From: Methanolobus chelungpuianus
GTDB lineage: Archaea; Halobacteriota; Methanosarcinia; Methanosarcinales; Methanosarcinaceae
Reading direction: 5' to 3'
DNA length: 64,000 nucleotides
Assembly: GCF_024500045.1 (NCBI RefSeq)
Contig: NZ_JTEO01000002.1
Span: 496,001-560,000, forward strand
The position numbers were made by a program, and so were the translations under genes. Below are positions 1 through 64,000 of the stretch, piece by piece (within the stretch, counting starts at the first letter, position 1; each line of letters starts with the position of its first letter). The notes beneath the pieces were generated by a model. It was given only the letters and a program-made list of their open reading frames with translations, searched no databases and had not been told where the DNA came from.

Positions 1-121
1 GTATGAGGGGGTAGCCCACCTTGATGGCGTCCACATGCCCGGCCACCACCTGGGATATCCTGAGGGCTTCAGCGCTGTCCAGTACGTCCAGTGCGAGTAT
101 GAGTCGTGTATCTTTTTCCAT
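1..121 (-). CDS. pyrF: Orotidine 5'-phosphate decarboxylase, N-terminal fragment
   Basis: This is the first 40 codons of a gene that runs off the left edge of the window. The translation contains LILALDVLDSAEALRI followed by GHVDAIKVGYPLI, which matches the first beta strand (conserved Asp of the LALD motif) and the VKVG strand of OMP decarboxylases, the last enzyme of UMP synthesis. A good ribosome binding site (AAGGAG) lies 7 bases before the ATG at 121. The catalytic DxKxxD motif would lie outside the window. It follows the deoxyhypusine synthase gene by 28 bases on the same strand, so the two may be cotranscribed. The identification rests on a short fragment. Confidence 0.8.
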   Translation of the reverse strand, partial: MEKDTRLILALDVLDSAEALRISQVVAGHVDAIKVGYPLI

Positions 122-149
122 GTGAATCTCCTTTTCCGAACCTGCAGGC

Positions 150-1112
150 TTAGTCCTGTCCCTGTTCCTTTGCCAGCCTTGTCCTTGCAGCCGCAACCAG
201 TATTGGCAGGGTTATCGTGGCATCGGAGTGTACTGTGACCGAACGTGCAGTCTCGCTTACCTTGCCCCACGAACGCGCTTCGTCGAGGGTGGCTCCGCTC
301 AGGCCGCCGGTCTCCGGCGTGTCCATGGTCAGCTGGATGGCATATTCGAACTCCTGGTGGGTGATGAGCATGGACTGGAAGATGTAGTTCTTGGGAACGC
401 CGCCGCCAATGAGCAGTGCGCCGGGTCTCTTAGCCTCGTAGCACAGGTCGATTATCTCCCTCATATCCTCGAAGGCGTCGACCTTCAGGGGATTCTTCTG
501 CTTGTAGAGCCAGGCCTGCAGCCCGATCATGGAATCCTGGATGGCCGGGCAGAACACGGGCACGTTCATGTCCGCCGCAGTTCTGAGAATGGAGTCCTTG
601 TCATCAATATGGTTGCCTATATGGGTCATCATCTGCCTGATGGAAATAGGTTCGCTGCCCATGTCGGCGAAGATTGCCTGCATCCTTTCCTCAAAATCCA
701 CAAAGTATGGCTCGGGAAGGTAAACGTCATATATCCTGTTGATCTCCTCGTGCTTGAGCTCTATATCGTCGCATTGGGCGCATCCCTTATAGTGGTGAAG
801 CCCCATGGATTCCACGATCTCATGCACCATGTTGGCTCCTGTGGTCACAAGCACGTCTATGTAGCCGTCCCTGATAAGGTCAGCCACGATGCCTCTCATG
901 CCCGCCGGTACCATGGCTCCTGCAAGCCCGAAGAAGCTCGTGGAACCCCCGGCCAGCATCTCGTGGTATATGTCCACAGCGTCAGCCAGCTTTCCTGCAC
1001 CGAAGGCGCATCCGCACATTGCCTGGACAAGCGAGTCAACATCCATGCCCTCTGTGATCCTTGCCTGCTTTATCGGGTTCTGGAGTTTTTCCTCAGGTGA
1101 ATGATGTTCCAT
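150..1112 (-). CDS. dys: Deoxyhypusine synthase
   Basis: The enzyme transfers the butylamine group of spermidine, with NAD, to one lysine of translation factor aIF5A, the first step of hypusine formation. The 320-residue protein has the family landmarks: GGSTSFFGLAGAMVPAG near residue 55, VLVTTGANMVHE near 86, GGGVPKNY in the NAD site, and WGKV near residue 284, whose lysine corresponds to the enzyme-intermediate lysine. Length is normal for archaeal homologues. The promoter is probably the AT-rich TATTTAATA (minus strand) near 1210. A large open frame on the opposite strand is a shadow of this gene. pyrF follows it. Confidence 0.95.
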   Translation of the reverse strand: MEHHSPEEKLQNPIKQARITEGMDVDSLVQAMCGCAFGAGKLADAVDIYHEMLAGGSTSFFGLAGAMVPAGMRGIVADLIRDGYIDVLVTTGANMVHEIVESMGLHHYKGCAQCDDIELKHEEINRIYDVYLPEPYFVDFEERMQAIFADMGSEPISIRQMMTHIGNHIDDKDSILRTAADMNVPVFCPAIQDSMIGLQAWLYKQKNPLKVDAFEDMREIIDLCYEAKRPGALLIGGGVPKNYIFQSMLITHQEFEYAIQLTMDTPETGGLSGATLDEARSWGKVSETARSVTVHSDATITLPILVAAARTRLAKEQGQD

Positions 1113-1284
1113 TTGTTATCATCTCTGTTTTGTTGGTTCTACGGCAAGCTCCTTCATTAAAGTTTCTTCTTCAAATGCAGGTCAATACTGCTTCCCGGAA
1201 AAAAGAGTATTAAATACCGGCTTGAATTATTTTTCCTGGATGACTGCACAATTTAAATAATACATAAACCGCATATAAACTGCA

Positions 1285-1695
1285 ATGAGTTCCATTCTTT
1301 CCAGAATAGTCCCGAAGCAAAGGAAGATGTCCACCCAGCTTGGCGGCCTGCTTATCATAGTGGGTGAGACCATGTTCCTGTTCTCGATACTTAACTTCCT
1401 TATGATAACAAGGCTGCAGTACTATAGTTCAGGGGATAATTTCTTCAGGCTGCTGTTTCCCAACTACCTGCTGTTCCTGTTCGGCCTGTCTGCAGTGGCA
1501 TTCATCGGCATGTGGCTTACCTATGTCTATATTTTCCCGAGCAAGCAGAAGTTCTCCCAGGAGCAGGCCATTAAGGATGACCGCAGTCCTATGTATAATA
1601 CTCTACTGGAAATGCAGAAGGATCTCCGCGAGATGAGGTCCACGGTGGAATCGCTCTCAGAAAGAGTGGACATGATGGCTGAAGAAAGAAAATAG
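1285..1695 (+). CDS. Small membrane protein with C-terminal coiled coil, unknown function
   Basis: I do not recognise this 136-residue protein. It has two probable membrane helices, around residues 20-42 and 60-83, then a charged tail (about 100-135) rich in Glu, Lys, Leu and Met that looks like a coiled coil. A TATA-like TTTAAATA near 1250 lies about 30 bases before the ATG, so the message may be leaderless or nearly so. Only 12 bases separate it from the metallophosphoesterase gene, which in turn overlaps the helicase gene. The three genes therefore look like one operon and the protein may serve the same process. The open frame, spacing and plausible topology support a real gene. Confidence 0.7.
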   Translation: MSSILSRIVPKQRKMSTQLGGLLIIVGETMFLFSILNFLMITRLQYYSSGDNFFRLLFPNYLLFLFGLSAVAFIGMWLTYVYIFPSKQKFSQEQAIKDDRSPMYNTLLEMQKDLREMRSTVESLSERVDMMAEERK

Positions 1696-1707
1696 TTTCC
1701 TGTTCAA

Positions 1708-2553
1708 ATGACAATAGAATTCGAACCTCTCATAGACGAGCCTGCACTTCTTGTAAAGAGCGCCACCACTTCACTGGTGGTTGCAGACATACATCTTGGT
1801 ATCGAATGGGACCTTTACAGGAGCGGTATATCAATACCCAGCCGCATGAAATACGGGCTTGAACGCATCATTGGCTATATAAAAAGCAGATCTCCTGACA
1901 GGGTCATCCTGCTGGGAGACCTGAAACACAATGTGCCGCAGATCTCGTGGCAGGAGAGGGATGAGATCCCTTATTTCCTGGAGTCCCTTGCGGAACATGC
2001 CCGGATAGACATCTTTCCCGGCAACCATGACGGAGGTATCGAGCATCTGGTTCCCAGGAGGCCTGATATCACAATACATCCGGTGCGCGGCTCAGTTATC
2101 GAGGGAGTTGCTTACTTCCATGGGCATACCTGGCCGGACCCATCCCTGCTTAGCGCGCAGTATATAGTGACAGCCCACAATCATCCTACTATCAGGTTCA
2201 CAGACAGCCTTGGCTATTCCGTGACGGAGCAGAGCTGGATCAGGACAAGACTTAATATGGATGTACTGGGGGAGCATTTCAGGGATAAAGGGATGCAGGA
2301 GCGCAAGGTAAAAGACAGTCCCGAGCTCATAATTGTCCCTTCTTTCAACGAGCTGTGCGGTGGAGTTGCCTTTAACGAGTCTCTCCATGATGACCTGCTT
2401 GGCCCCATGTTCTCATCTGGGGCAGTGGACATTGACAATGCACAGGTCTATCTGCTTGACGGGACATGTCTTGGGGCACTGAAGAACATCCGCAGGCTGG
2501 AGGAAAGCAGGCCCGGCGCCGGAAAACGCAAAAGGAAGGTATCGAGGAAATGA
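1708..2553 (+). CDS. Calcineurin-like metallophosphoesterase, PdeM/COG1407 type
   Basis: This 281-residue protein has all the metal-binding motifs of the calcineurin-like superfamily: D27-x-H29, G70-D71-x-x-H74, G105-N106-H107-D108, and two late histidine motifs (H138-G-H140 and H157-N-H159). It best resembles the compact COG1407 phosphoesterases, which are often found next to Lhr-type helicases or DNA ligases and are thought to clean nucleic acid ends; that role is by analogy. The C-terminus is a basic tail ([10 protein letters not shown]). Its stop codon overlaps the start of the helicase gene (ATGA), so the two are translationally coupled. Confidence 0.88.
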
Positions 2554-5381
2554 GCTTCGGGAACATCTTTGATTCATTGCACCCGCGGATACAGGAGGCT
2601 CTCCGGAAGCAGGGCTTCGTGGCTCCCACGGAACCCCAGGAGAAGGTCTTGCCGTTCATTATGAAAGGAGAGCATACTTTCCTGGTGGCTCCCACCGGCT
2701 CCGGAAAGACCGAATCCGCCATGCTTCCCATATTCAACGCCATCCTTTCCAAGAGTGAGGAACAGAGGGCCGGCATCTCGGCACTCTATATAACACCTCT
2801 CAGAGCGCTTAATCGTGACATGCTCTCACGCATGAACTGGTGGGGTGCCGAGCTTGGTATCGACGTGCAGGTACGGCACGGGGATACTTCCCAGTATGAA
2901 CGGCAGAAGCAGTCACGTAAGCCCCCGGATTTCCTGATAACAACTCCCGAAACCCTTCAGGCCATGTTCACCGGCTCCCGCCTGCGCAAGAATCTGGGAT
3001 CGGTGACCCACGTGGTGGTGGATGAGATTCACGAGATGGCATCCTCCAAGCGAGGCACCCAGCTTGCCGTGGGCCTTGAGAGGCTTGTGGAGATAGCAGG
3101 CGAGTTCCAGAGGATAGGACTTTCGGCAACAGTGGGTAATCCGGATGAGGTGGCAAAATTCCTGGCAGGTACGGACCGCAGTGTCACTGTCGTATCCGTG
3201 TCGATGCTCAAGCTGCTGGAATTCAATGTGGTGAGCCCCTCTGTTACAGACGAGGACCTGGATATAGGCGGCAGGGTCGGCTCAGAGGCGGAGTTCGCTT
3301 CGCAGCTCAGATGCATACGTGATATTGTCGATAAGAACATATCCACGCTGGTCTTTGTGAACACAAGGCAGAGTGCAGAGGCTTTGGCTGCCGGTTTTAA
3401 GATGCTCGGCCTGCCCATCGGGGTGCACCACGGCTCCCTGTCGGTGGATGCACGTATCGAGGCAGAGGAATCATTCAAAAGCGGCGACCTTAGGGGCCTT
3501 ATCTGCACCTCGTCAATGGAACTGGGGATAGATATCGGGAACGTGGACCATGTAGTGCAGTATGGCTCCCCGAGGCAGGTTTCCCGGTTGCTGCAGCGTG
3601 TAGGTCGCGCAGGTCACAGGATACATGAGGTTTCCAGGGGCACTATCCTGGCCATGGGCCCTGACGATGTGGCTGAGAGCATGGCTATCTGCAAGCTTGC
3701 GCTGGAAGGCAAGGTGGAGGCAGTGTCGCCACACATGAACTCCCTGGACGTACTGGCAAACCAGATATCCGGACTTGTTATTGATTTCGGGGATGTGGAT
3801 ATCGAAAAGGTGTTCGCCATTCTCCGGCGTGCATATCCTTTCAAGGACCTGAGCGAGAGCACTCTCAGAAAAGTGGTCTCACAGATAAACGACTATCGCA
3901 TGGTATGGAATGAGGAAGGCTCCGATGTCCTTTCTCGAAGGAAGAAGAGCTGGCAGTATTATTATGACAACCTGTCCATGATACCTGACGAGAAGAAATA
4001 CGAGATCTTTGATATCGTCACAGGGAGGCCGGTGGGCGTGCTTGATGAGGCATTTGTCATCAACTTTGTGTCACTCGGTGCTGTCTTTATTACCAAGGGG
4101 GACATGTGGCGGGTCATTGAGATGAACAGTGAACGTGACCGGATAAAGGTGGAGCCGGTGCGCGGGATGGGTGAGATCCCGAGCTGGGTGGGCGAGGAGA
4201 TACCCGTGCCTTTTGAGGTTGCCGGGGAGGTAGGTTCCATCCGGGAGACCATCGCCGGGCAGGTTCTGGAGGGGCGCGGGGACAATGAGGTAGTTGCATC
4301 CCTGCGCAAGGCCTATCCTGTGGATGTCAATGGGGCTGAGTCACTGATCTCCCTTGTCAGGGAACATGCTGAGGGCGGTTTCCCTGTCCCTCATGCAGGT
4401 CTGCTGGTGATAGAGAATGACGGCGATGCTGTCCTGATCAATGCGTGCTTCGGACACAATACCAATGAGACCCTTGCAAAAGTACTCACATCCCTCCTGG
4501 CTGCAAGATACGGGAGCAGCGTGTCCCAGGAGATAGACCCTTACAGGATACGTTTACAGCTTCCCCGGAGGATACGGGCTAAAGAGATATCAGACCTTCT
4601 GGCTGAAATAAAGCCTGAGCACATCGAGCCTATCATAGAGATGACACTGAAGAACACTTCCCTGATGAAGTGGAAAATGGTGCATGTGGCAAGGAAGTTC
4701 GGGGCACTGGGCAAGGATATCGACTATGACAGGATAAGCATGAAGAAGCTGCTTGAGATATACAGGGATACTGCCATGTATGACGAGGTCATCCGGGAGA
4801 TATTCCATACCATGCTGGATATCACGCGTGCCTCGGAAGTGCTGGAAGGCGTATCCTCCGGCAGGATCGCAGTTTTGGTAAGTCCTTCGACACCGTTGGG
4901 CAGGGCCGGTTTTTCCATGAAGAGGGACCTTGTGGCGCCTGAGAAGGCTGACAGGTCTATCGTGATGGCACTCAAGGAGAGGATCATGAATGACAGGGTG
5001 ATCCTGTTCTGTGTTCATTGCAAAAAATGGACCTCCAGGAGGCAGGTGAAGAACGTCCCTGACTCTCTCGTATGCCCGGTGTGCGATTCCAGGATGATCG
5101 CATCGCTCAAACCCTGGGAGGAGGAAGAGATAAAGCTTGTGCAGAAGCAGCAAAAGACAGGTTCGGAGGAAGAACTCAAACGTATAAGGAAGGTTTACAG
5201 GAATGCCAATATTGTGATGACCCATGGCAAGCAGGCCGTGATAGCCCTTGCCAGCAGGGGTGTCGGTCCTGAGATGGCAACAAGGGTGATACAAAAGATG
5301 AGGCAGGATGAGGAAGCTTTCTACCGGGATATACTTGTGGCTGAGAGGAACTATGCCAAGAACAAGAGATTCTGGGGTTGA
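2550..5381 (+). CDS. lhr: Lhr-type ATP-dependent helicase (superfamily 2)
   Basis: The 943-residue protein is a large helicase-related protein of DNA repair. Helicase motifs are clear: Walker A PTGSGKT (K53), DEIH at 158-161, a GLSAT motif [13 protein letters not shown] motif IV, and SMELGIDIG followed by QRVGRAGH (motifs V and VI). A winged-helix and Lhr-core region follows. The C-terminus has a four-cysteine zinc-type motif (C821, C824, C842, C845), as in the archaeal aLhr2 group. An open frame extends upstream to 2466, but the chosen ATG overlaps the phosphoesterase stop and is where homology begins ([10 protein letters not shown]). The neighbouring phosphoesterase suggests coupled processing of nucleic acid ends. 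Confidence 0.93.
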
Positions 5382-5559
5382 AAGATGCAATGATTATCAT
5401 CTATGTTTAAACAAGCGTTTCATATTTGGCTGGTATCTGATGGATTAAATGCCAATAGGCATAATCTTTTATAACATTATACGAATATTATTTTTCATAA
5501 GTGCCTGGCTTCTCACGATTTTTATTGATAACTAAGCAAAAGCGGCATAAATCCAATAG

Positions 5560-5568
5560 TTTTATATC
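5560..5568 (+). promoter_or_regulatory. Probable TATA box of mtaA
   Basis: TTTTATATC lies about 60 bases before the mtaA start, predicting a transcript start near 5590 and a leader of about 30 bases. The 180 bases further upstream are AT-rich, with no gene. This leader is far shorter than the one available to mtaCB. Confidence 0.5.
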
Positions 5569-5622
5569 TGATGTCACGCAAATCAAGATGACTAAAATCT
5601 ACTCAACAGAGAAGGTTTCATT

Positions 5623-6633
5623 ATGAACATGAAAGAAAGGTTTATCAAAGCATTAAAAGGTGAAGAAGTCGATAAAGTTCCGGTAGTATCTGTAACACAG
5701 ACCGCTATCGTTGAACTCATGGATAAGACCGGTGCTGCATGGCCAGAGGCACACACCGATGCGCAGAAGATGGCCGACCTTGCAATGGCAACATACACTG
5801 AGTGCGGTCTTGAGGGTGTAAGAGCTCCATACGACCTTACAGTTCTCGCAGAGGCAATGGGCTGTACAATCAACATGGGCACAAAGAACAGGCAGCCATC
5901 TGTCACAGACCACCCATATCCAAAGGGTCTTGAAGGCGCTGCAATGCCTGAGAACCTCCTTGCACAGGGCAGGATACCCGTAGTGCTTGAGGCCATGAAG
6001 ATCCTCCGGGAGAAGGCAGGAAACGATTTCCCTGTAATCGCCGGTATGGAAGGCCCAGTTACCCTCGCATCCGATCTTGCAAGTGTCAAGAAGTTCATGA
6101 AATGGTCTATCAAGGACCAGGAATCTTTCCAGCAGATGCTCGACTTTGCATGTGACGCATGCATCCAGTATGCAAACGCTCTTGTAGAGGCAGGCGCAGA
6201 TGTCATCAGTGTACCTGACCCGGTAGCATCCCCGGACCTGCTGGCCCCTGAGACATTTAACACAATCCTCAAGCCAGTACTGCAGAGATTCGCAGATGGT
6301 GTCAATGCACCAATGATTCTCCACATCTGTGGTGACGTTTCCCCTATTCTTGAAGGCATGGCAGACTGCCACTTCGAGTCAATCAGCATTGAAGAAAAGG
6401 TCAAGGATCTCAAGGGAGCAAAGGCAAAGGTTGCCGGCAAAGTAACGATCTGCGGTAACATTTCAAGCCCGTTCACCCTGCTTGCAGGTGACGAGGCAAA
6501 GGTCAAGGCTGACTCCAGGAAGGCTCTTGAAGACGGTATTGATGTACTTGCACCAGGCTGCGGAATTGCACCGGACACAAAGTGCTCCAACCTCAGGGCA
6601 ATGGTTGCAGCAAGGGATGAATACTTCGCATAA
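5623..6633 (+). CDS. mtaA: Methylcobamide:coenzyme M methyltransferase, methanol-specific
   Basis: MtaA transfers the methyl group from methylated MtaC corrinoid protein to coenzyme M, giving methyl-CoM for methanogenesis. The 336-residue protein belongs to the uroporphyrinogen decarboxylase fold. The zinc ligands are visible as H234-x-C236 (LHICGD) and C313 (PGCGIAP). The stretches SVTQTAIVELMDK and MGTKNRQPSV resemble the Methanosarcina MtaA I remember more than MtbA, and MtaB and MtaC are encoded next door. A purine-rich AGAAGG precedes the ATG. It is convergent with mtaB and has its own promoter and terminator. The codons are of the strongly expressed kind. Confidence 0.92.
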   Translation: MNMKERFIKALKGEEVDKVPVVSVTQTAIVELMDKTGAAWPEAHTDAQKMADLAMATYTECGLEGVRAPYDLTVLAEAMGCTINMGTKNRQPSVTDHPYPKGLEGAAMPENLLAQGRIPVVLEAMKILREKAGNDFPVIAGMEGPVTLASDLASVKKFMKWSIKDQESFQQMLDFACDACIQYANALVEAGADVISVPDPVASPDLLAPETFNTILKPVLQRFADGVNAPMILHICGDVSPILEGMADCHFESISIEEKVKDLKGAKAKVAGKVTICGNISSPFTLLAGDEAKVKADSRKALEDGIDVLAPGCGIAPDTKCSNLRAMVAARDEYFA

Positions 6634-6641
6634 ATTCTATC

Positions 6642-6684
6642 GGCATGCATAGTTCACTATGGCATGCCTTCCTTTCTTTTTTAT
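6642..6684 (+). terminator. Probable terminator of mtaA
   Basis: An inverted repeat (GGCATGC with GCATGCC, extended inside by ATAG/CTAT around a TTCA loop and one bulged G) begins 9 bases after the mtaA stop. It is followed by a T-rich run at about 6669-6684. Archaeal termination relies mainly on the T-run; the hairpin strengthens the call. Confidence 0.65.
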
Positions 6685-7012
6685 ATGCCTTCTTACATGA
6701 TTCTGCCTAGCTGCTTACTTCGGTCCTGAAGGTTCAAATTAGATCTGCTCAGTTTAGCATAGCATTTGCCAGATTTAATATTGGGATTTGAGATAGAAAC
6801 TGGCTTAAACACTGCACTAGCAGCAGTTACTGTTATGCAGTTCAGTTTTATACTGGTGCGCGCAGATGGCATCATTTCTGCTGCCGGGGTCTAAAGGTCC
6901 TGATTAAGAAGTTAATGGAAATCTATTCTCAATATTATGTAACCACCCGCAACTGGGAGCATGACTCTCTGGAAAGTGGATTACAGTTGTAGGAATAGGT
7001 TATTCGAAAGAC
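6685..7012. other. Gene-free stretch between convergent mtaA and mtaB
   Basis: About 330 bases lie between the two terminators. Translation of both strands gives only short frames without recognisable motifs. No tRNA fold, palindromic operator or repeat stood out. It may be the remains of a lost gene, but nothing supports naming one. Confidence 0.5.
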
Positions 7013-7056
7013 TTAATAAAAAAGAGAAAAGGAACAAGTTCTGAACTCAGAACTTG
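7013..7056 (-). terminator. Probable terminator of mtaB
   Basis: A perfect inverted repeat, CAAGTTCTGA-AC-TCAGAACTTG (7035-7056), lies 15 bases beyond the mtaB stop. On the minus strand it is followed by a T-rich tract (the A-rich plus-strand run at 7013-7034). This is one of the clearest terminators in the window, as expected for a strongly transcribed operon. Confidence 0.75.
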
Positions 7057-7070
7057 CCTTATTTTTGAGT

Positions 7071-8459
7071 TTACCACTTGTAGTTGGTTTCTGGCCTGAA
7101 GACCTTGACCTCTGCCTTGTACTTGGCGAGGCTGTCGCTCATGAAGGTGTCCTTCTCGTTGGTCAGTGCGTCGACAGATGCCTTTGCGTCTGCAAGTGCA
7201 TTCTGCTCGAAGCGGGACATGATGAGCTTGCCTTCCTTCTTGGATGCTTCGAGGATCTTGATTGTCTCGACGACTGCGTTCTTTGAACGGAGGTACAGGT
7301 CGTTTCCGTCCTTGACAATTGCCTGGCCTACCTTGAATGCGTTGTCGTATGCAAGGATGTAGCCCTGTGGGTCTCTGTACTTGTCAGAGAGAGCCATCAT
7401 GTCACGGAGCACCTTTGCGTTTCCGGTCTGGATTGCAGTGTTCATGAGGGCTGCGTCCATGTTCAGGGTCTGGGACCAGCACTGTACGCTTGTACCACCG
7501 AATTCACCGTGGTATTCTACGGACTCGTTGGACCACAGGTCACAAACCTGCATCGTCAGGTTACCCATGACATCTGCGTGTGCGCAGGTTGCGGACTTTC
7601 CTTCCTGGGCGATCGGGCATCCGGTGATGGCCTTGACTATGGTGTTCTCATAGCCGCAGTCCTTTCCTGGGCCCTGTGCGCCTGCTTCATATCCTACCAG
7701 TGTCCTTGAACCAGCAATTACTCTTGCAAGGATTGCGAGTGTGTGTGCGAGGTTCTTGTCAAGGAGACCACCGGCGATGAACATTGCAGTGTTTGCCTGG
7801 GCACAGTCTGTGTCACCGGCTGCAATTCTGCCTTTCTTGTCTGCGATCTTCTTGATGTCGGTCCAGATCATTTCCATGTCCATTCCGCCGAGGCAGCCGA
7901 TGGCATAGATCATACCTGGTACATCGTTCCTGAGAACTGCGTAGTCGAGGATTTCCTTACCACCCATTGTCTCGATGGACAGGAAGTCTGCGCCGCCTTC
8001 TGCTACTGCTTCGAAGGACTCCATGAGTTTGTCGTACTTGTCGCCGATCAGTGCGAGCAGGTCACGGTCCTCACGGATGTCACCGGGGGTGTGCCTGAGA
8101 CCGCACTTTATGCCGTACTCTTCGTGGTATTCTTCGAGGATTGTCTTCTGGACGTGAGCGATCTCGCCTCCCCAGGAGGGGTTGTTGGTCATCTGCTCGA
8201 CGTGTTCTGTCTCGAGTGAGACTGCTGGGAAACCGATCTGTACGGCCCTTGCCATAATGTCGGTTGTCAGCTTGCGGTATTCAGAAACGAGTTTCTCCTT
8301 GGAGACACCGGCCTCTGGCCTTGGTGCATAGTTAACTTCTGCTGTAACGTATCCAGCACCGACCTGTAATCCGAGTTCGGCTTTTACCGGGTGGACAGCA
8401 GTTCCGAAAATCATATCGTCAGCATTCTTGTATGCCATTGAAGTGTATCTTTTGACCAT
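7071..8459 (-). CDS. mtaB: Methanol:corrinoid methyltransferase
   Basis: MtaB is the zinc enzyme that activates methanol and methylates the Co(I) corrinoid of MtaC. The 462-residue protein keeps the three zinc ligands known from Methanosarcina barkeri, each shifted by one position: E163 (FLSIETMGG), C219 (GDTDCAQ) and C268 (GKDCGYEN). An open frame begins at a GTG nine bases earlier, but the ATG at 8459 sits 6 to 7 bases after a good AGAGGTGA ribosome binding site and is the likely start. It follows mtaC by 12 bases, and the two are surely one transcript. Confidence 0.96.
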   Translation of the reverse strand: MVKRYTSMAYKNADDMIFGTAVHPVKAELGLQVGAGYVTAEVNYAPRPEAGVSKEKLVSEYRKLTTDIMARAVQIGFPAVSLETEHVEQMTNNPSWGGEIAHVQKTILEEYHEEYGIKCGLRHTPGDIREDRDLLALIGDKYDKLMESFEAVAEGGADFLSIETMGGKEILDYAVLRNDVPGMIYAIGCLGGMDMEMIWTDIKKIADKKGRIAAGDTDCAQANTAMFIAGGLLDKNLAHTLAILARVIAGSRTLVGYEAGAQGPGKDCGYENTIVKAITGCPIAQEGKSATCAHADVMGNLTMQVCDLWSNESVEYHGEFGGTSVQCWSQTLNMDAALMNTAIQTGNAKVLRDMMALSDKYRDPQGYILAYDNAFKVGQAIVKDGNDLYLRSKNAVVETIKILEASKKEGKLIMSRFEQNALADAKASVDALTNEKDTFMSDSLAKYKAEVKVFRPETNYKW

Positions 8460-8471
8460 TTGCTTCACCTC

Positions 8472-9233
8472 TTAGTGCTTGTGGAACATGTCCTTCAGCT
8501 GTGCAAGGCCCTTGCCTGCCAGTATTGCGTTTGCCATCTTTGGTGCGTCTGCTGCTTCCTCGCCATATATACCGAGCTGGTATGATGCGACGAAGTCCTG
8601 GTTGACTGCTCCGCCACCGCACTGGAATGGTATCTTGATGCCTGCTTCGAGGAGTCTGTCGTTGATTTCCTTGAATGCATACATGGTGGTTGTCATGAGT
8701 GCTGTACCGGTGAGCATCATTGGGCTCTCCTTCTTTACAGCTGCAATGACTTCATCTACTGGGACATCACGGCCGAGGTCTACAACTTCGTATCCGGCAG
8801 ATCTGAGAAGAGCTGCTACGATTGTCTTTCCGATGTCGTGGACGTCACCCTCTGCCACGTGGCATACTACTTTGCCCTTTGGCTTTGGTGCTGAGCCTGC
8901 GGATTCCTTACAGAACTCGATACCTTCGAGCATTGCATCTGCAGACATCATGACGTTTGGCAGGAAGACTACACCCTGGTCATATAAGTCAGTTACAATC
9001 TTCATTCCTGGCATGAGTACGTCGTCAATGAGCTTTATGGGGTTTGCTCCCTTCTCGATTGCCTTCTCGAGGCCCTCGATAACGTCGTCCTCTTCACCCT
9101 CAAAGATTGCCTTTGCAATTGATTTTGCAGGCTCGTCTTTCGGGAACATCTCAGCTGCCATCTGATCAGGTGTCTGTGCTTTCTCCTTCTGCACATTGTA
9201 CCTGACTAAAATTTTGGTTGGGTCTATATCCAT
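8472..9233 (-). CDS. mtaC: Methanol-specific corrinoid protein
   Basis: MtaC is the small corrinoid carrier that shuttles methyl groups between MtaB and MtaA. The 253-residue protein has an N-terminal helical cap domain (about 30-115) and a C-terminal Rossmann-like cobalamin-binding domain with D130-x-H132-x-x-G135 (EGDVHDIGK); H132 is the lower axial cobalt ligand. TGTALMTTT and QCGGGAVN belong to the nucleotide-tail pocket. A strong AAGGAGG site precedes the ATG by 8 bases. It is the first gene of mtaCB, with a large gene-free region upstream that probably holds a long leader and control sites. Confidence 0.96.
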   Translation of the reverse strand: MDIDPTKILVRYNVQKEKAQTPDQMAAEMFPKDEPAKSIAKAIFEGEEDDVIEGLEKAIEKGANPIKLIDDVLMPGMKIVTDLYDQGVVFLPNVMMSADAMLEGIEFCKESAGSAPKPKGKVVCHVAEGDVHDIGKTIVAALLRSAGYEVVDLGRDVPVDEVIAAVKKESPMMLTGTALMTTTMYAFKEINDRLLEAGIKIPFQCGGGAVNQDFVASYQLGIYGEEAADAPKMANAILAGKGLAQLKDMFHKH

Positions 9234-9437
9234 CTATTCTACCTCCTTAGTATCTAGATTGATTTTTCCTGCCACCCTATCGTTCAAAAACCTCACGATC
9301 AAAGCAGCAGATGGATTTCAGCCGATCTCAGGCACCTTTTATTGCATAAGGATCTCCACAATCCTTGTACAATCATTATACGCCTTTGACCAACTTCATC
9401 TTTCCACATAATCACCTAATCAAAGTTGGTATATAAA
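9234..9437 (-). promoter_or_regulatory. Probable mtaCB promoter and leader
   Basis: On the minus strand a TATA-like TTTATATA lies at 9430-9437, predicting a start near 9408 and an untranslated leader of about 175 bases. The leader contains a small hairpin (AAGGAT at 9348-9353 with ATCCTT at 9361-9366). CCAACTT (9390-9396) and AAGTTGG (9423-9429) form an inverted repeat across the predicted start, so it could be an operator rather than an RNA structure. A second TATA candidate near 9690-9705 would give a leader of over 400 bases. Methanosarcina mtaCB operons are known to have long leaders. Confidence 0.45.
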
Positions 9438-9756
9438 CCTAGCGGTTTTAGTTATTTATAAAACAGTTTTAATAATACTATCTGCTACATTTTGATGAAG
9501 TTCCGTCTGATAACAGTTTTTTTGACAAAATCAGGCTTAATAACTCATTATATTTTAAGAGTCATACTCCATTCTCCAAAATTAAATTATGGAGTATATG
9601 GTTTTGAGGAATAGACTTAAATACATCTATTTTTCAACACAATGTTCCTTGCTTTATGTAAAATTTAGTTGATTTAGTGTGGTCTACTTTGTTTATTTAT
9701 ATTTACAGAGCATTGTCTTTTTTCATTGGTACTTCAAAAAATTCGAATCAAAAAAC

Positions 9757-9773
9757 TGTTAACGCGGTTAACA
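9757..9773. promoter_or_regulatory. Perfect dyad, candidate operator
   Basis: TGTTAAC-GCG-GTTAACA is a perfect 7+3+7 palindrome about 525 bases before mtaC. Its size and symmetry suit a dimeric DNA-binding protein. Methanosarcina mtaCB operons are controlled by Msr regulators acting upstream, but I cannot show that this site is theirs. No second copy was noticed in the window. Confidence 0.4.
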
Positions 9774-9990
9774 AGGCTACTTTTCCTTGAATGTCATAAT
9801 GCCCGGTTATTTTGTTTACCGTATAGTTTAAGTAGGGGTGTGTTTTTGTCGACATTTGCTTCTCTTTTACTGTTTGATGACTGTAGGCCGCTCAGCTCTC
9901 AAAGGCGTTATGCTTAAATATGATTGCTTGAACCTGCGCACAGGACAACAGATCTAGCCTGCCTAAGAATAGAATACAATTGAATTCTGG

Positions 9991-10060
9991 ATGTAAGGAG
10001 CATAAAAAAGATCATCACCTCTGGCCCCCTTACATTGCTCTAAGGTCTTTTTTCCAGAGG
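9991..10060. repeat. Interlocked inverted repeats downstream of the cobW-family gene
   Basis: Three complementary pairs lie in 70 bases: ATGTAAGG (9991-9998) with CCTTACAT (10028-10035), AAAAAAGA (10004-10011) with TCTTTTTT (10046-10053), and CCTCTGG (10018-10024) with CCAGAGG (10054-10060). The pairs are interleaved, so they cannot all form at once without a pseudoknot. The position, 35 bases after the cobW-family stop, suits a terminator, but the interleaving is unusual for one. Confidence 0.5.
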
Positions 10061-10094
10061 TTATATGGTTACAGGACCGTTCCATCGGTTTTTT

Positions 10095-11201
10095 TCATGA
10101 AGTCTCTTGGTGAGCATGTGAATTGTGCGCGAAACTGATATTCACTGCCCTGAGATTATCCTCAACAGCATCATTCACTATACTGATCAGCCTGTCGCGT
10201 TTGATGTTAGATACGGCTGAGAGTATCTTCAGCTTGCGGGAATGTGCATTCCCGAGGGGGATGAGCTCATATGTGACATCCTTGTCGAATGCTGTCAGAT
10301 TAGCTTTTACTGTATCGGTTTCGGATTCCATGAACAATTTGATGTGGCCCACGAACTCAGGACTGGATTTCGTCACTTCGGCCTTGATGGTTTCGATCAG
10401 GTTCCGGACAACCGATCGGGCATTGTCGGTCGACACATCTCCAATATTGTACTCAGTGGCATAGCTGGTAACTCCTGAAGCATTAATGGAATTCATATCG
10501 TATTCTACAGGCTCGCCGGTTGCCCTGTCCACCATCTGGATTCCGGGGATGGTGGTCTTCAGTTCTGTATCTCTCTTCTCACTGAGTATCTCTTCGGCAC
10601 CTTCTCCAAAGAGGAGCTTCACAAACTCATGCCAGTGCTCATCCTCATATGTGGCAGAAAGCAGAACCACCCTGGCCTTCGGGTTCAACTGCTGGACAGA
10701 TGCTTCGATGATGGGAATGCGTATTTTTTCCACCAGGTCCAGTTTGTTTATCCCCAGCACCTCCGCATCTATTATCTGCCTCATGGCGAAGTGCTTGACT
10801 TCCTTCATAAGCTGCTTGAACCTGCTTCCGTCTATGAGCGTCACCAGCGGCTGAATGCTGACGTCCTTTAGGTCCATAAGGTTGATCTCGTTCCTGATGA
10901 TCTGGGGGAAAGCAATACCTGTCGGCTCTATGAGAAGTATGTCCGGCTTATAGTCCTTCATCAGCAGGCTTATAGTGGTCTTCATATTCACCTTCAGCGA
11001 ACAGCAGATACATCCGCTGGTAAGTTCCGTTGTCTGAAGGCCATATTTGGAGATCACGTCCCCGTCTATACCCACCTCGCCTATCTCATTGACGATAATG
11101 GCAACTTTCTTTCCTGCATTGCTGAAATCCCTTCCAAGCCTCAGAACGGTGGTGGTCTTACCGCTGCCTAAAAAGCCTCCGATCACCAGTATTTTCATCA
11201 T
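10095..11201 (-). CDS. CobW/COG0523-family GTPase, putative metallochaperone
   Basis: The 368-residue protein is a P-loop GTPase of the CobW/HypB/UreG group. It has the P-loop GFLGSGKT (residues 9-16), the family metal-binding C64-x-C66-C67 motif, NKLD (152-155) for guanine recognition, and a His-containing C-terminal tail. Such proteins deliver metals (Zn, Co, Ni, Fe) to target enzymes. It lies 27 bases after the RamA-like activase gene on the same strand, upstream of mtaCB. A role in loading zinc into MtaB/MtaA or in corrinoid supply is an inference. Either of two adjacent ATG codons could be the start. Confidence 0.88.
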   Translation of the reverse strand: MMKILVIGGFLGSGKTTTVLRLGRDFSNAGKKVAIIVNEIGEVGIDGDVISKYGLQTTELTSGCICCSLKVNMKTTISLLMKDYKPDILLIEPTGIAFPQIIRNEINLMDLKDVSIQPLVTLIDGSRFKQLMKEVKHFAMRQIIDAEVLGINKLDLVEKIRIPIIEASVQQLNPKARVVLLSATYEDEHWHEFVKLLFGEGAEEILSEKRDTELKTTIPGIQMVDRATGEPVEYDMNSINASGVTSYATEYNIGDVSTDNARSVVRNLIETIKAEVTKSSPEFVGHIKLFMESETDTVKANLTAFDKDVTYELIPLGNAHSRKLKILSAVSNIKRDRLISIVNDAVEDNLRAVNISFAHNSHAHQETS

Positions 11202-11228
11202 GGGGTCCTGCTCCTGTCCGAAAAAAGA

Positions 11229-12851
11229 TCATGCCGGGATTTCCAGCACTTCAAGGTTCTCCCACTTGAACTTGTCCTTGGGACATGCATTGATGCATCT
11301 CTTGCAGTTGGCGCCGTCACAGAGGTCCGAGCTTATCATGACAACTCCCTCGTCATCGATGCTCAGGGCATCCGTGGGGCATACCTTGACACATTTCTTG
11401 CATTCGGGGCATTCCACTTTCATTGTTAGGAAGGTACCCACCCTTTCAAGTACCTGAAGCCCTTCTTCCCCAAGCACAGGTATGTCCCTTATCACACGCT
11501 TGTCCACGCGGGTTGTGTGCTCGGGCAGGTCGATCTGCGGCAGTCCCTTCTTCTTCAGGAACTTCTTGAGCATCTTAAAGGGCATGCCTTCGGTCCAATA
11601 GGATATCTCTTGGATATATGCATCCTTGAACCCGGGGTCAGTTGCAAACATTATGTGGTTGCTCAGTATCTTCTTTGCGATCTCCTGCAGTTCCCATAGT
11701 CTTTCTTCGGAAAGGAGAATCTCCCTTGCCACGATAAGTGAGGTGTTACCTATCTGGATCACCTCGTCGACGTTAAAGGGCACCATGCCTATCTGATGTG
11801 CCTTGACAGCATCCATGTAGGTACCTGCAGCCCCTGACATGTACGCCTTCTTCACTTCACTGACCTCGATGCCTGCAGCGTTACACAGTGCAAGGTGGCC
11901 GGCACGTATGGCACCGATAGCAAGCCCTGCTTCCTGTACATCGTTCTCGAAGAACTTGACCTTGTCCTGAAGGTAAAGTATGTGGTCGGGTGTGTTGATC
12001 TTCGGAAGCTGTATGATCCCGTTCTTCATTCCGGCATCGAGGATGGCAATGACTCCCGTGCCTGTAATTCCCTTTGCGGTAAGGTCGCTGTCCTCGATCA
12101 CTTCTCCGCTCTTCGGGTCCACGAGCTTTGCCTTGACAGTGTTCATCTCAGCGTCAAGCACGTAGTTGCGCAGGTTGCCGTTCTCGAACTCGGCATCCGC
12201 AATGACGAAGGGGGATGCAAGCTTTCCGTACTTTATCTGCTGCCCTTCCAGTGCAGGACCCGCCGCAGCCGAACCTGTATAGATGGTTCCCTGGTGGATG
12301 AGTGCCATCTCTGCGTTGGTACCATAGTCAGTGGCAATGGCTGTCTCCTGGGTGTCAAGGAAGCCTGATTTGATAATGAGGGCGAGGGCATCTGCACCGA
12401 CCTCATGTCTGATGGCAGGCGGTACCACCAGCTTTGCATTGGGATATACTTCAAGGCCAGTGATCTCAGAACAGTCAATGATGCGTGCGCTCCTGTCTGA
12501 TTCTTTAATGTTGAGCTTCTCTTTCTTCCTCTCTCCTGCATATGCAAGGTCATCTATGGGAATTCCCTGGAATATGGATAACTGTATAGGATTTCCGCAG
12601 ATGGCCATTCTCTGAAGTTCTTCAGGTGCTATTCCCAAAGCCTCGATGACCTTTCTGACCGCATTCACATGGAGGCCGTGGGCAAGATCCAGCCCGTAGG
12701 TGATGGCAAAATCAAGGTGATCCATCACATTTGCTCCCGGAAGCGGATTACGGAGGGTGATCACGGTCTTTTTGATCTCTCCTGAATCCAGGTCGATCTT
12801 CTGTGCTCTTATACCACTGGTTCCTAAGTCGATTGCAACTCCTGTTCTCAT
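11229..12851 (-). CDS. RamA-like corrinoid protein reductive activase
   Basis: The 540-residue protein matches RamA-type activases, which reduce inactive Co(II) corrinoid protein to Co(I) at the cost of ATP. The N-terminal part has an actin-like ATPase signature (VAIDLGTSGIRAQ), the middle a glycine-rich activase region (TDYGTNAEMAL, GSAAAGPALEG, ITGTGVIAIL). The C-terminus carries two ferredoxin-like cysteine sets: C481, C484, C487, C491 and C511, C516, C519, C523. RamA itself serves methylamine proteins. Because this copy sits with mtaCB and no methylamine genes are present, it is more likely the methanol counterpart (MapA-like). That assignment is by context. Confidence 0.9.
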   Translation of the reverse strand: MRTGVAIDLGTSGIRAQKIDLDSGEIKKTVITLRNPLPGANVMDHLDFAITYGLDLAHGLHVNAVRKVIEALGIAPEELQRMAICGNPIQLSIFQGIPIDDLAYAGERKKEKLNIKESDRSARIIDCSEITGLEVYPNAKLVVPPAIRHEVGADALALIIKSGFLDTQETAIATDYGTNAEMALIHQGTIYTGSAAAGPALEGQQIKYGKLASPFVIADAEFENGNLRNYVLDAEMNTVKAKLVDPKSGEVIEDSDLTAKGITGTGVIAILDAGMKNGIIQLPKINTPDHILYLQDKVKFFENDVQEAGLAIGAIRAGHLALCNAAGIEVSEVKKAYMSGAAGTYMDAVKAHQIGMVPFNVDEVIQIGNTSLIVAREILLSEERLWELQEIAKKILSNHIMFATDPGFKDAYIQEISYWTEGMPFKMLKKFLKKKGLPQIDLPEHTTRVDKRVIRDIPVLGEEGLQVLERVGTFLTMKVECPECKKCVKVCPTDALSIDDEGVVMISSDLCDGANCKRCINACPKDKFKWENLEVLEIPA

Positions 12852-12922
12852 ATGTATCCCTTGAAGTTTTTGTGAAGTTAGTAAGTTAGTATTTGGGTCT
12901 TAACTTAAAAATACTATGCTAC

Positions 12923-12996
12923 GGTACTGATGTTTGAAGGCAGTACTATTTAAATTGATTGAAGTACTTATGTAATCGTAAAAAAATGACAGTACC
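12923..12996 (-). promoter_or_regulatory. Activase gene promoter with repeated AGTAC(T) motifs
   Basis: A TATA candidate (minus strand, AATTTAAATA near 12947-12956) lies about 100 bases before the activase start. Around it are four similar hexamers: GGTACT at 12923, AGTACT at 12942 and 12963, and AGTACC at 12991. The two perfect palindromic AGTACT copies are 21 bases apart, two helical turns, and flank the TATA box. This suggests a regulator bound cooperatively, but it is only a pattern. Confidence 0.4.
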
Positions 12997-13070
12997 TGCA
13001 ATCACTTAACGGTGTGTACTCCAAGTTAACTGGATTTACGCCGGAGGCGTCTGTCGCAATAACTAAATAT

Positions 13071-13349
13071 TCATTCCCTGCAGCATACTCTTTTCCCCTT
13101 CTCCGTCAGGACATATTTTTTACCAGGGGGATAGTTTGATCCTTTATGGCATGATGTTGCTGCAGTGCAGGCGCAGGTTCCCGGGCAGGTGCCGGGCGCG
13201 CCTTCATCACATACTTCCCTGATGTATCCCATATGCTCCATGTTGTGCAGCATGTCTTTCAGATTATCGGGGCTGATGCCAAGCTTCAGGGCAAGTTCTC
13301 CCGGAGCAAGGTTCTCAATGAAAAGTCCTTTCAATGTCTCTTTGATCAT
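13071..13349 (-). CDS. feoC: FeoC-like winged-helix protein, Cys-rich
   Basis: The 92-residue protein starts with a winged-helix-like segment (ELALKLGISPDNLKDMLHNMEHMGYI, read as residues 18 to 43). A Cys-rich stretch follows (C48, then CPGTCACTAATSC) and a closing wing (KYVLTEKGKRVCC). This layout resembles FeoC, a small Fe-S or iron-sensing partner of FeoB. It is the last gene of the feo cluster, 12 bases after the membrane protein gene. It could instead be a separate small regulator with a zinc knuckle. A short inverted repeat (ACGCC-GGA-GGCGT) lies about 25 bases beyond the stop. Confidence 0.75.
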   Translation of the reverse strand: MIKETLKGLFIENLAPGELALKLGISPDNLKDMLHNMEHMGYIREVCDEGAPGTCPGTCACTAATSCHKGSNYPPGKKYVLTEKGKRVCCRE

Positions 13350-13361
13350 GATGGCTCCGCC

Positions 13362-13829
13362 TTAGCCCCCTCCCACTTCAAAACTGTCCTTCCACTTAAG
13401 GTATGTGAGCAGGGACATCACTCCCAGATATATCTCCGGCCTAAGCGTATCAAGCAAGGTCCAGCCTGTATATTCCTCGTTTTTCAGTAAATGAGCTTCG
13501 AGCAGTTCTCCTGTTGCTGCAAGTACGTATATGCCTCCAAATATGAGGGACAGGATGATCCCTACGTATACATATGCGATCCCTTCCCTGACCCCTGCAC
13601 GGATCTCCGATACCCCGTACAGGAAAACACTCCCTATCAGAATAAGGATAAGTCCTGCGATGATATCAGCAGGTATGAACAGGGCATCTGCAATCAGGTG
13701 CTCCTGATATACTGACCCGTAGGCTTCTGAGAAGGCCTTTGAGAGGCCTGTCACTGTCTGTACGATACCAATGAGTACATAGGCACATCCCATCATAAGA
13801 GCGAACAGCATTTTGCCTTTATTCATCAT
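13362..13829 (-). CDS. Four-helix membrane protein in the feo operon, unknown function
   Basis: The 155-residue protein has four hydrophobic segments, at about residues 7-28, 47-68, 80-104 and 125-145. I recognise no named family. The open frame continues upstream into feoB, but an AAAGGAGG site lies 8 bases before the ATG-ATG at 13829, which fixes the start just after the feoB stop. The position between feoB and the feoC-like gene, with tight spacing on both sides, suggests a job in iron transport, for example as an accessory subunit of FeoB. That is inference from context only. Confidence 0.75.
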   Translation of the reverse strand: MMNKGKMLFALMMGCAYVLIGIVQTVTGLSKAFSEAYGSVYQEHLIADALFIPADIIAGLILILIGSVFLYGVSEIRAGVREGIAYVYVGIILSLIFGGIYVLAATGELLEAHLLKNEEYTGWTLLDTLRPEIYLGVMSLLTYLKWKDSFEVGGG

Positions 13830-13843
13830 TCCCATAGCCTCCT

Positions 13844-15841
13844 TTAGTATCCAAGCAGTCTCCCTCCCTGATATACAAGGAAAGCCATTATCCAGGCAAC
13901 TGCAACTCCATAGGCGAGCGCAAATGCGGTCCATTTCCATGAACCTGTCTCCTTTTTAATAACTCCCAGGGTCGCCACACAGGGCATATACAGCAGACTG
14001 AACACCATCAGGCTAAGCGCGCTAAGGGCGCTGATTGAAGGGTCTGCAACAAGGCTTGCTGTCAGAGCCTCAGGATTGTCTCCCACCCCGTACAGCACTC
14101 CCATTGATGCGACAACTATCTCCTTTGCCACTAAACCAAAAACAAGGGCAATTGTAATCCTCCAGTCAAATCCCAGGGGCTCAAGCAGAGGTGCAAACAG
14201 GTGGCCGAGCATGCCTACGTAGCTTTCCTCGCTGCCGTACTCTGTCCCCCACGGGAAGGATGCCAGGGACCATATTATCACAACGCCCAGCAATATGACG
14301 GTTCCTGCCTTCTTGATATACATGGCTCCGTTGTCCCACATGTGCACCACACTCGCTCTCAGGGTGGGCACGCGGTAGGGCGGCATTTCCATGATGAACG
14401 GTGCAGGCCTTCCTTTTATGATGGTTGTCCTGAGCAGCTTTGCCGAGGTGACTGCGATCACTATGCCAAGGATGTACATAAAGAATACAACTGTTCCTGC
14501 CTGGCGCCCGAAGAACGCTCCTGCCAGGAGTATATATATAGGAAGCCTGGCTCCACAGGAGACGAAAGGCACCACCAGGAGGGTGATAAGCCTGTCCTTT
14601 TCATCCTCTATGCTGCGCGTGGCCATGATGGCGGGTACGTTGCATCCAAAACCCATCAGCAGGGGGATGAATGACTTTCCGTGCATGCCTATCTTATACA
14701 TGAGCCTGTCCATGATGAAGGCTGCCCTGGCAAGATACCCGCTGCCCTCAAGCAGGGACAGCAGGAAGAACAGGATGAATATGTTAGGGACGAAGGTCAG
14801 GACGGCTCCCACGCCTCCGATTATGCCGTCCCCGAGCAGGGATGCCAGCCACCCGGGCTCCAGGCCGGAGCTTACATTTATGGCCAGCCACACAAATGCC
14901 CGCTCGATCATATCTGTAAAGGGTGTGGCGAATGCGAAAGTGAGCTCAAAGGCTCCCCACATAAGAGCAAGGAATATGGGTATCCCCAAGTACTTGTTTG
15001 TCAGGACCCTGTCTATCATATCCGACTTTGTCAACCTGACATTGCACCGGGTGCATATCTGTGGGAAAATAGCGTTGATAGCGACATATCTCTTGTCTGC
15101 GATCTCTGCCTCGTACTCCTCCTGGTCGATGGAAGCAAGCAGTTCGCTTATTGCTCCGGCTGCGGTACTCTTCTCTATCTTTGCCCTGACATTGCTGTCG
15201 CCTTCAAGCAGCCTGATGCTCATCCAGCGCATGGGGTACTTCTTAGTAAGTTCAGGATCAGTTAGCAGGATCTTCTCAATTTCAAGGACTTTGCTCTCTA
15301 TAAGGTCGCCGTAGCCTATCTCACGCCCGTGATACTTCTCATCGTGCTTCTGTTCGATTACCCTGTCGAGAAGTTCGTTGATGCCTACGTCCTTACTTGC
15401 CACGGTCTGTACAACAGGTGCGGCAAGGATCTCCTGCATTTTATTGATGTATAGCTTGTCCCCCCTTTCCAGGGCGAGGTCGCACATGTTAAGGGCGATG
15501 ATCATCTCGGTCTCAAGTTCCATCAGCTGTGTCGTAAGATAGAGGTTCCTTTCAAGATTTGAGGCATCCACTATCTGGATCACTATATCCGGCTTTTCCT
15601 CTATGATATAGTCCCTTGCGACGATCTCATCCATGGAGTATGCCGTAAGGCTGTAAGTGCCCGGAAGGTCGGTGACCTCTATCTCGTATCCCCTGTAGGT
15701 CCTTACACCTGTCTTTTTCTCAACAGTGACCCCGGGCCAGTTACCCACATGCTGCCGGGAGCCAGTTATTGCATTGAACAATGTGGTCTTACCTACATTT
15801 GGATTGCCGGCAAGGGCAACTCTGATTTTCCTGTTTTCCAT
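13844..15841 (-). CDS. feoB: Ferrous iron transport protein B
   Basis: FeoB imports Fe(II). The 665-residue protein has an N-terminal G domain with GNPNVGKTT (12-20), DLPGTYSL and NMCD, a helical spacer, then a polytopic membrane part with paired gate motifs (for example GFGCNVPAIMATR and MPCVATLGVI). The open frame starts at 15904, but homology begins at MENRKIRVALAGN and a GAGGACTT site precedes the ATG at 15841. The following gene starts 14 bases after the stop. It is probably cotranscribed with feoA and repressed by the DtxR-family protein encoded upstream. Confidence 0.95.
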   Translation of the reverse strand: MENRKIRVALAGNPNVGKTTLFNAITGSRQHVGNWPGVTVEKKTGVRTYRGYEIEVTDLPGTYSLTAYSMDEIVARDYIIEEKPDIVIQIVDASNLERNLYLTTQLMELETEMIIALNMCDLALERGDKLYINKMQEILAAPVVQTVASKDVGINELLDRVIEQKHDEKYHGREIGYGDLIESKVLEIEKILLTDPELTKKYPMRWMSIRLLEGDSNVRAKIEKSTAAGAISELLASIDQEEYEAEIADKRYVAINAIFPQICTRCNVRLTKSDMIDRVLTNKYLGIPIFLALMWGAFELTFAFATPFTDMIERAFVWLAINVSSGLEPGWLASLLGDGIIGGVGAVLTFVPNIFILFFLLSLLEGSGYLARAAFIMDRLMYKIGMHGKSFIPLLMGFGCNVPAIMATRSIEDEKDRLITLLVVPFVSCGARLPIYILLAGAFFGRQAGTVVFFMYILGIVIAVTSAKLLRTTIIKGRPAPFIMEMPPYRVPTLRASVVHMWDNGAMYIKKAGTVILLGVVIIWSLASFPWGTEYGSEESYVGMLGHLFAPLLEPLGFDWRITIALVFGLVAKEIVVASMGVLYGVGDNPEALTASLVADPSISALSALSLMVFSLLYMPCVATLGVIKKETGSWKWTAFALAYGVAVAWIMAFLVYQGGRLLGY

Positions 15842-15909
15842 AAGTCCTCGCTCATTGCTATGATCCGGGCCTGCAGATATTATTTGTGATTTCTGGCGGA
15901 CCATTGTCC

Positions 15910-16146
15910 CTACTCGATCATCTGGACGAATATCTGGCTTGCCTCTTCCTTCCTGATCGAAAGATGATATCCCTTTATCTGGAACTCAATGGGGTCTCCC
16001 AGGGGAGCTTTTCTTACCAGTTCCACTTCCGAGCCGGCGACCATCCCCATATCGAACAGCTTTCTCCTGGCAGGACCTTTTACACGCACTTTCGTAATCC
16101 TTGCCAGGTCACCCGGTTTAAGTGTATCAAGCGTGATCTCGGTCAT
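15910..16146 (-). CDS. feoA: FeoA domain protein
   Basis: This 78-residue SH3-like protein is the small cytoplasmic partner of FeoB. It shows the FeoA pattern: LDTLKPGDLARITKV, then ARRKLFDMGMVAGSEVELVR and a closing strand with YHLSIRKEEA. The frame is open to 16212, but homology and a GAGGGAA site favour the ATG at 16146. It lies 68 bases before feoB. A TATA-like TATATATTAAAAG just upstream (about 16195-16207) and a palindrome next to it are the likely promoter and operator. Confidence 0.92.
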   Translation of the reverse strand: MTEITLDTLKPGDLARITKVRVKGPARRKLFDMGMVAGSEVELVRKAPLGDPIEFQIKGYHLSIRKEEASQIFVQMIE

Positions 16147-16194
16147 TTTAAGCAGTTCCCTCTTACTATGCGTTTCTCTGAGTAGCGTAATCAG

Positions 16195-16230
16195 ACTTTT
16201 AATATATAGCAATATCGCGATAGCTAATAT
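16195..16230 (-). promoter_or_regulatory. feo promoter with candidate DtxR-family operator
   Basis: On the minus strand ATTAGCTATCGCGATATTG is followed directly by a TATA-like TATATATTAAAAG. The core TATCGCGATA (16213-16222) is a perfect palindrome. The 9-mer ATTAGCTAT also occurs upstream of the dtxR-family gene. Together they look like an iron-responsive operator, though no protein binding can be read from sequence. Confidence 0.5.
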
Positions 16231-16307
16231 GTTTCTGCATGCAAAACAATCTCAACGATTATCCCGTATACTGTCCTCAGCTGCTGTTACTACCTGCCCC
16301 TGCTTCA

Positions 16308-16331
16308 TTATCGTAATGTATTTCACGATAA
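16308..16331 (-). terminator. Inverted repeat just after the dtxR-family gene
   Basis: TTATCGT and ACGATAA pair across a 10-base loop, starting 8 bases after the stop codon. It may be a terminator. Its arms contain TATCG/CGATA, the same half-sites as the palindrome before feoA, so it could also be a second operator. No T-run follows. Confidence 0.4.
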
Positions 16332-16339
16332 CAGTTACT

Positions 16340-16819
16340 TTACTTTTTCTTGTGGATAGGGCAATTCTCCTTAGGAGACGGCTTGCAGTCGATGTATTCT
16401 CCTGTAGTATAAAAATGCCTGAAATGGTCCAGCCAGTAGGGCCACTCACTTCTCATATCGATGAATTCAACAAATTTTGTCAGGATCTCAAAGGTTTCGG
16501 GTGCAAGCACGTGTTCTATCTTGCATGCGTCAAGGTTGGCGTTCTCCTCATCCAGTCCCAGCAACAGAAGAAAATCCCTGATGACCCCGTGCTTTTCCAT
16601 GGTGCACTTGGCAATCCTCTCCCCCTCTTCGGTAAGTGTCACGCCGCCGTATTTCTCATAGTTGATGTATCCTAGCTTGGTAAGCTTCTTGAACATCCCG
16701 GTAACGCTCGGGGAACTGAGGTCAAGCTCCCGGGAGACATCCTTTACCTGGGCATAGCCTTTTCTCTCCACAATTTTCTCGATGGCTTTCAGGTAATCTT
16801 CCGTTCTTTCAGTCGTCAT
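16340..16819 (-). CDS. DtxR/MntR-family iron-dependent repressor
   Basis: The 159-residue protein has an N-terminal winged helix (VSRELDLSSPSVTGMFKKL, then LGYINYEKYGGVTLTEEGERIA) and a metal-binding dimerisation region with the family spacing of Glu, His and Cys (IEHVLAPET). The end (CKPSPKENCPIHKKK) lacks an SH3-like domain, as in MntR-length members. Divalent metal, presumably Fe(II), would make it bind operators before feoA and its own gene. It is directly upstream of feoA on the same strand. A manganese sensor cannot be excluded, but the feo context favours iron. Confidence 0.9.
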   Translation of the reverse strand: MTTERTEDYLKAIEKIVERKGYAQVKDVSRELDLSSPSVTGMFKKLTKLGYINYEKYGGVTLTEEGERIAKCTMEKHGVIRDFLLLLGLDEENANLDACKIEHVLAPETFEILTKFVEFIDMRSEWPYWLDHFRHFYTTGEYIDCKPSPKENCPIHKKK

Positions 16820-16837
16820 AAAAACCTACCATTTTTC

Positions 16838-16882
16838 GGATTAGCTATTGAAGTAGAGATGGTCTCCCAATAGTATATAAAT
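16838..16882 (-). promoter_or_regulatory. Promoter of the dtxR-family gene with shared 9-mer
   Basis: A TATA-like ATTTATATA (minus strand) lies near 16872-16882. CAATAGCTAATCC, which contains the complement of the feo-site 9-mer ATTAGCTAT, lies at about 16838-16850, near the predicted start. CTATTG (16868-16873) and CAATAG (about 16845-16850) also form an inverted repeat. The arrangement suits autorepression. Confidence 0.45.
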
Positions 16883-16955
16883 ATGACTGTTTTTGCCGTA
16901 TGGGTCGTAATAAATATAACCCGTTTATCTTTTGCTGTTCTTTTGAATGACCATT

Positions 16956-18113
16956 TTATCTGATGCGGCTCAGGTAAGCCTCGAGCCTGTCCATGCCTTC
17001 CCTGATATTATCAAGGCTGTTCGCGTAGGAGAAGCGCAGGAAACCTTCTGCACCGTCGCCGAAATCTATTCCCGGGGTAACCGCAACGTCGATATCTTCG
17101 AGTATCCTCCGGCTCAGTCCAAGCGAATCCTCCGAGAACCTGCGGGCATCAGCAAGTATGTAGTATGCCCCCACAGGTTCGCTCTCAACCTCAAGTCCCA
17201 TTCCCCGCAGGCGCCCGAGCATGTAGCGCCGCCTCTGGTCATAGGCAGTGACCATCTCCTTGACCCTCTCCTGTGGCCCTTTGAGGGCGGCAACACCCGC
17301 ATGCTGAACAAAGGCATTGGTGGAGATGAAGAAGTTCTGCTGTATCTTCTGCAGCGTGCGGATGTATCTCTCAGGAGCTATAAGGTACCCCAGTCGCCAT
17401 CCCGTCATAGCATAGAGCTTGGAAAAGCCGTTAAGCACAAAAGCATTCTCAGTGAACTCCAGAATGGTGTGGTCCTCGCCCTCGTACACCAGTCCCTGGT
17501 ATATCTCATCAGATATTATAGGCACATCTCCGGCTACCTCGGCCAGTCCCCGCATAATCCCGGACGGTATTACCTGGCCGGTGGGGTTGGAGGGTGAGTT
17601 GATCAATATAGCTCTTGTCCTCTCAGTGATCCTGCCTGCAACCTGCCGGGGCTGAAGCATAAAACCGCTCCCCCGGTCCGTATAGATGAAATCAGGGATC
17701 CCGTTCACTGCCCTGACGAAATTGGGATAGCATGCATAATGAGGGTTTGACATTATCACTTCATCCCCCGGATCAATAAGGGCCAGGAAAAGCGAAAGCA
17801 TGGCAGGGCTCGTCCCTGATGTGATCATCACCTGTTCGGGAGCCACCACAACGCCAAACTTATCCCTGTACCTTTCAGCAATAGCCTCCCTGAGTTCCGG
17901 GATGCCCTGGCTGTGGGTATACTTCGTGTTCCCTGAACACATAGCTGCAGCAGCGGCCTCACAAATGTGAGGTGCTGTGGGAAGATCGGGCTCTCCAATT
18001 TCCAGATGGATCACCCTCCTGCCTTCTCTTTCAAGCTCCTGTGCCCTCTCAAGTACTTCCATTACATGGAAGGGCGGCATATCCGCCACTCTGTCAGATA
18101 TATTCTTTTTCAT
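16956..18113 (-). CDS. PLP-dependent aminotransferase, class I/II
   Basis: The 385-residue protein is a fold type I aminotransferase of the aspartate/aromatic group. Visible are the substrate-side LEIGEPDLPTA (about 37-46), SGTSPA (PLP phosphate), NSPSNPTG (172-179), SDEIYQGL (D202, Y205) and the PLP lysine K232 in NGFSKLYAMTGWRLGY. Which amino acid it uses cannot be read from sequence; archaeal relatives include aspartate, aromatic and alanine aminotransferases. It stands alone on the minus strand, with about 175 bases on each side before the next gene. Confidence 0.9.
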   Translation of the reverse strand: MKKNISDRVADMPPFHVMEVLERAQELEREGRRVIHLEIGEPDLPTAPHICEAAAAAMCSGNTKYTHSQGIPELREAIAERYRDKFGVVVAPEQVMITSGTSPAMLSLFLALIDPGDEVIMSNPHYACYPNFVRAVNGIPDFIYTDRGSGFMLQPRQVAGRITERTRAILINSPSNPTGQVIPSGIMRGLAEVAGDVPIISDEIYQGLVYEGEDHTILEFTENAFVLNGFSKLYAMTGWRLGYLIAPERYIRTLQKIQQNFFISTNAFVQHAGVAALKGPQERVKEMVTAYDQRRRYMLGRLRGMGLEVESEPVGAYYILADARRFSEDSLGLSRRILEDIDVAVTPGIDFGDGAEGFLRFSYANSLDNIREGMDRLEAYLSRIR

Positions 18114-18288
18114 CCTATAGGCCCTGACCGGTCAATATATTCAGGAGAGGGCTGGACTATAAAAAAGTTCGTATCCGCCTATCAGGGCATTGCCGGTAAG
18201 CTCCGGGCAGTAATAAAATAAGGTCAGGTCTGCCATGCATGACAGACCTGATATATCCGGGCTTCGTACTCCAGACAATGTTCTTCTA

Positions 18289-19209
18289 TTACTTCTTCTC
18301 TCTGGCGTAGGCAACAAGAGCATCCTTTATGCCCCACTTGAATGCTATCACAATTGCAATACCCCATGCAAGCGGGTTGAGCAAGATATAGAATATGCCT
18401 GTATCTATCAGCATTGCATCAAGTGCAAGCAGTATCACTACAAGTGCAAGGAAACCCCTCAGGGCGGGCACCCATATCTCACTGCCTTCCACATTCATAT
18501 TCTTCATGAAGCCACCGATGTAATCTGCGAACAGATCTATGGCCAGGAGTCCTATGACCAGTATCAATATACCTGCAAACAGGTTTGGCAGATATGCTAT
18601 CATGGCTGCCACAATACCTGCAATGAGCCCCAGGTTGAGTATGTCCAGTGCTGCCATTATGAATACAAGATAACCGAACACTTTCACAATGCCTGCTATA
18701 AGACCAGAGAATGTGATCCCGCTGGTTCTCATCCCGCTGCCTATGGAGGTTCTCTCCAGGCGTTCATCAATGCCTGTGGCAATGAGGACATTCTTTACGA
18801 GCCCTGCCAGGAAATCCACAAGCAGCAAACCTATTATCAATACTGCGAGTGCTGAGAGTATGAGGGGTATATATAGGATTATACTTGTGATAAAGGCTGC
18901 AACAACCTGTATCTGCAAGAGGTCTATAATAATTACCGCAAATACAAGATAAACGAACCATCTTATGGCCGCATCGAAGAGTTCCACAACAGTGAATTGT
19001 GTCCGCTCTATCATTCTTCCCAGAGACGTCCTGTTGATCAGGTCGTCCAGACCTATCTTGTCCAGGATCTTTGATCCTATCTTTCCCAAAGCCCTTCCTG
19101 CTATCCAGCCTATGATGATCAGCAGTATGACTGCTATCAGAAGCGGGATAAAAGCGATCAATACATTTATCAGACCATATAAACTGTTCATTATAGTCGA
19201 TTCTACCAT
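18289..19209 (-). CDS. MscS-like conserved-TM-helix membrane protein with internal duplication
   Basis: The 306-residue protein is almost wholly membrane helices, about seven or eight. It contains two related halves: INRTSLGRMIERTQFTVVEL followed by WFVYLVFAVIIIDLLQ, and LERTSIGSGMRTSGITFSGL followed by FGYLVFIMAALDILNL. This repeated unit is the conserved TM helix element found with mechanosensitive channels, but the MscS beta domain is missing. It may be a small channel or an osmotic-stress protein. The open frame begins earlier at a GTG, but GGGAGG lies 8 bases before the ATG at 19209. No operon partner. Confidence 0.8.
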   Translation of the reverse strand: MVESTIMNSLYGLINVLIAFIPLLIAVILLIIIGWIAGRALGKIGSKILDKIGLDDLINRTSLGRMIERTQFTVVELFDAAIRWFVYLVFAVIIIDLLQIQVVAAFITSIILYIPLILSALAVLIIGLLLVDFLAGLVKNVLIATGIDERLERTSIGSGMRTSGITFSGLIAGIVKVFGYLVFIMAALDILNLGLIAGIVAAMIAYLPNLFAGILILVIGLLAIDLFADYIGGFMKNMNVEGSEIWVPALRGFLALVVILLALDAMLIDTGIFYILLNPLAWGIAIVIAFKWGIKDALVAYAREKK

Positions 19210-19422
19210 ATCATGTACCTCCCTACTGAACGCGACCACTATAACCCTTTTTAAATCGTGGCGCGCCGGACTGGCATTATGGACGCCTTAAAATTAAGGA
19301 CATCAACCCCAATCTACAGATTAAATTTTGTTACCAATGGTATTTATACTTAGTGTGTAAGGTAGTTTGTATTTACAGTTCATGCAAAGACCCAATAAGG
19401 ATGAACCCTTAATCAATGGCCG

Positions 19423-20226
19423 ATGATCGAAGAAGAGTTCCATTTATTTGAAAAGTGGTTCACGGGATATGTGAGCTCTTTCTATTCGGAGGACATGTTT
19501 GTTCTTCGCAATGTCAAACTCAAGGAAAGGCACAGTCTGGAGGTATGCAGGAACGCTTCCATCATCTCCGGTCCGGAGGGACTGGATACCGAAGAACGCT
19601 ATCTTGCCATGATCATCGGCCTTTTTCATGACATCGGCCGCTTTGAGCAGATAACGCGCTACAGGACCTTCAGGGATTCGGAATCTGAGAACCATGCGCT
19701 TCTGGGTGTGAAGATCCTCAGGTCCGCGGATGTACTGGCCCGCCTGCCGGCTACACTACAGGATTTGATCTGCCAGGCCATCGCAAATCATAATATTTAC
19801 GCAATCCCTGAAACATGTGACAACAGGTGCCTGTTCCACTCAAGACTTGTCAGGGACGCCGATAAGCTGGATATCTTCCGCGTACTGGCTGATTATTATA
19901 CTGAAAGGGATTCTTCCCCTAATCCTCCACTGGATATGGGCCTTCCGGACATTCCCGAATACTCTTCCCGGCTGCTTGGAGACCTCTTTAACAACAGGAT
20001 GGCAAGTACTGCAGATCTCAGAACATGCAACGATATGAGGCTTGCAAGGCTTTCCTGGGTGTTTGATCTCAATTTTAAAGAAAGCTTCCGGCTTGTCAGG
20101 AAGCACGGTTACATAAACATGATTATCTCAAGGCTTGCGCAGGACGACAAAGTGGAAGACCTTCGTATCCACATTGAAGATTACATTGATTCAGTCCTGG
20201 CTTCCGGCAGTGGCATCAGGGGATAA
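19423..20226 (+). CDS. HD-domain phosphohydrolase
   Basis: The 267-residue protein has the HD-superfamily metal motif: H37, H69-D70 in GLFHDIGRFEQ, further histidines at H91 (ENHALLG) and H123 (ANHNIY), and D145 in VRDADKLD. Such enzymes hydrolyse phosphate esters, often nucleotides, but the substrate is unknown here. No strong ribosome binding site is seen. The upstream 200 bases contain a TATA-like GGTATTTATAC near 19340. The orphan Cys-rich gene follows after 32 bases on the same strand, so the pair may form an operon. Confidence 0.85.
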   Translation: MIEEEFHLFEKWFTGYVSSFYSEDMFVLRNVKLKERHSLEVCRNASIISGPEGLDTEERYLAMIIGLFHDIGRFEQITRYRTFRDSESENHALLGVKILRSADVLARLPATLQDLICQAIANHNIYAIPETCDNRCLFHSRLVRDADKLDIFRVLADYYTERDSSPNPPLDMGLPDIPEYSSRLLGDLFNNRMASTADLRTCNDMRLARLSWVFDLNFKESFRLVRKHGYINMIISRLAQDDKVEDLRIHIEDYIDSVLASGSGIRG

Positions 20227-20258
20227 ACCGTTTAAGATCTGGGGCCGTATAATATCAT

Positions 20259-21188
20259 ATGAAATCTTTTTCTTCGGGAACTATCGACTCAAGAATAAAC
20301 CTCGTTACATCCCTTCCTGTTATCAGCGGATATTATCTGGTCCTGGGCGGCGGAAAGATCGGTGACAGTTTTCTAAGATACGCAAAAAGATCGCGCTTCC
20401 CTCTTGTGCTTGTCATTGATTCGGATGCAGATGCACCAGCCTCATTGAATGCTGTTGTACTGGATAAAAGGGAAGAGGTCGTTGAAATTATCCGTTCTGT
20501 GGCTGCTGCAAAGGCAAACACAGGCCGGGCCGGGGAAGGGGATGCCGGAACAGGTAATGGAGACACCAGAGGATCGGGGGATGCGGGCATCTATTTCTAC
20601 AGGATGGACGTGAGTGATGTATTCTCTCTTCTTGCCTGCGGGATACCGGAATTCGTTATACCGGCTGTACCTTCACATGCTGCGGCTGATATAGTCGAGG
20701 CTTCCATGGACCTGGGTAAGGGGGGACTTGCGCGCAAGCTTTCCATCAACAGGGATGATGAGGTTCTGGCCTCTTTTTTCCAGGGTCTTGTGTCAGCGTT
20801 TCCGGAGAATGTAATTGCCGGGACCTACCCCGAGCACGGTGCCATTTTCCTGTCCTATGCGCAGCCCGGTGAGACGTGCCCTGACAACTGTCCCGGGCAG
20901 GAGGATTACTGCCGTACCTTCTCCAGGGAGAAACCCAGGACCATTACAAGCTATGCCATGGAAGCTACCCTGACACATCCGGGGCAGGTCTTCAATAGTT
21001 ACCAGATGAAGCCGGGTATTGGCGGCATTAAAGGCGTTCACCTGAAGGAGAACATGATATCTGCCATGAGATATGTCCGTTCCGTCATGGAGAACCCGCT
21101 TGAGCATCCTTTACTCAGGGAAAGGTCCTTCTTTATTGCAACCACCTGCAATTGCCATGGTATCCTGACACTGTTGTATGTCGTGTGA
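20259..21188 (+). CDS. Cys-rich protein with Rossmann-like start, unknown function
   Basis: I do not recognise this 309-residue protein. Residues 24-57 (YYLVLGGGKIGDSF, then FPLVLVIDSDA) look like a nucleotide-binding Rossmann start. Residues about 82-110 are a low-complexity Gly/Ala/Asp linker. The C-terminal half has a cysteine cluster, C207-x3-C211-x6-C218, and C297-x-C299 close to the end, which could bind zinc or an Fe-S cluster. The stretch THPGQVFNSYQMKPGIGG looks like a conserved core. It follows the HD-domain gene by 32 bases. The size, codon use and ordered motifs argue for a real protein. Confidence 0.75.
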   Translation: MKSFSSGTIDSRINLVTSLPVISGYYLVLGGGKIGDSFLRYAKRSRFPLVLVIDSDADAPASLNAVVLDKREEVVEIIRSVAAAKANTGRAGEGDAGTGNGDTRGSGDAGIYFYRMDVSDVFSLLACGIPEFVIPAVPSHAAADIVEASMDLGKGGLARKLSINRDDEVLASFFQGLVSAFPENVIAGTYPEHGAIFLSYAQPGETCPDNCPGQEDYCRTFSREKPRTITSYAMEATLTHPGQVFNSYQMKPGIGGIKGVHLKENMISAMRYVRSVMENPLEHPLLRERSFFIATTCNCHGILTLLYVV

Positions 21189-21190
21189 AG

Positions 21191-21217
21191 TTCCTTCAGG
21201 GAGCGGCTTTGAAGGAA
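21191..21217 (+). terminator. Hairpin after the Cys-rich gene
   Basis: TTCCTTC and GAAGGAA pair across a 13-base loop right after the stop codon of the preceding gene. There is no T-run, so the call is tentative. Confidence 0.35.
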
Positions 21218-21585
21218 TGATTGGGAAGAAGAGGTTGGCCGGATGGAAAAATGGTGGTTGGTTGGATTTTTGTGGTTGGTTGGTGGTACGATATGAACCC
21301 GGCCTATTTGTAATTAGTTTATTAATATAAATATATATCTACTCTTAAAAATCACCCGGGTCCAGCCGGGACCGGAATGTCGCTCCATCTGACTGGTTAT
21401 TGCAGTCAGTAGCATCGACCGTATGAATTATAGATGGGATATAAGGATAAGAAGCCTCCGGGAGAGCCGGGTGTCTGCTATCTCTGTAGCAATGTCTTTA
21501 CTCCATTTCCTGGAATGCCTGCCTGCTCCTGGTTGCTGCATTATAAAGAGCACGGTGATAATAAGTTGACATCCCTCGAAGAATA
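21218..21585. other. Gene-free region with G-rich repeat
   Basis: The region holds GGTTGG-type repeats (21233-21284), an AT-rich block near 21310-21345 and two small hairpins: CCCGG/CCGGG near 21355-21370, and CTGACTG/CAGTCAG near 21388-21408. A short plus-strand frame from 21434 with two Cys pairs runs into the cupin gene on the other strand and has no ribosome binding site, so I do not call it. Confidence 0.5.
21233..21284 (+). repeat. GGTTGG-rich repeat
   Basis: About 50 bases contain at least nine GG doublets, including two copies of the 11-mer TGGTTGGTTGG separated by a short T-rich spacer. On the plus strand such a run could fold into a two-tier G-quadruplex. It lies in the 3' region of the HD/Cys-rich gene pair. 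Confidence 0.55.
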
Positions 21586-22032
21586 TCAGTCCGAAGGGAC
21601 GGGGACAACGAAAAATGTGCAGAACCCGCTGCCTGTATTCCTTGTCACGTGACCTTTGCCTGAAGTATCTTCCAGCAGGACCAGGTCCCCCGGCTCAAGT
21701 CGCCTGACCGTTCCATCTGTAGTCTCCATCTCCACGGCACCTGACAGGAGGGCCAGGAACTGCCGGGTTGGGGCCGGGTGCAGTTCGCCGACCCAGCCAG
21801 GTTCAAATGTATAAAAACGATACTTTGATGCAGGCCCATCCCCGGAGACATAGAATGGGGCAGCCGGCGGCGCTGCCTGTGCAAGGGTCTGTCTGACCGT
21901 CACGATGTCGAAGTGAGAATCGCCCCGTGAGTCTGCATATATCCTATGGTAGCTCACCTGAGCGAGTTCAGAGGAACTTCTTTCAGTCATATTAGGTTTC
22001 TCCCATTGCCAGTTGAGTTTGCTTTCCTGCAT
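21586..22032 (-). CDS. Cupin-domain protein
   Basis: The 148-residue protein has a single cupin barrel, at about residues 70-145: WVGELHPAPTRQFLALLSGAVEMETTDG, read in parts as the first cupin motif, then RLEPGDLVLLEDTSGKGHVTRN as the second. The His positions are only partly conserved, so metal binding is uncertain. Members with this layout are often small regulatory or sugar-binding proteins. Two starts are possible: the ATG at 22032 (GGAGAGTT just before) and an ATG at 21990 with a better-spaced GGGAGA. No operon partner is obvious. Confidence 0.75.
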   Translation of the reverse strand: MQESKLNWQWEKPNMTERSSSELAQVSYHRIYADSRGDSHFDIVTVRQTLAQAAPPAAPFYVSGDGPASKYRFYTFEPGWVGELHPAPTRQFLALLSGAVEMETTDGTVRRLEPGDLVLLEDTSGKGHVTRNTGSGFCTFFVVPVPSD

Positions 22033-22183
22033 AACTCTCCTGCATAATTACATTTTGTCCGAGAATAGATAAAAGTTACGATATCTCCGGATATATAGCC
22101 TGTTCCTCAAGTTCCAGGAGTAAGGCGCTGCTATCCTTTTTACAAGCCTGCTTCGAGATCAGGCCAGGCGAGCTATGGTCCTA

Positions 22184-23488
22184 TTATTTCTCCAGCTGGA
22201 AAAACGTCCTGAATATCTCAATGGAATCCCGGAAGTCCTGTTTGCCCATCAGCTCCCTGGCCGAGTGCATTGCCAGCATCGGCACTCCAACATCCACTAC
22301 CCTGACGGGCACGTATTTACTGAGCAGGGGGCCCAGAGTCGTTCCTCCCGGCTGGTCTGAATGGTTCACGAACTTCTGGTATTTCACACCGGCCCTGTCA
22401 CACAGCTGCTGGAAAGCTGCAATGGTCTCCACTTCCGATGCATAGGAGCGATTGCAGCTGATCTTGATGGCTATCCCACTGTTCATTACAGGTTTGTTGG
22501 TGATATCGCTCTTCTCTCCGTAATTGGGATGCAGGCCGTGGGCACAGTCAGCAGAGATCACAAAGAAGTCCGTATCCTCCAGGGTGGGTAGTGGTTCCTT
22601 TCCCACCGTTCCCAGACGGATCCTTTCCAGGATATTGCTCAGCATCACCGAGTCAGCACCCTGCCTGGTCGCAGAACCGATCTCCTCATTGTCCATGAAA
22701 GCCACCATGTTAATCCCGTCCATATGCCTTGATCCCACAAGAGCTTCCATAGCAGCATAAACCATGGACAGGTCGTCGATCCTCGGGCAGGAGATGAATT
22801 CCTCCCTTGATCCGACCAGCATGCCTTCTTCACTGCAATAAACGTTCAGATCCATGTCCAGGATGTCTTTACGATCGACCCCGGCCTCCTCCGCAACCAG
22901 ACCCAGCAGATAACCATCCCTGATTTCGTCTTCGATCAACCGGGTCAGGAGAGGTTGCATTTCTTTCTGGACCTTGATCTCCACGCCTTTATTGACATCA
23001 CGGTTCATATGGATGGCCAGATTGGGGATGATAAGCAGCGGTCTCTGAAAATCCAGGTGGATCACTTCCGGCCTCAGGATCTCATCGGATCTCACCGCTA
23101 TTCTTCCGGCAATGGATAAGGGACGATCGAACCATGTGTTCAGGATGGGTCCGCCGTAGCGTTCCACATTCAGTGTCAGCATCCCTTCACTGTTCACCTC
23201 CGGATTGGGCTTGATCCTGAATCCGGGGTTATCGGTGTGGACAGCGATCATCTTCACCCTTTTTGCCGGAGACTGGCCGCTTCCGATAGTAAAGCCCACC
23301 AGCATGGAGGGATAGGGGGACAGATAGTATTTCCCCGATGCATTCAAGGCCCAGGGCCCATTCATTCCCAGCTCCGTAAAACCTTCAGCTTCCATGCGTT
23401 CCCTTATGGCATCCACCGTCTGAACGGATGTTGTTGCTTTTTTCATAAATGCAAAGAAATCCCTGATATAATCCCTGGTATGTTCCAT
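22184..23488 (-). CDS. M18-family aminopeptidase
   Basis: The 434-residue protein is a dinuclear-zinc aminopeptidase of family M18. Expected ligands are in VHTDNPGFR (His), CPRIDDLS (Asp), DNEEIGS (Glu pair), SADCAHG (Asp) and MHSARE (late His); HSDQPGGTT is another family landmark. It would release N-terminal residues, often acidic, from peptides in the cytoplasm. AAAGGTGG lies five bases before the ATG at 23488, so I prefer that start to the one at 23506. M18 enzymes are mainly bacterial and eukaryotic, so transfer from bacteria is possible. Confidence 0.92.
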   Translation of the reverse strand: MEHTRDYIRDFFAFMKKATTSVQTVDAIRERMEAEGFTELGMNGPWALNASGKYYLSPYPSMLVGFTIGSGQSPAKRVKMIAVHTDNPGFRIKPNPEVNSEGMLTLNVERYGGPILNTWFDRPLSIAGRIAVRSDEILRPEVIHLDFQRPLLIIPNLAIHMNRDVNKGVEIKVQKEMQPLLTRLIEDEIRDGYLLGLVAEEAGVDRKDILDMDLNVYCSEEGMLVGSREEFISCPRIDDLSMVYAAMEALVGSRHMDGINMVAFMDNEEIGSATRQGADSVMLSNILERIRLGTVGKEPLPTLEDTDFFVISADCAHGLHPNYGEKSDITNKPVMNSGIAIKISCNRSYASEVETIAAFQQLCDRAGVKYQKFVNHSDQPGGTTLGPLLSKYVPVRVVDVGVPMLAMHSARELMGKQDFRDSIEIFRTFFQLEK

Positions 23489-23855
23489 GCTCGCCACCTT
23501 TCTCATGTTTTTAGCATCATTGTAGATAAATAAACTCTTGGAATACTTAATACTGCAACTCTATACTGATAAGAAATCACATGGAGGAAAATGCCACGGA
23601 TGCTAGCTATTTACTCTGAATGCTCATGAAAGGAAAAGGGTGGAGATGCTGGAAGGATGCTGAGTGCACTTTAACTTTATTCTTCAAAGACTATTGATTT
23701 TTATGTTTGGATGCCGAATAGCAATTATAACATGTGACCAGATAAGGCTGCTACTTACAAGTCATCTGCTTTGCATCTGGTTTAAAAGACACTGGTATTA
23801 ACCCTCAGCATGCAGGAACGAATAATACAAAGTATCAAAATGGGGATCATGGGAT
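23489..23855. other. Gene-free divergent promoter region
   Basis: These 367 bases lie between the divergent M18 aminopeptidase and TrmB-type genes and must hold both promoters. The sequence is AT-rich, with several TATA-like stretches (for example near 23540 and 23720), but no clear operator, tRNA or small gene. The promoter motif duplicated downstream at 24716 and 25873 was not found here. Confidence 0.5.
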
Positions 23856-24620
23856 ATGTTGCTTGATGAAAAGACATTAGTGACATTACAAAAATTGGGA
23901 TTGACATACTATGGCGCAAGGGTTTATACAACGCTTGTCTCCCTAGGCCCGAGCGATGCAACTGACCTTGCCATTGAATCAGAGGTTCCGCGGACAAAGA
24001 TATATGATGTCCTCAGAAGGCTCGAAACCGAGAAATGGATAACCGTCGAACATACAAGGCCTATCACTTATACTGCTAAGTACCCTAAGGATATAATCGA
24101 AGAGCAAAAAGCCGTCTTTAATTCCGAAATTGACGATGTATCCAATCAACTGTCTATGCTGTATGATAAATTAATGGATAAGGAAATTCCTAAGGTGTGG
24201 CTTTTAAGAGGAACGGATAATATTACGGCAAAAGTGCTTGATATGGTGGGCAGAGCTAAAAAAGACATAATGCTTCTGGGAGCCCTTTACTCTGCAGACG
24301 AGCTTGAGCAGCTCAGAACAGAACTATCACTCGCTAAGAAAAAAGGGCTGAATATCCGTGTTATCTCTAAACAGAGTATAAAACTGAAAGATGGAAAATT
24401 GGACATCGTTGAGAAGTTATCTCCAGTCATACCTGAAATTAAAATATCAGGGCCTTCATTTGCAAAATATGTAATAATCGATGATAAAGAACTGCTAATC
24501 GTATACTCTAAGGTAGAAGGCGATGTTCTGGATGTAGATAGCATAATAGCTATATGGATTCCAAATGTGTCAGTTGCATCATATCAGGCAAGCATATTCA
24601 ATGGCATATGGAACGAGTGA
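23856..24620 (+). CDS. TrmB-family transcriptional regulator
   Basis: The 254-residue protein has an N-terminal TrmB-type winged helix (LQKLGLTYYGARVYTTLVSLGPSDATDLA, read as helix and turn, then VPRTKIYDVLRRLETEKWI), a coiled-coil linker (about 80-110), and a C-terminal phospholipase-D-like effector domain (about 120-250). TrmB proteins sense sugars or other small ligands. This one has no cysteine, so direct thiol redox sensing is ruled out. It is followed by two units with near-identical promoters, which are its natural candidate targets. Confidence 0.88.
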   Translation: MLLDEKTLVTLQKLGLTYYGARVYTTLVSLGPSDATDLAIESEVPRTKIYDVLRRLETEKWITVEHTRPITYTAKYPKDIIEEQKAVFNSEIDDVSNQLSMLYDKLMDKEIPKVWLLRGTDNITAKVLDMVGRAKKDIMLLGALYSADELEQLRTELSLAKKKGLNIRVISKQSIKLKDGKLDIVEKLSPVIPEIKISGPSFAKYVIIDDKELLIVYSKVEGDVLDVDSIIAIWIPNVSVASYQASIFNGIWNE

Positions 24621-24655
24621 CCAGAAATTAATAGCACGGATTTTTCCTTATTCCT

Positions 24656-24770
24656 TATTTTGCTGTAATTCTTTTTTACTGTATTATTTATTGATAAGAT
24701 TAGAAAATCGAAATTAGTCACGAATACCCGTCCGAGAGTTACAAAATAAATATAAAGCCTTAATCAGAGA
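24656..24770 (+). promoter_or_regulatory. Duplicated promoter, copy 1
   Basis: This stretch upstream of the NmrA-type gene matches 25806-25920 over about 110 bases. Shared blocks are ACTGTAT-ATTTATT (from 24678), AGTCAC-AATACCC (24716-24729), GTTACAAAAT (24738-24747), then a TATA-like ATATAA and CTTAAT. The blocks upstream of TATA are the likely activator or repressor sites. Confidence 0.65.
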
Positions 24771-24824
24771 TTCATTATCAACCTCGCATGAATAAAAGAG
24801 CCAGATATGAAATAGGAGCAAAAT

Positions 24825-25694
24825 ATGATACTGTTAATCGGTGCAACAGGAAATATAGGCATGCCAATAGTCAAAAGCCTCCAAAAGAAAGGTGTGGAGA
24901 TTCGCCTGCTTGTACACAATGAGAAATCAAGTGCAGTAATCGAATCATTGGGGCAGATGGAAATTTTTGCAGGGGATTTTCGCAACGACTCTGATCTGAG
25001 GGAAGCCATGAGAGGTTGCAGTTCAGTATTCCATGTTGTCCCGCCTTTTACACAGGATGAAGCTGAGATTGGTTATCGCGTTATAGAGAATGCACGTCAT
25101 GCCGGTGTTGAACATATTGTCTTCAATTCGGTCCTTCATCCACAGCTGCGCAAGATGGAGCATCATGCCCGGAAACTATTGGTCGAAGAGGCAGTGATCG
25201 AATCCGGCTTGGCTTTCAACATAGTTCAGCCTGCAATGTTGATGCAGAATCTTCTGATGGTGTGGAAAACAATAAGAGAAAAAGGTGTATATCCGGTCAT
25301 TTCCTCTCCGGACAAAAAAATGTCTCTTATTGATTCGGAGGATATCGGGGAAGCGGTTGCTAATATCCTGACAGATCCTTCATTGCGTAATGCTACCTTC
25401 GAGCTGGCAGGATCTGATCCGCTCACTTACAAAGAGATGACCTCTATTATCAGTGAGGAGCTGAAGCAGCCGGTAAAAGTCGTGGCGATAGATGATAAAG
25501 GCAGGGAGGAGCTGGCATGGGCACAGGGCATGTCCTCTCATGCTATCAATACATTCCTTAAAATGGCAGAGTACTACGACAAACATGGATTTGCCGGTGG
25601 CAACTCCTTGGTGCTCACGTCAATCCTGAAGCGGTCACCTAACAGTTATCGTGATTTCATCAGGCGTTTAATTATAGAAGATGGCTGTCTTTGA
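24825..25694 (+). CDS. NmrA/QorB-like NAD(P)-binding protein
   Basis: The 289-residue protein is an atypical short-chain dehydrogenase. It has the Rossmann motif GATGNIG (6-12), a diverged second part (VFNSVLHPQLRKMEHHARK, where the His-rich stretch replaces the usual YxxxK), and an NmrA-type end with SLIDSEDIGEAVANILTDP and FELAGSDPLTYKEM. Relatives include NAD(P)-sensing NmrA and quinone reductase QorB. Its AGGAG site is good. Upstream lies the duplicated promoter that also precedes the iron-sulfur flavoprotein gene. A redox role is likely but the substrate is unknown. Confidence 0.87.
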   Translation: MILLIGATGNIGMPIVKSLQKKGVEIRLLVHNEKSSAVIESLGQMEIFAGDFRNDSDLREAMRGCSSVFHVVPPFTQDEAEIGYRVIENARHAGVEHIVFNSVLHPQLRKMEHHARKLLVEEAVIESGLAFNIVQPAMLMQNLLMVWKTIREKGVYPVISSPDKKMSLIDSEDIGEAVANILTDPSLRNATFELAGSDPLTYKEMTSIISEELKQPVKVVAIDDKGREELAWAQGMSSHAINTFLKMAEYYDKHGFAGGNSLVLTSILKRSPNSYRDFIRRLIIEDGCL

Positions 25695-25805
25695 AAACCT
25701 GCCCGTCTATCCATTAATTTATCCCATTCAGTTGCTCAGTAGATAGGGGGAGATTGTCCTGCTCGCCTTACCTGCCTACAGGATAGGAAAACTTTTCATA
25801 TTTAT

Positions 25806-25920
25806 GCTTTTGTTGTATTTTTTTCTCACTGTATCATTTATTATAAGCGCTATTATATAGCAAACTGAGATCAGTCACTAATACCCCTCTAAAAGTTACA
25901 AAATGCATATAAGGTCTTAA
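25806..25920 (+). promoter_or_regulatory. Duplicated promoter, copy 2
   Basis: This stretch upstream of the iron-sulfur flavoprotein gene matches 24656-24770. It contains AGTCAC-AATACCC at 25873-25886, GTTACAAAAT at 25895-25904 and a TATA-like GCATATAAG at 25905-25913. The spacing from AGTCAC to GTTAC is 22 bases in both copies, which favours a shared bound protein. Confidence 0.65.
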
Positions 25921-25965
25921 TGAGATGATGCCTTGTCAAGTTCACATAAACAAAGGAGCAAAAAC

Positions 25966-26631
25966 ATGAAGATAGTCGGAATACATTCAAGTCCAAGAGG
26001 TAAGAACAGTAATACATTAAAGTTGTTGGACGCTGCTCTGGCCGGAGCTGCGGATGCCGGGGCCGATATTGAGTCTATTGATATTACAAGACTTAATATC
26101 AGTTACTGCATTGCCTGTGACGTCTGCCACAAAAAGGGTGGATGCCCGATAAAAGATGACTTCAATAACGTAATGGATAAACTTCTGGCTGCAGATGGCA
26201 TAATCTTAAGCAGCCCTAATTACATAATAAATATAACAGCGCAACTCAAGACACTGTTCGACAGGAGTCCGCGTATTGTTCATGAGCAGCTCTTTGAAGG
26301 GAAATACGGTTTCTCATTGACAACGACAGGCAGCGGTGACGTCGATTTTGTACTTAAGATCATGAATGACTATATGGTGATCTGCGGAGGCAACACAGTT
26401 GGAGGGGTCGGGTGCGCAATGGCAGAGGGTCCTTCAGTATTGGAAGCGGCTGTTGAGAACTCGCATGAGATGGGAAAAGACCTTGTTAAGGCCATAAGGG
26501 AGAACCGGCAATACCCTGAACAGGATACTGTGCATAAAATGTGGAAAGAAGGATTCAAGTATGCCATCCTTAATAATAAAGATCAATGGGCTCATAACTA
26601 CGATTACTGGCTGGAGAAAAGCTGGATCTGA
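25966..26631 (+). CDS. Isf-type iron-sulfur flavoprotein
   Basis: The 221-residue protein has a flavodoxin-like NADPH-dependent FMN reductase fold (HSSPRGKNSNT phosphate loop at 7-17, SSPNYIINI, TTGSGD). It carries the compact cluster motif C48-x2-C51-x2-C54-x5-C60, the same spacing as the 4Fe-4S site of Methanosarcina Isf, which reduces O2 and H2O2. The ATG at 25966 has AAAGGAG 7 bases before it; an earlier frame start at 25933 has none. The DUF169 gene follows after 26 bases, so the two likely form an operon. Confidence 0.9.
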   Translation: MKIVGIHSSPRGKNSNTLKLLDAALAGAADAGADIESIDITRLNISYCIACDVCHKKGGCPIKDDFNNVMDKLLAADGIILSSPNYIINITAQLKTLFDRSPRIVHEQLFEGKYGFSLTTTGSGDVDFVLKIMNDYMVICGGNTVGGVGCAMAEGPSVLEAAVENSHEMGKDLVKAIRENRQYPEQDTVHKMWKEGFKYAILNNKDQWAHNYDYWLEKSWI

Positions 26632-26657
26632 AAATAAGTTTCTCTGAAGATGAGCAT

Positions 26658-27446
26658 ATGGCATCAACAGCTCTGCTGGATATAAAGAAAGTGGGGGAAA
26701 AGCTTACAGAAGCCGGCAGGTTAAAACTGCGCCCTCTATGCGTCTACAGCACGGACAAAATTCCGAATAACGCAGTACCCTCATATAAAGTAGATCGCTG
26801 CATAGCAAGAGCTATTTACTCCTCTGCCCTTTTTGAAGAAATCCCTCCATTATATGTTGAAGCATCTCATGAGCAGTGCTGCGCAGGCGGACTGGTATGG
26901 ACCGGATTGGCTGAACCGCACCCGAAACTGAAGTACTTCGTGACAGTGGGAACTCCTGATTTCCATGGAGGCGCTGCCGAGCATTTAAAGGCAGGTCCTG
27001 AACTGTTCGATGAGCAGAAGAAGCGGGCAGGAAAAATCACCCCTCACGGCAAGTACACAGTCATTGCTCCATGCACTGATGCCCTTGCACCTGAAGATGT
27101 CATGTCTTTTATTCTTTTTGCAGGTAGTGAACAGATAAGAAATCTCTGTGGGCTGGCGCAGTTCAATAGTTCCGATCCCTTCTTTAAAACATTGATACCC
27201 GGAGGACCGACATGCGCTGTTATGATCGCTTTTCCGGCAGGTATTGCAGAGAATGCTCCGGGCGACTCAGCTTATGTCGGGCCTGTCGATCCTACAGGAA
27301 ATTCCTGGCTGCCTCCTGAGTTAATGATTATGGGCATCCCGGCATCACTGGCGCAGCAGATGGCAGCCGATCTGAAAGAGTCTTTTATTGACAAAAGAAG
27401 CAAAGTAGCATACCCGGAAAAACGTATCATAGTACAATCAAAGTGA
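26658..27446 (+). CDS. DUF169-family protein
   Basis: The 262-residue protein matches the DUF169 family by its pattern: an N-terminal region with LRPLCVYSTDKIPNN, a Cys-pair segment (SHEQCCAGGL), VIAPCTDA, and the late GGPTCAVMIAFP. The function of the family is unknown; it is widespread in anaerobes. The cysteines at EQCC, APC, NLC and PTC could bind a cofactor. It lies 26 bases downstream of the flavoprotein gene on the same strand, so it probably shares the promoter at 25806-25920 and may act in the same redox process. Confidence 0.82.
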   Translation: MASTALLDIKKVGEKLTEAGRLKLRPLCVYSTDKIPNNAVPSYKVDRCIARAIYSSALFEEIPPLYVEASHEQCCAGGLVWTGLAEPHPKLKYFVTVGTPDFHGGAAEHLKAGPELFDEQKKRAGKITPHGKYTVIAPCTDALAPEDVMSFILFAGSEQIRNLCGLAQFNSSDPFFKTLIPGGPTCAVMIAFPAGIAENAPGDSAYVGPVDPTGNSWLPPELMIMGIPASLAQQMAADLKESFIDKRSKVAYPEKRIIVQSK

Positions 27447-27662
27447 AATGCATATAAGGGCATAGGGAAGTGTAATACAAGGAAATATGATGAGGAGTAT
27501 GAAGAAAAGTTCCTGCTCAGTCTTGAGATGCAATCTGATAAAGAATTCACACCTAAACACGCAGGTTTAATCCTTGTCGTGCCAACCTGCACTCTCGCTT
27601 ATCTATTATTTCCATTAAGGATAAGAAAAATCAAAAAAGTGGCTTCCGGCCCTGTGATTTAA

Positions 27663-27734
27663 AGCCCCCGGGGGGATTTGAACCCCCGACCTGCTGATTA
27701 CGAATCAGCCGCTATACCGCTAAGCCACAGAGGC
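27663..27734 (-). tRNA. tRNA-Thr (anticodon CGT)
   Basis: On the minus strand a full cloverleaf can be drawn. Acceptor GCCTCTG pairs with CGGGGGC with two G-U pairs, the anticodon stem-loop is GCTGA-TTCGTAA-TCAGC, and the T arm is GGGGG-TTCAAAT-CCCCC. Loop bases 34-36 are CGT, reading ACG threonine codons. The discriminator base is U. CCA is not encoded. No intron. Confidence 0.93.
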
Positions 27735-27810
27735 AGGTGTGGATGACCTTATAACCATATATATCGATTTAATGATTTCGCTTATCTGCCGTAATACTCG
27801 GTCATTTGAT

Positions 27811-27850
27811 ACTTATACTACTTATATTACTTATATTACTTATATTACTT
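27811..27850 (-). repeat. 9-bp tandem repeat covering the trm5 stop codon
   Basis: ACTTATATT is repeated four times (the first copy reads ACTTATACT), from 27811 to 27846, with a partial fifth copy. On the minus strand it reads GTA-ATA-TAA in the trm5 frame, so each unit supplies an in-frame TAA, giving four stops in a row. Confidence 0.85.
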
Positions 27851-28841
27851 TCACTTCTATGCAGACATTGAGCTGATGCGGAGCGTAAGAGCGGACAATA
27901 CGTGTGTCAGAGACCTCAATGATCCTGCCAGCCCTGCCGGCAGCTTGCCCGATTAGCTCAAGTGAGCTTCCGAAAAGGTCATCCTCAGGCGTGATACCAT
28001 AATAGTGAATGATGGCTTCAGGCGCACAGAGCCTCATGGCGGCGTCAAGGAACTCATGGGCGTTGTGGGGCAGGTTCATAATGACATGGTCCGCAAGGCC
28101 TGAGAACCTCTCAGCTTCACGGTTCGCATCACCTTCAATTGCCTCCACGTTGGATACTGAGTTAAGTTCGATGTTACGGCGCAGGAACTCCACGGCATCA
28201 GGGTTCTTGTCAACGGCAATGACCCGTATATCAGGGCTCTTCTTTGCTATCATGATACTGTAAGGGCCGACACCCGCAAACATGTCAACTACGGTCTGGC
28301 CCTCCCGGACCTGTGCCAGGATGCGGGAGCGCTCCGTTGCCAGGCGGGGGGTGAAGTATGCCTTTTCAAGGTCAATGTAATACCTGCAGCCGTATTCCCT
28401 GTGGATGGTGGAGGTCTTGTCCTCTCCTGCTATCTTCCTGAACCTGCGTGTCCTGAACTCTCCCTCCACGGGTCCGAGAGCAGCAAGCACGGTCCTTACG
28501 TTGTTCTTTACCTTCATGATGGCCTCTGCCACTTTCTCAGGCTCGGGGACATCATCTTCTATAAGCGCGATATCTCCTATCACTTCAAAATGGGGGACCC
28601 GACCCAGAAAGTCTTCCAGCTTCAACTGTTCTTTCTGTGGCTCGAAATCATACCCGGACAGTTCGAATTCCCCGGGAATCTCCCAGAGTTCGTTTTCATG
28701 TGGTTCCCTTACCAGCGGCAGACAGAGGGATTCTCCATCCGTGCATATGCGGAGTGAATTGTCCAGAAGGTCCATCTCCAGCAGCGCCCTGCGCACAGGC
28801 TCTCCCTTTTTCCTCAAAACTCTGATGCAGATCCTTTTCAT
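27840..28841 (-). CDS. trm5: tRNA (guanine37-N1)-methyltransferase, Trm5 type
   Basis: Trm5 methylates G37 next to the anticodon and prevents frameshifting. The 333-residue protein has an N-terminal D1-like domain, a linker with YIDLEKAYFTPRLATER, the SAM loop VVDMFAGVGPYSI, VIAVDKNPDAVEFLRRN and the catalytic-region motif MNLPHNAHEFLDAA. A frame extends to 28865, but homology begins at MKRICIRVL. It starts 2 bases after the LysE gene on the same strand. Its stop codon lies inside a 9-bp tandem repeat. Confidence 0.93.
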   Translation of the reverse strand: MKRICIRVLRKKGEPVRRALLEMDLLDNSLRICTDGESLCLPLVREPHENELWEIPGEFELSGYDFEPQKEQLKLEDFLGRVPHFEVIGDIALIEDDVPEPEKVAEAIMKVKNNVRTVLAALGPVEGEFRTRRFRKIAGEDKTSTIHREYGCRYYIDLEKAYFTPRLATERSRILAQVREGQTVVDMFAGVGPYSIMIAKKSPDIRVIAVDKNPDAVEFLRRNIELNSVSNVEAIEGDANREAERFSGLADHVIMNLPHNAHEFLDAAMRLCAPEAIIHYYGITPEDDLFGSSLELIGQAAGRAGRIIEVSDTRIVRSYAPHQLNVCIEVKVI

Positions 28842-28843
28842 GC

Positions 28844-29455
28844 TTACGTACCTATGATGAACCATGACCCGAACAGGACAAGGAACAGACCACAGGATAT
28901 CAGTACCATTTCATAAAGTTTTGGGGACATGAACTTCTTTCCCCTGCTGAATGAAGTGGAAACGACTGTAAAATAACCCAGGTCCGCCAGCCAATGACCT
29001 GTTACGAACATTGCCGCAGCAAGTATACTTATCTCAAGCCCGCGCAGGACAAGAGCGCTTCCGGCTGCAAGCCACCATAGCCAGAAATAAGGGTTCGAGG
29101 CGGAAGCTACCACTCCTGCAAGCATCGGACTCGCACTCGCCCTGCCATGTCCATGCATTGAGCCTGCTGCACTCTTTGCGTTCTTCACGGTAAGGACACC
29201 AAAGATCACCAGTGCCGCTCCTCCTATAAGGGATATTGCCGTGACAGCGTAATCACTTACTGATGTGATGCCATAAATTATCAAAAGGCAGACCAGCAAC
29301 TCCAGCGCGGCGTGGCCCGCGAATATCTCCGGGCCTGCCTGCCATCCTCTTTTCAGGGATGTGTCTATGGTGGCAAAAAGCATTGGTCCGGGCACAAGAG
29401 CTCCTGTCATTCCCACGGCAAATCCGATGGTCAGCATTTCCAGTAGTTCCAGCAT
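28844..29455 (-). CDS. LysE-family transporter
   Basis: The 203-residue protein has about six membrane helices and the LysE/RhtB start pattern FAVGMTGALVPGPMLFATID. The midpart has SASNPYFWLWW, the second signature of the family. Members export amino acids or other small molecules; the substrate is unknown here. An upstream GTG (29464) is in frame, but the ATG at 29455 fits the family length. trm5 follows within 2 bases, so they are cotranscribed without an obvious functional link. Confidence 0.87.
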   Translation of the reverse strand: MLELLEMLTIGFAVGMTGALVPGPMLFATIDTSLKRGWQAGPEIFAGHAALELLVCLLIIYGITSVSDYAVTAISLIGGAALVIFGVLTVKNAKSAAGSMHGHGRASASPMLAGVVASASNPYFWLWWLAAGSALVLRGLEISILAAAMFVTGHWLADLGYFTVVSTSFSRGKKFMSPKLYEMVLISCGLFLVLFGSWFIIGT

Positions 29456-29567
29456 AGTTAGCACTGCCTGATCGGGTTAAGCATTAAAGACCATTGTCAA
29501 AAAAGATATCTACAAAGGAAGTACGAACGACCTTCCTTTGTTGATGGACTTCCATTAGCTTGCGTGC

Positions 29568-30581
29568 TCAGAGAATAATCTCTATATCGAGCTCTTCTGC
29601 AAGTTCCTTGTACCTGTTGCGGATAGTGACCTCGGTCACACCTGCAACATCTGCGACCTCGCGCTGTGTCCTGCGTTCTCCGCACAGGATGGATGCGATG
29701 TAAATGGCTGCTGCAGCTACACCGGTCGGGCCACGGCCACTGGTAAGCTCTTTCTCGGAAGCCTGCCTGAGGATCTCAACACCCCTGGACTGCACTTCAC
29801 CCTTGAGGTTAAGTCCTGAGCAGAACCTCGGGACGTAGTCTATGGGTGATGTGGGCATAAGCTTGAGTGACAGCTCCCTTGAGATGAAGCGGTATGTCCT
29901 GCCTATCTCTTTCCTGCTCACTCTTGATACTTCTCCTATCTCGTCAAGCGTCCTCGGGACACTGCACTGGCGGCATGCTGCATAGAGTGCTGCTGCGGCG
30001 ACGCCTTCAATGCTCCTTCCACGGATGAGGTTCTTGTCGACGGCTTTCCTGTAGACCACGGCCGCGGTCTCACGCACTGTCCTTGGCAGACCCAGGGCTG
30101 ATGCCATACGGTCCAGTTCGGACAATGCAAACGCAAGGTTCCTCTCGGTAGCGTTACTGACACGTATCCTACGCTGCCATTTTCTCAGTCTGTACAGTTG
30201 CGCCCTGTTCTTGGAGGAAATGGATTTCCCATAGGAGTCACGGTTTCTCCAGTCGATCATTGTGGAGAGACCTTTGTCATGTATGGTGTAGGTCATCGGC
30301 GCACCCACACGTGAGCGTTTCATTCTCTGGTCGTGGTCAAATGCACGCCATTCGGGTCCTTCGTCCACGAACTCGGCGTCTACGACAAGTCCGCAGTCGG
30401 CACAGACCAGCTCGGCTCTCTCATAGTCCTGTACAAGGCTGCGGCTGCCACACTCAGGACACTGGACCTTAGCCTTCTCAACGTCCATGTCTTTCTCTTT
30501 TTCCTTGCGTGCCTTGATCATTGCACGTATCTTCTCCCTTTCGGAAGTATCGGAATACCGTACCCTTTCAACTTCGACCAT
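29568..30581 (-). CDS. tfb: Transcription initiation factor IIB (TFB)
   Basis: TFB bridges the TATA-binding protein and RNA polymerase at archaeal promoters. The 337-residue protein has the N-terminal zinc ribbon ([20 protein letters not shown] in which the two CxxC pairs begin and end), a B-finger/linker ([15 protein letters not shown]), and two cyclin repeats (about 140-235 and 235-330), the second with the helix-turn-helix [25 protein letters not shown] before ATGAAAATG favours the second ATG at 30581. gar1 lies 96 bases upstream. Confidence 0.96.
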
Positions 30582-30677
30582 TTTCATTCACCTTCTCTCT
30601 GTAATCAGAAAATATATTTCTTCAGTCTTCTCTCAGTCAACCACAGCTCACAACAAACAATTTAAAAGGCTTCGTAT

Positions 30678-30938
30678 TCACTGAACGTATACCCGTTCAT
30701 TAACCAGTTTTTGCAGATCAGAACCGGCAGTTCCTTTGTTCGGTCTAACAATATAGTATGGCCAGTCAACGGGTCCGAAAACACCGGTGACCTTTCCTAT
30801 TCGCTTAATCGATTTATCAAGAACAAAAGAATGTATTCTAGGCATTTCTTTCATAGATCCGGAAAACTTCTTTGCTTCCCCTCTGATGATCAGCTCATCC
30901 TGTTTCGAAATATGTGATACTTTACCCAGTCGTTTCAT
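30678..30938 (-). CDS. gar1: H/ACA ribonucleoprotein subunit Gar1
   Basis: Gar1 is part of the archaeal H/ACA complex that makes pseudouridine in rRNA, with Cbf5, Nop10 and L7Ae. The 86-residue protein is a single six-stranded barrel. It has the family core IKRIGKVTGVFGPVDWPYYIVRP and a short tail. The gene lies just upstream of tfb on the same strand, a common archaeal arrangement. A palindromic TATA-like AGTATATATACT (30988-30999) sits about 50 bases before its start. Confidence 0.9.
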   Translation of the reverse strand: MKRLGKVSHISKQDELIIRGEAKKFSGSMKEMPRIHSFVLDKSIKRIGKVTGVFGPVDWPYYIVRPNKGTAGSDLQKLVNERVYVQ

Positions 30939-30987
30939 ATCTTGTGCAGGTTCTACCTTTATTATTTGGAACTATTCTTGCGTTAAT

Positions 30988-30999
30988 AGTATATATACT
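30988..30999. promoter_or_regulatory. Symmetric TATA box upstream of gar1
   Basis: AGTATATATACT is a perfect palindrome, flanked by GCGTTAAT and TTACGC, which extend the symmetry imperfectly. On the minus strand it predicts a gar1 start near 30968, about 30 bases before the ATG. By symmetry it could also fire towards ppdK. Confidence 0.5.
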
Positions 31000-31238
31000 T
31001 TACGCAGGGGTTTTAATATTGCCAGTTTTCCATACAAAAAGATATCGTTAATATGGAGAATAAGTTCCCTATTTCTTTATATTTACCTTAACCGCTGGCC
31101 GTGCTATTTCTTCGCAGACCACAACCTTAAAGTGATAACAGAACCATCTTGGCTCGACTTTATTAGCTTTATAGCATCTTTATATTGAGTTCATACTAAA
31201 AACTATCCATCATATATTTTATGCGTGGAGGAAATCTG

Positions 31239-33917
31239 GTGGCAGATAGAAAATTCGTATACTTTTTCGGGAAAGAAGAAACTGAAGGTAAAAATAGCAT
31301 GAAAGACCTGCTTGGTGGAAAAGGCGCCAACCTTGCGGAAATGTCCAATCTTGGAATACCGGTTCCGCCCGGATTCACCATCACAACTGAAGTATGTGTC
31401 CTCTACCTTGAAAAGGGGTCATACCCCGATGGTATTCTTGATCAGATAGATGCTGCTATCGAGAAGCTTGAGAAGGTGAATGGCAAGAAGTTCGGCGACA
31501 TAAATGACCCGCTTCTGCTCTCAGTCAGGTCGGGTGCGCGCGTTTCCATGCCCGGTATGATGGATACTGTTCTCAATCTCGGTCTTAATGATCAGTCTGT
31601 AGTGGGGCTTGCAAAGAAGACCGGTAATGAGAGATTCGCCTATGACAGTTACCGCCGCTTCCTGATGATGTTCGGGGACGTTGTGCTGGACATCAAGCAT
31701 GAGTACTTCGAATCGGCTATAGATGCCAAGAAGAACGAGCTTGGAGTAAAGCAGGACACGCAGCTTACCGCCAGCGCCCTCAAGCAGCTGGCTGATAAAT
31801 TCAAGGATATCATAAAGAAGAAGACCGGCTCTGAATTCCCCCAGGACCCACGCAGGCAGCTCCAGATGGCTATCGAGGCAGTCTTCAACTCATGGAACAA
31901 CCAGCGTGCCATCAGATACAGAAAGCTCAATAATATTCCGATGGACTGGGGTACTGCCGTCAATGTGCAGACAATGGTCTACGGTAACATGGGCGAGACC
32001 TCAGGTACAGGTGTTGCTTTCACAAGGGATCCTGCAACAGGAAAGAAAGAGTTCTTTGGTGAGTACCTTATGAATGCCCAGGGCGAGGATGTCGTGGCAG
32101 GTATCAGGACCCCGCTTACAATCGCAACTCTTGCGCAGAAGATGCCGGGAGCTTACACACAGCTTGTGGACATCTGCCAGAAGCTTGAAAAACACTTCAA
32201 GGACATGCAGGATATCGAGTTCACCATTCAGGAAGGCAAGCTCTACATGCTCCAGACCAGGAATGGTAAACGTACTGCTGCTGCAGCCCTTAATATTGCA
32301 GTTGATATGGTCAACGAGGGCCTGATAGACAAGAAGACCGCCCTTATGAGGGTCAGGCCTGAGCAGATAGACCAGTTACTGCACCCCATGATAGATCCGA
32401 GTGCAAAGTATGAGGTCATTGCAACAGGTCTGCCTGCGTCACCGGGTGCAGCAGTTGGTAAGGTTGTCTTCACGGCAGAACACGCTGAGGAGATGGCAGC
32501 GCTTAACAAGAAGGTGATCCTTGTCAGGGCAGAAACCTCTCCTGAGGACATAGGCGGTATGGACGCGGCCCAGGGCATATTGACAGTCCGCGGAGGAATG
32601 ACTTCCCATGCTGCTGTGGTTGCCAGGGGAATGGGCAAGCCCTGTGTTGCAGGCTGCGGTGCTCTGAGCATTGATATTCACGAGAAGGTCTTTACTGTGA
32701 ACGACCTCCGTATAAAGGAGGGCGACTATATTTCCATTGACGGTGCCACAGGGAGCGTTATCCTTGGGAAGGTCGCTCTTGTTACGCCAGGTGTGAGCGA
32801 GGAGCTTAAGACCCTGCTCTCATGGGCCGATGAGATACGGAAAATGGGTGTAAGGACCAACGCCGATACCCCTCATGACGCAGCCGTGGCAAGGGATTTC
32901 GGTGCAGAGGGTATCGGCCTGTGCAGGACTGAACACATGTTCTTTGGTGACGACCGGATACCTGTTGTAAGGGAGATGATCCTGGCAGAGGATGAGTATG
33001 CAAGAAAGGAAGCCCTCAGTAAGCTTTTACCCATGCAGAGGGAGGACTTTATCGGCATATTCCGTGCCATGCAGGGTTATCCTGTAACCATACGCCTGCT
33101 TGACCCTCCTCTACACGAGTTCCTTCCAAAGCACGATGAACTGGCAGAGAAGTTCCGTCTGCTCGAGGCAGGCGGCACAGCAAGCCAGGCAGCTGCAGCT
33201 GAACTCCTGAGCCTTAAGGAACTGATGGAGCGCGTTGAGTCGCTCACAGAAATCAACCCCATGCTGGGACACAGGGGATGCCGCCTTGGCATAACCTATC
33301 CTGAGATATACGATATGCAGGTGCAGGCAATTGTCGAGGCTGCATGCGAGCTCAAGGCCGAGGGCATGGACATCGTACCTGAGATCATGATTCCTCTCAT
33401 ATGCCATGTGAACGAGCTCAGGACAGTGAAGAAACATGTTGTCAATGTAATCGAATCCGTGCTGGCCGAGAAGAATGTGAAAATGGACTACATGGTGGGC
33501 ACGATGATAGAGCTCCCCAGGGCTGCCCTCACAGCAGACCAGATCGCGCAGGAAGCTGAGTTCTTCTCATTCGGAACGAACGACCTGACCCAGACAACCT
33601 TCGGTTTCAGCAGGGATGACGCAGGCAAGTTCCTCCCGTGTTATCTTGAGGATAGCATTCTGGGGAATGATCCTTTTGCAGTCCTTGACCAGGAAGGCGT
33701 GGGTCAGCTTGTGAAGATCGGTATTGAAAAAGGCCGCTCAACAAGGCCGGACCTGAAGATCGGAATATGCGGCGAACATGGCGGAGAGCCCAGTTCCGTA
33801 AAGTTCGGCTACAGGATAGGGCTTAATTATGTGAGCTGCTCGCCATTCCGTGTACCAATTGCCAGACTTGCTGCAGCACAGGCAGTCCTTGAAGACGAAG
33901 GCAGGACCCTGCAATAA
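31239..33917 (+). CDS. ppdK: Pyruvate, phosphate dikinase
   Basis: PpdK interconverts pyruvate, ATP and phosphate with phosphoenolpyruvate, AMP and pyrophosphate; in methanogens it feeds gluconeogenesis. The 892-residue protein has the ATP-grasp N-terminus ([28 protein letters not shown]), the phosphohistidine domain ([19 protein letters not shown]) and the TIM-barrel PEP domain ending in [10 protein letters not shown]. An ATG at 31221 is in frame, but GGAGG lies 6 bases before the GTG at 31239, which I take as the start. A hairpin plus T-run terminates it. Confidence 0.95.
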
Positions 33918-33918
33918 C

Positions 33919-33965
33919 ATACGGGCATCTGTCCCGTATCACTTCTTTTTTGATTTCTTTTTTTT
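33919..33965 (+). terminator. Terminator of ppdK
   Basis: ATACGGG and CCCGTAT pair across a 7-base loop, starting 2 bases after the stop. A long T-rich tract follows (33943-33965). This is a strong terminator by either bacterial or archaeal standards. Confidence 0.8.
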
Positions 33966-34084
33966 ATATGTGCTTATACTGAGCTTTGCAGTTATCTCTT
34001 GTCACTAGCAGCGCTGATCGAAAATGGCTGTTAATGAGCGGAACCGGGAAGATCAATGAATGTAAAATCCGCTAATATAAATGA

Positions 34085-34105
34085 AGAAGAGCACTCTGCT
34101 CTTCT
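34085..34105 (-). terminator. Hairpin after the GGPP synthase gene
   Basis: AGAAGAGC and GCTCTTCT form a perfect 8-bp stem with a 5-base loop, 10 bases beyond the stop codon of the minus-strand gene. The bases that follow on that strand are AT-rich but contain no long T-run. Confidence 0.45.
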
Positions 34106-34115
34106 GAAAAAAGGT

Positions 34116-35081
34116 TCAGTGGGATCTCTGGATCATGTAGTCTGCGATTGCGAGAAGTATGTCCTTTGACCCGCTATCCTCAAGTACATCAAGGAGACTC
34201 TTGCCTTTTGTTACATATGATATCGCAAGGTCCCTGGCGTAATTGATGGAGCCGGACTCTTCCAGCAGACGGACCGCCTCGTTGATCTCTTCGGTGCTGG
34301 CTTCTCCCCTGCCGAATATATCCAGTTTCAAACCATTACTCAGCGCATGGATGGCGATAAGGGTTTTCTTACCTTCCATAAGGTCGCTTCCCCTTACCTT
34401 GCCGAGTATCTCTTCAGGGGTTATCATGTCTATGACGTCATCATAGATCTGGAAGGCAATACCTATGAGCCTGCCGAACTCATACAGGGTCTCTGCTGTT
34501 TCGTCGGATGCGCCTCCCAGGATGGCGCCGATCTTGCATGCCGCAGCATAGAGGACACCGGTCTTCTTCTCGATCATATCGAGATACTCTTCCTCGGTCA
34601 CATCCGCGCGGTCCTCGAACTCCACATCCATCCACTGGCCTTCACAGATGTCCCTGCAGGTCTTGGACAGTATATCCACACACTTAAGCAGATTCGCAGG
34701 ATCGCTCTCTGCACGTGTCATTATCTCAAAGGCTTTTGCGTATAAGGTATCTCCGGCAAGGATGGCGCCGGCCTCTCCCCATTTTACATGGACTGCAGGC
34801 ATTCCCCTGCGTATATCGTCCCTGTCCATGATGTCGTCATGCACGAGTGTGAAGTTATGGACCAGCTCCACTGCAACAGCGGCCGGAAGGACCTTTTCAG
34901 GTTCCGAACCTACTGCTTCGGCTGTCAGTATCACGATCGCAGGGCGTAGCCTTTTCCCGCCGGCATCCGGCAGGTAGCGGGCTGCCTTATACAATTCCAC
35001 CGGTCTGGACACCGGGAGGTAATCCTCAATGCCCTTATCGACACGAACCGACCTTTTCTTGATCTCTCCTATCAAATCCAT
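34116..35081 (-). CDS. idsA: Geranylgeranyl diphosphate synthase, polyprenyl synthase family
   Basis: The enzyme builds the C20 chain of archaeal lipids from IPP and allylic diphosphates. The 321-residue protein has the first aspartate-rich motif in LVHDDIMDRDD, the second in FQIYDDVIDM, and the substrate lysine/arginine region GGKRLRPA. A GTG four codons earlier (35093) is also possible; no strong ribosome binding site decides. It is the last gene of an isoprenoid block of co-directional genes (mvk, ipk, fni, an RNase J gene, idsA). Confidence 0.93.
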   Translation of the reverse strand: MDLIGEIKKRSVRVDKGIEDYLPVSRPVELYKAARYLPDAGGKRLRPAIVILTAEAVGSEPEKVLPAAVAVELVHNFTLVHDDIMDRDDIRRGMPAVHVKWGEAGAILAGDTLYAKAFEIMTRAESDPANLLKCVDILSKTCRDICEGQWMDVEFEDRADVTEEEYLDMIEKKTGVLYAAACKIGAILGGASDETAETLYEFGRLIGIAFQIYDDVIDMITPEEILGKVRGSDLMEGKKTLIAIHALSNGLKLDIFGRGEASTEEINEAVRLLEESGSINYARDLAISYVTKGKSLLDVLEDSGSKDILLAIADYMIQRSH

Positions 35082-35114
35082 AGTTGATCCCACTGTTTTT
35101 CCTTATAGTTAGCT

Positions 35115-36461
35115 CTACTCTTCTTCGATATAGAGTTCCTCGCCGTTCCTCAGCAGGTGCAGCGTGTCTCCAAGCGAATAGCCTGCATCCTCAGCCATCT
35201 GGATATACTCGCTGTGCATTTGTATGGTGCCGTGAGCGGGAATGACATGTTCCGGCTTGAGCATCCTGAGCAGCTCCCAGTGGTCTTCCCTGTATGCGTG
35301 TCCGGAAACGTGCACGTTATCATATATCCTTGCACCCTTCATCTTGAGCTTTGTCTCAAGGGAATAACGGTTTGCCTGTGTCATAGGGTTCGGTATCACA
35401 TTTGCCGAGAATATGACCCTGTCCCCGGTCTCTATCTTAAAGGGAGTCTCTCCGTTCGCTATCCGGCCAAGGACAGCTCCGGGCTCGCCCTGGTGTCCGG
35501 TCATGACAGGCAGGTACTTGTCCTTACCCTCTTCCATTATCTTCTTCAGTGCGTTGTCGATGTCGCGGCGTGAGCCATATATCTCCACGCTTTCCGGGAG
35601 GTCTATATATCCCAGCTGGTAGGCGGTGCCTACGTACCTCTCCATGGACCTTCCCAGCAGCACCGGTATCCTTCCCATCTCTTCCGCGAACTGGACAATG
35701 GAGTTCATGCGTGCGATGTGGGACGCAAACGTCGTGACGATCATGCCTACATCTGCCTCCTCGGTGCCCAGCAGGACGTCCTTGAGCATCATATGTGCTA
35801 TTAGCTCAGAAGGAGTCTTCCCGTTCCTGCCTGCATTGGTACTCTCGGTAATGAGTGCAATAACACCTTCCCTTCCAAGCTCTTTAAGCCTTTCGAAGTC
35901 AGGTGCCTCTCCAACTGTTGGCGTCCTGTCCAGCTTGAAGTCACATGCGTATACAACGGCGCCGCTGGGTGTGTGGATGGCCGCGAACACAGTATCTATT
36001 ATGCTGTGCTGGGTATTGATGAACTCGAGAGTGATATCCTTTGTAATTTCCAGGGTTTCGCCTGCCTTCAGGGCAACAATGTTGTTCTTGACCCCGAATT
36101 TCCTCTCGGACTCGATCTGGTGCTTTATCAGGGCGGTAGTGTACGGGGTAGCTATTATCGGTGCTGTGTAGCGATGTGCGAGTTTGGATATTGCGCCGAT
36201 ATGGTCCAGGTGGCCGTGTGTACATACAATTGCACGCACGTTCCCGTTAACCTCATTCATTATCGTGTCATCAGGAATTGCTCCCATCTGTATCAGTTCC
36301 AGGGAGTGCATCCTGTCGATGTCCACATCCTCGTGGATCTGGACCCTGTCCAGGCGAATGCCCATATCGATGATTATTATATCTTCGTTCACTCTGATCG
36401 CAGTCATATTGCGGCCCATTTCGTTATATCCGCCAACTGCTATTATACCTATTTCAGTCAT
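35115..36461 (-). CDS. rnj: Ribonuclease J (archaeal, beta-CASP)
   Basis: The 448-residue protein is a metallo-beta-lactamase exoribonuclease with the zinc motif THGHLDHIG near residue 81, later MBL motifs (ACDFKLDRTP, TESTNA) and a beta-CASP region (IVTTFASHIARMNS, GRSMERY, VMTGHQGEP, HVSGHAYRED, PAHGT). Archaeal RNase J degrades RNA 5' to 3'. It lies between the IPP isomerase gene (78 bases upstream) and idsA (33 bases downstream), a position I recall as conserved in related methanogens, with no known metabolic reason. Confidence 0.93.
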   Translation of the reverse strand: MTEIGIIAVGGYNEMGRNMTAIRVNEDIIIIDMGIRLDRVQIHEDVDIDRMHSLELIQMGAIPDDTIMNEVNGNVRAIVCTHGHLDHIGAISKLAHRYTAPIIATPYTTALIKHQIESERKFGVKNNIVALKAGETLEITKDITLEFINTQHSIIDTVFAAIHTPSGAVVYACDFKLDRTPTVGEAPDFERLKELGREGVIALITESTNAGRNGKTPSELIAHMMLKDVLLGTEEADVGMIVTTFASHIARMNSIVQFAEEMGRIPVLLGRSMERYVGTAYQLGYIDLPESVEIYGSRRDIDNALKKIMEEGKDKYLPVMTGHQGEPGAVLGRIANGETPFKIETGDRVIFSANVIPNPMTQANRYSLETKLKMKGARIYDNVHVSGHAYREDHWELLRMLKPEHVIPAHGTIQMHSEYIQMAEDAGYSLGDTLHLLRNGEELYIEEE

Positions 36462-36538
36462 GTATTATCCTCTGTTGATCTATAAATCCGATTATGTATC
36501 GACTATACTAAAGCTATACCAGCTATACTGAATGACAG

Positions 36539-37642
36539 TTAAACGACCTGAAAATCACTGCTTTCAGATCTCATTGCAAATTCTTTTACCTTAAAGCCCC
36601 GTAGCTCCATGTACTCTCTGGTCCAGCCGGTTACTATTGCCGGGGCAGAATGCATCTTTTTGATATTCCTGCATCCGCACAGGAACATCGCCACTTTGAG
36701 TTCATCAAGCATAAGCGAAATACTCTCTGCGACCTCTTCTTTCCCTTTCATCGCAGGTGCCACGAAAGGCAACGCTGCGCTGGCAAGTGACGCCCCCATG
36801 GCAATGGATTTGGCTATATCGAGCCCTGTCCTCACACCGCCGGTGGCAATGACCGGCAGGGAATCGCTGCATTCGACTATGCTTGGTACGGTGGGTATCC
36901 CGAAATCCCAGAACAGCTCGCCGAGCATTTCGGACCGGGTGTCTTCCCTTGCTCTGGCACGGTACACTTCCACGCCTGACCAGGTGGTACCGCCGACACC
37001 TCCCACATCTATGGCCGAGACCCCTGCCTTCTTAAGGAGCAGCGCATCCTCGTGCGATATGCCGGCGCCGGTCTCTTTGACTATAATGGGTGTGCTGAGG
37101 GAGCATATCTCCCGGATACTTTCAAGTGCATCGGATGCGTTCTTGTCACCTTCAGGCTGTATGGCCTCCTGCAGGAAATTCAGGTGTATTGCCATCGCAT
37201 CGGCATCTATCATATCTATAAGTTTCTCCACACCTTCCACACCATACTGCCTGATCTGGGCAGCACCTACGTTCCCATATACAAATGCATCCGGTGCTTC
37301 GTCCCTGACAACCCTGAAGGAATCTTCCAGGGCAGGGTCTTCAATGGCAGCTCTCTGGCTGCCTACTCCTATGCCGATGCCCAGTTCCCCGGCAGCCCCT
37401 GCCAGTGCGGCATTGATCGGCGTGGTATCAGGGTGGCCTCCTGTAATTGAAGCTATCATGAAAGGTGCAACCATCTTCCTTCCAAGGAACTCTGCAGAAA
37501 TGTCAATATCATCCATGCCCATTTCAGGAAGTGCTCTGTGCACAAGCATGATGTCTTCAAATCCGGCCCTCGCCTTCCTTGATTCAACAGGGCTTGTGGC
37601 ACATAGCTGGAGATGTTCGATCTTTCTCTGGGAAGTGCTCAT
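36539..37642 (-). CDS. fni: Isopentenyl-diphosphate isomerase, type 2 (FMN)
   Basis: This FMN- and NAD(P)H-dependent enzyme interconverts IPP and DMAPP. The 367-residue protein is a TIM barrel with IGVGSQRAAIEDP, HLNFLQEAIQPEGD (substrate His and Gln), KETGAGIS and GGVGGTTWSGVE, and the FMN-phosphate motif ATGGVRTGLDIAKSIAMGA. It starts 5 bases after the isopentenyl phosphate kinase stop, as expected for one operon. The two together are the late steps of the archaeal mevalonate pathway. Confidence 0.94.
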   Translation of the reverse strand: MSTSQRKIEHLQLCATSPVESRKARAGFEDIMLVHRALPEMGMDDIDISAEFLGRKMVAPFMIASITGGHPDTTPINAALAGAAGELGIGIGVGSQRAAIEDPALEDSFRVVRDEAPDAFVYGNVGAAQIRQYGVEGVEKLIDMIDADAMAIHLNFLQEAIQPEGDKNASDALESIREICSLSTPIIVKETGAGISHEDALLLKKAGVSAIDVGGVGGTTWSGVEVYRARAREDTRSEMLGELFWDFGIPTVPSIVECSDSLPVIATGGVRTGLDIAKSIAMGASLASAALPFVAPAMKGKEEVAESISLMLDELKVAMFLCGCRNIKKMHSAPAIVTGWTREYMELRGFKVKEFAMRSESSDFQVV

Positions 37643-37647
37643 GGTCC

Positions 37648-38430
37648 TTAACCTTTATCCTCTGCTTTTGAGATAGCAGTGCCTATGTTCTTTCCTTTGA
37701 GGAAGCCGGCAATATTCCCTTCATTGCCTGCGTTGAATATATATGAAGTTATACCTGATGTTTCACTAAGTTCCAGCAGTTCAAGTACCTTTCCCAGCAT
37801 CCCTCCGGTGACATCGGTTTTGGCGGAGCCGCCAATAAAATGCCGGACCTCCTTGAAATTGGATGGGTTGATACTCTTAATGGTGTTGCCGCTGTCATCA
37901 AGTACTCCATTCTCGGCGCTTCCTATCCCTATGCGTTCCGCACCCAGTGCCGCTGCGAGATATGGAACTATCCTGTCGCCTGAAAGCACGCATGTGCCAA
38001 GTGATGCATCCATTACCACATCCCCATGCAGCACCGGTACAAAACCATTGTCCAGCATAATACGAATATGGTCCAGGAACATTTCCTTTATCCTGCCGTT
38101 ATCACAGACGATGCAGTTCATGGGATGGACTCCCACTGCTTTGACACCTGCACTGTTGAGAGCATCCGTAACCATCCTGTTAAGCTCTTTGACCGACACG
38201 TGGGTTACAATAGAGCCAAGCGGATCGAACTTAGCTGTCAGGCCATAGCGCTTTGCCTGAGGGTGTCCGAAAGAGCCGGCACCATGCACTATCACAAGCC
38301 TGGAGTCTGCTCCTGCGATCTCTCCTGAGATACGCATGATATCCTCCATTCTGGCGCTACCTTCATCTGTGCTCTTGTCAGTAATCACACTTCCGCCTAT
38401 TTTCAGTATCGTAATGCTCTTGTTATTCAT
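37648..38430 (-). CDS. ipk: Isopentenyl phosphate kinase
   Basis: The enzyme phosphorylates isopentenyl phosphate to IPP in the archaeal mevalonate route. The 260-residue protein has the amino acid kinase fold: KIGGSVITDK at the start, HGAGSFGHPQAKRYGL with the substrate-binding histidine, and SGDRIVPYLAAALGAERIG, DVTGGMLGKV and NAGNEGNIAGFLKG. The frame is open upstream to 38652, inside mvk, but the ATG at 38430 follows the mvk stop by a single base and is where homology begins. Confidence 0.94.
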   Translation of the reverse strand: MNNKSITILKIGGSVITDKSTDEGSARMEDIMRISGEIAGADSRLVIVHGAGSFGHPQAKRYGLTAKFDPLGSIVTHVSVKELNRMVTDALNSAGVKAVGVHPMNCIVCDNGRIKEMFLDHIRIMLDNGFVPVLHGDVVMDASLGTCVLSGDRIVPYLAAALGAERIGIGSAENGVLDDSGNTIKSINPSNFKEVRHFIGGSAKTDVTGGMLGKVLELLELSETSGITSYIFNAGNEGNIAGFLKGKNIGTAISKAEDKG

Positions 38431-38431
38431 G

Positions 38432-39340
38432 CTATGACTCCAGCCGGACCCCTTCACCTGTATTCCTTGTAATAAGCGCTTCAGCTCCCGTATCCCTGAT
38501 GGCCTTTGCAATCCTCTGTGCACTGTTCTCATCAGCAAGTGCGACCATGCATCCTCCGCCACCGGCGCCTGTGATCTTGGCTGCGGTGGCTCCGGAATTG
38601 CGTGCTGCATATACCAGCGCCGAGAGTTCAGGCCCTCCGACCCCGATGGCATCCAGGAGCCCGTGGTTTACGTTCATGAGTCTGCCGATGGTCAGGTAGT
38701 CCTTCCGGTTGACGTATTCTTCAGCAATAGCTGACATGGACCCGATATCCTCGAGTATCGGGTCGATGATCTCCGGGAACTCTCCTTTGAGCTTTGCGAC
38801 ATTGGCCACAAGTTCCCTGGTCGATGAGAACCTGCCGGTATTGCCGATCACAATAGGACAGTCCAGGGCCTGCAGTTTCCTGCGCTGCGGGATCATGACA
38901 ACTCCTCCCATCGTACTGACATATGTATCAGTGGGACTGGCATTGCCCTGAACCTCTTTCTCTATACTGTGCCCTATGCGCGCTATATCCTCAAGCTGCA
39001 GGCCGCACCCGAACAGATGGTTCAGCGCCTGTATGCCTGCAACCGTAACGGCCGCAGATGACCCGAGACCGGAGCCTACAGGCAGTTTTGAGTCTACCCT
39101 GACCCTCAAGCCTTTGAACTCTGCATGTTCCTGCATCTTCTCTATAACCCTTGAGACATACGGGTGGATGTCATGGTCGATGCCGGTCCTGCCAAGCACC
39201 GACTCGATGACAATGGAGTCACATTTTTCAACCTGCACCCGTGTGCGGATATCTATCGCACAGCATATGGCGCTATGTCCATAAACAACCGCATGCTCCC
39301 CGAAAAGGTATATTTTCCCGGGTGCAGAACATGTTATCAT
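38432..39340 (-). CDS. mvk: Mevalonate kinase
   Basis: Mevalonate kinase phosphorylates mevalonate to mevalonate 5-phosphate. The 302-residue GHMP kinase has the N-terminal APGKIYLFGEHAVVYG, the ATP loop PVGSGLGSSAAVT and the C-terminal KITGAGGGGCMVAL. Length and motifs are typical. It is the first of the tightly packed mvk-ipk-fni group and follows the MEMO-family gene by 37 bases, all on the minus strand. Confidence 0.95.
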   Translation of the reverse strand: MITCSAPGKIYLFGEHAVVYGHSAICCAIDIRTRVQVEKCDSIVIESVLGRTGIDHDIHPYVSRVIEKMQEHAEFKGLRVRVDSKLPVGSGLGSSAAVTVAGIQALNHLFGCGLQLEDIARIGHSIEKEVQGNASPTDTYVSTMGGVVMIPQRRKLQALDCPIVIGNTGRFSSTRELVANVAKLKGEFPEIIDPILEDIGSMSAIAEEYVNRKDYLTIGRLMNVNHGLLDAIGVGGPELSALVYAARNSGATAAKITGAGGGGCMVALADENSAQRIAKAIRDTGAEALITRNTGEGVRLES

Positions 39341-39377
39341 CGTAACTCCTGTAATAACCGTTATTATTCCTTAGTGT

Positions 39378-40175
39378 TCATTCAAAGACTATCGCAGCGT
39401 ATCCCACAACCTGTGACCTGTCACCGGTGACATCACCGCTGGTTGCATACCTCAGCAAGCTTGCCTTGACGGCTCCGGATTCCCGGGATGCTGCCATGGT
39501 GGCTGCTATCGGTCCAAAACCACAGGCAGTGATATTGCGCTCTTCTCTTCTCCTGTAGAACTCGGGGATGTCCATCCTAATGACCGGCTCAATGAGGTAG
39601 TGGTCGTTATCGGATGCCCTTTCTGCAGACTGGTAGTGCGTAAAATCGCTGGATGCTATGAAGACTACCCTCTTACCGGATTCTCTGGCTGCCCGCGCAA
39701 CCTCCCTTCCTACCTCGATAGCAGTTTCCTCGTCCTGGAGTCCCATGCAGATAGGAAGTATCCTGAAGCCTTCCCCAAACCTGTACTGAAGAAAAGGTAT
39801 CTGAACTTCAATAGAGTGTTCGAAGCGATGGGCTATTTCGTCATAGTCCACTATACTTCCCGCAAGGAGTTTTCCCAGCTCCCTGTCGGTCTCTACATTC
39901 CCAAGAGGTGTGGTCCACGTATCCTGTGAAAGGGCTACGGCAGACCCGTATCCTGTATGGTTCGGGCCAAAGAGCACATAGGTATCAGCTTCGGGAAGCA
40001 AGGCATAGGCATGCGCTGCAACCTCTCCCGAGTATATGTACCCTGCGTGAGGTGCAACTGCGCCTTTTATCTCCCTGGGCTGAACTTCTGTGTTCCTGAA
40101 GCATCTGCTAAGTTCTTTCTTAAGGTCCTTCTGGTTCTTCGGATAGAACTGACCCGCAACAGCTGTCTGTCTCAT
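39378..40175 (-). CDS. MEMO1-family protein (AmmeMemoRadiSam system B)
   Basis: The 265-residue protein belongs to the MEMO/COG1355 family, related in fold to extradiol dioxygenases. Landmarks are VAPHAGYIYSGEVAAHAY, FGPNHTGYG, EHSIEVQIPFLQYRF, SSDFTHYQSAE and ACGFGPIAATM. The conserved histidines could hold a metal, but the role in archaea is unknown. GGTGATC precedes the ATG at 40175; another start four codons earlier is possible. It sits in the ribosomal-mevalonate cluster between rps2 and mvk, as in many euryarchaea. Confidence 0.9.
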   Translation of the reverse strand: MRQTAVAGQFYPKNQKDLKKELSRCFRNTEVQPREIKGAVAPHAGYIYSGEVAAHAYALLPEADTYVLFGPNHTGYGSAVALSQDTWTTPLGNVETDRELGKLLAGSIVDYDEIAHRFEHSIEVQIPFLQYRFGEGFRILPICMGLQDEETAIEVGREVARAARESGKRVVFIASSDFTHYQSAERASDNDHYLIEPVIRMDIPEFYRRREERNITACGFGPIAATMAASRESGAVKASLLRYATSGDVTGDRSQVVGYAAIVFE

Positions 40176-40244
40176 ACTACTGATCACCCAATAATTAATA
40201 CGGGTTTTGTTCTATTTGTAGTATGCACGTACAGGTGGGAATCC

Positions 40245-40898
40245 TCAGACGCCTGCCTCGAAGCTCTCAAGCTCGTAGTTAAAGACAGATCCGTTGGCTT
40301 TTGCGATTTCCCTTGCCAGCAGCCAGTAGACAAGTGAGAGTGCCTTTCTTCCCTTGTTGTTTGTCGGGATGACAAGATCGACATCTGATGTCATGTTGTT
40401 GGTGTCGCAAAGTGCAACTACCGGTATGCTGATGTCTACTGCTTCCTTGATGACCTGTGCATCTCCGGTGGGGTCTGTGACGATGATCACGTCAGGCTCG
40501 AAGAAGTGTTCCACAGTAGGGTTTGTAAGCGTTCCGGGAATGAACCTTCCGACCATTGATCTTGCGCCTATGGCCTTTGCGAACATCTTTGCAGGGAACT
40601 GGCCGTACTGCCTTGCAGACACTACGAGTATCCTTGAGGGGTCATACTTGGACAGGAAGTTTGCAGCCATCTTGATCCTTTCATCGGTTGCCTGGATATC
40701 CAGCACATACAGCCCGTCGGTCCTTACACGGTACACGAATTTCATCATGTTCTCGGTCTTCTGCTGGGTACCGATGTGTACTCCGGCTGCAAGGTACTCA
40801 TCTATGGGGACTAATGATGTTGATTTCTGTTCTTCGCTTGCATCGGTCGTTTCTATATTTTTTGCTTCAGTGAACTTAATATCTTCAGTTGTATCCAT
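40245..40898 (-). CDS. rps2: Ribosomal protein uS2
   Basis: The 217-residue protein is archaeal S2 of the small ribosomal subunit. The family motifs are [27 protein letters not shown]-like stretch [42 protein letters not shown] and [19 protein letters not shown]. An acidic N-terminal extension of about 25 residues ([20 protein letters not shown]) precedes the core, as is common in Methanosarcinales. rpoK lies 24 bases upstream on the same strand. Confidence 0.95.
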
Positions 40899-40922
40899 TC
40901 AATCACCTTGATTATTGTAAAT

Positions 40923-41099
40923 TCATATCTTTCGCTTTACAGTGATAGGAATAACATCCTGCTCGAATTCTACTTTGGCAAGATGTAATGAGTTTGTACT
41001 TGGGTCATCTATGAGCACTGGCGCTCCCATTGATATCTGCAGTGACCTTGCTCCAATGATCCTTGCTTTTTCATATCTAGTATAATGTTGTGTGTTCAA
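40923..41099 (-). CDS. rpoK: DNA-directed RNA polymerase subunit K (Rpb6 homologue)
   Basis: This gene is short and starts at TTG, so it is easily missed. The 58-residue translation reads [20 protein letters not shown], then [32 protein letters not shown], the full pattern of archaeal RpoK/omega. TTAGGTGATC lies just before the TTG at 41099 and supports that start. It lies between the tRNA-Pro gene and rps2 in the usual rpoN-rpoK order. In many archaea an enolase gene follows rpoK, but here rps2 follows directly. Confidence 0.93.
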
Positions 41100-41310
41100 T
41101 AGATCACCTAACGTAAAATTACCTAATATTGATGATAATGATAAAATAGTGTGGCCATAGTTACTTCTATCTGTATATGAGCAGCATTGGTTGGCTGATC
41201 GCCCGTACTATGGTTCCCTTATTACCTTGAATTAAGTTTATCCGGAATCCCTCCGAAAGTGGTCGTCTGCCTATGCCAGCATTCCTCCCAGCATTTTACC
41301 GGAAAGGGTA

Positions 41311-41407
41311 TGGGACCGCTGAGATTTGAACTCAGGTTCCGGCGTAATTCGCATGGACTGGCCATGTCCCGAACGCCGAAGGATGGACCAGGCTACCCTA
41401 CGGTCCC
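41311..41407 (-). tRNA. tRNA-Pro (anticodon CGG) with a 22-base intron
   Basis: On the minus strand acceptor GGGACCG pairs with CGGTCCC, the discriminator is A, and the T arm is CTGAG-TTCAAAT-CTCAG. The anticodon stem CGGCG/CGCCG closes a 29-base loop. Removing 22 bases after position 37 (about 41346-41367) leaves TTCGGGA, anticodon CGG. The intron contains CATGG and CCATG, which pair to give the helix of a bulge-helix-bulge splice site. The exact splice points are inferred. Confidence 0.88.
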
Positions 41408-41408
41408 T

Positions 41409-41597
41409 TTACTGGTATGGAGCCAATACGTCTACAAGTTCCACGTGGGAAAGTATCATTCTGCGGCAGCAGTAACGTGAAATGCCAAGGTGGTCTAACA
41501 CCTTGGCAGGCTCTTCGCCCTCGTTAACACGTCTCTTGAATTCTTCCCAGCTGCTTGAGATGACTTTTCCACAGGTGAAACACCTTACTGGAATCAT
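41409..41597 (-). CDS. rpoN: DNA-directed RNA polymerase subunit N (Rpb10 homologue)
   Basis: The 62-residue protein has the zinc-binding pattern of Rpb10/RpoN: CFTCGKV at residues 6-9 and the twin cysteines in [10 protein letters not shown]. The overall length and the sequence [12 protein letters not shown] at the start are typical. It lies 5 bases after rps9, and the tRNA-Pro gene begins 2 bases beyond its stop, so the transcript must be processed to release the tRNA. Confidence 0.96.
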
Positions 41598-41602
41598 TGC
41601 GC

Positions 41603-42013
41603 TTACCTGTATGATTTCTGATATCTGGAACGTGCACCAGGTCCGCCGAACTTCTTGGTCTCCTTCTGCCTTGAGTCGTTGACCAGGAGGTTGCGGTCGT
41701 ATGCCATGTACATGTCACGGAGCTCGGTGTCGTTGGTCCAGTCCACGATGCCTCTTGCGATAGCTGTTCTGACAGCGCTTGCCTGGCCCATGATTCCGCC
41801 TCCACTGACAGTGATATCTATATCAATGCCGGATGCCGCCTCTCCTGCAAGAAGCACTGCCTCATCGATCTTCATCCTTATGAATGCAGGGTCATAGATC
41901 TCAAGTGGCTTCTTGTTGATGCGCACTCTTCCAGTTCCCTTCTTAACAGTCGCGCGGGCGATTGCTGTCTTCTTCTTACCTGATGAGGTTACAACTTTAT
42001 TATTGGTAGTCAT
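41603..42013 (-). CDS. rps9: Ribosomal protein uS9
   Basis: The 136-residue protein is archaeal S9. Its C-terminus [14 protein letters not shown], which reaches towards the peptidyl-tRNA anticodon, is conserved, as are [26 protein letters not shown] (read in parts) and [19 protein letters not shown] frame extends to 42061 inside rpl13, but GAGGAGATC lies just before the ATG at 42013. It follows rpl13 by 10 bases. Confidence 0.96.
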
Positions 42014-42023
42014 TTTGATCTCC

Positions 42024-42443
42024 TCAGAACTTTGAACCCAGTTTGGTGCTGACTTCTCCAAGGGTCAGGTATTTGTTAGAGCTCAGGCGGTTCATATCTG
42101 CCTCAGCAACCCTTACGATCTCTGCATTCCTGAACTCTACAGGAATGCCAACATACACCTTAAGGCGTCCCATTGCGTCCCTTCCTCTGACGCGCTTGTA
42201 CGGGATCATTCCCCTGATGGTCCTCTTAAGTATCCTTTCAGGCCTCTTGGGGAAGTAAGGTCCGAACTCTCTTGTGCCCCTGGTGATCGTCTCCTTGTAT
42301 TCCTGCAAGGTGCTTGCCCTGGAACCGGATATGATTGCCTTGTCAGCATTCACTATGTCGATCTTCTCGCCATCAAGCAGTTTCTTTGCAACAACGCTGG
42401 CAAGCCTTCCCATAATGAGACCTTCTGCATCTATAACTGTCAT
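42024..42443 (-). CDS. rpl13: Ribosomal protein uL13
   Basis: The 139-residue protein is archaeal L13. Motifs are [29 protein letters not shown]-like [15 protein letters not shown] and [18 protein letters not shown]. The GTG at 42452 is in frame, but TAGGTGA, which overlaps the end of rpl18e, is a good ribosome binding site for the ATG at 42443. It belongs to the rpl18e-rpl13-rps9-rpoN-rpoK-rps2 block. Confidence 0.96.
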
Positions 42444-42452
42444 CCTGGTCAC

Positions 42453-42833
42453 CTACTGTACGATCCTTACTCCGGAGCCCTTGGGGTTCTCTGCAAGGAG
42501 CTGTTCTATTGTCATGCACTTTCCACCAAGGCCGGTGATCTTGTCCTTTGCGGTGGTGCTGAAGCTTAATGCTGCCACGTTGACCGCTTTACCAATAAGG
42601 CCGGAGCCAAGTACCTTGCCTGGTATGAGGATAGTCTCATTTTCCTGTGCGTACCTGCTGATCTTACTGAGGTTGACCTCGGCGTAGTTCTGCCTGGGGG
42701 CTTCAAGCCTTTTGGCGATGTCTCTCCAGACCATGACCTCGTTATCACGGGAGCCCTGCTTCAGATCGGAGATCAGCTGCGGGATCCTTGGGTTTGTTTT
42801 TCTTGTGATCTTAGCTCGTGTACTCTTGCTCAT
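42453..42833 (-). CDS. rpl18e: Ribosomal protein eL18 (L18e)
   Basis: The 126-residue protein is archaeal L18e, related to bacterial L15. It has KTNPRIPQLISDLKQ, WRDIAKRLEAPRQNYAEVN, and the conserved VLGSGLIGKAVNVAALSFS. GGAGGAAC precedes the ATG at 42833; an ATG five codons earlier is less likely. It is the first gene of the block. In many archaea rpoD precedes it, but here a DUF2240 gene does, so the cluster is split at this point. Confidence 0.95.
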   Translation of the reverse strand: MSKSTRAKITRKTNPRIPQLISDLKQGSRDNEVMVWRDIAKRLEAPRQNYAEVNLSKISRYAQENETILIPGKVLGSGLIGKAVNVAALSFSTTAKDKITGLGGKCMTIEQLLAENPKGSGVRIVQ

Positions 42834-42970
42834 AATGTTCCTCCGCAAGATTATGTCTCACTCACGCATGAAATGCGTTCGAACATCCGTAAGGTGCCAA
42901 TAAAGTAAGAACATGGTGAATCTACATTACATAAATTCGTCCTTTCAATAACATTACTAGTACATAAATC

Positions 42971-43444
42971 TTATGTGCTCTGTGCATGGAAGAATTTCGC
43001 ATGTATCTTCTCATAGACAGCTGCAGTGTCGCATCCTGCATCCTTTGCGGCGATGAGGCCCGCGATCTCTATATCGATAAGGTCGCCCAGTTGCTCCTGC
43101 CTGTTATTGATTATGGCTATTGCTTCCTTTTCATTTTTGCCGCTCATGATGCTGATCATTGATATGAGCTCTTCCAGGACTGTCCTTTCCGCAAGGAGCC
43201 CCGGTGAAGGTTTGAACCCGGTAGGTATCTCCACCTGTGCGGTCTCAAAAGAAGGTACCAGTTTGTTCCCTTCAAACCTTAGAAGGCCGGAAGCTATGGC
43301 CTTGTCCCTTACTTTAGAAGCAAGGGGCGGTGCCATCCATTTCAGGTCAAAGGAAAGTGTGAATTCGAAATCCTTTATGGAAAGGGATGTTGCTGCCTTT
43401 TTCTTAAAAGGGGTTGCAACAACCATTTTAAGTTCTTCATCCAT
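42971..43444 (-). CDS. DUF2240-family protein
   Basis: The 157-residue protein resembles the archaeal DUF2240 family, with an N-terminal FKKKAATSLSIKDFEFTLSF, a winged-helix-like middle (KWMAPPLASKVRDKAIASGLLRF, read in parts) and a helical end. The function is not known; the winged-helix part suggests nucleic acid binding. Its start touches the stop of the 160-residue gene upstream, so the two are coupled. It lies about 135 bases upstream of rpl18e on the same strand and may belong to translation or transcription. Confidence 0.75.
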   Translation of the reverse strand: MDEELKMVVATPFKKKAATSLSIKDFEFTLSFDLKWMAPPLASKVRDKAIASGLLRFEGNKLVPSFETAQVEIPTGFKPSPGLLAERTVLEELISMISIMSGKNEKEAIAIINNRQEQLGDLIDIEIAGLIAAKDAGCDTAAVYEKIHAKFFHAQST

Positions 43445-43927
43445 TTATGACCCACGTCTCAGCTCGTCAATAATGGTGTCGGCAACCCTGCCACACTCAG
43501 TTCTCTTCTGGCCGTCTATATGGTGTATCTGGAGCACCAGCAGCTCATTCTCTAGGATGGCGCGCACGAGGTAAACGTCCCCCCTGAAAGCCACCCTGTT
43601 GTACTTGCCATCAAGGTAACTGTAGTGTAGCTGGACCCTGAAGTCAATGATCCCTTCTCTTTCGATGGTCTCAACTATCTCATCAACGTTCTCATAGTTA
43701 AGTGGCCCGAAATCGACGCCATTTGTGACAATGTCCACACGTATCTCTCGTTTGGCCTGTATCCTGTGCCCTCTCTGGGTCACAGATTCGGTCACGAACA
43801 TACCGAACTTCCCGTCCATGTTCGCCATGACCCTCGTAAAAAAGGGCAGGTCGGAATGGTAACGGTACTTTTGTTCGAACTCCACTTCCCTGTGAGGGAA
43901 CCGGTGATAGATTCGCTTTCTCATCAT
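43445..43927 (-). CDS. Conserved archaeal protein of unknown function
   Basis: I do not recognise this 160-residue protein. It is polar, with no membrane segment or signal peptide, and looks like a mixed alpha/beta cytoplasmic protein (HREVEFEQKYRYHSDLPFF at the start, VQLHYSYLDGKYNRVAFRGDVYLV in the middle). It is directly joined to the DUF2240 gene with no gap and follows serA by 36 bases, all minus strand. The even codon use and tight fit argue for a real gene. Its partner suggests a link to nucleic acids or translation, which is weak inference. Confidence 0.75.
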   Translation of the reverse strand: MMRKRIYHRFPHREVEFEQKYRYHSDLPFFTRVMANMDGKFGMFVTESVTQRGHRIQAKREIRVDIVTNGVDFGPLNYENVDEIVETIEREGIIDFRVQLHYSYLDGKYNRVAFRGDVYLVRAILENELLVLQIHHIDGQKRTECGRVADTIIDELRRGS

Positions 43928-43963
43928 TGGCTGATCGTCTTCCGCCCACTTGTATTATGTAAC

Positions 43964-45535
43964 TCAGAGCTTTATAAGCTTGGCATCAATGATACCTTCA
44001 ACGGACTGCATTTCCTTAAGAATGGCATCCGAAACCTCGGAATCCACATTCAGGGCCATAATAGTGACCTGTCCGATGGGTACTCTTCCTACCTGCATTC
44101 CTGATATGTTGATATTGTTCTTTCCCAGAACTATGCAGCAGGGCCCTATCACATTGGGCTTGTTGACATGCTTGACAACTATGATGTAGCCGGATGGTGC
44201 CAGGTCGACGCGCTCCTCATTGATGCCGATTATCTTGGCAGCGTTTCCGACAACAGTACCGGTGATGGACTGGCTTTCACTGCCCTTTGTTATCCTGACC
44301 TTGATAGAAGAGGCAAACTCATCTGAAGTCTGTGACTTGCTCTCAATGACCTCCACTTTCCTGGACTTTGCGAGGCTGTTCGCGTTCACATAGTTTACCG
44401 CGGAGCCGAGCGCTACCTGAAGCATGCCCTTGACAGCTGCCACAGTAACCGGCCTCGTATCCTTGCCTGCGATCTCCCCCTGGTAGAAGATCTCTATCCT
44501 CTCATAGTTCTTCCCGAGCAGTTGTGCACAGGCCTTGCTCATGGTCTCAGCAAGCTGGATATAAGGTGCGAGCACTGCCATGACATCTGGTTTGACCGAG
44601 GGTATATTGATGGCATTCTTGGCGACGCCGCCATTAAGGACGGATACTATCTCCTCGGCAACAGATACTGCCACATTGATCTGAGCTTCCTCTGTGGATG
44701 CGCCGAGGTGGGGAGTAGCTATAAGGTTATCACATCCCAGCAGGGGGCTGTCAAAGGGCGGTTCGTTGACAAACACATCCACTGCAGCACCGGCTATCCT
44801 TCCGGACTGGAGTGCTTCAGCCAGAGCCTCCTCATTAATGATCCCACCGCGTGCACAGTTGATTATCCGTGCATTGCTCTTCATCATCCCGAACTCTCTT
44901 TTATCGATGATGTTCCTGGTCTCCTTTGTGAGTGGCGTGTGAACGGTAATGAAGTCAGCCGCCTTTACGATCTCATGGACTGTTGTAAGCTTTACCCCAA
45001 GCTCTTTTGCCTTCTCCTCCGAGATGAAGGGGTCATATGCAAGGATATTCATGTTTAGTCCCTGCGCCCTTTTTGCAACTTCAGCCCCGATGCGCCCCAG
45101 GCCGATGACACCTAGGATCTTGCCGTTGACCTCAACACCCATGAACTTGTTGCGCTCCCATTTTTTGGATTTCAGGGAAGCATTTGCCTGAGGTATGTTC
45201 CTTGCAAGCCCCATCATCATAGCAATGGTATGTTCTGCGGCTGAGAGCATGTTGCCCTCAGGTGCATTGGTAACAATGATGCCCTTCTCAGTTGCAGCCT
45301 CTACATCCACATTGTCAACGCCTACTCCTGCCCTGCCTATTATCTTCATTTTATTGGCAGCTTCTATGACCTTTCTTGTGACCTGTGTACCGCTGCGGAT
45401 TACGAGAGCATCGTAATCAGCTATCTTTTTTATAAGCTCTTCTTCTGAGAGCTTGGTTAAAACATCTACTGTAAAATGCTCGCCAAGTATTGCTAATCCC
45501 TGTTCTGATAACGGATCGCTGACTAATATTCTCAT
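43964..45535 (-). CDS. serA: D-3-phosphoglycerate dehydrogenase
   Basis: SerA oxidises 3-phosphoglycerate in the first step of serine synthesis. The 523-residue protein is the long form. It has the NAD motif GLGRIG (145-150), catalytic R229 (NCARGG), E258 and H276 (ATPHLGAS), an intervening substrate-regulatory domain (about 320-445) and a C-terminal ACT domain (about 450-523), through which serine could inhibit. A TATA-like TTATAAAA (minus strand) near 45612-45620 predicts a leader of roughly 50 bases. Confidence 0.95.
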
Positions 45536-45928
45536 TCTATTTACTCCATGGATGAATGTGGATTCTTACTTGATATGTATGTACAGTTTTAAGTATAGAA
45601 TTGCAACCATACATTTTATAATTGTCTGCAAGATAAGTATAAACCTACGACATAAACTTACGGTTCATATAGTATGACCTTCCAGACGCGCAACCTTACA
45701 TGTGTATAACTGCTTAAAAACTTAAGCATTAAGGGATGTTTCCCTTCTTTTTTCTCTTTGCTATTCATTTATTTATGCTGGCTTTTATTTGATGCATATA
45801 ATATTTGTGTAATGGTATGCATTTATTTCCGGTCAGGCTCTTTGTATATGTGAAGTTTTATATATGTGTGCTTCCTGCCTATATACTATTGGCAGAAAGC
45901 CTGGTTGAAGGTATTTGATTGGTGGCCT
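45536..45928. other. Gene-free divergent region before serA and the histidine kinase
   Basis: The region holds the serA promoter (near 45615, minus strand), two adjacent hairpins with a T-run (listed separately), and AT-rich DNA before the kinase gene, with TATA-like TTTTATATATG near 45855-45865. No open frame of note was found. Confidence 0.55.
45711..45760 (+). terminator. Two hairpins and a T-run with no gene upstream
   Basis: TGCTTAA/TTAAGCA (45711-45728) is followed at once by AAGGG/CCCTT (45731-45746) and a T-rich tract (45747-45760). This has the form of a terminator for plus-strand transcription, yet no plus-strand gene precedes it. It could end a small RNA or an antisense transcript, or act as an attenuator for the kinase gene. 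Confidence 0.4.
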
Positions 45929-47407
45929 ATGAGAAATAATCTGTTCATTGCAAGTATTACAATGTGCATACTTCTGTTCATCTGTCTCTCATCCCTGCTG
46001 CAGGCTCCTTTCACAGAATTTTCCTTCTTGTCCGATAGTGCTCTCCCTCCCGCTCTGCTTGCATATTTTCCAGGAGGAAGACTGTACCTTCACTCTTTGA
46101 TCCTCATCATATTCCTTTTATCGGGTGTCACTCTTTCCCAGCTCACGGTCCAGTACCAGAAAGCTGAAAAAAAAGTGAGCAAAAAAGACCGGGAACTATT
46201 GATACTTCACTCTGCATCCTCTATATCGGCCAGCTCCCATGATGTTGATGAATTTCTGGAGAATATCCTTGATGAGCTTTTCTTTTATCTTGATGCAAAG
46301 TACGGCTTTGTCCATCTCATAAGATCGGATGCCGATAAGGCTGTATTGTTCAAGGACCTTCAAATGCCTGTCCACCTTAAAAAGGGTCTTGCAAGTATCC
46401 CGCTTGATCATCCTTTCCTGATAAAGTTACTGGAAGTGAATAAACTTTCACGTACCCGGGAGACACCACACGTATTTACAGAGCTTCCTGAGCTTTTCCC
46501 TGAGCAGAATATGGATAACTTCATTGTGATCCCCATGATTGCAAGGAATGTGGTGACAGGCTTTTTCACATTCTCTCTGAAGCAGCGGCTAAAGCTCAGT
46601 GAGGATGACTCGTATGTGCTTGAGAGTCTTGGAAAGCTTGCCGGGATTACCGTAGAGAATATACAGCTTCTGGAGAAGACTACCAAGGCCTACGAAGAAC
46701 TCAAATCACTTGAAAGAATGAAAGATGAGTTCATATCCAATGTTACTCATGAACTGAAGACTCCTCTTATCTCTATAAAGGGGTATAGTGAGATAATGTA
46801 CGAAGGCATGCTGGGCGATCTGAACGAAAAGCAGAAACATGGCCTGAAGGTGATAGTCTCAAACTCCGAGCGCCTGAACCGGCTGATCGAATCGCTCCTT
46901 CACATGAATGCCTTCCAGTTCAAAAAGCAGCATGTGTTCGCTCCTCTCAGCCTGGCCGATGTATTGGATAATGCTCTGAAGAGCCTGTCCTCCAGGATCG
47001 AGGAAAAAGGGATGTTGCTCGGTACCGCCTACGAAAAGAGGATACACTTCGTCTACGGTAATGGCGAGCTGTTAAAACAGCTCTTCGTTTATCTTATAGA
47101 CAACGCTGTAAAGTTCTCGCCGTATGGTGGCAGGATCAGTGTATCCGCCTGTGAGGAAAACGGAAACATGCATATAGAGGTATCGGATAACGGTATAGGG
47201 ATACCTGAGAACCATCTTTCCAAAGTCTTTGAGAGATTCTATCAGGTGGATGGCTCGATGACCCGTAACTACGGAGGCAACGGCCTGGGTCTGTATCTTG
47301 CCAAGAACATAGTTGAGGTCCACAAGGGGAGTATCTGGATAGAGAGCACTGAAGGTGTCGGTACTAAGGTTCACGTGCTACTTCCACTGTACGATGAGAA
47401 TGAATAG
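45929..47407 (+). CDS. Membrane-bound sensor histidine kinase with GAF domain
   Basis: The 492-residue protein has two membrane helices (about 5-25 and 50-70), a coiled-coil linker, a GAF-like sensor (about 90-245), and a kinase core. The phosphorylated histidine is H274 in SNVTHELKTPL, followed by the N box LIDNAVKFSPYG, the G1 box VSDNGIGIP, the F box VFERFYQ and the G2 box GGNGLGLYLAKNIV. The frame is open from a GTG at 45866, but the ATG at 45929 lies after GGTGG and starts the first helix. No response regulator gene is adjacent, so the partner is elsewhere. Confidence 0.9.
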   Translation: MRNNLFIASITMCILLFICLSSLLQAPFTEFSFLSDSALPPALLAYFPGGRLYLHSLILIIFLLSGVTLSQLTVQYQKAEKKVSKKDRELLILHSASSISASSHDVDEFLENILDELFFYLDAKYGFVHLIRSDADKAVLFKDLQMPVHLKKGLASIPLDHPFLIKLLEVNKLSRTRETPHVFTELPELFPEQNMDNFIVIPMIARNVVTGFFTFSLKQRLKLSEDDSYVLESLGKLAGITVENIQLLEKTTKAYEELKSLERMKDEFISNVTHELKTPLISIKGYSEIMYEGMLGDLNEKQKHGLKVIVSNSERLNRLIESLLHMNAFQFKKQHVFAPLSLADVLDNALKSLSSRIEEKGMLLGTAYEKRIHFVYGNGELLKQLFVYLIDNAVKFSPYGGRISVSACEENGNMHIEVSDNGIGIPENHLSKVFERFYQVDGSMTRNYGGNGLGLYLAKNIVEVHKGSIWIESTEGVGTKVHVLLPLYDENE

Positions 47408-47455
47408 CTTAGAGCCGGGTGTCAGTAACGTGTTCATTCCCGGAAACGTAAGTTC

Positions 47456-47761
47456 TCAGAACATGGTCTCCTGGAACATCTCATCTTTCCGGGTGGTCTC
47501 ATGCCCTTGAATATAATCCTTTCCTTTGCTCTCTTTTGGGGTCGCTGTGTTTATCCCAAGTAGTACGTAGGGCGTGCAGTGGCGCGTGATGGATGAGACA
47601 AGGCCGGTGAGGCCTATAAGTGCCAGCACCCATTTCCATTTGCTGTTCCTTGCAACTCCAAGTGCAAGCGCAGACAGCGCAAGTGACCCGAAGAATGCCC
47701 TCAGGACCAGGTCAAGTCCCCCAACGTTCTCTTTAAGCAGAATTTGCTTCAGGCTTACCAT
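47456..47761 (-). CDS. DUF2892-type small membrane protein
   Basis: The 101-residue protein has two closely spaced membrane helices (about 18-37 and 45-60), with the pattern NVGGLDLVLRAFFGSLAL and LIGLTGLVSSITRHCTPY typical of the DUF2892 (YgaP-type inner membrane) group. The tail is charged and may be disordered. Function is unknown; in bacteria the domain is sometimes joined to rhodanese. An AAGGAGG site fixes the start at 47761 rather than at 47836. It converges on the histidine kinase gene. Confidence 0.8.
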   Translation of the reverse strand: MVSLKQILLKENVGGLDLVLRAFFGSLALSALALGVARNSKWKWVLALIGLTGLVSSITRHCTPYVLLGINTATPKESKGKDYIQGHETTRKDEMFQETMF

Positions 47762-47900
47762 AAGACAACCTCCTTCAATTTCCCCAGGTTCTAAATGTTC
47801 TCTTTCTTTATAAAAAGCTCTGTCGGCCGAAATCATTGCTTTCAGACCTGCTTTCAGGACCGTGCTTCTCTTCTGTCCTCTGTTTACTTTCCTGACTCCG

Positions 47901-49223
47901 TTAATTTCCCCTTTCTATCCATCTGAGCCTGAAAGACAGGGCAACCACAAAAAAGATGATAAGCGCAGCTATAAGGAAAGCGGTGGTCCCCAGTTGCGTA
48001 TATAGCAAGCCGCCTGCAAGAAGTCCCAGTATGCTCGCAAGGCTGCCTGCGCTCATGGCAAAGCCCTGTACGGATCCCTGGTAGATGCTGCCGGCGAATT
48101 TGGAGAGCACCGACAGGATGCATGGCCACATCACCCCGTTGCCAAATGCAAAGAAAACAGCCGCAAGATATAGCAGGTATGTGTCCCCTGGCATTATCAG
48201 GAGAAACTGCAATCCGAGGATGAACCCTCCCGCGATTATAAGCACTGATTCTGTGTATCTGGCAGAGAGCCTGGCAAGCACAGGTCCCTGGACAAAGGCC
48301 ATCATGGCGCTGATGACAGAGAAGTATATTCCCAGCTCGGCAGGGCTCCATTCCAGATCCACGGCAGCGAAGATCGGAAATGCCGTATAGTATATATTGA
48401 ACCCCAGGAATATCAAAAAGTACAGCACCAGCATGAAGGGTACGTTCTCGATCCTGAACACGTCCCGCAGGGCCAGCTTTTTTCCCTGTCGTGGTGCATT
48501 ACACTCTTTGTGCTCCTGGCCAATTACTTTCGTGATATCTTTCCGGACAGGGTGATCTTGCAGCATGCAAGCTCCGGGTTCGGGGAGGAGGAATATTATG
48601 ATCAGTACACCAAGGACTGAAATGAACAGGGCCGCTGAAACGGGCAGTACCTCTCCGTAAACGGTGGCACCCAGGGCGCCTGCAAGCGCGGGACCAAAGA
48701 CATATCCAAGGTTCGAAGCCACGGACATTCTTCCGTAATTCTTATTTCTTTCTTCTTCGGATGTGACGTCTGCCAGGTATGCGTTGGCTACGGAAACATT
48801 CCCTCCTGTAAGGCCGTCAAGCGCCCTTGCAAAGAAGATGACTATCAAAGGAAGGGTTACCACAAATGATCCGAGCAGCCTGGACTCGACATCAAGTAAA
48901 CTGGTGGCTGGGATGAACAACGCCGCAAGGAAGATGACCCATGCGGCAAGGGTTCCCAGCTGGCTGAGAAGCAGGATCTTCTTTCTTCCGTAGATATCCG
49001 ACCAGCGTCCAAGCAGCGGAGCTCCCAGCAGCTGGAAGGCCGGATATGTGGAGGCAAGCAGGCCATACACAAGTGCGTTGCCTCCGTAGTCCGTGACGAG
49101 GAATACCAGAAAAGTTAGTATGATGCCAAATCCCAAGGTCCCGATGAACGTAATGGTGTACAGGGGGAAGAGTGCTTTTTGATCTGCGGGGCCTCTCGGA
49201 TCGTTCCTGAGATCAGATGTCAC
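47901..49223 (-). CDS. MFS transporter
   Basis: The 440-residue protein has about 12 membrane helices and the MFS signature between helices 2 and 3 (GRWSDIYGRKKILL). ARALDGLTGGNVSVANAYLADVTSEEER resembles the TetA/drug-efflux branch. A hydrophilic loop of about 45 residues separates the two halves, as expected. It could export a drug or metabolite, but the substrate cannot be told. It is on the minus strand, about 140 bases before the DUF2892-type gene, and may or may not be cotranscribed. Confidence 0.9.
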   Translation of the reverse strand: MTSDLRNDPRGPADQKALFPLYTITFIGTLGFGIILTFLVFLVTDYGGNALVYGLLASTYPAFQLLGAPLLGRWSDIYGRKKILLLSQLGTLAAWVIFLAALFIPATSLLDVESRLLGSFVVTLPLIVIFFARALDGLTGGNVSVANAYLADVTSEEERNKNYGRMSVASNLGYVFGPALAGALGATVYGEVLPVSAALFISVLGVLIIIFLLPEPGACMLQDHPVRKDITKVIGQEHKECNAPRQGKKLALRDVFRIENVPFMLVLYFLIFLGFNIYYTAFPIFAAVDLEWSPAELGIYFSVISAMMAFVQGPVLARLSARYTESVLIIAGGFILGLQFLLIMPGDTYLLYLAAVFFAFGNGVMWPCILSVLSKFAGSIYQGSVQGFAMSAGSLASILGLLAGGLLYTQLGTTAFLIAALIIFFVVALSFRLRWIERGN

Positions 49224-49386
49224 TATAATATAGCACTGCCCTGTAAGGATATATAATTGGCTTTTGTTACCATGTGCTTCATTGATCTGATTTCTGCATG
49301 GAAAAGCAAAATAGTTAAGAATGCATACCTATTTAGGGTGCATAGTCCATTGTAGACCATTCCGTTTATCAAAGTGGTGTTCATCA

Positions 49387-49914
49387 ATGTCAGATAAAAG
49401 AAGAAGGCGAAGTTTTTTTGAAGATGTCCTGGATGATGATGACTTCAGGGATATTGAAGATATCATCGAGCACATGATGGAAAGGTTCGGTGTTGACCTG
49501 GACGACCTTTCAAGACAGCCCTTTGTCTATGGTTTCTCCATATCGCAGCGCCCGGGTGAGGAACCGGAGATCAACGAGTTCGGCAGTATGCTCTCGCCAG
49601 ATGAAGACCGTTTCACAAGACCGCAAATGCGTGTGGATGAAAGAAAGCCGTTCATAGACGTCTGCGAGATCGATGGCAGCGTCCATGTCACTGCAGAACT
49701 GCCCGGTATAGAGAAGGAGGAAATTGAGCTGCGCGCAACAGAGGATTCCCTGAACCTTGTGGCGGTCTGTGAGGAGCAGAAATATGATGAGAGCATCAAG
49801 CTTCCGGCCACTGTGGACCCGGACAGCGGAAAAGCCACTTACAGGAACGGCGTTCTTGAAGTGATCCTGGAGAAGAAAGATTTCGGCAGGCAAAGGCCGG
49901 TCCGCATAGACTGA
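49387..49914 (+). CDS. Hsp20/alpha-crystallin family small heat shock protein
   Basis: The 175-residue protein has a charged N-terminus (SDKRRRRSFFEDVLDDDDF), a linker, and an alpha-crystallin domain from about residue 85: FIDVCEIDGSVHVTAELPGIEKEEIELRA, read in parts, then LPATVDPDSGKATYRNGVLEVILEK. It would hold unfolding proteins as an oligomer. The C-terminal IxI anchor is replaced by VRID. A frame is open from 49321, but homology starts at the ATG at 49387. A T-rich tract near 49928-49945 may terminate it. Confidence 0.88.
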   Translation: MSDKRRRRSFFEDVLDDDDFRDIEDIIEHMMERFGVDLDDLSRQPFVYGFSISQRPGEEPEINEFGSMLSPDEDRFTRPQMRVDERKPFIDVCEIDGSVHVTAELPGIEKEEIELRATEDSLNLVAVCEEQKYDESIKLPATVDPDSGKATYRNGVLEVILEKKDFGRQRPVRID

Positions 49915-50080
49915 TGCAGCAGACACCTTTTATTTCTCTTTTATAAGGTGCCTCTTCTTTAAGCACATTCTGTTCATTTTTGTTGGAACCATGGGCATTG
50001 ACGTGTTCTTTAGTGTTCTGTCACGGAGTGTAGTCGTGGAGTGTCAAGGAAAAAATCTCCAACAGGAATTACCACAAGTA

Positions 50081-50088
50081 ATTTATAC
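50081..50088 (+). promoter_or_regulatory. Probable TATA box of the homocysteine gene set
   Basis: ATTTATAC lies about 45 bases before the first gene of the set. It predicts a transcript start near 50110 and a leader of about 20 bases containing the ribosome binding site GAGGG. Confidence 0.45.
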
Positions 50089-50131
50089 TAGGCTAAATTA
50101 TTAATTTTTCATAATCCCGAGGGTATAACGC

Positions 50132-51634
50132 ATGGTCAAAAAAACAATTCATGAAATCAACGCTAGGATCAGGGACGGAAGTGTGAACGTTGTCACTGCC
50201 GAGGAGATGGTGAACATTGTAGGTGAACTCGGCCCCGAAGGCGCTTCCCGGGAGGTCGATGTTGTCACTACAGGCACCTTCGGCGCAATGTGCTCCTCGG
50301 GTGTCTGGTTCAACTTCGGCCACTCTGAACCTCCTATCAAGATGCAGAAGGTCTGGATGAATGATGTTGAGGCATACACAGGTGTTGCAGCGGTGGACGC
50401 ATACATGGGTGCCACCCAGCTCTCCGAATCACAGGGCATGGACTATGGCGGAGCGCATGTCATCGAGGATCTTTTGCGCGGCAAGTCCGTAGATGTGCAT
50501 GCAATATCCCATGGGACCGACTGTTATCCCCGCAAAGTGCTTGATACTTCCCTTAGCCTGGATGACATGAATCAGGCAATTATGATCAATCCCCGCAACG
50601 CCTACCAGAAATATAATGCAGCAACCAATAGCTCCAAACAGACCATTCACACTTACATGGGCTCCCTGCTGCCAAGACTTGGCAATGTGACATATTCGGG
50701 TGCAGGTGTCCTGTCCCCACTTTCCAATGATCCGGAATACCTGACCATCGGTACGGGGACACGCATCTTCCTCGGAGGCGCTCAGGGCTATATCGTGGGA
50801 CAGGGGACCCAGCATGCTTCAGCGGGCATGTTCGGCACTCTCATGGTGCAGGGCGACCTCAAGAAGATGAGCCCCGACTACATAAGAGCCGCCAATTTCA
50901 CAGGCTATGGCACATCCCTGTATGTAGGAATGGGCATTCCAATCCCGGTGCTTGATGAAAGGATAGCACAGGCTACCGCGGTAAGGGATGCCGATATTAC
51001 AACCAGCATCCTTGATTATTCCGTACCCAGCCGTGACCGTCCGGTCCTGCGTAAGGTGACATACGAGGAACTGCGTTCAGGCCATGTTGAGCTTGAGGGC
51101 AGGGAAGTCGCAACGTCCTCACTCTCAAGTTTCAAGAGGGCACGGGCGATAGCCTCCGAGCTCAGGGACTGGATATCCAGGGGTGATTTCTTCGTGAGCA
51201 TGCCTGTGGAACGATTGCCCGGAAACACATCATCTCATGCCATGAAAGAGACCGAAGGTGTTTCTTTTGTTTCCGACATCATGTCCGTCAGCGTGGTGAC
51301 AATAGAAAAGGATGCAAGTGTCTACAAAGCAGCAAAGATCATCATGGAGACAGCTTTCAATCACCTGCCGGTGGTCAGCAAGGACAATGTCCTGGTGGGT
51401 ATAGTGACGGCCTGGGATATCTCAAAGGCAGTGTCCCAGAACAAGTTCGACCTTGTGGAGGACATCATGACGCGCAAGGTCATCACTGCCAGGGGGGATG
51501 AACAGGTTGCAGTTGTCGCCAGGCGTCTTGACCAGCACGGTGTCTCGGCACTCCCGGTCGTTAACGGCGGGAACCACGTGGTAGGCATTATCACAAGCGA
51601 TGACATAAGCAAACTGTTTGCCAGGAGGCACTGA
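50132..51634 (+). CDS. Homocysteine biosynthesis protein, DUF39 (COG1900) with CBS domains
   Basis: The 500-residue protein has a long DUF39/COG1900 domain (about 1-370; TTGTFGAMCSSGVWFNFGH, ISHGTDCYPRK, IGTGTRIFLGGAQGYI) and a C-terminal CBS pair (about 385-500). In Methanosarcina acetivorans the matching gene works with a NIL-ferredoxin to make homocysteine from aspartate semialdehyde and sulfide. Conserved cysteines at GAMCSSG and GTDCYP fit a persulfide mechanism. GAGGG precedes the ATG. The NIL-ferredoxin gene starts 1 base after the stop, so the two are coupled. Confidence 0.92.
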   Translation: MVKKTIHEINARIRDGSVNVVTAEEMVNIVGELGPEGASREVDVVTTGTFGAMCSSGVWFNFGHSEPPIKMQKVWMNDVEAYTGVAAVDAYMGATQLSESQGMDYGGAHVIEDLLRGKSVDVHAISHGTDCYPRKVLDTSLSLDDMNQAIMINPRNAYQKYNAATNSSKQTIHTYMGSLLPRLGNVTYSGAGVLSPLSNDPEYLTIGTGTRIFLGGAQGYIVGQGTQHASAGMFGTLMVQGDLKKMSPDYIRAANFTGYGTSLYVGMGIPIPVLDERIAQATAVRDADITTSILDYSVPSRDRPVLRKVTYEELRSGHVELEGREVATSSLSSFKRARAIASELRDWISRGDFFVSMPVERLPGNTSSHAMKETEGVSFVSDIMSVSVVTIEKDASVYKAAKIIMETAFNHLPVVSKDNVLVGIVTAWDISKAVSQNKFDLVEDIMTRKVITARGDEQVAVVARRLDQHGVSALPVVNGGNHVVGIITSDDISKLFARRH

Positions 51635-51635
51635 T

Positions 51636-52028
51636 ATGAAGATAAAAATCAACATCTCCAGCGAAACCGTAGTAAAGCCCATAATAGCCGAATCGATCCT
51701 TGAGACCGGCGTCCTCCTGAATGTTTCCCAGGCCCACTTTGACCGCTCCCATGGGGAGATCGTGGCTGATGTGATGGAAGAGCATTACGAGAAGATGTAC
51801 AAGGCTTTGTCATCAAGAGGTGCACGTGTCACAAGGCTTGATTCTCCCATCGAATGGAACGAGGAGGAATGTGTTGAATGCAGCGCATGCATATCCGTCT
51901 GCCCCACCAGGGTGTTTTCCCTGGAAGAGGACTACAGCCTTAAGGTAGACAAGGCAAAATGTATCCAGTGCGGAACCTGTGTCGAGATGTGTCCCCAGCG
52001 GGCGCTTACCCTGATAAACAACAAATGA
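51636..52028 (+). CDS. NIL-domain ferredoxin, homocysteine biosynthesis partner
   Basis: The 130-residue protein has an N-terminal NIL domain (about 1-72) and two 4Fe-4S binding sets: C79, C82, C85, C89 and C109, C112, C115, C119. In Methanosarcina the equivalent protein is needed with the DUF39 protein for sulfide-dependent homocysteine synthesis, probably to supply electrons or sulfur. GGAGGCAC before the ATG at 51636 fixes the start. It starts 1 base after the DUF39-CBS stop and lies 39 bases before the UPF0280 gene. Confidence 0.93.
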   Translation: MKIKINISSETVVKPIIAESILETGVLLNVSQAHFDRSHGEIVADVMEEHYEKMYKALSSRGARVTRLDSPIEWNEEECVECSACISVCPTRVFSLEEDYSLKVDKAKCIQCGTCVEMCPQRALTLINNK

Positions 52029-52067
52029 GGTAGTTCAGGGTACTACTTCCCGTGTTATACTTCCCTT

Positions 52068-52781
52068 ATGAAAGAACACTACAGGCTGAAAGAGACCATA
52101 GTCAGCATCCAGGCGGATGAACGCTCCCATATAGAAGTGGCCAAAGAGGAGATAATCCGCCAGAGGCTGGAGCTTGAAAGGTATATCTCCTTCGATCCTT
52201 TTTTCAGGACAAGCCTTGAGCCATATTCCATAAAAGGCAGGGCTCCTGATATCGTAAGGCGGATGACCGAGGCAGCCACAACCATGGGCATCGGCCCCAT
52301 GAGCGCTGTGGCAGGCACCATCTCTGCCTTTGCCGTTGAAGCAATGGTTGAGGCAGGGGCCAGTTTTGCCATTGTTGATAACGGGGGTGACATTGCCATT
52401 ATCAATGACCGTCCGGTTATGGTAGGTATCTATGCAGGCAACTCGCCGTTGAAAGATCTTGGCTTCACAATGGAGGAAAGGGATACTATCACCGGCATCT
52501 GTACATCCTCGGGTACAGTCGGCCCATCCATAAGTTTCGGGATGGCTGATGCGGCAGTGATTCTCTCGGACAATGTGTCCCTTGCAGATGCTGCGGCCAC
52601 TGCCCTGGGGAATGCCACCGGCATCGGAAAGGATGCAGTGGAAGCTTCCTTTGAAGCTGTACGGCATGTTCCCGGGATCAAAGGTGCCATCGTGATACAG
52701 GGGGAGTATATCGGTCTCTGGGGCGATGTCCCTCCAATGACAAGGGTCAATGTGGATTACGACTGCATCACAAAAGCCTGA
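52068..52781 (+). CDS. UPF0280-family protein (COG2122), likely homocysteine biosynthesis
   Basis: The 237-residue protein is a member of UPF0280, related to ApbE-type folds: [59 protein letters not shown]. In Methanosarcina acetivorans a COG2122 gene was linked to homocysteine synthesis together with the DUF39 and NIL-ferredoxin genes. Here it is the third gene of the same transcription unit, which supports the link. The start lacks a strong ribosome binding site. A small inverted repeat (TGCAGG/CCTGCA, 52784-52804) follows the stop. Confidence 0.88.
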
Positions 52782-52840
52782 ATGCAGGTGTGAGTTCCCT
52801 GCAAGGGTCTGTCATTGTCCGCTGCTTAAATGTTCATGTA

Positions 52841-53536
52841 TCAGGCTGCTGTGGTAATGTAGGTGACCTCTTCAAAGGGCTGCACGACAACGAATCCCTC
52901 TCCCCTGAAGGCCATCTGCACGCTCTCGCCGCTGGACCTTCCCACAAAGGTCTTTAACGAGATATCTGTCTTGAGTTCGGGAACAAGGTTTCCTGACCAT
53001 GCCACCGTTGCGTTGGGGTCGGTATAGACGGGCTGGTCATTTGTCACTCTCAGTGTCAGAGGGTCGTAATGGGTCGTGATGGCAATCATGCCTGTTCCTT
53101 CCATCTTTACATTGAAGAGTCCCCCGGACATCATGCTTGCAACTCTTTTCATGAGCTTGATATCCCAGCTGACGCTGTCCTCAAAGGCAAGCAGGTCGTT
53201 CCCGTTGACAAAAATAGACTGGTTCTCCAGGTTGATGATGGATATCTTCTTGCCGGTATCGGCCAGGTATACTTTGCCCGTTCCTTCGGCCTTTGTGAGA
53301 GATACTCCTTCCCCAGTAAATGCCTTTTTTACAAATTTCCCAAGGCCGTGCTCCAGTACTCCTTCACGGATGAACTTCACATTCCCAAGGTATGCTACCA
53401 TTGCGCCTCTTTTTATCCATACCTTTCCGTTAAGGTTGATTTCAAGCAGCCTGTCTCTTTCCAGTTCGAACTTACCCTCACCGAGGTCTTTCTGCCTGGT
53501 GGTCCTTATGAACTCTTCCATTGTATAGCGTGGCAT
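52841..53536 (-). CDS. AIM24-family protein
   Basis: The 231-residue protein fits the AIM24/TRAP-like family of beta-sandwich proteins: [21 protein letters not shown] at 33-53, a [19 protein letters not shown] segment, then [14 protein letters not shown] and [21 protein letters not shown]. There is no membrane helix. The family is widespread, and its function in archaea is unknown. It is a single gene on the minus strand, convergent with the homocysteine set and divergent from the glutaredoxin operon. Confidence 0.87.
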
Positions 53537-53751
53537 TCAATATCTCCTGTATTTTAAAAATAATTTTCACTGCATATAAGATATTATCATTATAACATAT
53601 CTCATTATATTTATTCCTGTTTTTGCCCTCAGCCTTCCGGAGCCAGCATCAGCAGTCATTCTATGAGTAGCGGTACTTAAACCGGAGTCAATAATTAGAT
53701 ATACTTTTCAGATAATAGATTGAATGAAGAATCTAACAGGAGTGGTATATT

Positions 53752-53997
53752 TTGGTAAAGGTAACCCTTGTTCATTCGGAATGGTGTCATTTCTGCCCGA
53801 CCGCGAAGGAACTCTGGCGCGAACTGAAGGAAAAGTATGACTTTGAGTATGAGGAAGTCGAGCTGGACACACCTGAAGGTAAAGAGCTTGCGAAAAAGTT
53901 CAAGATCCGCTCTATTCCTACAACGATAATCGATGACAAGGTTGTATTCGTGGGTGTGCCTGACAGGGAAAAGGCAAGCCATGTCGTTGTGGTATGA
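53752..53997 (+). CDS. Glutaredoxin-like/thioredoxin-fold protein
   Basis: The 81-residue protein is a small thioredoxin-fold redox protein with active site C12-H-F-C15 (SEWCHFCPTAKELW) and a cis-proline strand in IRSIPTTIIDD. It starts at TTG; AGGAG lies 9 bases upstream. Its stop codon overlaps the start of the thioredoxin reductase gene (ATGA), so it is probably the reductase's direct substrate, acting as the cell's thioredoxin or glutaredoxin for thiol reduction. Confidence 0.9.
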   Translation: MVKVTLVHSEWCHFCPTAKELWRELKEKYDFEYEEVELDTPEGKELAKKFKIRSIPTTIIDDKVVFVGVPDREKASHVVVV

Positions 53998-54932
53998 CGG
54001 TTGAGAGTATGTATGACCTGATCATTATAGGAGCAGGGCCTGCAGGGCTGGCTGCATCTATATACGCCGCAAGGTACGGACTGGATACGCTGGTACTCGA
54101 GCAGTCCGCAGTCCCCGGGCAGATATCCATGGCAACGGTGATAGAAAACTATCCCGGCTTCATTTCTGCTTCCGGAAAGGAACTCATGGGCCGCTTCAAG
54201 GAGCATGCCCTGGCTAACGGGGTCACAATAAAGAAGGCCGATGTTATAAAAGTTGAATCTGTAACCGATAAGAAGCTTGTTCTCACCCGAGAGGAGGAGC
54301 TCCATGCACATGCGGTCATCATTGCAACAGGTGCGAACCCGCGGCTTCTCGGCGTTCCGGGTGAGAGAAAGCTGCTGGGGAAAGGTGTATCTTACTGTGC
54401 TACCTGTGACGCTCCTTTCTTTGAGGACCAGGAGGTTCTGGTTGTGGGCGGGGGCGAGTCAGCTGTCACCGATGCCCTGATCCTGTCAGGTATCGCAAGC
54501 AAAGTCTATGTTGTCCACAGGAGGGATACTCTCAGGTCGTGTAAGGTACTGCAGCAAAGGGCTTTCCTGAAGGAGAATATCGAATTCATCTGGGATACCG
54601 TTCTCGAGGAGATCATAGGCGAGGATGCTGTGGAGAAGGTCATCCTGAGGAATCTGAAGACAGATGAAGTGACCGAAAAGAACATTGACGGGGTCTTCAT
54701 ATATGTAGGTATCAATCCCAATACCTCACTGGTTGAGCTTGACAAGAACGAAAACGGCTTCATAAGAACAAACGCGAGGATGGAAACTTCTGTTAAGGGT
54801 ATCTATGCTGCCGGTGACTGCCGTGAGACATCTCTATGGCAGGTTGTCACGGCGGTTGCTGACGGGGCCGTGGCGGCGGTCTCAGCACAGGAGTACATTA
54901 CAGGCCTCAAACTCAGGCCACAGGATATCTGA
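53994..54932 (+). CDS. trxB: Thioredoxin reductase
   Basis: The 312-residue flavoprotein has the FAD motif GAGPAGLAAS (13-22), the redox pair C135-A-T-C138, the NADPH motif GGGESA (152-157) with HRRD and R181 for the 2'-phosphate, and the C-terminal GIYAAGDCRETSLWQ FAD site. The HRR..R pattern favours NADPH over F420H2 as donor. The start overlaps the glutaredoxin-like gene; an internal ATG at 54009 is also possible. DUF2111 follows after 14 bases. Confidence 0.95.
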   Translation: MTVESMYDLIIIGAGPAGLAASIYAARYGLDTLVLEQSAVPGQISMATVIENYPGFISASGKELMGRFKEHALANGVTIKKADVIKVESVTDKKLVLTREEELHAHAVIIATGANPRLLGVPGERKLLGKGVSYCATCDAPFFEDQEVLVVGGGESAVTDALILSGIASKVYVVHRRDTLRSCKVLQQRAFLKENIEFIWDTVLEEIIGEDAVEKVILRNLKTDEVTEKNIDGVFIYVGINPNTSLVELDKNENGFIRTNARMETSVKGIYAAGDCRETSLWQVVTAVADGAVAAVSAQEYITGLKLRPQDI

Positions 54933-54946
54933 ATCCATAAAAAGGG

Positions 54947-55372
54947 ATGATCAAGATGAACGATAACAACGAATATGACCAGTATTGTCTCAGGATATGT
55001 GCAGACTCGACAGCTCAAGAACTGCAACCTGTAGCCCAGGTGGTACATGCCCTGCTGGGAATACCTGTTACTATCCGAAGCAGGAACCATAAGGGCATCC
55101 GCATGGAGAGGGGCGTGGTCCTTGAAACGGAATACACGGGTCCGGTCCTGGAAGAAGCGCTCCAGACAAATACTGTTATCAGGAAGGTGCCATCCGAAGG
55201 GACCTATAAGGGGAAAGCTGTAGTAGTGGTTCCCATAAGAGGACATGTAGGTGATGCGATAGCTGCCATAGGTGTTGTGGATCTTGTAGCTGCAATGGAT
55301 ATACTGTACATGTTCAGGGAATATCCGGGAGTCATCGAGGAAGTGGAGGAAGCCAGGAGCAGGATGAAATAA
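54947..55372 (+). CDS. DUF2111-family protein
   Basis: The 141-residue protein matches DUF2111, known mainly from methanogens. Landmarks are ALLGIPVTIRSRNHKGIRMERG, GPVLEEALQTN, VVVPIRGHVGDAIAAIGVVDLV. It resembles a small regulatory or ligand-binding domain. It is probably translated with trxB, 14 bases downstream on the same strand, suggesting a tie to thiol redox or its control. The function is unproven. Confidence 0.85.
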   Translation: MIKMNDNNEYDQYCLRICADSTAQELQPVAQVVHALLGIPVTIRSRNHKGIRMERGVVLETEYTGPVLEEALQTNTVIRKVPSEGTYKGKAVVVVPIRGHVGDAIAAIGVVDLVAAMDILYMFREYPGVIEEVEEARSRMK

Positions 55373-55378
55373 TCCCTC

Positions 55379-55588
55379 TTAAAGATCCCTGAATTTCTGG
55401 AGCTTGATGGCCTGTCCTATCACAAGTGCAACTATGGAGATTGCGATGGCAAGCAGTATGACCATTATTATATTCCCTGTCTCTGCATACTTCATCATGC
55501 TGTAGAACAGGAAAGCACTCAGTAAAGCACCAACTGCAAGCAGGATTGCGATCGGCAATGAATATAATTTTCCAAGCGGTCCTTCCAT
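55379..55588 (-). CDS. Small two-helix membrane protein, unknown
   Basis: The 69-residue protein has two hydrophobic helices, about residues 9-30 and 39-60, and a short charged end (KLQKFRDL). No family is recognised. It is on the minus strand, converging on the DUF2111 gene with only 6 bases between the stops. Its ATG is in a plausible promoter context, with an AT-rich stretch near 55610-55640. A gene is likely but not certain. Confidence 0.6.
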   Translation of the reverse strand: MEGPLGKLYSLPIAILLAVGALLSAFLFYSMMKYAETGNIIMVILLAIAISIVALVIGQAIKLQKFRDL

Positions 55589-55662
55589 AAAGGGAACAGA
55601 GCTTTATTCATATTATACTTTTCTATTACAAACAATCATGCTTTTATGACACGGAGTCTCAA

Positions 55663-56439
55663 ATGGAACTAAAGAACATACTTAGCAAAGTACATGATAA
55701 TGAGCTGGATCTGGAAACCGCAGAAGCGCAGATACGCTCTATGGGCTATGTTCCTGTTTCCGATATCGCGAAGGTGGATATTTTCAGGAGGCATCGCACC
55801 GGGATAATGGAAGCCATCCTGGCTGAGGGCAAAGACCCTGAGGATGTGGTGCAGATAGCAAAGGCGCAGGTTGCTGCTACTGGCAGGGTGCTCATAACCC
55901 GCCTGGGTGTGAAGCACAGGGAGGCGCTGGAATCCGACTTCAAGCCGGTAGAGATCGAATGGAGCCTGCACCGGAACGCAGCAGTTGTCCACGACGGTAC
56001 GCCCTCACCAAGGACCGGGGGTGTTGTCGCCATTATTACAGCCGGTACTGCTGATATTGACGTTGCCGAGGAGGCCCGCATGGTGGCCCATGAACTGGGC
56101 TGCGAGACCATTGCCATCTATGATGTGGGTGTTGCAGGCTTCCACAGGCTGGTAGGGGAGATGCTCAAGCTCCAGGACCGCAAGCCTGATGCCATAGTTG
56201 TGGCAGCCGGAAGGGAAGGAACCCTACCGACAGTAGTCTCCGGCCTTGTGGATGTACCCGTTATTGGTGTTCCGGTATCAACCGGCTATGGAGCAGGGGC
56301 AAAAGGCGAGGCTGCCCTGCTCTCGATGCTGCAGTCATGCTCTGTCCTCTCGGTGGTTAACATTGATGCAGGCTTCGTGGCAGGCTCTTTTGCCGCAAGG
56401 ATAGCAAACACAGTGGCAAAGGCCAGGAGCAGGGAATAG
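55663..56439 (+). CDS. larB: Nickel pincer cofactor biosynthesis protein LarB
   Basis: LarB carboxylates and hydrolyses nicotinic acid adenine dinucleotide, the first step towards the nickel pincer nucleotide used by lactate racemase and its relatives. The 258-residue protein has a variable N-terminal part and a PurE-like domain: TAGTADIDVAEEARMVA, VYDVGVAGFHRL and VVAAGREGTLPTVVSGLVD, VIGVPVSTGYG. It lies 64 bases upstream of larC on the same strand. No larA or larE is in the window. Confidence 0.93.
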   Translation: MELKNILSKVHDNELDLETAEAQIRSMGYVPVSDIAKVDIFRRHRTGIMEAILAEGKDPEDVVQIAKAQVAATGRVLITRLGVKHREALESDFKPVEIEWSLHRNAAVVHDGTPSPRTGGVVAIITAGTADIDVAEEARMVAHELGCETIAIYDVGVAGFHRLVGEMLKLQDRKPDAIVVAAGREGTLPTVVSGLVDVPVIGVPVSTGYGAGAKGEAALLSMLQSCSVLSVVNIDAGFVAGSFAARIANTVAKARSRE

Positions 56440-56503
56440 TCCTGAAGTCCGTCCTGCAGAAGTAAAGCCGGATGGACGCCATTAAATGAAAGGATGTGAA
56501 AGC

Positions 56504-57688
56504 ATGAGATCACTTATATTCGACCCTTTTTCAGGAGCAGCAGGGGATATGATACTTGCAAGCCTTATCGGGCTTGGTGCGGACAGGGAAAAGGTAAGGG
56601 AAGTAATAGAATCCGCAGTCGACGTTACGGTATCCGTGGGTAGTGCCGATAAGCGTGGTATAAGGGCGGTTGACGTAAAGATACATGCCCCCCGGGAGAC
56701 TCACCACCGGCATTACCACGACCTGGTGGATGTAATTAAAAGTGCAGGGCTTCCTCCCGCAGTGGAGCAGAGTGCCCTTGGGGTGTTTGCCATAATGGCC
56801 GAAGCTGAGTCAGGTGTGCACGGTGTGCCTCTTGAGGAGCTGCACTTCCATGAAGTGGGTCAGAATGACGCCCTTGCGGATGTGATAGGTTCTTGTTATG
56901 CCATCCATGAGATTGCCGCAGATGCAGTGCTGTGCACGCCAGCAAATGTTGGCGGGGGAAAAGTGAAGGCTGCACACGGAATGATGTCAGTTCCCGCACC
57001 TGCAACCCTGGAGATCCTGAAACAGGGGGGATTGCTGTTCTATGGTTCCGGCAGCCGGGAACTGCTGACACCTACCGGTGCGGCCTTGCTTGCCTATTTC
57101 GCAAAGCCCGTGGAGAATATTCCAAGGGGACAGGTCATATCCGTAGGTTACGGTGCAGGAGATGCCGATACCGAGGACCCGAATGTGCTGCGTGCGATAC
57201 TGATGGATATGCATGACACACTGTCCCGGGACACTATAGAAGTCCTGGAAACCAATGTGGATGATGTCACCGGTGAAGTTCTCGGGAACCTGTTCGACCG
57301 CCTGCTCTCGGCCGGTGCAAGGGATGTCACCATCACTGCCGCGATAATGAAGAAGGGCAGGAGCGGCCATATCATTAAAGTCATAACGAAGCCTCAGGAC
57401 AGCGATAATGTTGCAAGGGTGCTGATGAAGGAAACCGGAACCCTCGGGGTGCGCGTGATCCCCACAAAACACCGCTACATTGCAGACCGCCGCATGGAAA
57501 AGGTCCCCGTCGTCCTGCGGGGTGAGGAGTTCGACGTTCCTGTCAAGATAGCCCAGGACCGGACAGGGGAGATACTGCACATGTCCGCGGAGTACGAGGA
57601 CTGTCGCAGGATCGCCGAAAAAGTGAAGCTGCCGCTCAAGGAGGTCATGAGGAGGGTCGAGGAGGAAGCCTGGGAAAGATTTGCCTAG
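56504..57688 (+). CDS. larC: Nickel insertion protein LarC
   Basis: LarC inserts nickel into the pincer nucleotide in a CTP-dependent step. The 394-residue protein has the family start FDPFSGAAGDMILASLI, the histidine-rich loop RETHHRHYHDL, the ELHFHEVGQNDALADVIG motif and TNVDDVTGEVLG. In lactobacilli LarC needs a programmed frameshift, but here it is one continuous frame. AAGGATGTG precedes the ATG at 56504; an in-frame ATG six codons earlier is less likely. A pyrimidine-rich tract after the stop may terminate the larBC transcript. Confidence 0.93.
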   Translation: MRSLIFDPFSGAAGDMILASLIGLGADREKVREVIESAVDVTVSVGSADKRGIRAVDVKIHAPRETHHRHYHDLVDVIKSAGLPPAVEQSALGVFAIMAEAESGVHGVPLEELHFHEVGQNDALADVIGSCYAIHEIAADAVLCTPANVGGGKVKAAHGMMSVPAPATLEILKQGGLLFYGSGSRELLTPTGAALLAYFAKPVENIPRGQVISVGYGAGDADTEDPNVLRAILMDMHDTLSRDTIEVLETNVDDVTGEVLGNLFDRLLSAGARDVTITAAIMKKGRSGHIIKVITKPQDSDNVARVLMKETGTLGVRVIPTKHRYIADRRMEKVPVVLRGEEFDVPVKIAQDRTGEILHMSAEYEDCRRIAEKVKLPLKEVMRRVEEEAWERFA

Positions 57689-57793
57689 CATCGCTTCCTT
57701 TCTTTCCTTCCTTTCTGTTCGCAAGACACGTAAGGCAAATTCCTTACAACTTCACCAAAAGCAATCTAAACCATACAGCCAATTACACAGCAG

Positions 57794-58690
57794 ATGATAG
57801 ACGATGTCATAAAACAGTTCAAAGAACTGGACAACAAGGACCTGCGCATACTGCAGGGCATTGAGATGGGCATGAAACACTATGAATGGGTGCCTGTGGA
57901 AGAGCTTATGAAGTTCACCAGGCTGCCGTTCGCCGCGCTGGAACACAAGCTCAGGCAGCTCATGCGCAAGAAGATGGTCGTGGCAACCAACACTCCCTAC
58001 GAGGGATACCAGATATACTTCGATGCATACGACGCCCTTGCTCTCAACACATTTGTCAAGAGAGGCACCGTGAGCGCCATAGGGGATGAGATCGGCGTCG
58101 GTAAGGAGTCCGTCGTTATCGAGGCTGTACGGGAGGCCGAGCTTGGGATCGGTGAGCCCCAGGGAGTCATCATCAAGTTCCACAGGGAGGGCAGGACCAG
58201 CTTCAAGAGCGTAAAGAGGGTACGTTCCCACCTGGATGACAAGGAACACTTCTCATGGATATATGCCGCCAGGCTTGCTGCCAAAAGAGAGGCAGACATA
58301 ATGAAGCAGCTTTATCCGGATGTCGCTGTGCCTAAGCTGATAGACAACAACCGGCATGCACTTGTCATGGAAGTTGCACCCGGCTCCCTTCTCTACCGGA
58401 CGAAACTGGAAGATCCGGAATGGTTCATGAACACGATAATCGATCAGCTGAAGGCCACTTACGGAAAAGGCATCATACACTCTGATATCAGCGAGTACAA
58501 TATCTTCGTATATGACGGTGGAGTGCAGATAATCGACTGGCCCCAGTATGTGGATACAGGCCACCCCCAGGCCGATGAGCTGCTTGCCAGGGATGTGCTC
58601 AATGTGCTCAAATACTTCAAGCGTAAATACAATATCAGCAGGGATCAGGATGAAGTGATGGCCTATATAAAGCAAGTCCAAGAGTCATAA
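57794..58690 (+). CDS. rio2: Rio2-type serine/threonine protein kinase
   Basis: Rio2 is an ATPase/kinase that helps mature the small ribosomal subunit. The 298-residue protein has the family's N-terminal winged helix (about 1-90), then the kinase fold: IGVGKESVVIEA (flexible P-loop), GVIIKFHREGRTSF, the catalytic loop HSDISEYNIF and the metal motif IIDWPQ. It ends near residue 298, slightly short but normal for archaea. DUF460 follows after 32 bases on the same strand. Confidence 0.94.
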   Translation: MIDDVIKQFKELDNKDLRILQGIEMGMKHYEWVPVEELMKFTRLPFAALEHKLRQLMRKKMVVATNTPYEGYQIYFDAYDALALNTFVKRGTVSAIGDEIGVGKESVVIEAVREAELGIGEPQGVIIKFHREGRTSFKSVKRVRSHLDDKEHFSWIYAARLAAKREADIMKQLYPDVAVPKLIDNNRHALVMEVAPGSLLYRTKLEDPEWFMNTIIDQLKATYGKGIIHSDISEYNIFVYDGGVQIIDWPQYVDTGHPQADELLARDVLNVLKYFKRKYNISRDQDEVMAYIKQVQES

Positions 58691-58722
58691 CTATATGCTA
58701 TCGCCAACATAAGTTACATTGT

Positions 58723-60696
58723 ATGCAGAACGGGGTTATTTACGGTATTGATATCGCCAAAGGTTCCTCCAGGGCTCAGGACGTGCCACGGTATGCGGTT
58801 GCAGTCCTCCGGGAAGGCGAGATCACACCATATACCATGCTGCGCAGGCATAAGATCCTGGGAATGGTGCAGAGGGATCGGCCTGATTATATTGCTGTTG
58901 ACAATATATATGAGCTGGCCGCTGACAAGAACGACCTGATGCAGTTCCTTGGCAGGCTGCCTGAGAACACCAAGCTGGTCCAGGTTACAGGTGGTATCCA
59001 TCAGAAGCCCCTGCTGCGCCTTGCCCAGGAACACGGAATCTCCTTCAACCAGTTCAATCCGGTCGAGGAGGCAGAAGTTTGTGCAACCCTGGCAAGCCTG
59101 GGCGTGGGCTGCGAGGTATCCCTTTTTGAGGATGTCACAAAGATAAAGATAAGCAGGGCACGCTCTCTTGGAAGGGGTGGCTGGAGCCAGAACCGCTATC
59201 GCAGGAAAGTGCATGGCGGGGTGAAGGAGAAGAGCAGGGAGATAGAGAACGTATTGCGGAGATTCTCCAGGGAGACCGGCTTCACTTACAGCGCAAAGGC
59301 TACAGAGGGCTTTGGTGGCTATGTGAGGGTGGAGTACACGGTAAATGCAAGAAGGGACAAGGTGCCTGTAAAACCTTCCAATACCGCCGATGTTCAGGTG
59401 ACCGTCAAAAGCGTGGAAAGGGACAAGATAAAGTACCTGCCTCTGAAGAAGAAGGACAGGAAATACACTATAGTAGGGATAGATCCCGGAACAACGGTTG
59501 GCATAGCCATACTTTCCCTTGAGGGGGAATTACTGCTCTCGCGCAGTATCCGCGGGATATCACATGATGAGGTCGTCAAGCTGATCGCCGAATACGGTAA
59601 ACCGGCGGTGGTTGCCACTGATGTCTTTCCCACCCCCGCGGCCGTTGAGAAGATACGCCGCAGTTTCAATGCAGTCCTGGGTACGCCCGGCGGGGAGATG
59701 AGGGCAGAGGAGAAGATAGCGCTGGCCAGGACATTCGGCTATTCCAATGACCATGAAAGGGATTCCCTTGCAGCGGCGCTCACAACATACAAGAATTACA
59801 AGAATGTCTTCTCCAGGATCGAGAAAAGGACTCCTAAGTACCTTGATATCGACAGGGTGAAGTTCCATGTGATACATGGCGCTTCCATCGAGGAAGCCAT
59901 TGAAAAGGTGCTGCCCTCGCCTAAGATGCAGAAGGATGTCAGGCCGGCACCTGAAAAGACCGAAGCGCCTGATGTTGACGAGCAGGTGAGCAGGCTGAGG
60001 GAGGAACTGAGCCAGAAGAATGCCCAGGTAAAGCAGCTTAAAGAATATGTGGCCGAGCTCAAATACGAATCCGGCCAGAAGGAGATCGAGATCGAGGCAC
60101 TGGAGCATCGCATCAGCAAGATGAGAACTTCCGAGTCCCTTAAGGTGCGCAGGGACAAGGAGATACAGATAAGGGACCGCGAGATCGAGCGCCTTAAAAA
60201 AGAGCTGGCCGGCGCCCGCAAATCCCTGAAGAACCAGCGCTTGCATACAAAGCGCCTGAAGCAGATGCATAAGAAAGAGATGAAAGGCGAGGGCCTGCCG
60301 GTAAAGATCATCACGTCCTTCGCAAAGGAGGCCATACAGCATACAAAGGACACCTACGGCCTTAAAAAAGGCGACCTGGTATATCTTGAGAATCCCAGCG
60401 GCGGAGGCCCCGTTACCGCTTCCCTGCTTGCAGATTCAGGGGTCCGTGCAGTTATAACCTCAGAAGAGATACCGCACGCTGCCCTGGAATATTTCTACGA
60501 CTCCAACCTGCCTGTGATAAGGGGCCTTGAGGTGCAGAGGGTGGATGATTTTGCGATGGTCGATCCAGCGATGCTGGACGAGGCCATCAGGGAATGGGAT
60601 GAGAAGATACGGGCGCATGTGCGGGAAAAAGAGCATCAGCAGTTCAAATCGATACTGGACGAATACCGCAGTGAGCGCAGGCGGGGGCTTGCATAG
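58723..60696 (+). CDS. DUF460-family protein with RNase H-like domain and coiled coil
   Basis: The 657-residue protein belongs to the archaeal DUF460 family. An N-terminal segment (about 1-175) and a second RNase H-like, YqgF-related domain (about 245-370; TIVGIDPGTTVGIAIL, VVATDVFPTPAAVEKI) are followed by a coiled coil (about 420-525) of heptad repeats and a C-terminal domain (about 540-640). Aspartates in GIDPGTT and the later ATDVFP could form a nuclease site. The family's role is not known; RNA processing is a guess. It is flanked by rio2 and mobA. Confidence 0.88.
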   Translation: MQNGVIYGIDIAKGSSRAQDVPRYAVAVLREGEITPYTMLRRHKILGMVQRDRPDYIAVDNIYELAADKNDLMQFLGRLPENTKLVQVTGGIHQKPLLRLAQEHGISFNQFNPVEEAEVCATLASLGVGCEVSLFEDVTKIKISRARSLGRGGWSQNRYRRKVHGGVKEKSREIENVLRRFSRETGFTYSAKATEGFGGYVRVEYTVNARRDKVPVKPSNTADVQVTVKSVERDKIKYLPLKKKDRKYTIVGIDPGTTVGIAILSLEGELLLSRSIRGISHDEVVKLIAEYGKPAVVATDVFPTPAAVEKIRRSFNAVLGTPGGEMRAEEKIALARTFGYSNDHERDSLAAALTTYKNYKNVFSRIEKRTPKYLDIDRVKFHVIHGASIEEAIEKVLPSPKMQKDVRPAPEKTEAPDVDEQVSRLREELSQKNAQVKQLKEYVAELKYESGQKEIEIEALEHRISKMRTSESLKVRRDKEIQIRDREIERLKKELAGARKSLKNQRLHTKRLKQMHKKEMKGEGLPVKIITSFAKEAIQHTKDTYGLKKGDLVYLENPSGGGPVTASLLADSGVRAVITSEEIPHAALEYFYDSNLPVIRGLEVQRVDDFAMVDPAMLDEAIREWDEKIRAHVREKEHQQFKSILDEYRSERRRGLA

Positions 60697-60698
60697 GC

Positions 60699-61304
60699 TT
60701 GAAGAGATCCTCTGTATTGCTGGCAGGCGGCCTGGGAACAAGGCTTCAGGGAAGGGAGAAGGCGCTTCTTCCCTTTAAGGGAACCACTTTTATTGAGAAT
60801 ACCCTGCAGGTGCTGGAAACTGTATGCGATGAGGTGATCATCTCCTTCAGGGACGAAGCCCAGCGGAAGTACTTCGGATCTTATGCCCGCGGAAGGGACA
60901 CCGTACTGGACAGGATGCAAAACACAGGTCCCCTTGCAGGCATGCTTGAAGGGTTCAGGGCTGCCCGCGGGGAATATGTACTTGTCACAGCCTGCGATAT
61001 GCCTTATATCAGTGCGGATATCATTGAGCTCATGTTCAGGATGGCAGAAGGCCACGATGCAGTGGTCCCGGTGAGCGCCTCCGGTACAAGGGAACCCCTG
61101 CATGCCGTATACAGGAGAGTCCCGATGCTGCATGCGATAGCAGCCTCCCTGCAGGAGGGGGATAGGTTTGCCATGTCTCCTGTACTGAAACTGGATGACG
61201 TGTTGTATCCCGGAGCAGAGGCCTTATGTCACGGAGGCAAAGAGCTCATGTGCTTTGCCAACATAAACACTCCCGAGGATCTGGAAAAGTTAGAGGGCGA
61301 CTGA
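60699..61304 (+). CDS. mobA: Molybdenum cofactor guanylyltransferase
   Basis: MobA links GMP to molybdopterin to make the dinucleotide cofactor used by methanogen formylmethanofuran dehydrogenase and formate dehydrogenases. The 201-residue protein has the nucleotidyltransferase start LLAGGLGTRLQGREKALLPF, the GPLAGMLEGFRAARGEYVLVTACDMPY metal and GTP region (read in parts) and ANINTPEDL at the end. It starts 2 bases after the DUF460 stop and ends 25 bases before the next gene, so the four genes from rio2 may share a transcript. Confidence 0.92.
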   Translation: MKRSSVLLAGGLGTRLQGREKALLPFKGTTFIENTLQVLETVCDEVIISFRDEAQRKYFGSYARGRDTVLDRMQNTGPLAGMLEGFRAARGEYVLVTACDMPYISADIIELMFRMAEGHDAVVPVSASGTREPLHAVYRRVPMLHAIAASLQEGDRFAMSPVLKLDDVLYPGAEALCHGGKELMCFANINTPEDLEKLEGD

Positions 61305-61329
61305 TATTTTGTCTGGTCCGGGTGATCTG

Positions 61330-61854
61330 ATGGACAACTGCATACTGATAGAAAAAGCTGTAAGACGGATTGCCGATGCATATGATCTCGACCTTGATAA
61401 GGTTGAGAAAGCCATATACGGGTCCGAGTTCCCCCTCGACCTGCCCGGGATGATGGATGACGGATTGTATTGTTTCCGGGGACCCGATGATGAGGTAAGA
61501 TACGATAACGCTTCAATCTGCCTTTCCAACAGGATCCTGGCAAACCCGGGAGTTGCCAGGGTCCTGCTATCCTCTATACGTTCCAGAATGGACCAATGGG
61601 ACAGGGAGGATATCAACGATCTTCTCTCACTCCTCAGGCAGGCTGTCAGCATAATGGAGCTGAATCCTGACTTCTACACGGTCCCGGGATCGTATATAGA
61701 TATCAATCACTTGCCCTCGGAACGCATCCCTGAAGATGTGAATGCCAGGTACAGGATATGGTCCATGGATAAAAAAGGGGTATGCCTTGTAGGTATTGAT
61801 GCGGACCGGCTTATGCATATAGATGATATCCGAAAGTCTTTAAGTATGATCTGA
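61330..61854 (+). CDS. Protein of unknown function downstream of mobA
   Basis: I do not recognise this 174-residue protein. It is soluble and acidic, with no cysteine-metal motif or membrane helix. It begins with a helical DNCILIEKAVRRIADAYDLD stretch and has FPLDLPGMMDDGLYCF near residue 45. GGTGATC precedes the ATG at 61330; a TTG seven codons earlier is the alternative. It follows mobA by 25 bases and so may be cotranscribed. The function cannot be told. Confidence 0.65.
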   Translation: MDNCILIEKAVRRIADAYDLDLDKVEKAIYGSEFPLDLPGMMDDGLYCFRGPDDEVRYDNASICLSNRILANPGVARVLLSSIRSRMDQWDREDINDLLSLLRQAVSIMELNPDFYTVPGSYIDINHLPSERIPEDVNARYRIWSMDKKGVCLVGIDADRLMHIDDIRKSLSMI

Positions 61855-62073
61855 AGTGGCCTGTCCCGAAACATGAATGGCGTAGATGTTGCTGTTTTTA
61901 ACTAGTTTTGGCATGCTATCCCCTCTGATTCTCAAGAGATTCATATAAAGCTGCCTAAAAGATTCGATAAGTTAATAATGTTGATGTGCGTTAACAAAAT
62001 AGGAATAGTTCTAATATACTGATACTTGCATATTTATTATTCCTTTATCCTGATAGTGGAGCTGGTTGGCAGG

Positions 62074-62718
62074 ATGGAGAGCGATACACCGGAAGAATGG
62101 TTCAAACTGGCTTTTGACTCGGATGAGCCGGAAGAGAAAATAGAGTATTTAGACCTCATACTCGAATGTGAGACAAGGGACCCTGCTCTCTGGAGCGATG
62201 ATGCTATTGCTCTTGTATGGAACAATAAGGGAATTGCTCTCACTTTTATGGGAATGTATGCAGAATCACTGGACTGCTTCGAGAGGTCCCTGAATCTTAA
62301 CAGGAACGATACTGACGTATGGTACAATATGGGAGTTGCCTTTTTTAATCTGGGACTATTCGAGGAAGCCATTGATTGCTATAACAGGATCCTGCGCATC
62401 GATCCGCGCAATGACAATGCATGGATAAACAAGGGTGATGTCCTCGTATACATTGGCAGGCATAACGAGGCTCTGGATTGTTACACCAAGGTTCACAAGG
62501 AAATAGAGCTTGACAACAAATTCGCGATAGTGTGGAATAAAAAAGGGATGGTCTATCTCGACCTCTGCCTTTACGAGAATGCTGCCGAATGTTTCTCAAA
62601 GGTGCTCTCAATAGATCCTGAACATGAGAGCGCCATCGAGAATCTGAGGCTTGCCATGGAAGAAGCTAAAATGAAGAACAGCCTCGTGATCCATGCGCAG
62701 ACACAGACATTCAGATGA
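62074..62718 (+). CDS. TPR-repeat protein
   Basis: The 214-residue protein is made almost wholly of tetratricopeptide repeats, four to five helix pairs from about residue 10 to 205, for example ALVWNNKGIALTFMGMYAES, DVWYNMGVAFFNLGLFEEA and NAWINKGDVLVYIGRHNEA. Such arrays bind partner proteins; the partner is unknown. A frame is open from a TTG at 62026, but the ATG at 62074 starts the soluble part; the ribosome binding site is weak. Its 3' end overlaps the convergent nuclease gene by 8 bases. Confidence 0.85.
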   Translation: MESDTPEEWFKLAFDSDEPEEKIEYLDLILECETRDPALWSDDAIALVWNNKGIALTFMGMYAESLDCFERSLNLNRNDTDVWYNMGVAFFNLGLFEEAIDCYNRILRIDPRNDNAWINKGDVLVYIGRHNEALDCYTKVHKEIELDNKFAIVWNKKGMVYLDLCLYENAAECFSKVLSIDPEHESAIENLRLAMEEAKMKNSLVIHAQTQTFR

Positions 62719-63949
62719 TGAAACTATCACCCAGCTCAGGTGCGTATGCGTCTACGCCGGTCTCATTGCTGACCCATTCTGCAAAAGCCACTGTGTCTTC
62801 CCCGTGCATGGTGAACACATGCTCAGTGCCCCTGTCACAGAAATCCTTCACAATTCCCTTAAGCTCCCTGTCTCCGCAATGAGCCGAGAAATCATACTGC
62901 TCGACCTTTATTGCAAGCTGCTGGATGACCCCATCATTATCTATTATGCCGTTATCAAGGGCCATCCTGCCATTGGTGCCCTCAACCTGGTATCCGGTTA
63001 TCAGGATCTTTGATTTCGGGTCCTTGTACAGCCTTTTAAGGTAATGGAGCACCGGTCCTCCGTTCAGCATTCCTGCGGTGGTCACTATCACTGAGGACTC
63101 AAGCTGCACTTTGTCCCTTTTGCTCCCGTCCACCGCAATGGCATTTGTAAAGGCCCTTCTCAGGTGCGTGGGGTTGCGCAGGGCCTCAGGGTGCTTGATC
63201 ATTATCTTGTAGGCGGAAACCCCAAGTCCGTCGACATAGGCTGTAATGCCGTGCGCATCCAGGAGCATGAGTATCTCCTGTGTCCTTCCTATGGCGAAAG
63301 CCGGGATTATCACATTTCCTCCCATGTCGATTGTGTCCGTGAGCGAGTCCATGAACGCCTTTTCTATCTCTTTCCTCGGAGGGTGATCTTCCCCGAAATA
63401 AGTACTTTCAATGATCAGCGCATCCGCATCCGGGAAATCGGTGGCACCTGACACAAGTCTAGTATCTATCGTGTTAATGTCCCCCGTATAGAATACGCTC
63501 TTCCGGCTCCTGTCCTCTATATGGATGGCTGCGGCGCCGGGTATATGACCGGCATCATAGAACTGCGCCCTGTAGCCATGTACATGGAATTCCAGGCCTG
63601 GTTCGATACGACGTGTGTTCTCTACGAATCTTGAAAGATCGGTGCTGTCGTATGCGGCAATCTCTCCGCTTCTCTCCGCGATCCTCAGGGTATCCCTGGC
63701 AAGCATGCTTGAAAGATCGAATGTGAGTGGCGTCATATAGATGTCAGGTGCAATGTCCATCAAACTGGGAACTGCGCCCGAGTGGTCAAGGTGCGCATGC
63801 GAGACGAGCACAGCCTCAGGCCGTGCGCCGCTCACCGGGTACTGGGCGACCTCGCCGGGTTTTATGCCGTAGTCCATCATTATCCTGTCATCGACCAGGA
63901 CGGCCGAGCGTCCTACTTCCCTGCATGCTCCTTTGAATTCCAGTTTCAT
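62711..63949 (-). CDS. Beta-CASP metallo-beta-lactamase ribonuclease (CPSF73-like)
   Basis: The 412-residue protein is a metallo-beta-lactamase nuclease with SHAHLDHSG (about residues 50-58), DAGHIPGAAAIHIE, YTGDINTIDTRL and a beta-CASP region (IIPAFAIGRTQEILML, TTAGMLNGGPVLHYLKRL, DFSAHCGDRELKG). It lacks KH domains, so it fits the shorter archaeal aCPSF2/aCPSF1b group rather than aCPSF1. These cut or trim RNA 3' ends. AAAGGTGATC precedes the ATG. It is the second beta-CASP gene in the window, besides rnj. Confidence 0.93.
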   Translation of the reverse strand: MKLEFKGACREVGRSAVLVDDRIMMDYGIKPGEVAQYPVSGARPEAVLVSHAHLDHSGAVPSLMDIAPDIYMTPLTFDLSSMLARDTLRIAERSGEIAAYDSTDLSRFVENTRRIEPGLEFHVHGYRAQFYDAGHIPGAAAIHIEDRSRKSVFYTGDINTIDTRLVSGATDFPDADALIIESTYFGEDHPPRKEIEKAFMDSLTDTIDMGGNVIIPAFAIGRTQEILMLLDAHGITAYVDGLGVSAYKIMIKHPEALRNPTHLRRAFTNAIAVDGSKRDKVQLESSVIVTTAGMLNGGPVLHYLKRLYKDPKSKILITGYQVEGTNGRMALDNGIIDNDGVIQQLAIKVEQYDFSAHCGDRELKGIVKDFCDRGTEHVFTMHGEDTVAFAEWVSNETGVDAYAPELGDSFII

Positions 63950-63961
63950 ATGATCACCTTT

Positions 63962-64000
63962 TCAGTGTTCAGGCAACGGCATCCTGCCAGCTCCTGATCT
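63962..64000 (-). CDS. Possible C-terminal end of an upstream gene
   Basis: On the minus strand a frame open from the right edge ends in TGA at 63962-63964, 12 bases before the nuclease start. It encodes only 12 residues (RSGAGRMPLPEH), too few to identify. The tight spacing and the ribosome binding site of the next gene right after it suggest the end of a cotranscribed gene. Confidence 0.3.
   Translation of the reverse strand, partial: RSGAGRMPLPEH

Follow-up and report, generated by a model that had tools for sequence, protein, structure and literature searches.

A COG0523 GTPase gene linked to methanol methyltransferase genes in Methanosarcinaceae, and a candidate role in supplying zinc to MtaB

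The window analysed here is a stretch of 64,000 nucleotides from Methanolobus chelungpuianus, the genome of which is available as 2.6 Mb in 71 contigs. It contains a cluster of genes for methanol use, in which a gene for a COG0523 GTPase follows a gene for a RamA-type corrinoid-protein activase (Table 1). A preceding sequence-only reading of the window had described a CobW-family GTPase and a RamA-like gene that lie 27 bases apart on one strand, upstream of mtaCB, and the coordinates and the matches to PF02492 and TIGR04270 agree with this description. The 27 bases (11202-11228) separate the RamA stop codon from the GTPase ATG, both genes being on the minus strand, and the pair lies upstream of mtaC at a distance of 861 bases. 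The RamA and GTPase genes are probably carried on one transcript. The products of mtaA, mtaB and mtaC all exceed the curated cut-offs for their families. The RamA neighbour is a full member of TIGR04270 (Rama_corrin_act; 799.9 bits, cut-off 500), the family of RamA and the methanol-linked RamM, and is composed of an ASKHA domain and a C-terminal dicluster ferredoxin-like segment, with matches to RACo_C_ter (217.2 bits) and Fer4_7 (30.4 bits, cut-off 27). It is predicted to reduce its cognate corrinoid protein in an ATP-dependent reaction.

Table 1. Genes and protein features of the methanol cluster, in positions of the window
Feature	Coordinates	Strand	Basis
COG0523 / G3E-family GTPase, methanol-linked clade	10095..11201	-	368 aa; PF02492, tree, structure model
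P-loop GGFLGSGKT, GTPase residues 8-16	11154..11180	-	translation and alignment
CxCC metal motif (CICC), GTPase residues 64-67	11001..11012	-	translation and alignment
GTPase C-terminal domain, ferredoxin-like fold as in YjiA; contains H286 of the GHIK motif	10119..10496	-	model pLDDT 89, Foldseek
RamA-family corrinoid-protein reductive activase, 540 aa	11229..12851	-	TIGR04270, RACo_C_ter, Fer4_7
mtaC, methanol corrinoid protein	8472..9233	-	NF040655, 451.7 vs 420
mtaB, methanol:corrinoid methyltransferase	7071..8468	-	NF040651, 794.1 vs 720; 2i2x, 754 bits
mtaA, methylcobamide:CoM methyltransferase	5623..6633	+	NF040654, 517 vs 400

The GTPase is a member of the COG0523/G3E family, as seen from its PF02492 (cobW) domain (residues 4-179; 131.7 bits, cut-off 20.7), the GCxCC motif and a YjiA-like C-terminal domain. 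The motif reads GCICC at residues 63-67, with the cysteines Cys64, Cys66 and Cys67. Metal binding and GTP hydrolysis are predicted from this family membership. All 9 residues of the P-loop are invariant in an alignment of 18 GTPase sequences. Among 89 GTPases of the methanol-linked clade, the three cysteines of the CxCC motif are kept in 99%, His286 and Lys288 of the GHIK motif in 100% and His364 in 93%. Several homologues terminate in His-rich tails; the tail of the window GTPase contains two His. The protein does not reach the cut-off of the ZigA equivalog NF038288 (78.2 vs 600 bits) or that of the CobW equivalog TIGR02475 (78.5 vs 332.1 bits), and the domain search of the window protein listed no sequence match to CobW_C. 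The zinc chaperones ZigA, ZagA and ZNG1 belong to the same family and deliver zinc to particular clients, methionine aminopeptidase in the case of ZNG1, but the window protein misses the ZigA cut-off and its gene is found in a methyltransferase cluster.

The AlphaFold2 model of the whole GTPase was of moderate confidence (pLDDT 73, pTM 0.57), with low confidence at residues 41-70, the segment that includes the CxCC motif. YjiA entries were the best Foldseek matches to this model (E 1.6e-12), with an rmsd of 21 across both domains. YjiA, the E. coli COG0523 protein (1nij, 4ixm, 4ixn), has the same two-domain architecture and CxCC motif as the window GTPase, but identity is only ~16% over the whole chain and the domains are placed differently in the model. 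When the C-terminal domain was modelled alone, a ferredoxin-like fold was obtained (pLDDT 89, pTM 0.83), for which the top three Foldseek matches were again YjiA entries (E 4e-4 to 8e-4, TM 0.47-0.48). It aligns with residues 216-318 of YjiA at Z 8.1-8.3 and rmsd 3.2-3.3 over 101 residues, and two other ferredoxin-like chains outscore YjiA (Z 9.2 and 8.4). Overall, the models agree with an ordinary COG0523 architecture.

In structural alignments of the GTPase domain, four UreG/HypB chains ranked first (Z 16.3-17.4, 177-186 residues aligned); a further HypB chain scored 14.2, chains of IcmF, MMAA and MeaB 13-15, and YjiA 12.9. A family missing from these structural match lists may still be similar. 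The IcmF, MMAA and MeaB scores bear on the possibility that the GTPase is a RamA partner on the corrinoid side, namely a MeaB-like G protein that would gate corrinoid loading or repair in MtaC. These chains do score above YjiA in the same list, but the best-aligned UreG/HypB chains score higher, and the GTPase has a CxCC metal site, which MeaB is not known to have.

The association of COG0523 genes with methanol genes was already published in 2009, and is real and widespread in the Methanosarcinaceae. The sequence-only reading had supposed that a GTPase with a CxCC site was undescribed in the methanol pathway, which does not hold. According to the accessible text of Haas et al. (2009, PMC2770081), a "subfamily 13" takes in most archaeal COG0523 proteins and co-localizes with corrinoid-dependent methyltransferases. 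Clustering with mtaA, mtaB, mtaC and ramM is described there for Methanosarcina barkeri, M. acetivorans, M. mazei and Methanococcus maripaludis S2, and further cases of clustering for Clostridium botulinum and Desulfitobacterium hafniense. The same text points out the zinc dependence of MtaA and MtaB, proposes a zinc link for the clustered COG0523 proteins, cites the detection of MA4382 in methanol-grown cells, and notes that MA4381 is preceded by a predicted zinc-repressor site. The window GTPase resembles the subfamily 13 members MA4382, MA4381 and MM1072 in that it is a COG0523 protein encoded next to ramM and mtaA/B/C in a methylotrophic methanogen; it is a Methanolobus copy, likened to them by gene clustering and not by its place in the published tree. 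A literature search, with most subscription papers outside its scope, found no publication testing the function of these archaeal genes. The quantification of the association in the Methanosarcinaceae is new here, and a contrast with methylamine loci is not met in the accessible text of PMC2770081.

To quantify linkage, genes were mapped in 17 near-complete genomes from seven genera, and in each of the 17 at least one mtaB gene has a COG0523 gene no more than 20 kb away. A COG0523 gene was found within 20 kb of 25 of the 39 mtaB genes, as compared with 1.4 expected from random placement, leaving 14 mtaB copies with none at that distance. The corresponding counts were 17/51 for RamA genes (random 1.9) and, among the matches listed, 6/14 for Mts-type fused corrinoid/UroD genes (random 0.6). 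For the methylamine genes, they were 0/23 for mttB (random 0.8) and 2/46 for mtmB (random 1.7), the two mtmB genes both being from Methanococcoides, where the COG0523 gene lies between the mta and mtm genes. The random control is crude: genes are placed uniformly, and for G000 and G076 a single contig is used. The difference between methanol loci and methylamine loci is, however, independent of this control. Seven of 55 PF02492 rows were dropped from the count (<100 bits, frames of ~200-230 aa, probably HypB/UreG-like), as were three of 49 MtmB rows (G043 fragments).

The RamA genes themselves divide in the same way. For 16 of the 17 that lie near mtaB, a COG0523 gene is no more than 20 kb away, and for the remaining one the distance is about 21 kb. 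None of the 16 located near the methylamine genes mtmB or mttB and away from mtaB has a COG0523 gene in the 20 kb range. Among the other 18 RamA genes, only one has a COG0523 gene in this range, and it is beside an Mts-type gene. Since the methylamine-side RamA, mttB and mtmB genes are mostly without COG0523, the GTPase does not act as a helper for RamA or corrinoid proteins at large. Among the genes mapped here, it follows mtaB, which encodes a zinc methyltransferase, and neither RamA nor corrinoid proteins as a whole.

Cobalt supply for corrinoid synthesis and corrinoid loading, which the sequence-only reading had offered beside zinc delivery, fare less well in this comparison, the methylamine corrinoid systems being without COG0523. 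A cobalt chaperone for corrinoid synthesis would be the true CobW function, and the name of the family, a shared superfamily and motif and the weak TIGR02475 match are in keeping with it, as are paralogues that adjoin CbiX/CfbA-type chelatase genes in the two Methanolobus genomes tested. The score is, however, far under the curated cut-off, the gene context differs from that of CobW, which acts in aerobic B12 synthesis, and the GTPase is unlinked to the methylamine corrinoid systems, which need the same cofactor. In addition, CobW works for the CobNST chelatase, as stated in the accessible text of PMC7689651. We regard a cobalt chaperone as very improbable.

In the individual loci, RamA lies upstream of the GTPase gene on the same strand, no more than 3.5 kb away, in 78 of 92 loci besides the window (a count that excludes G015, G033 and G100, which have no linked copy), and also in the window itself. 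The gap between RamA and COG0523 is at most 150 bases in 63 of the 78, and in four Methanosarcina loci a second COG0523 gene sits between RamA and the linked GTPase gene. The 14 loci without RamA directly upstream are 11 from Methanococcoides, two from Methanosalsum and that of G098. In all 11 Methanococcoides loci (g7), the GTPase gene is near mtaCB and not behind RamA, although a RamA gene is present in the stretch in 7 of the 11. Conversely, the RamA-COG0523 pair is intact in the g6 and g8 loci, with mtaCB missing from the stretch read. The pairing of the GTPase with RamA, as the sequence-only reading had it, therefore stands as a conserved arrangement but appears to be mostly positional, given the Methanococcoides loci and the methylamine-side RamA genes. 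For the corrinoid-side partner introduced above, the upstream RamA and the persistent g6 and g8 pairs are the main points in favour; against it are the methylamine RamA and mttB genes, all without COG0523, and the 11 Methanococcoides GTPases, which keep to the mta genes. On balance we consider it unlikely.

Another possibility arising from the arrangement of the locus is that the GTPase delivers iron for the [4Fe-4S] clusters of RamA, the iron being supplied by a neighbouring FeoAB system. In those Methanolobus and g11 loci that extend far enough, FeoB lies upstream of the pair, but the homologous clusters read in other genera have no FeoB match, and the methylamine-side RamA genes manage with no COG0523 within 20 kb. 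Iron delivery is thus extremely improbable in our view.

The association was also examined as presence and absence. Among 111 Methanosarcinaceae genomes, a COG0523 homologue was found in 99 (E <= 1e-30), RamA in 104 and MtaB in 94. A linked copy was scored as present in the 90 genomes with a best match at E <= 1e-80, and in three others (G027, G028 and G088) in which a fragmentary or weaker match lay behind RamA, for a total of 93 genomes; this number takes in seven g6/g8 genes of a neighbouring tree clade, G071 of another clade, and G098, whose stretch shows a fused Mts-type gene only, without mtaCB. By this measure, the linked copy is present in 90 of the 94 mtaB-positive genomes and in 3 of the 17 mtaB-negative ones, counts that are not independent events, as related species have a common history and the linkage comes from one family. 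The four mtaB-positive genomes without it, G015, G047, G090 and G100, are 76, 70, 92 and 60% complete. As for the three mtaB-negative genomes with it, the contig stops just past the GTPase gene in G051 and within a partial MtaB in G030, and the genome of G028 is 65% complete. Three genomes that are at least 98% complete and have no MtaB (G033, G052 and G097) are without the linked copy, while each has at least one RamA. The sequence-only reading had linked the GTPase to methanol use and raised the co-occurrence of COG0523 with mtaCB and RamA-like genes in methylotrophic archaea; both are supported by the joint presence with mtaB, the excess of linked mtaB genes over random placement and the upstream RamA.

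Beyond the family, an even sample of 392 genomes across the phylum included 67 with a homologue at E <= 1e-40, of which 60 were Methanosarcinaceae and 7 belonged to one other family (9e-42 to 2e-48); at least one Methanosarcinaceae genome is among the listed misses of this sample. A search of genome contigs with a profile from the MtaB alignment gave 283 matches, the best 80 of which represent 75 distinct loci, all archaeal. The plasmid search found no MtaB, and COG0523 there was at <60% identity only.

The presence pattern bears on a further explanation, that the GTPase is a general zinc-homeostasis protein with many clients, encoded at this site by chance. COG0523 proteins frequently have a zinc connection, according to the accessible text of PMC2770081, and in G000 the paralogue L036 lies away from the mta genes, as do others in many of the 17 genomes. 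However, the joint presence with mtaB and the conserved position in the cluster suggest a dedicated client, and a separate paralogue could take the general role. We find this explanation quite unlikely.

In a tree of 139 sequences, the window GTPase falls in a group of 89 members with those of Methanohalophilus, one Methanosalsum, Methanococcoides and Methanosarcina (node support 0.6). Just outside are the seven RamA-linked g6/g8 genes and a clade of ten, consisting of Methanolobus second copies and G071, while the Mts-linked and free-standing paralogues branch farther away. COG0523 paralogues also adjoin Mts-type genes. One Methanococcoides COG0523 gene has as its neighbour a gene for a PRK06052 methionine-synthase-like protein, presumably a zinc enzyme; this was the only such case among the ORFs examined, and PRK06052 was rejected as a recurrent partner.

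MtaB and MtaA are both zinc enzymes. The zinc ligands of MtaB in 2i2x, which we take to be Glu164, Cys220 and Cys269, align with E166, C222 and C271 of the window protein, and this E/C/C set is invariant in 163/163 sequences, some genes being counted twice. The MtaA ligands, presumably H234, C236 and C313 in window numbering, are invariant as H/C/C in 98/98 sequences, a set in which some are counted twice and related paralogues are included. Both enzymes thus have intact zinc sites, which the GTPase may serve. The methanol and Mts systems have in common a zinc-dependent methyl-transferring domain. The methylamine methyltransferases rely on pyrrolysine instead, and methylamine use has its own zinc enzyme, MtbA. 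Zinc for MtaB is favoured because COG0523 tracks the methanol and Mts loci and not the pyrrolysine-type methylamine loci. From these gene contexts, a role in providing zinc or another metal to the methanol methyltransferase seems more likely than help to RamA, corrinoid loading or cobalt supply.

Our preferred reading, to which we assign a probability of roughly 0.6, is that the window GTPase is a dedicated COG0523 metallochaperone or insertase for the GTP-gated delivery of zinc to MtaB, and perhaps to MtaA. The sequence-only reading had guessed at such a delivery, and the linkage to mtaB as opposed to methylamine loci argues in its favour, as do the joint presence with mtaB, the invariant MtaB and MtaA ligands, the conserved CxCC cysteines and H286, the His-rich tails of several homologues, the YjiA-like architecture and the same link drawn by Haas et al. 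Weighing against it are the 14 mtaB copies with no COG0523 gene in range, the four mtaB-positive genomes without the linked copy, the g6 and g8 genes that accompany RamA and not mtaCB, and the lack of a zinc-repressor-like site before the window pair. In the proposed sequence of events, the GTPase in its GTP state would bind Zn(II) at the CxCC site, and its C-terminal domain would dock on apo-MtaB, or possibly MtaA. GTP hydrolysis would then lead to the handover of zinc from the GTPase to MtaB. RamA would separately reduce Co(II) in MtaC, so that the two proteins together would make up a maturation kit for the methanol enzymes. If zinc delivery is correct, MtaB would be the first client of a COG0523 protein known to us from archaea. 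Methanol-dependent methanogenesis would then also have a metal-supply step of its own, which could be limiting in zinc-poor settings. The presence and absence pattern makes this reading directly testable in genetically tractable Methanosarcina.

A more elaborate version, which we consider improbable, would have the GTPase and RamM operate as one methanol-specific device, in which GTP couples the zinc loading of MtaB to the corrinoid activation of MtaC. Only a zinc-filled MtaB-MtaC would be switched on, and duplicated, zinc-responsive copies would sustain methanol use at zinc scarcity.

Upstream regions were scanned for sites resembling that of a zinc repressor. The pattern scan, assessed with shuffled sequences, detected no such site upstream of the GTPase-RamA pair of the window: the best match to the Methanosarcina palindrome in the preceding 300 bases had 6 mismatches, a level equalled in 176 of 200 shuffles, and the true site of the repressor may differ. 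Direct comparison of the COG0523 and znuA upstream regions in Methanolobus gave nothing convincing. The znuA loci of Methanosarcina resemble the palindrome weakly, with 3 mismatches at best, and in none of the Methanosarcina genomes scanned were the COG0523 and znuA sites both at <=1 mismatch. The palindrome itself, CTATCTAAAGATAG, is located ~58 bases upstream of the tandem COG0523 gene and is perfect in three of the five Methanosarcina genomes with tandem copies, being missing from that position in G074 and G080. It would be consistent with the zinc-repressor site predicted by Haas et al., but is no confirmation of it.

Directly upstream of the RamA-COG0523 pair lies a block comprising FeoB, a putative FeoA-like ORF and an MntR/DtxR-like regulator. 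FeoB is kept upstream of the pair in those loci of Methanolobus and of a second genus of Methanosarcinaceae (g11) that are long enough to reach there, and it was not found at the corresponding place in the homologous loci read from other genera. At the gathering threshold, Rfam gave no match in the whole window besides one tRNA gene.

Coordinates of features in the window and in the loci compared
Feature	Location	Strand	Remarks
FeoB, FeoA-like ORF, MntR/DtxR-like regulator	window 13844-16819	-	
FeoA-like ORF (putative)	window 15910-16212	-	within preceding block
tRNA gene	window 27663-27734	-	Rfam match
Second full-size COG0523 gene of window's genome	L036:8983-10029 (G000:C2:292497)		away from mta
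Tandem COG0523 pairs adjoining CbiX/CfbA-type chelatase genes	L068:6673-10278; L041:8252-11237		two Methanolobus genomes tested
COG0523 paralogues adjoining Mts-type fused corrinoid/UroD genes	L045:11711-18175; L065; L066		G074
COG0523 gene divergent from methionine-synthase-like gene (PRK06052)	L067:8885-11157		
RamA-family gene	L227:8776-10404 (G082)		67% identity to window's RamA

The window's genome carries only two full-size COG0523 genes, the second of which (L036) has a PAS-type sensor histidine kinase gene and an acetyltransferase-like gene as neighbours. In other genomes, COG0523 paralogues occur in several further settings. Tandem pairs similar to those of L068 and L041 occur in other Methanolobus loci, the chelatase neighbour being established for the two genomes tested. 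Among the Mts-linked loci, Cpn60-like chaperonin genes are present in L045 and L066, a type III RuBisCO gene adjoins the COG0523 gene of L065, and no RamA gene was found within the stretches read around the COG0523 genes of L065 and L066. The methionine-synthase-like gene of L067 had no relative in the other loci compared.

The RamA-family gene of L227, which gave the top score seen for the RamA-family model TIGR04270 (918.6 bits; cut-off 500), had neither an mta nor a COG0523 match within the 19.5 kb read.

In Methanosarcina, a perfect palindrome, CTATCTAAAGATAG, precedes the tandem COG0523 gene by ~58 bases in L203, L128/L223 and L111/L194, and was not found at the corresponding genes of G074 and G080; it is a candidate operator. 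Outside the Methanosarcinaceae, COG0523 homologues were detected in a further family of the same phylum, f8 (genomes G166, G192, G223, G270, G274, G283 and G321), with E values from 9e-42 to 2e-48.

Follow-up and report, generated by a model that had tools for sequence, protein, structure and literature searches.

Genes and paired promoters of the locus

The window, a 64,000-nucleotide stretch of the Methanolobus chelungpuianus genome, contains a TrmB-family regulator gene followed by three genes that lie behind two similar promoter regions. The features are as follows, all on the forward strand.

23856–24620, +: TrmB-family regulator, 254 aa, wHTH with Y50/D51, TrmBL2-like architecture, no cysteine
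24658–24815, +: P1, the promoter copy that precedes the NmrA-type gene; shares homology with P2 and with the one promoter present in genome G089
24716–24747, +: P1 operator in the form given by an earlier note on this DNA (left box AGTCAC, TACCC, AGTTACAAAAT)
24725–24746, +: P1 operator core TACCC-N7-AGTTACAAAA, dyad TACC...GTTA
24749–24757, +: P1 TATA-like element AATATAAAG, assigned from the sequence
24825–25694 (ATG at 24825), +: NmrA-type NAD(P)-binding protein (PF05368), motif GATGNIG
25808–25975, +: P2, duplicated promoter region before the Isf-type gene, delimited by alignment with P1
25873–25904, +: P2 operator, same motif of the earlier note
25882–25903, +: P2 operator core TACCC-N7-AGTTACAAAA
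25906–25914, +: P2 TATA-like element CATATAAGG
25966–26631 (ATG at 25966), +: Isf-type iron-sulfur flavoprotein, FMN_red, C48IACDVCHKKGGC
26658–27446, +: DUF169 (PF02596) protein, 26-base gap after Isf

A profile search placed the TrmB wHTH domain PF01978 at residues 11–77 of the regulator (5.4e-19), and this domain together with the tyrosine at position 50 makes the protein a member of the TrmB family. The earlier note had described it as a TrmB-type regulator without cysteines, and its sequence indeed has none. The names given there to the three downstream products also held: the NmrA-type protein matched PF05368 (8.8e-35) and carries the GxxGxxG nucleotide motif as GATGNIG, the Isf-type protein matched FMN_red (3.7e-26) and has a compact cysteine motif (CX2CX2CX5C) within the required pattern CX2CX2CX4-7C, and the last gene encodes a DUF169 protein. 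The coding regions behind the two promoters belong to different, unrelated families, as had been claimed. YtfG and triphenylmethane reductase are among the nearest solved relatives of the NmrA-type protein, the best plasmid matches of its gene are bacterial NmrA/HSCARG proteins (37%), and no orthologue was found in the 185 other genomes of the order (E ≤ 1e-40). Isf iron-sulfur flavoproteins are reported to react with O2/H2O2 (Cruz and Ferry 2006, as cited in PMC4338226). Isf and DUF169 probably share one transcription unit, and DUF169 adjoins Isf in most relatives that could be read far enough. The Isf-DUF169 (COG2043) pair looks like one functional unit; a search for a solved relative of DUF169 gave none.

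The motif AGTCAC-N-AATACCC-N8-GTTACAAAAT occurs exactly in both promoters on the + strand (24716–24747 and 25873–25904), with the boxes AGTCAC and GTTAC starting 22 bases apart and a TATA-like element behind each copy (24749–24757 and 25906–25914), all in agreement with the earlier note. Transcription from P1 would begin near 24780, given the usual TATA position at -26/-27 (PMC4158304), and transcription from P2 near 25937. The match between the promoters was also correctly reported, but its length was underestimated at about 110 bases; the homology extends over about 160 bp. Local alignment of P1 (24658–24815) with P2 (25808–25975) gave 124 identities, 33 mismatches, and 12 gap positions, with a score of 107 versus a maximum of 32 in 1000 shuffles, and 27 positions matched in the best ungapped 32-base window versus a shuffled maximum of 21. 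Two origins had been offered for this similarity, duplication or joint selection; joint selection without common descent is rejected because the homology spans about 160 bp, and the alignments identify the two promoters as a true duplication. In comparison with the one promoter of G089, the similarity of P1 begins at the TrmB stop codon and that of P2 continues into the Isf start codon; the NmrA-type gene therefore entered between TrmB and Isf together with a copied promoter. In the history that we propose, the window lineage would have gained the NmrA-type gene along with the second promoter copy, which would have placed it under the same control as Isf; one lineage would thus have added a foreign gene to a regulon through tandem copying of a promoter.

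Across the whole 2.6 Mb genome the motif was present only at P1 and P2, plus one unrelated place with three mismatches, and this genome-wide search revealed no further good site that would indicate a wider regulon. The sites with three mismatches at G000:C2:435353 and in G112 were discarded, having no related gene downstream and a frequency similar to that of a reversed control pattern. Nearly exact conservation of ACCCYACAAAAATTACAAAAGCYATA was noted in several genomes of the window's genus (loci L086–L093; genomes G000, G007, G008, G011, G013, G014, G015, and G023), where it is either a different conserved element or coding sequence.

The probable operator and its TrmB clade

Close homologues of the regulator were present in three of 186 genomes of the order, namely the window genome, G089 (88%), and G170 (82%); a fourth (86%) is on the 4.4 kb contig L036, which has been assigned to a Bacteroidales bin. 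In L036, L037 (the G089 locus, on a contig of Methanosarcinaceae archaeon UBA470), and L039 (G170), the TrmB gene (82–88%) is followed by a single operator/promoter and then by Isf, which in L037 is reduced to a remnant. Isf orthologues (64–75%) are common in Methanosarcinaceae, and a full operator was found before none of the 25 that occur without this TrmB. The operator therefore follows the regulator and not the target gene, a clear positive outcome for the motif search in relatives that the earlier note had proposed as a check.

Several loci in other genomes deserve mention. In L037 (8959–9121), Isf is cut to a short remnant behind an intact operator and an MFS exporter comes next; a similar Isf-like remnant seems to be present before the MFS gene of L072. 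The TrmB-Isf-DUF169 cassette on L036 (DCFT01000035.1, “Bacteroidales bacterium UBA1797”) is of methanogen type and 71–86% identical to that of the window, and the contig is almost certainly misbinned. In L066 and L065 (G166 and G173), right-half operators (ACCC-N5/6-AGTTACAAAA) and a TATA-like element precede Isf; neither genome has an orthologue of this TrmB. These half operators are either relics or read by another factor, and in view of them part of the motif may be a core promoter element or may be recognized by another factor.

The search was extended to a sample of 393 genomes of the phylum with a TrmB threshold of E ≤ 1e-40, which ten genomes passed (including the window's own), down to 34% identity. 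The core pattern TA[AC]CC-N7-AGTTACAAAA was fixed from the orthologous loci above and three further ones; sites beside TrmB in G235, G213, and G227, as well as the additional sites of G356 and G211, came to light only afterward. With at most one mismatch, the core occurred at 21 places in 14 genomes, 12 of them beside a TrmB gene of the clade described below (about 1e-31 by a rough binomial estimate). In the tree, all ten site-bearing TrmB proteins fell into a single clade of 15 members (100/99). The core adjoins ten of its eleven PRT/PRP-type members, down to 34% identity, and is absent beside the 29 TrmB genes outside the clade; in the eleventh member (G195), the TrmB gene and the site lie on two contig ends. 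This strict association, established at the level of sequence, strongly supports the TrmB-type protein as the probable reader of both window promoters, as the earlier note had supposed. Y50, which contacts DNA in Pfu TrmB (PMC4158304), is conserved without exception in 14 clade members, and cysteines number zero or one per member and sit at non-equivalent places. Relatives of the regulator were found in none of the viral contigs and plasmids searched. The scattered occurrence of the cassette across genera makes horizontal transfer likely.

The genes beside the operator differ among these genomes. In G211 (64%) and G202 (62%), the operator immediately follows TrmB, and an MFS exporter comes next. 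In G235, G356, G213, and G227, it is located 42–62 bases before the TrmB start and points away from TrmB; what it faces is a SnoaL/CDGSH unit, a CDGSH/Rieske unit, or a set of DrrA-type ABC genes. The G227 site looks decayed, and G356 carries another site on the opposite flank of TrmB, before a GMC oxidoreductase. The targets of the clade thus comprise Isf-DUF169, NmrA, MFS and DrrA-type exporters, SnoaL/CDGSH, and GMC oxidoreductase.

A logo of 13 sites revealed an invariant AGTTACAAA, a nearly invariant TA[AC]CC, mostly A/T at operator positions 8–11, and, in the majority of cases, TATA-like bases spanning +26 to +30. The distance from operator to TATA-like element is mostly constant; in the two genomes of family f7 the site has no clear TATA behind it. 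The left box (RGTYAC at -9) is weaker than the core in this set. Judged by these alignments, the left AGTCAC box appears to be a weaker, partly lineage-specific extra, and the functional core would be TA[AC]CC-N7-AGTTACAAAA upstream of a TATA box. Two other descriptions of the element were set aside. A pure direct repeat (AGTYAC...AGTTAC, period 21) is found in Methanosarcinaceae and f7; it is degenerate in the f16 sites and absent from the reverse site of G211, and the repeat was therefore treated as accessory. A core with N6 spacing (ACCC-N6-AGTTACAAAA) has the wrong spacing for most sites and was replaced by TAMCC-N7. With TAMC and GTTA as its outer half-sites, separated by N9, the element has the form of a dyad. 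The BRE consists of two adenines at -34/-33 (PMC4158304), and the A-run of the operator, which falls where a BRE is expected, is probably that element.

In four proteins of a sister subclade, the PR at the start of the recognition helix is followed by Ser and not by Thr/Pro, and variants of TCACC-N7-AGTGACAAAA lie nearby: exact in L081 and with one, two, and three mismatches in L074, L082, and L075, respectively. Allowing three mismatches, this pattern was found in none of the 29 loci outside the clade. The weaker variants are suggestive only, because the pattern was taken from L081 itself. The half-site change is complementary on both sides in L081 and L074 and affects only one half-site in L082 and L075. 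Half-sites TAAC/GTTA and TCAC/GTGA would fit a dyad read by a homodimer.

Regulatory reading and its alternatives

The conserved element is very probably the operator of the adjoining TrmB-family regulator, whatever the sign of regulation. According to the mechanism suggested by these comparisons, a homodimer of the TrmB-type regulator would read the dyad TAMC-N9-GTTA, which lies immediately upstream of the BRE and touches it; at both operators the homodimer would set transcription of the NmrA-type gene and of Isf-DUF169 together. From the same material we infer binding by the protein, its homodimeric state, a small-molecule signal, and a response to electrophilic or other toxic compounds. The differing targets suggest chemical stress, and the range of target genes that relatives have makes the redox or toxicant regulon proposed in the earlier note plausible.

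The lack of cysteine in the window protein speaks against an OxsR-type thiol switch, and the protein gave no match to the C-terminal sugar/effector domain PF11495, so neither thiol oxidation nor sugar is supported as the signal; the C-terminal part, about 170 residues as in TrmBL2, may bind something else. A structure prediction of the TrmB protein from three sequences reached a pLDDT of 40, too poor for use.

Activation of the targets is slightly favored over repression, with simple repression relieved by induction nearly as likely. The constant operator-TATA distance before unrelated genes fits activation, and the overlap of the operator with the BRE fits repression. According to a review of the family, a TrmB site activates when it lies upstream of BRE/TATA and represses when it lies downstream (PMC4158304). 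In G211 and G202, a reverse operator copy encloses the regulator's own TATA-like sequence, an arrangement that fits autorepression. No operator copy was found in the window TrmB gene's own promoter, and autoregulation is thus not general in the clade.

A ligand-released repressor, in which the TrmB-type protein would cover the BRE and block TFB at both promoters until a toxicant or metabolite freed the DNA, has somewhat less than an even chance of being correct; it is a sub-case with the same operator and regulator and the opposite sign, and its probability overlaps with that given to the operator itself. Regulators that act locally on exporters and detoxifying enzymes usually repress, which favors it, as do the enclosed TATA in G211 and G202 and the contact of the right half-site with the BRE adenines, which a dimer footprint would reach. 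Pfu TrmB likewise represses from a site at BRE/TATA (PMC4158304). Repression would not, however, need a constant operator-TATA distance before unrelated targets, and the sites stop short of the targets' TATA box and start site.

Two further explanations dispense with the neighboring regulator. The shared sequence could be just a strong core promoter (BRE/TATA and flanks) copied with its DNA, the nearby TrmB being incidental; the A-run fits a BRE, a TATA box comes next, and AGTTA[CT]AAAA followed by a TATA-like element persists in G166, G173, and others that lack this TrmB. We consider this improbable: the full element is absent elsewhere in the genome, it tracks the TrmB clade over large distances before unrelated genes, its TA[AC]CC part falls outside the core promoter, and it changes together with the regulator subclade. 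Hardly any more probable, and if anything less so, is another regulator encoded elsewhere that reads the element, with TrmB a fellow passenger of a mobile cassette. Scattering over genera and the half operators of G166 and G173 are compatible with that idea, but the f7 and f16 elements lie at TrmB genes with quite different partners, TrmB being the only common neighbor.

Returning to the TrmB-type protein as the reader, we tentatively propose, at close to even probability, that an undescribed clade of short, TrmBL2-like TrmB proteins is the archaeal counterpart of local TetR/MarR/LysR-type detoxification regulators. Its N9 dyad would be fixed against the target BRE/TATA, and a regulator whose own TATA falls inside the dyad would repress itself. 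Specificity would come in two classes, TAAC/GTTA for proteins with Thr/Pro in the recognition helix and TCAC/GTGA for those with Ser, and new targets would be recruited by tandem operator-promoter copying, as for the NmrA-type gene. Our searches of the open-access literature turned up no paper on this clade or its operator, and none that connects TrmB proteins with genes of these kinds. A motif is known for few archaeal members of the TrmB family; the comparative data provide a regulator clade, two specificity classes, a target list, and a probable operator resolved to single bases, and the predictions are directly testable in tractable Methanosarcina.

Comparison with characterized TrmB proteins

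TrmBL1/Tgr of the Thermococcales (TGM operator TATCAC-N5-GTGATA) resembles the window clade in combining a TrmB-family wHTH with a dyad operator, and acts as an activator upstream of BRE/TATA and as a repressor downstream. The half-site letters of the PRS-subclade variant (TCAC/GTGA) are those of this operator, whereas the window clade has TAMC/GTTA half-sites and N9 instead of N5; moreover, the 254-aa window protein lacks the sugar-binding domain and its targets are not sugar genes. Assignment as a sugar-sensing TrmB/TrmBL1 was rejected given the missing PF11495, an NCBIfam TrmBL1 score of 91.9 versus a cut-off of 650, and an element of the form TAMCC-N7-AGTTACAAAA instead of TATCAC-N5-GTGATA or TACT-N3-AGTA. 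The Halobacterium TrmB VNG1451C has a long-spacer dyad (TACT-N7-8-GAGTA) resembling TACC-N8-AGTTA; however, it is a global sugar regulator of 360 aa with an effector domain, whereas the window protein would act locally on one or two adjacent units.

OxsR of Haloferax volcanii (PMC9426492) is a TrmB-family protein tied to stress genes whose motif lies upstream of BRE/TATA at activated genes, but it consists of a single domain, has a cysteine that is essential, and has a CG-rich motif. An OxsR-like thiol switch was discarded for the window protein, from which the conserved dimer-interface cysteine is absent. MreA of Methanosarcina acetivorans is a TrmB-family protein from the same archaeal family as the window; this global methanogenesis regulator of 139 aa has serine in place of the conserved tyrosine, and no motif is known for it (PMC4158304). 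The nearest solved structures are those of TrmBL2 (PDB 5bpd, 5bqt, and 5box), which align with residues 12–225 of the window protein; at 264 aa TrmBL2 is of the same length class and is also without the sugar-binding part. By NCBIfam equivalog, membership in TrmBL2 itself was rejected (62.9 bits versus a cut-off of 530). TrmBL2 is described as an abundant chromosomal protein on coding and intergenic DNA with no given motif, in contrast to the specific operator conserved in the window clade.
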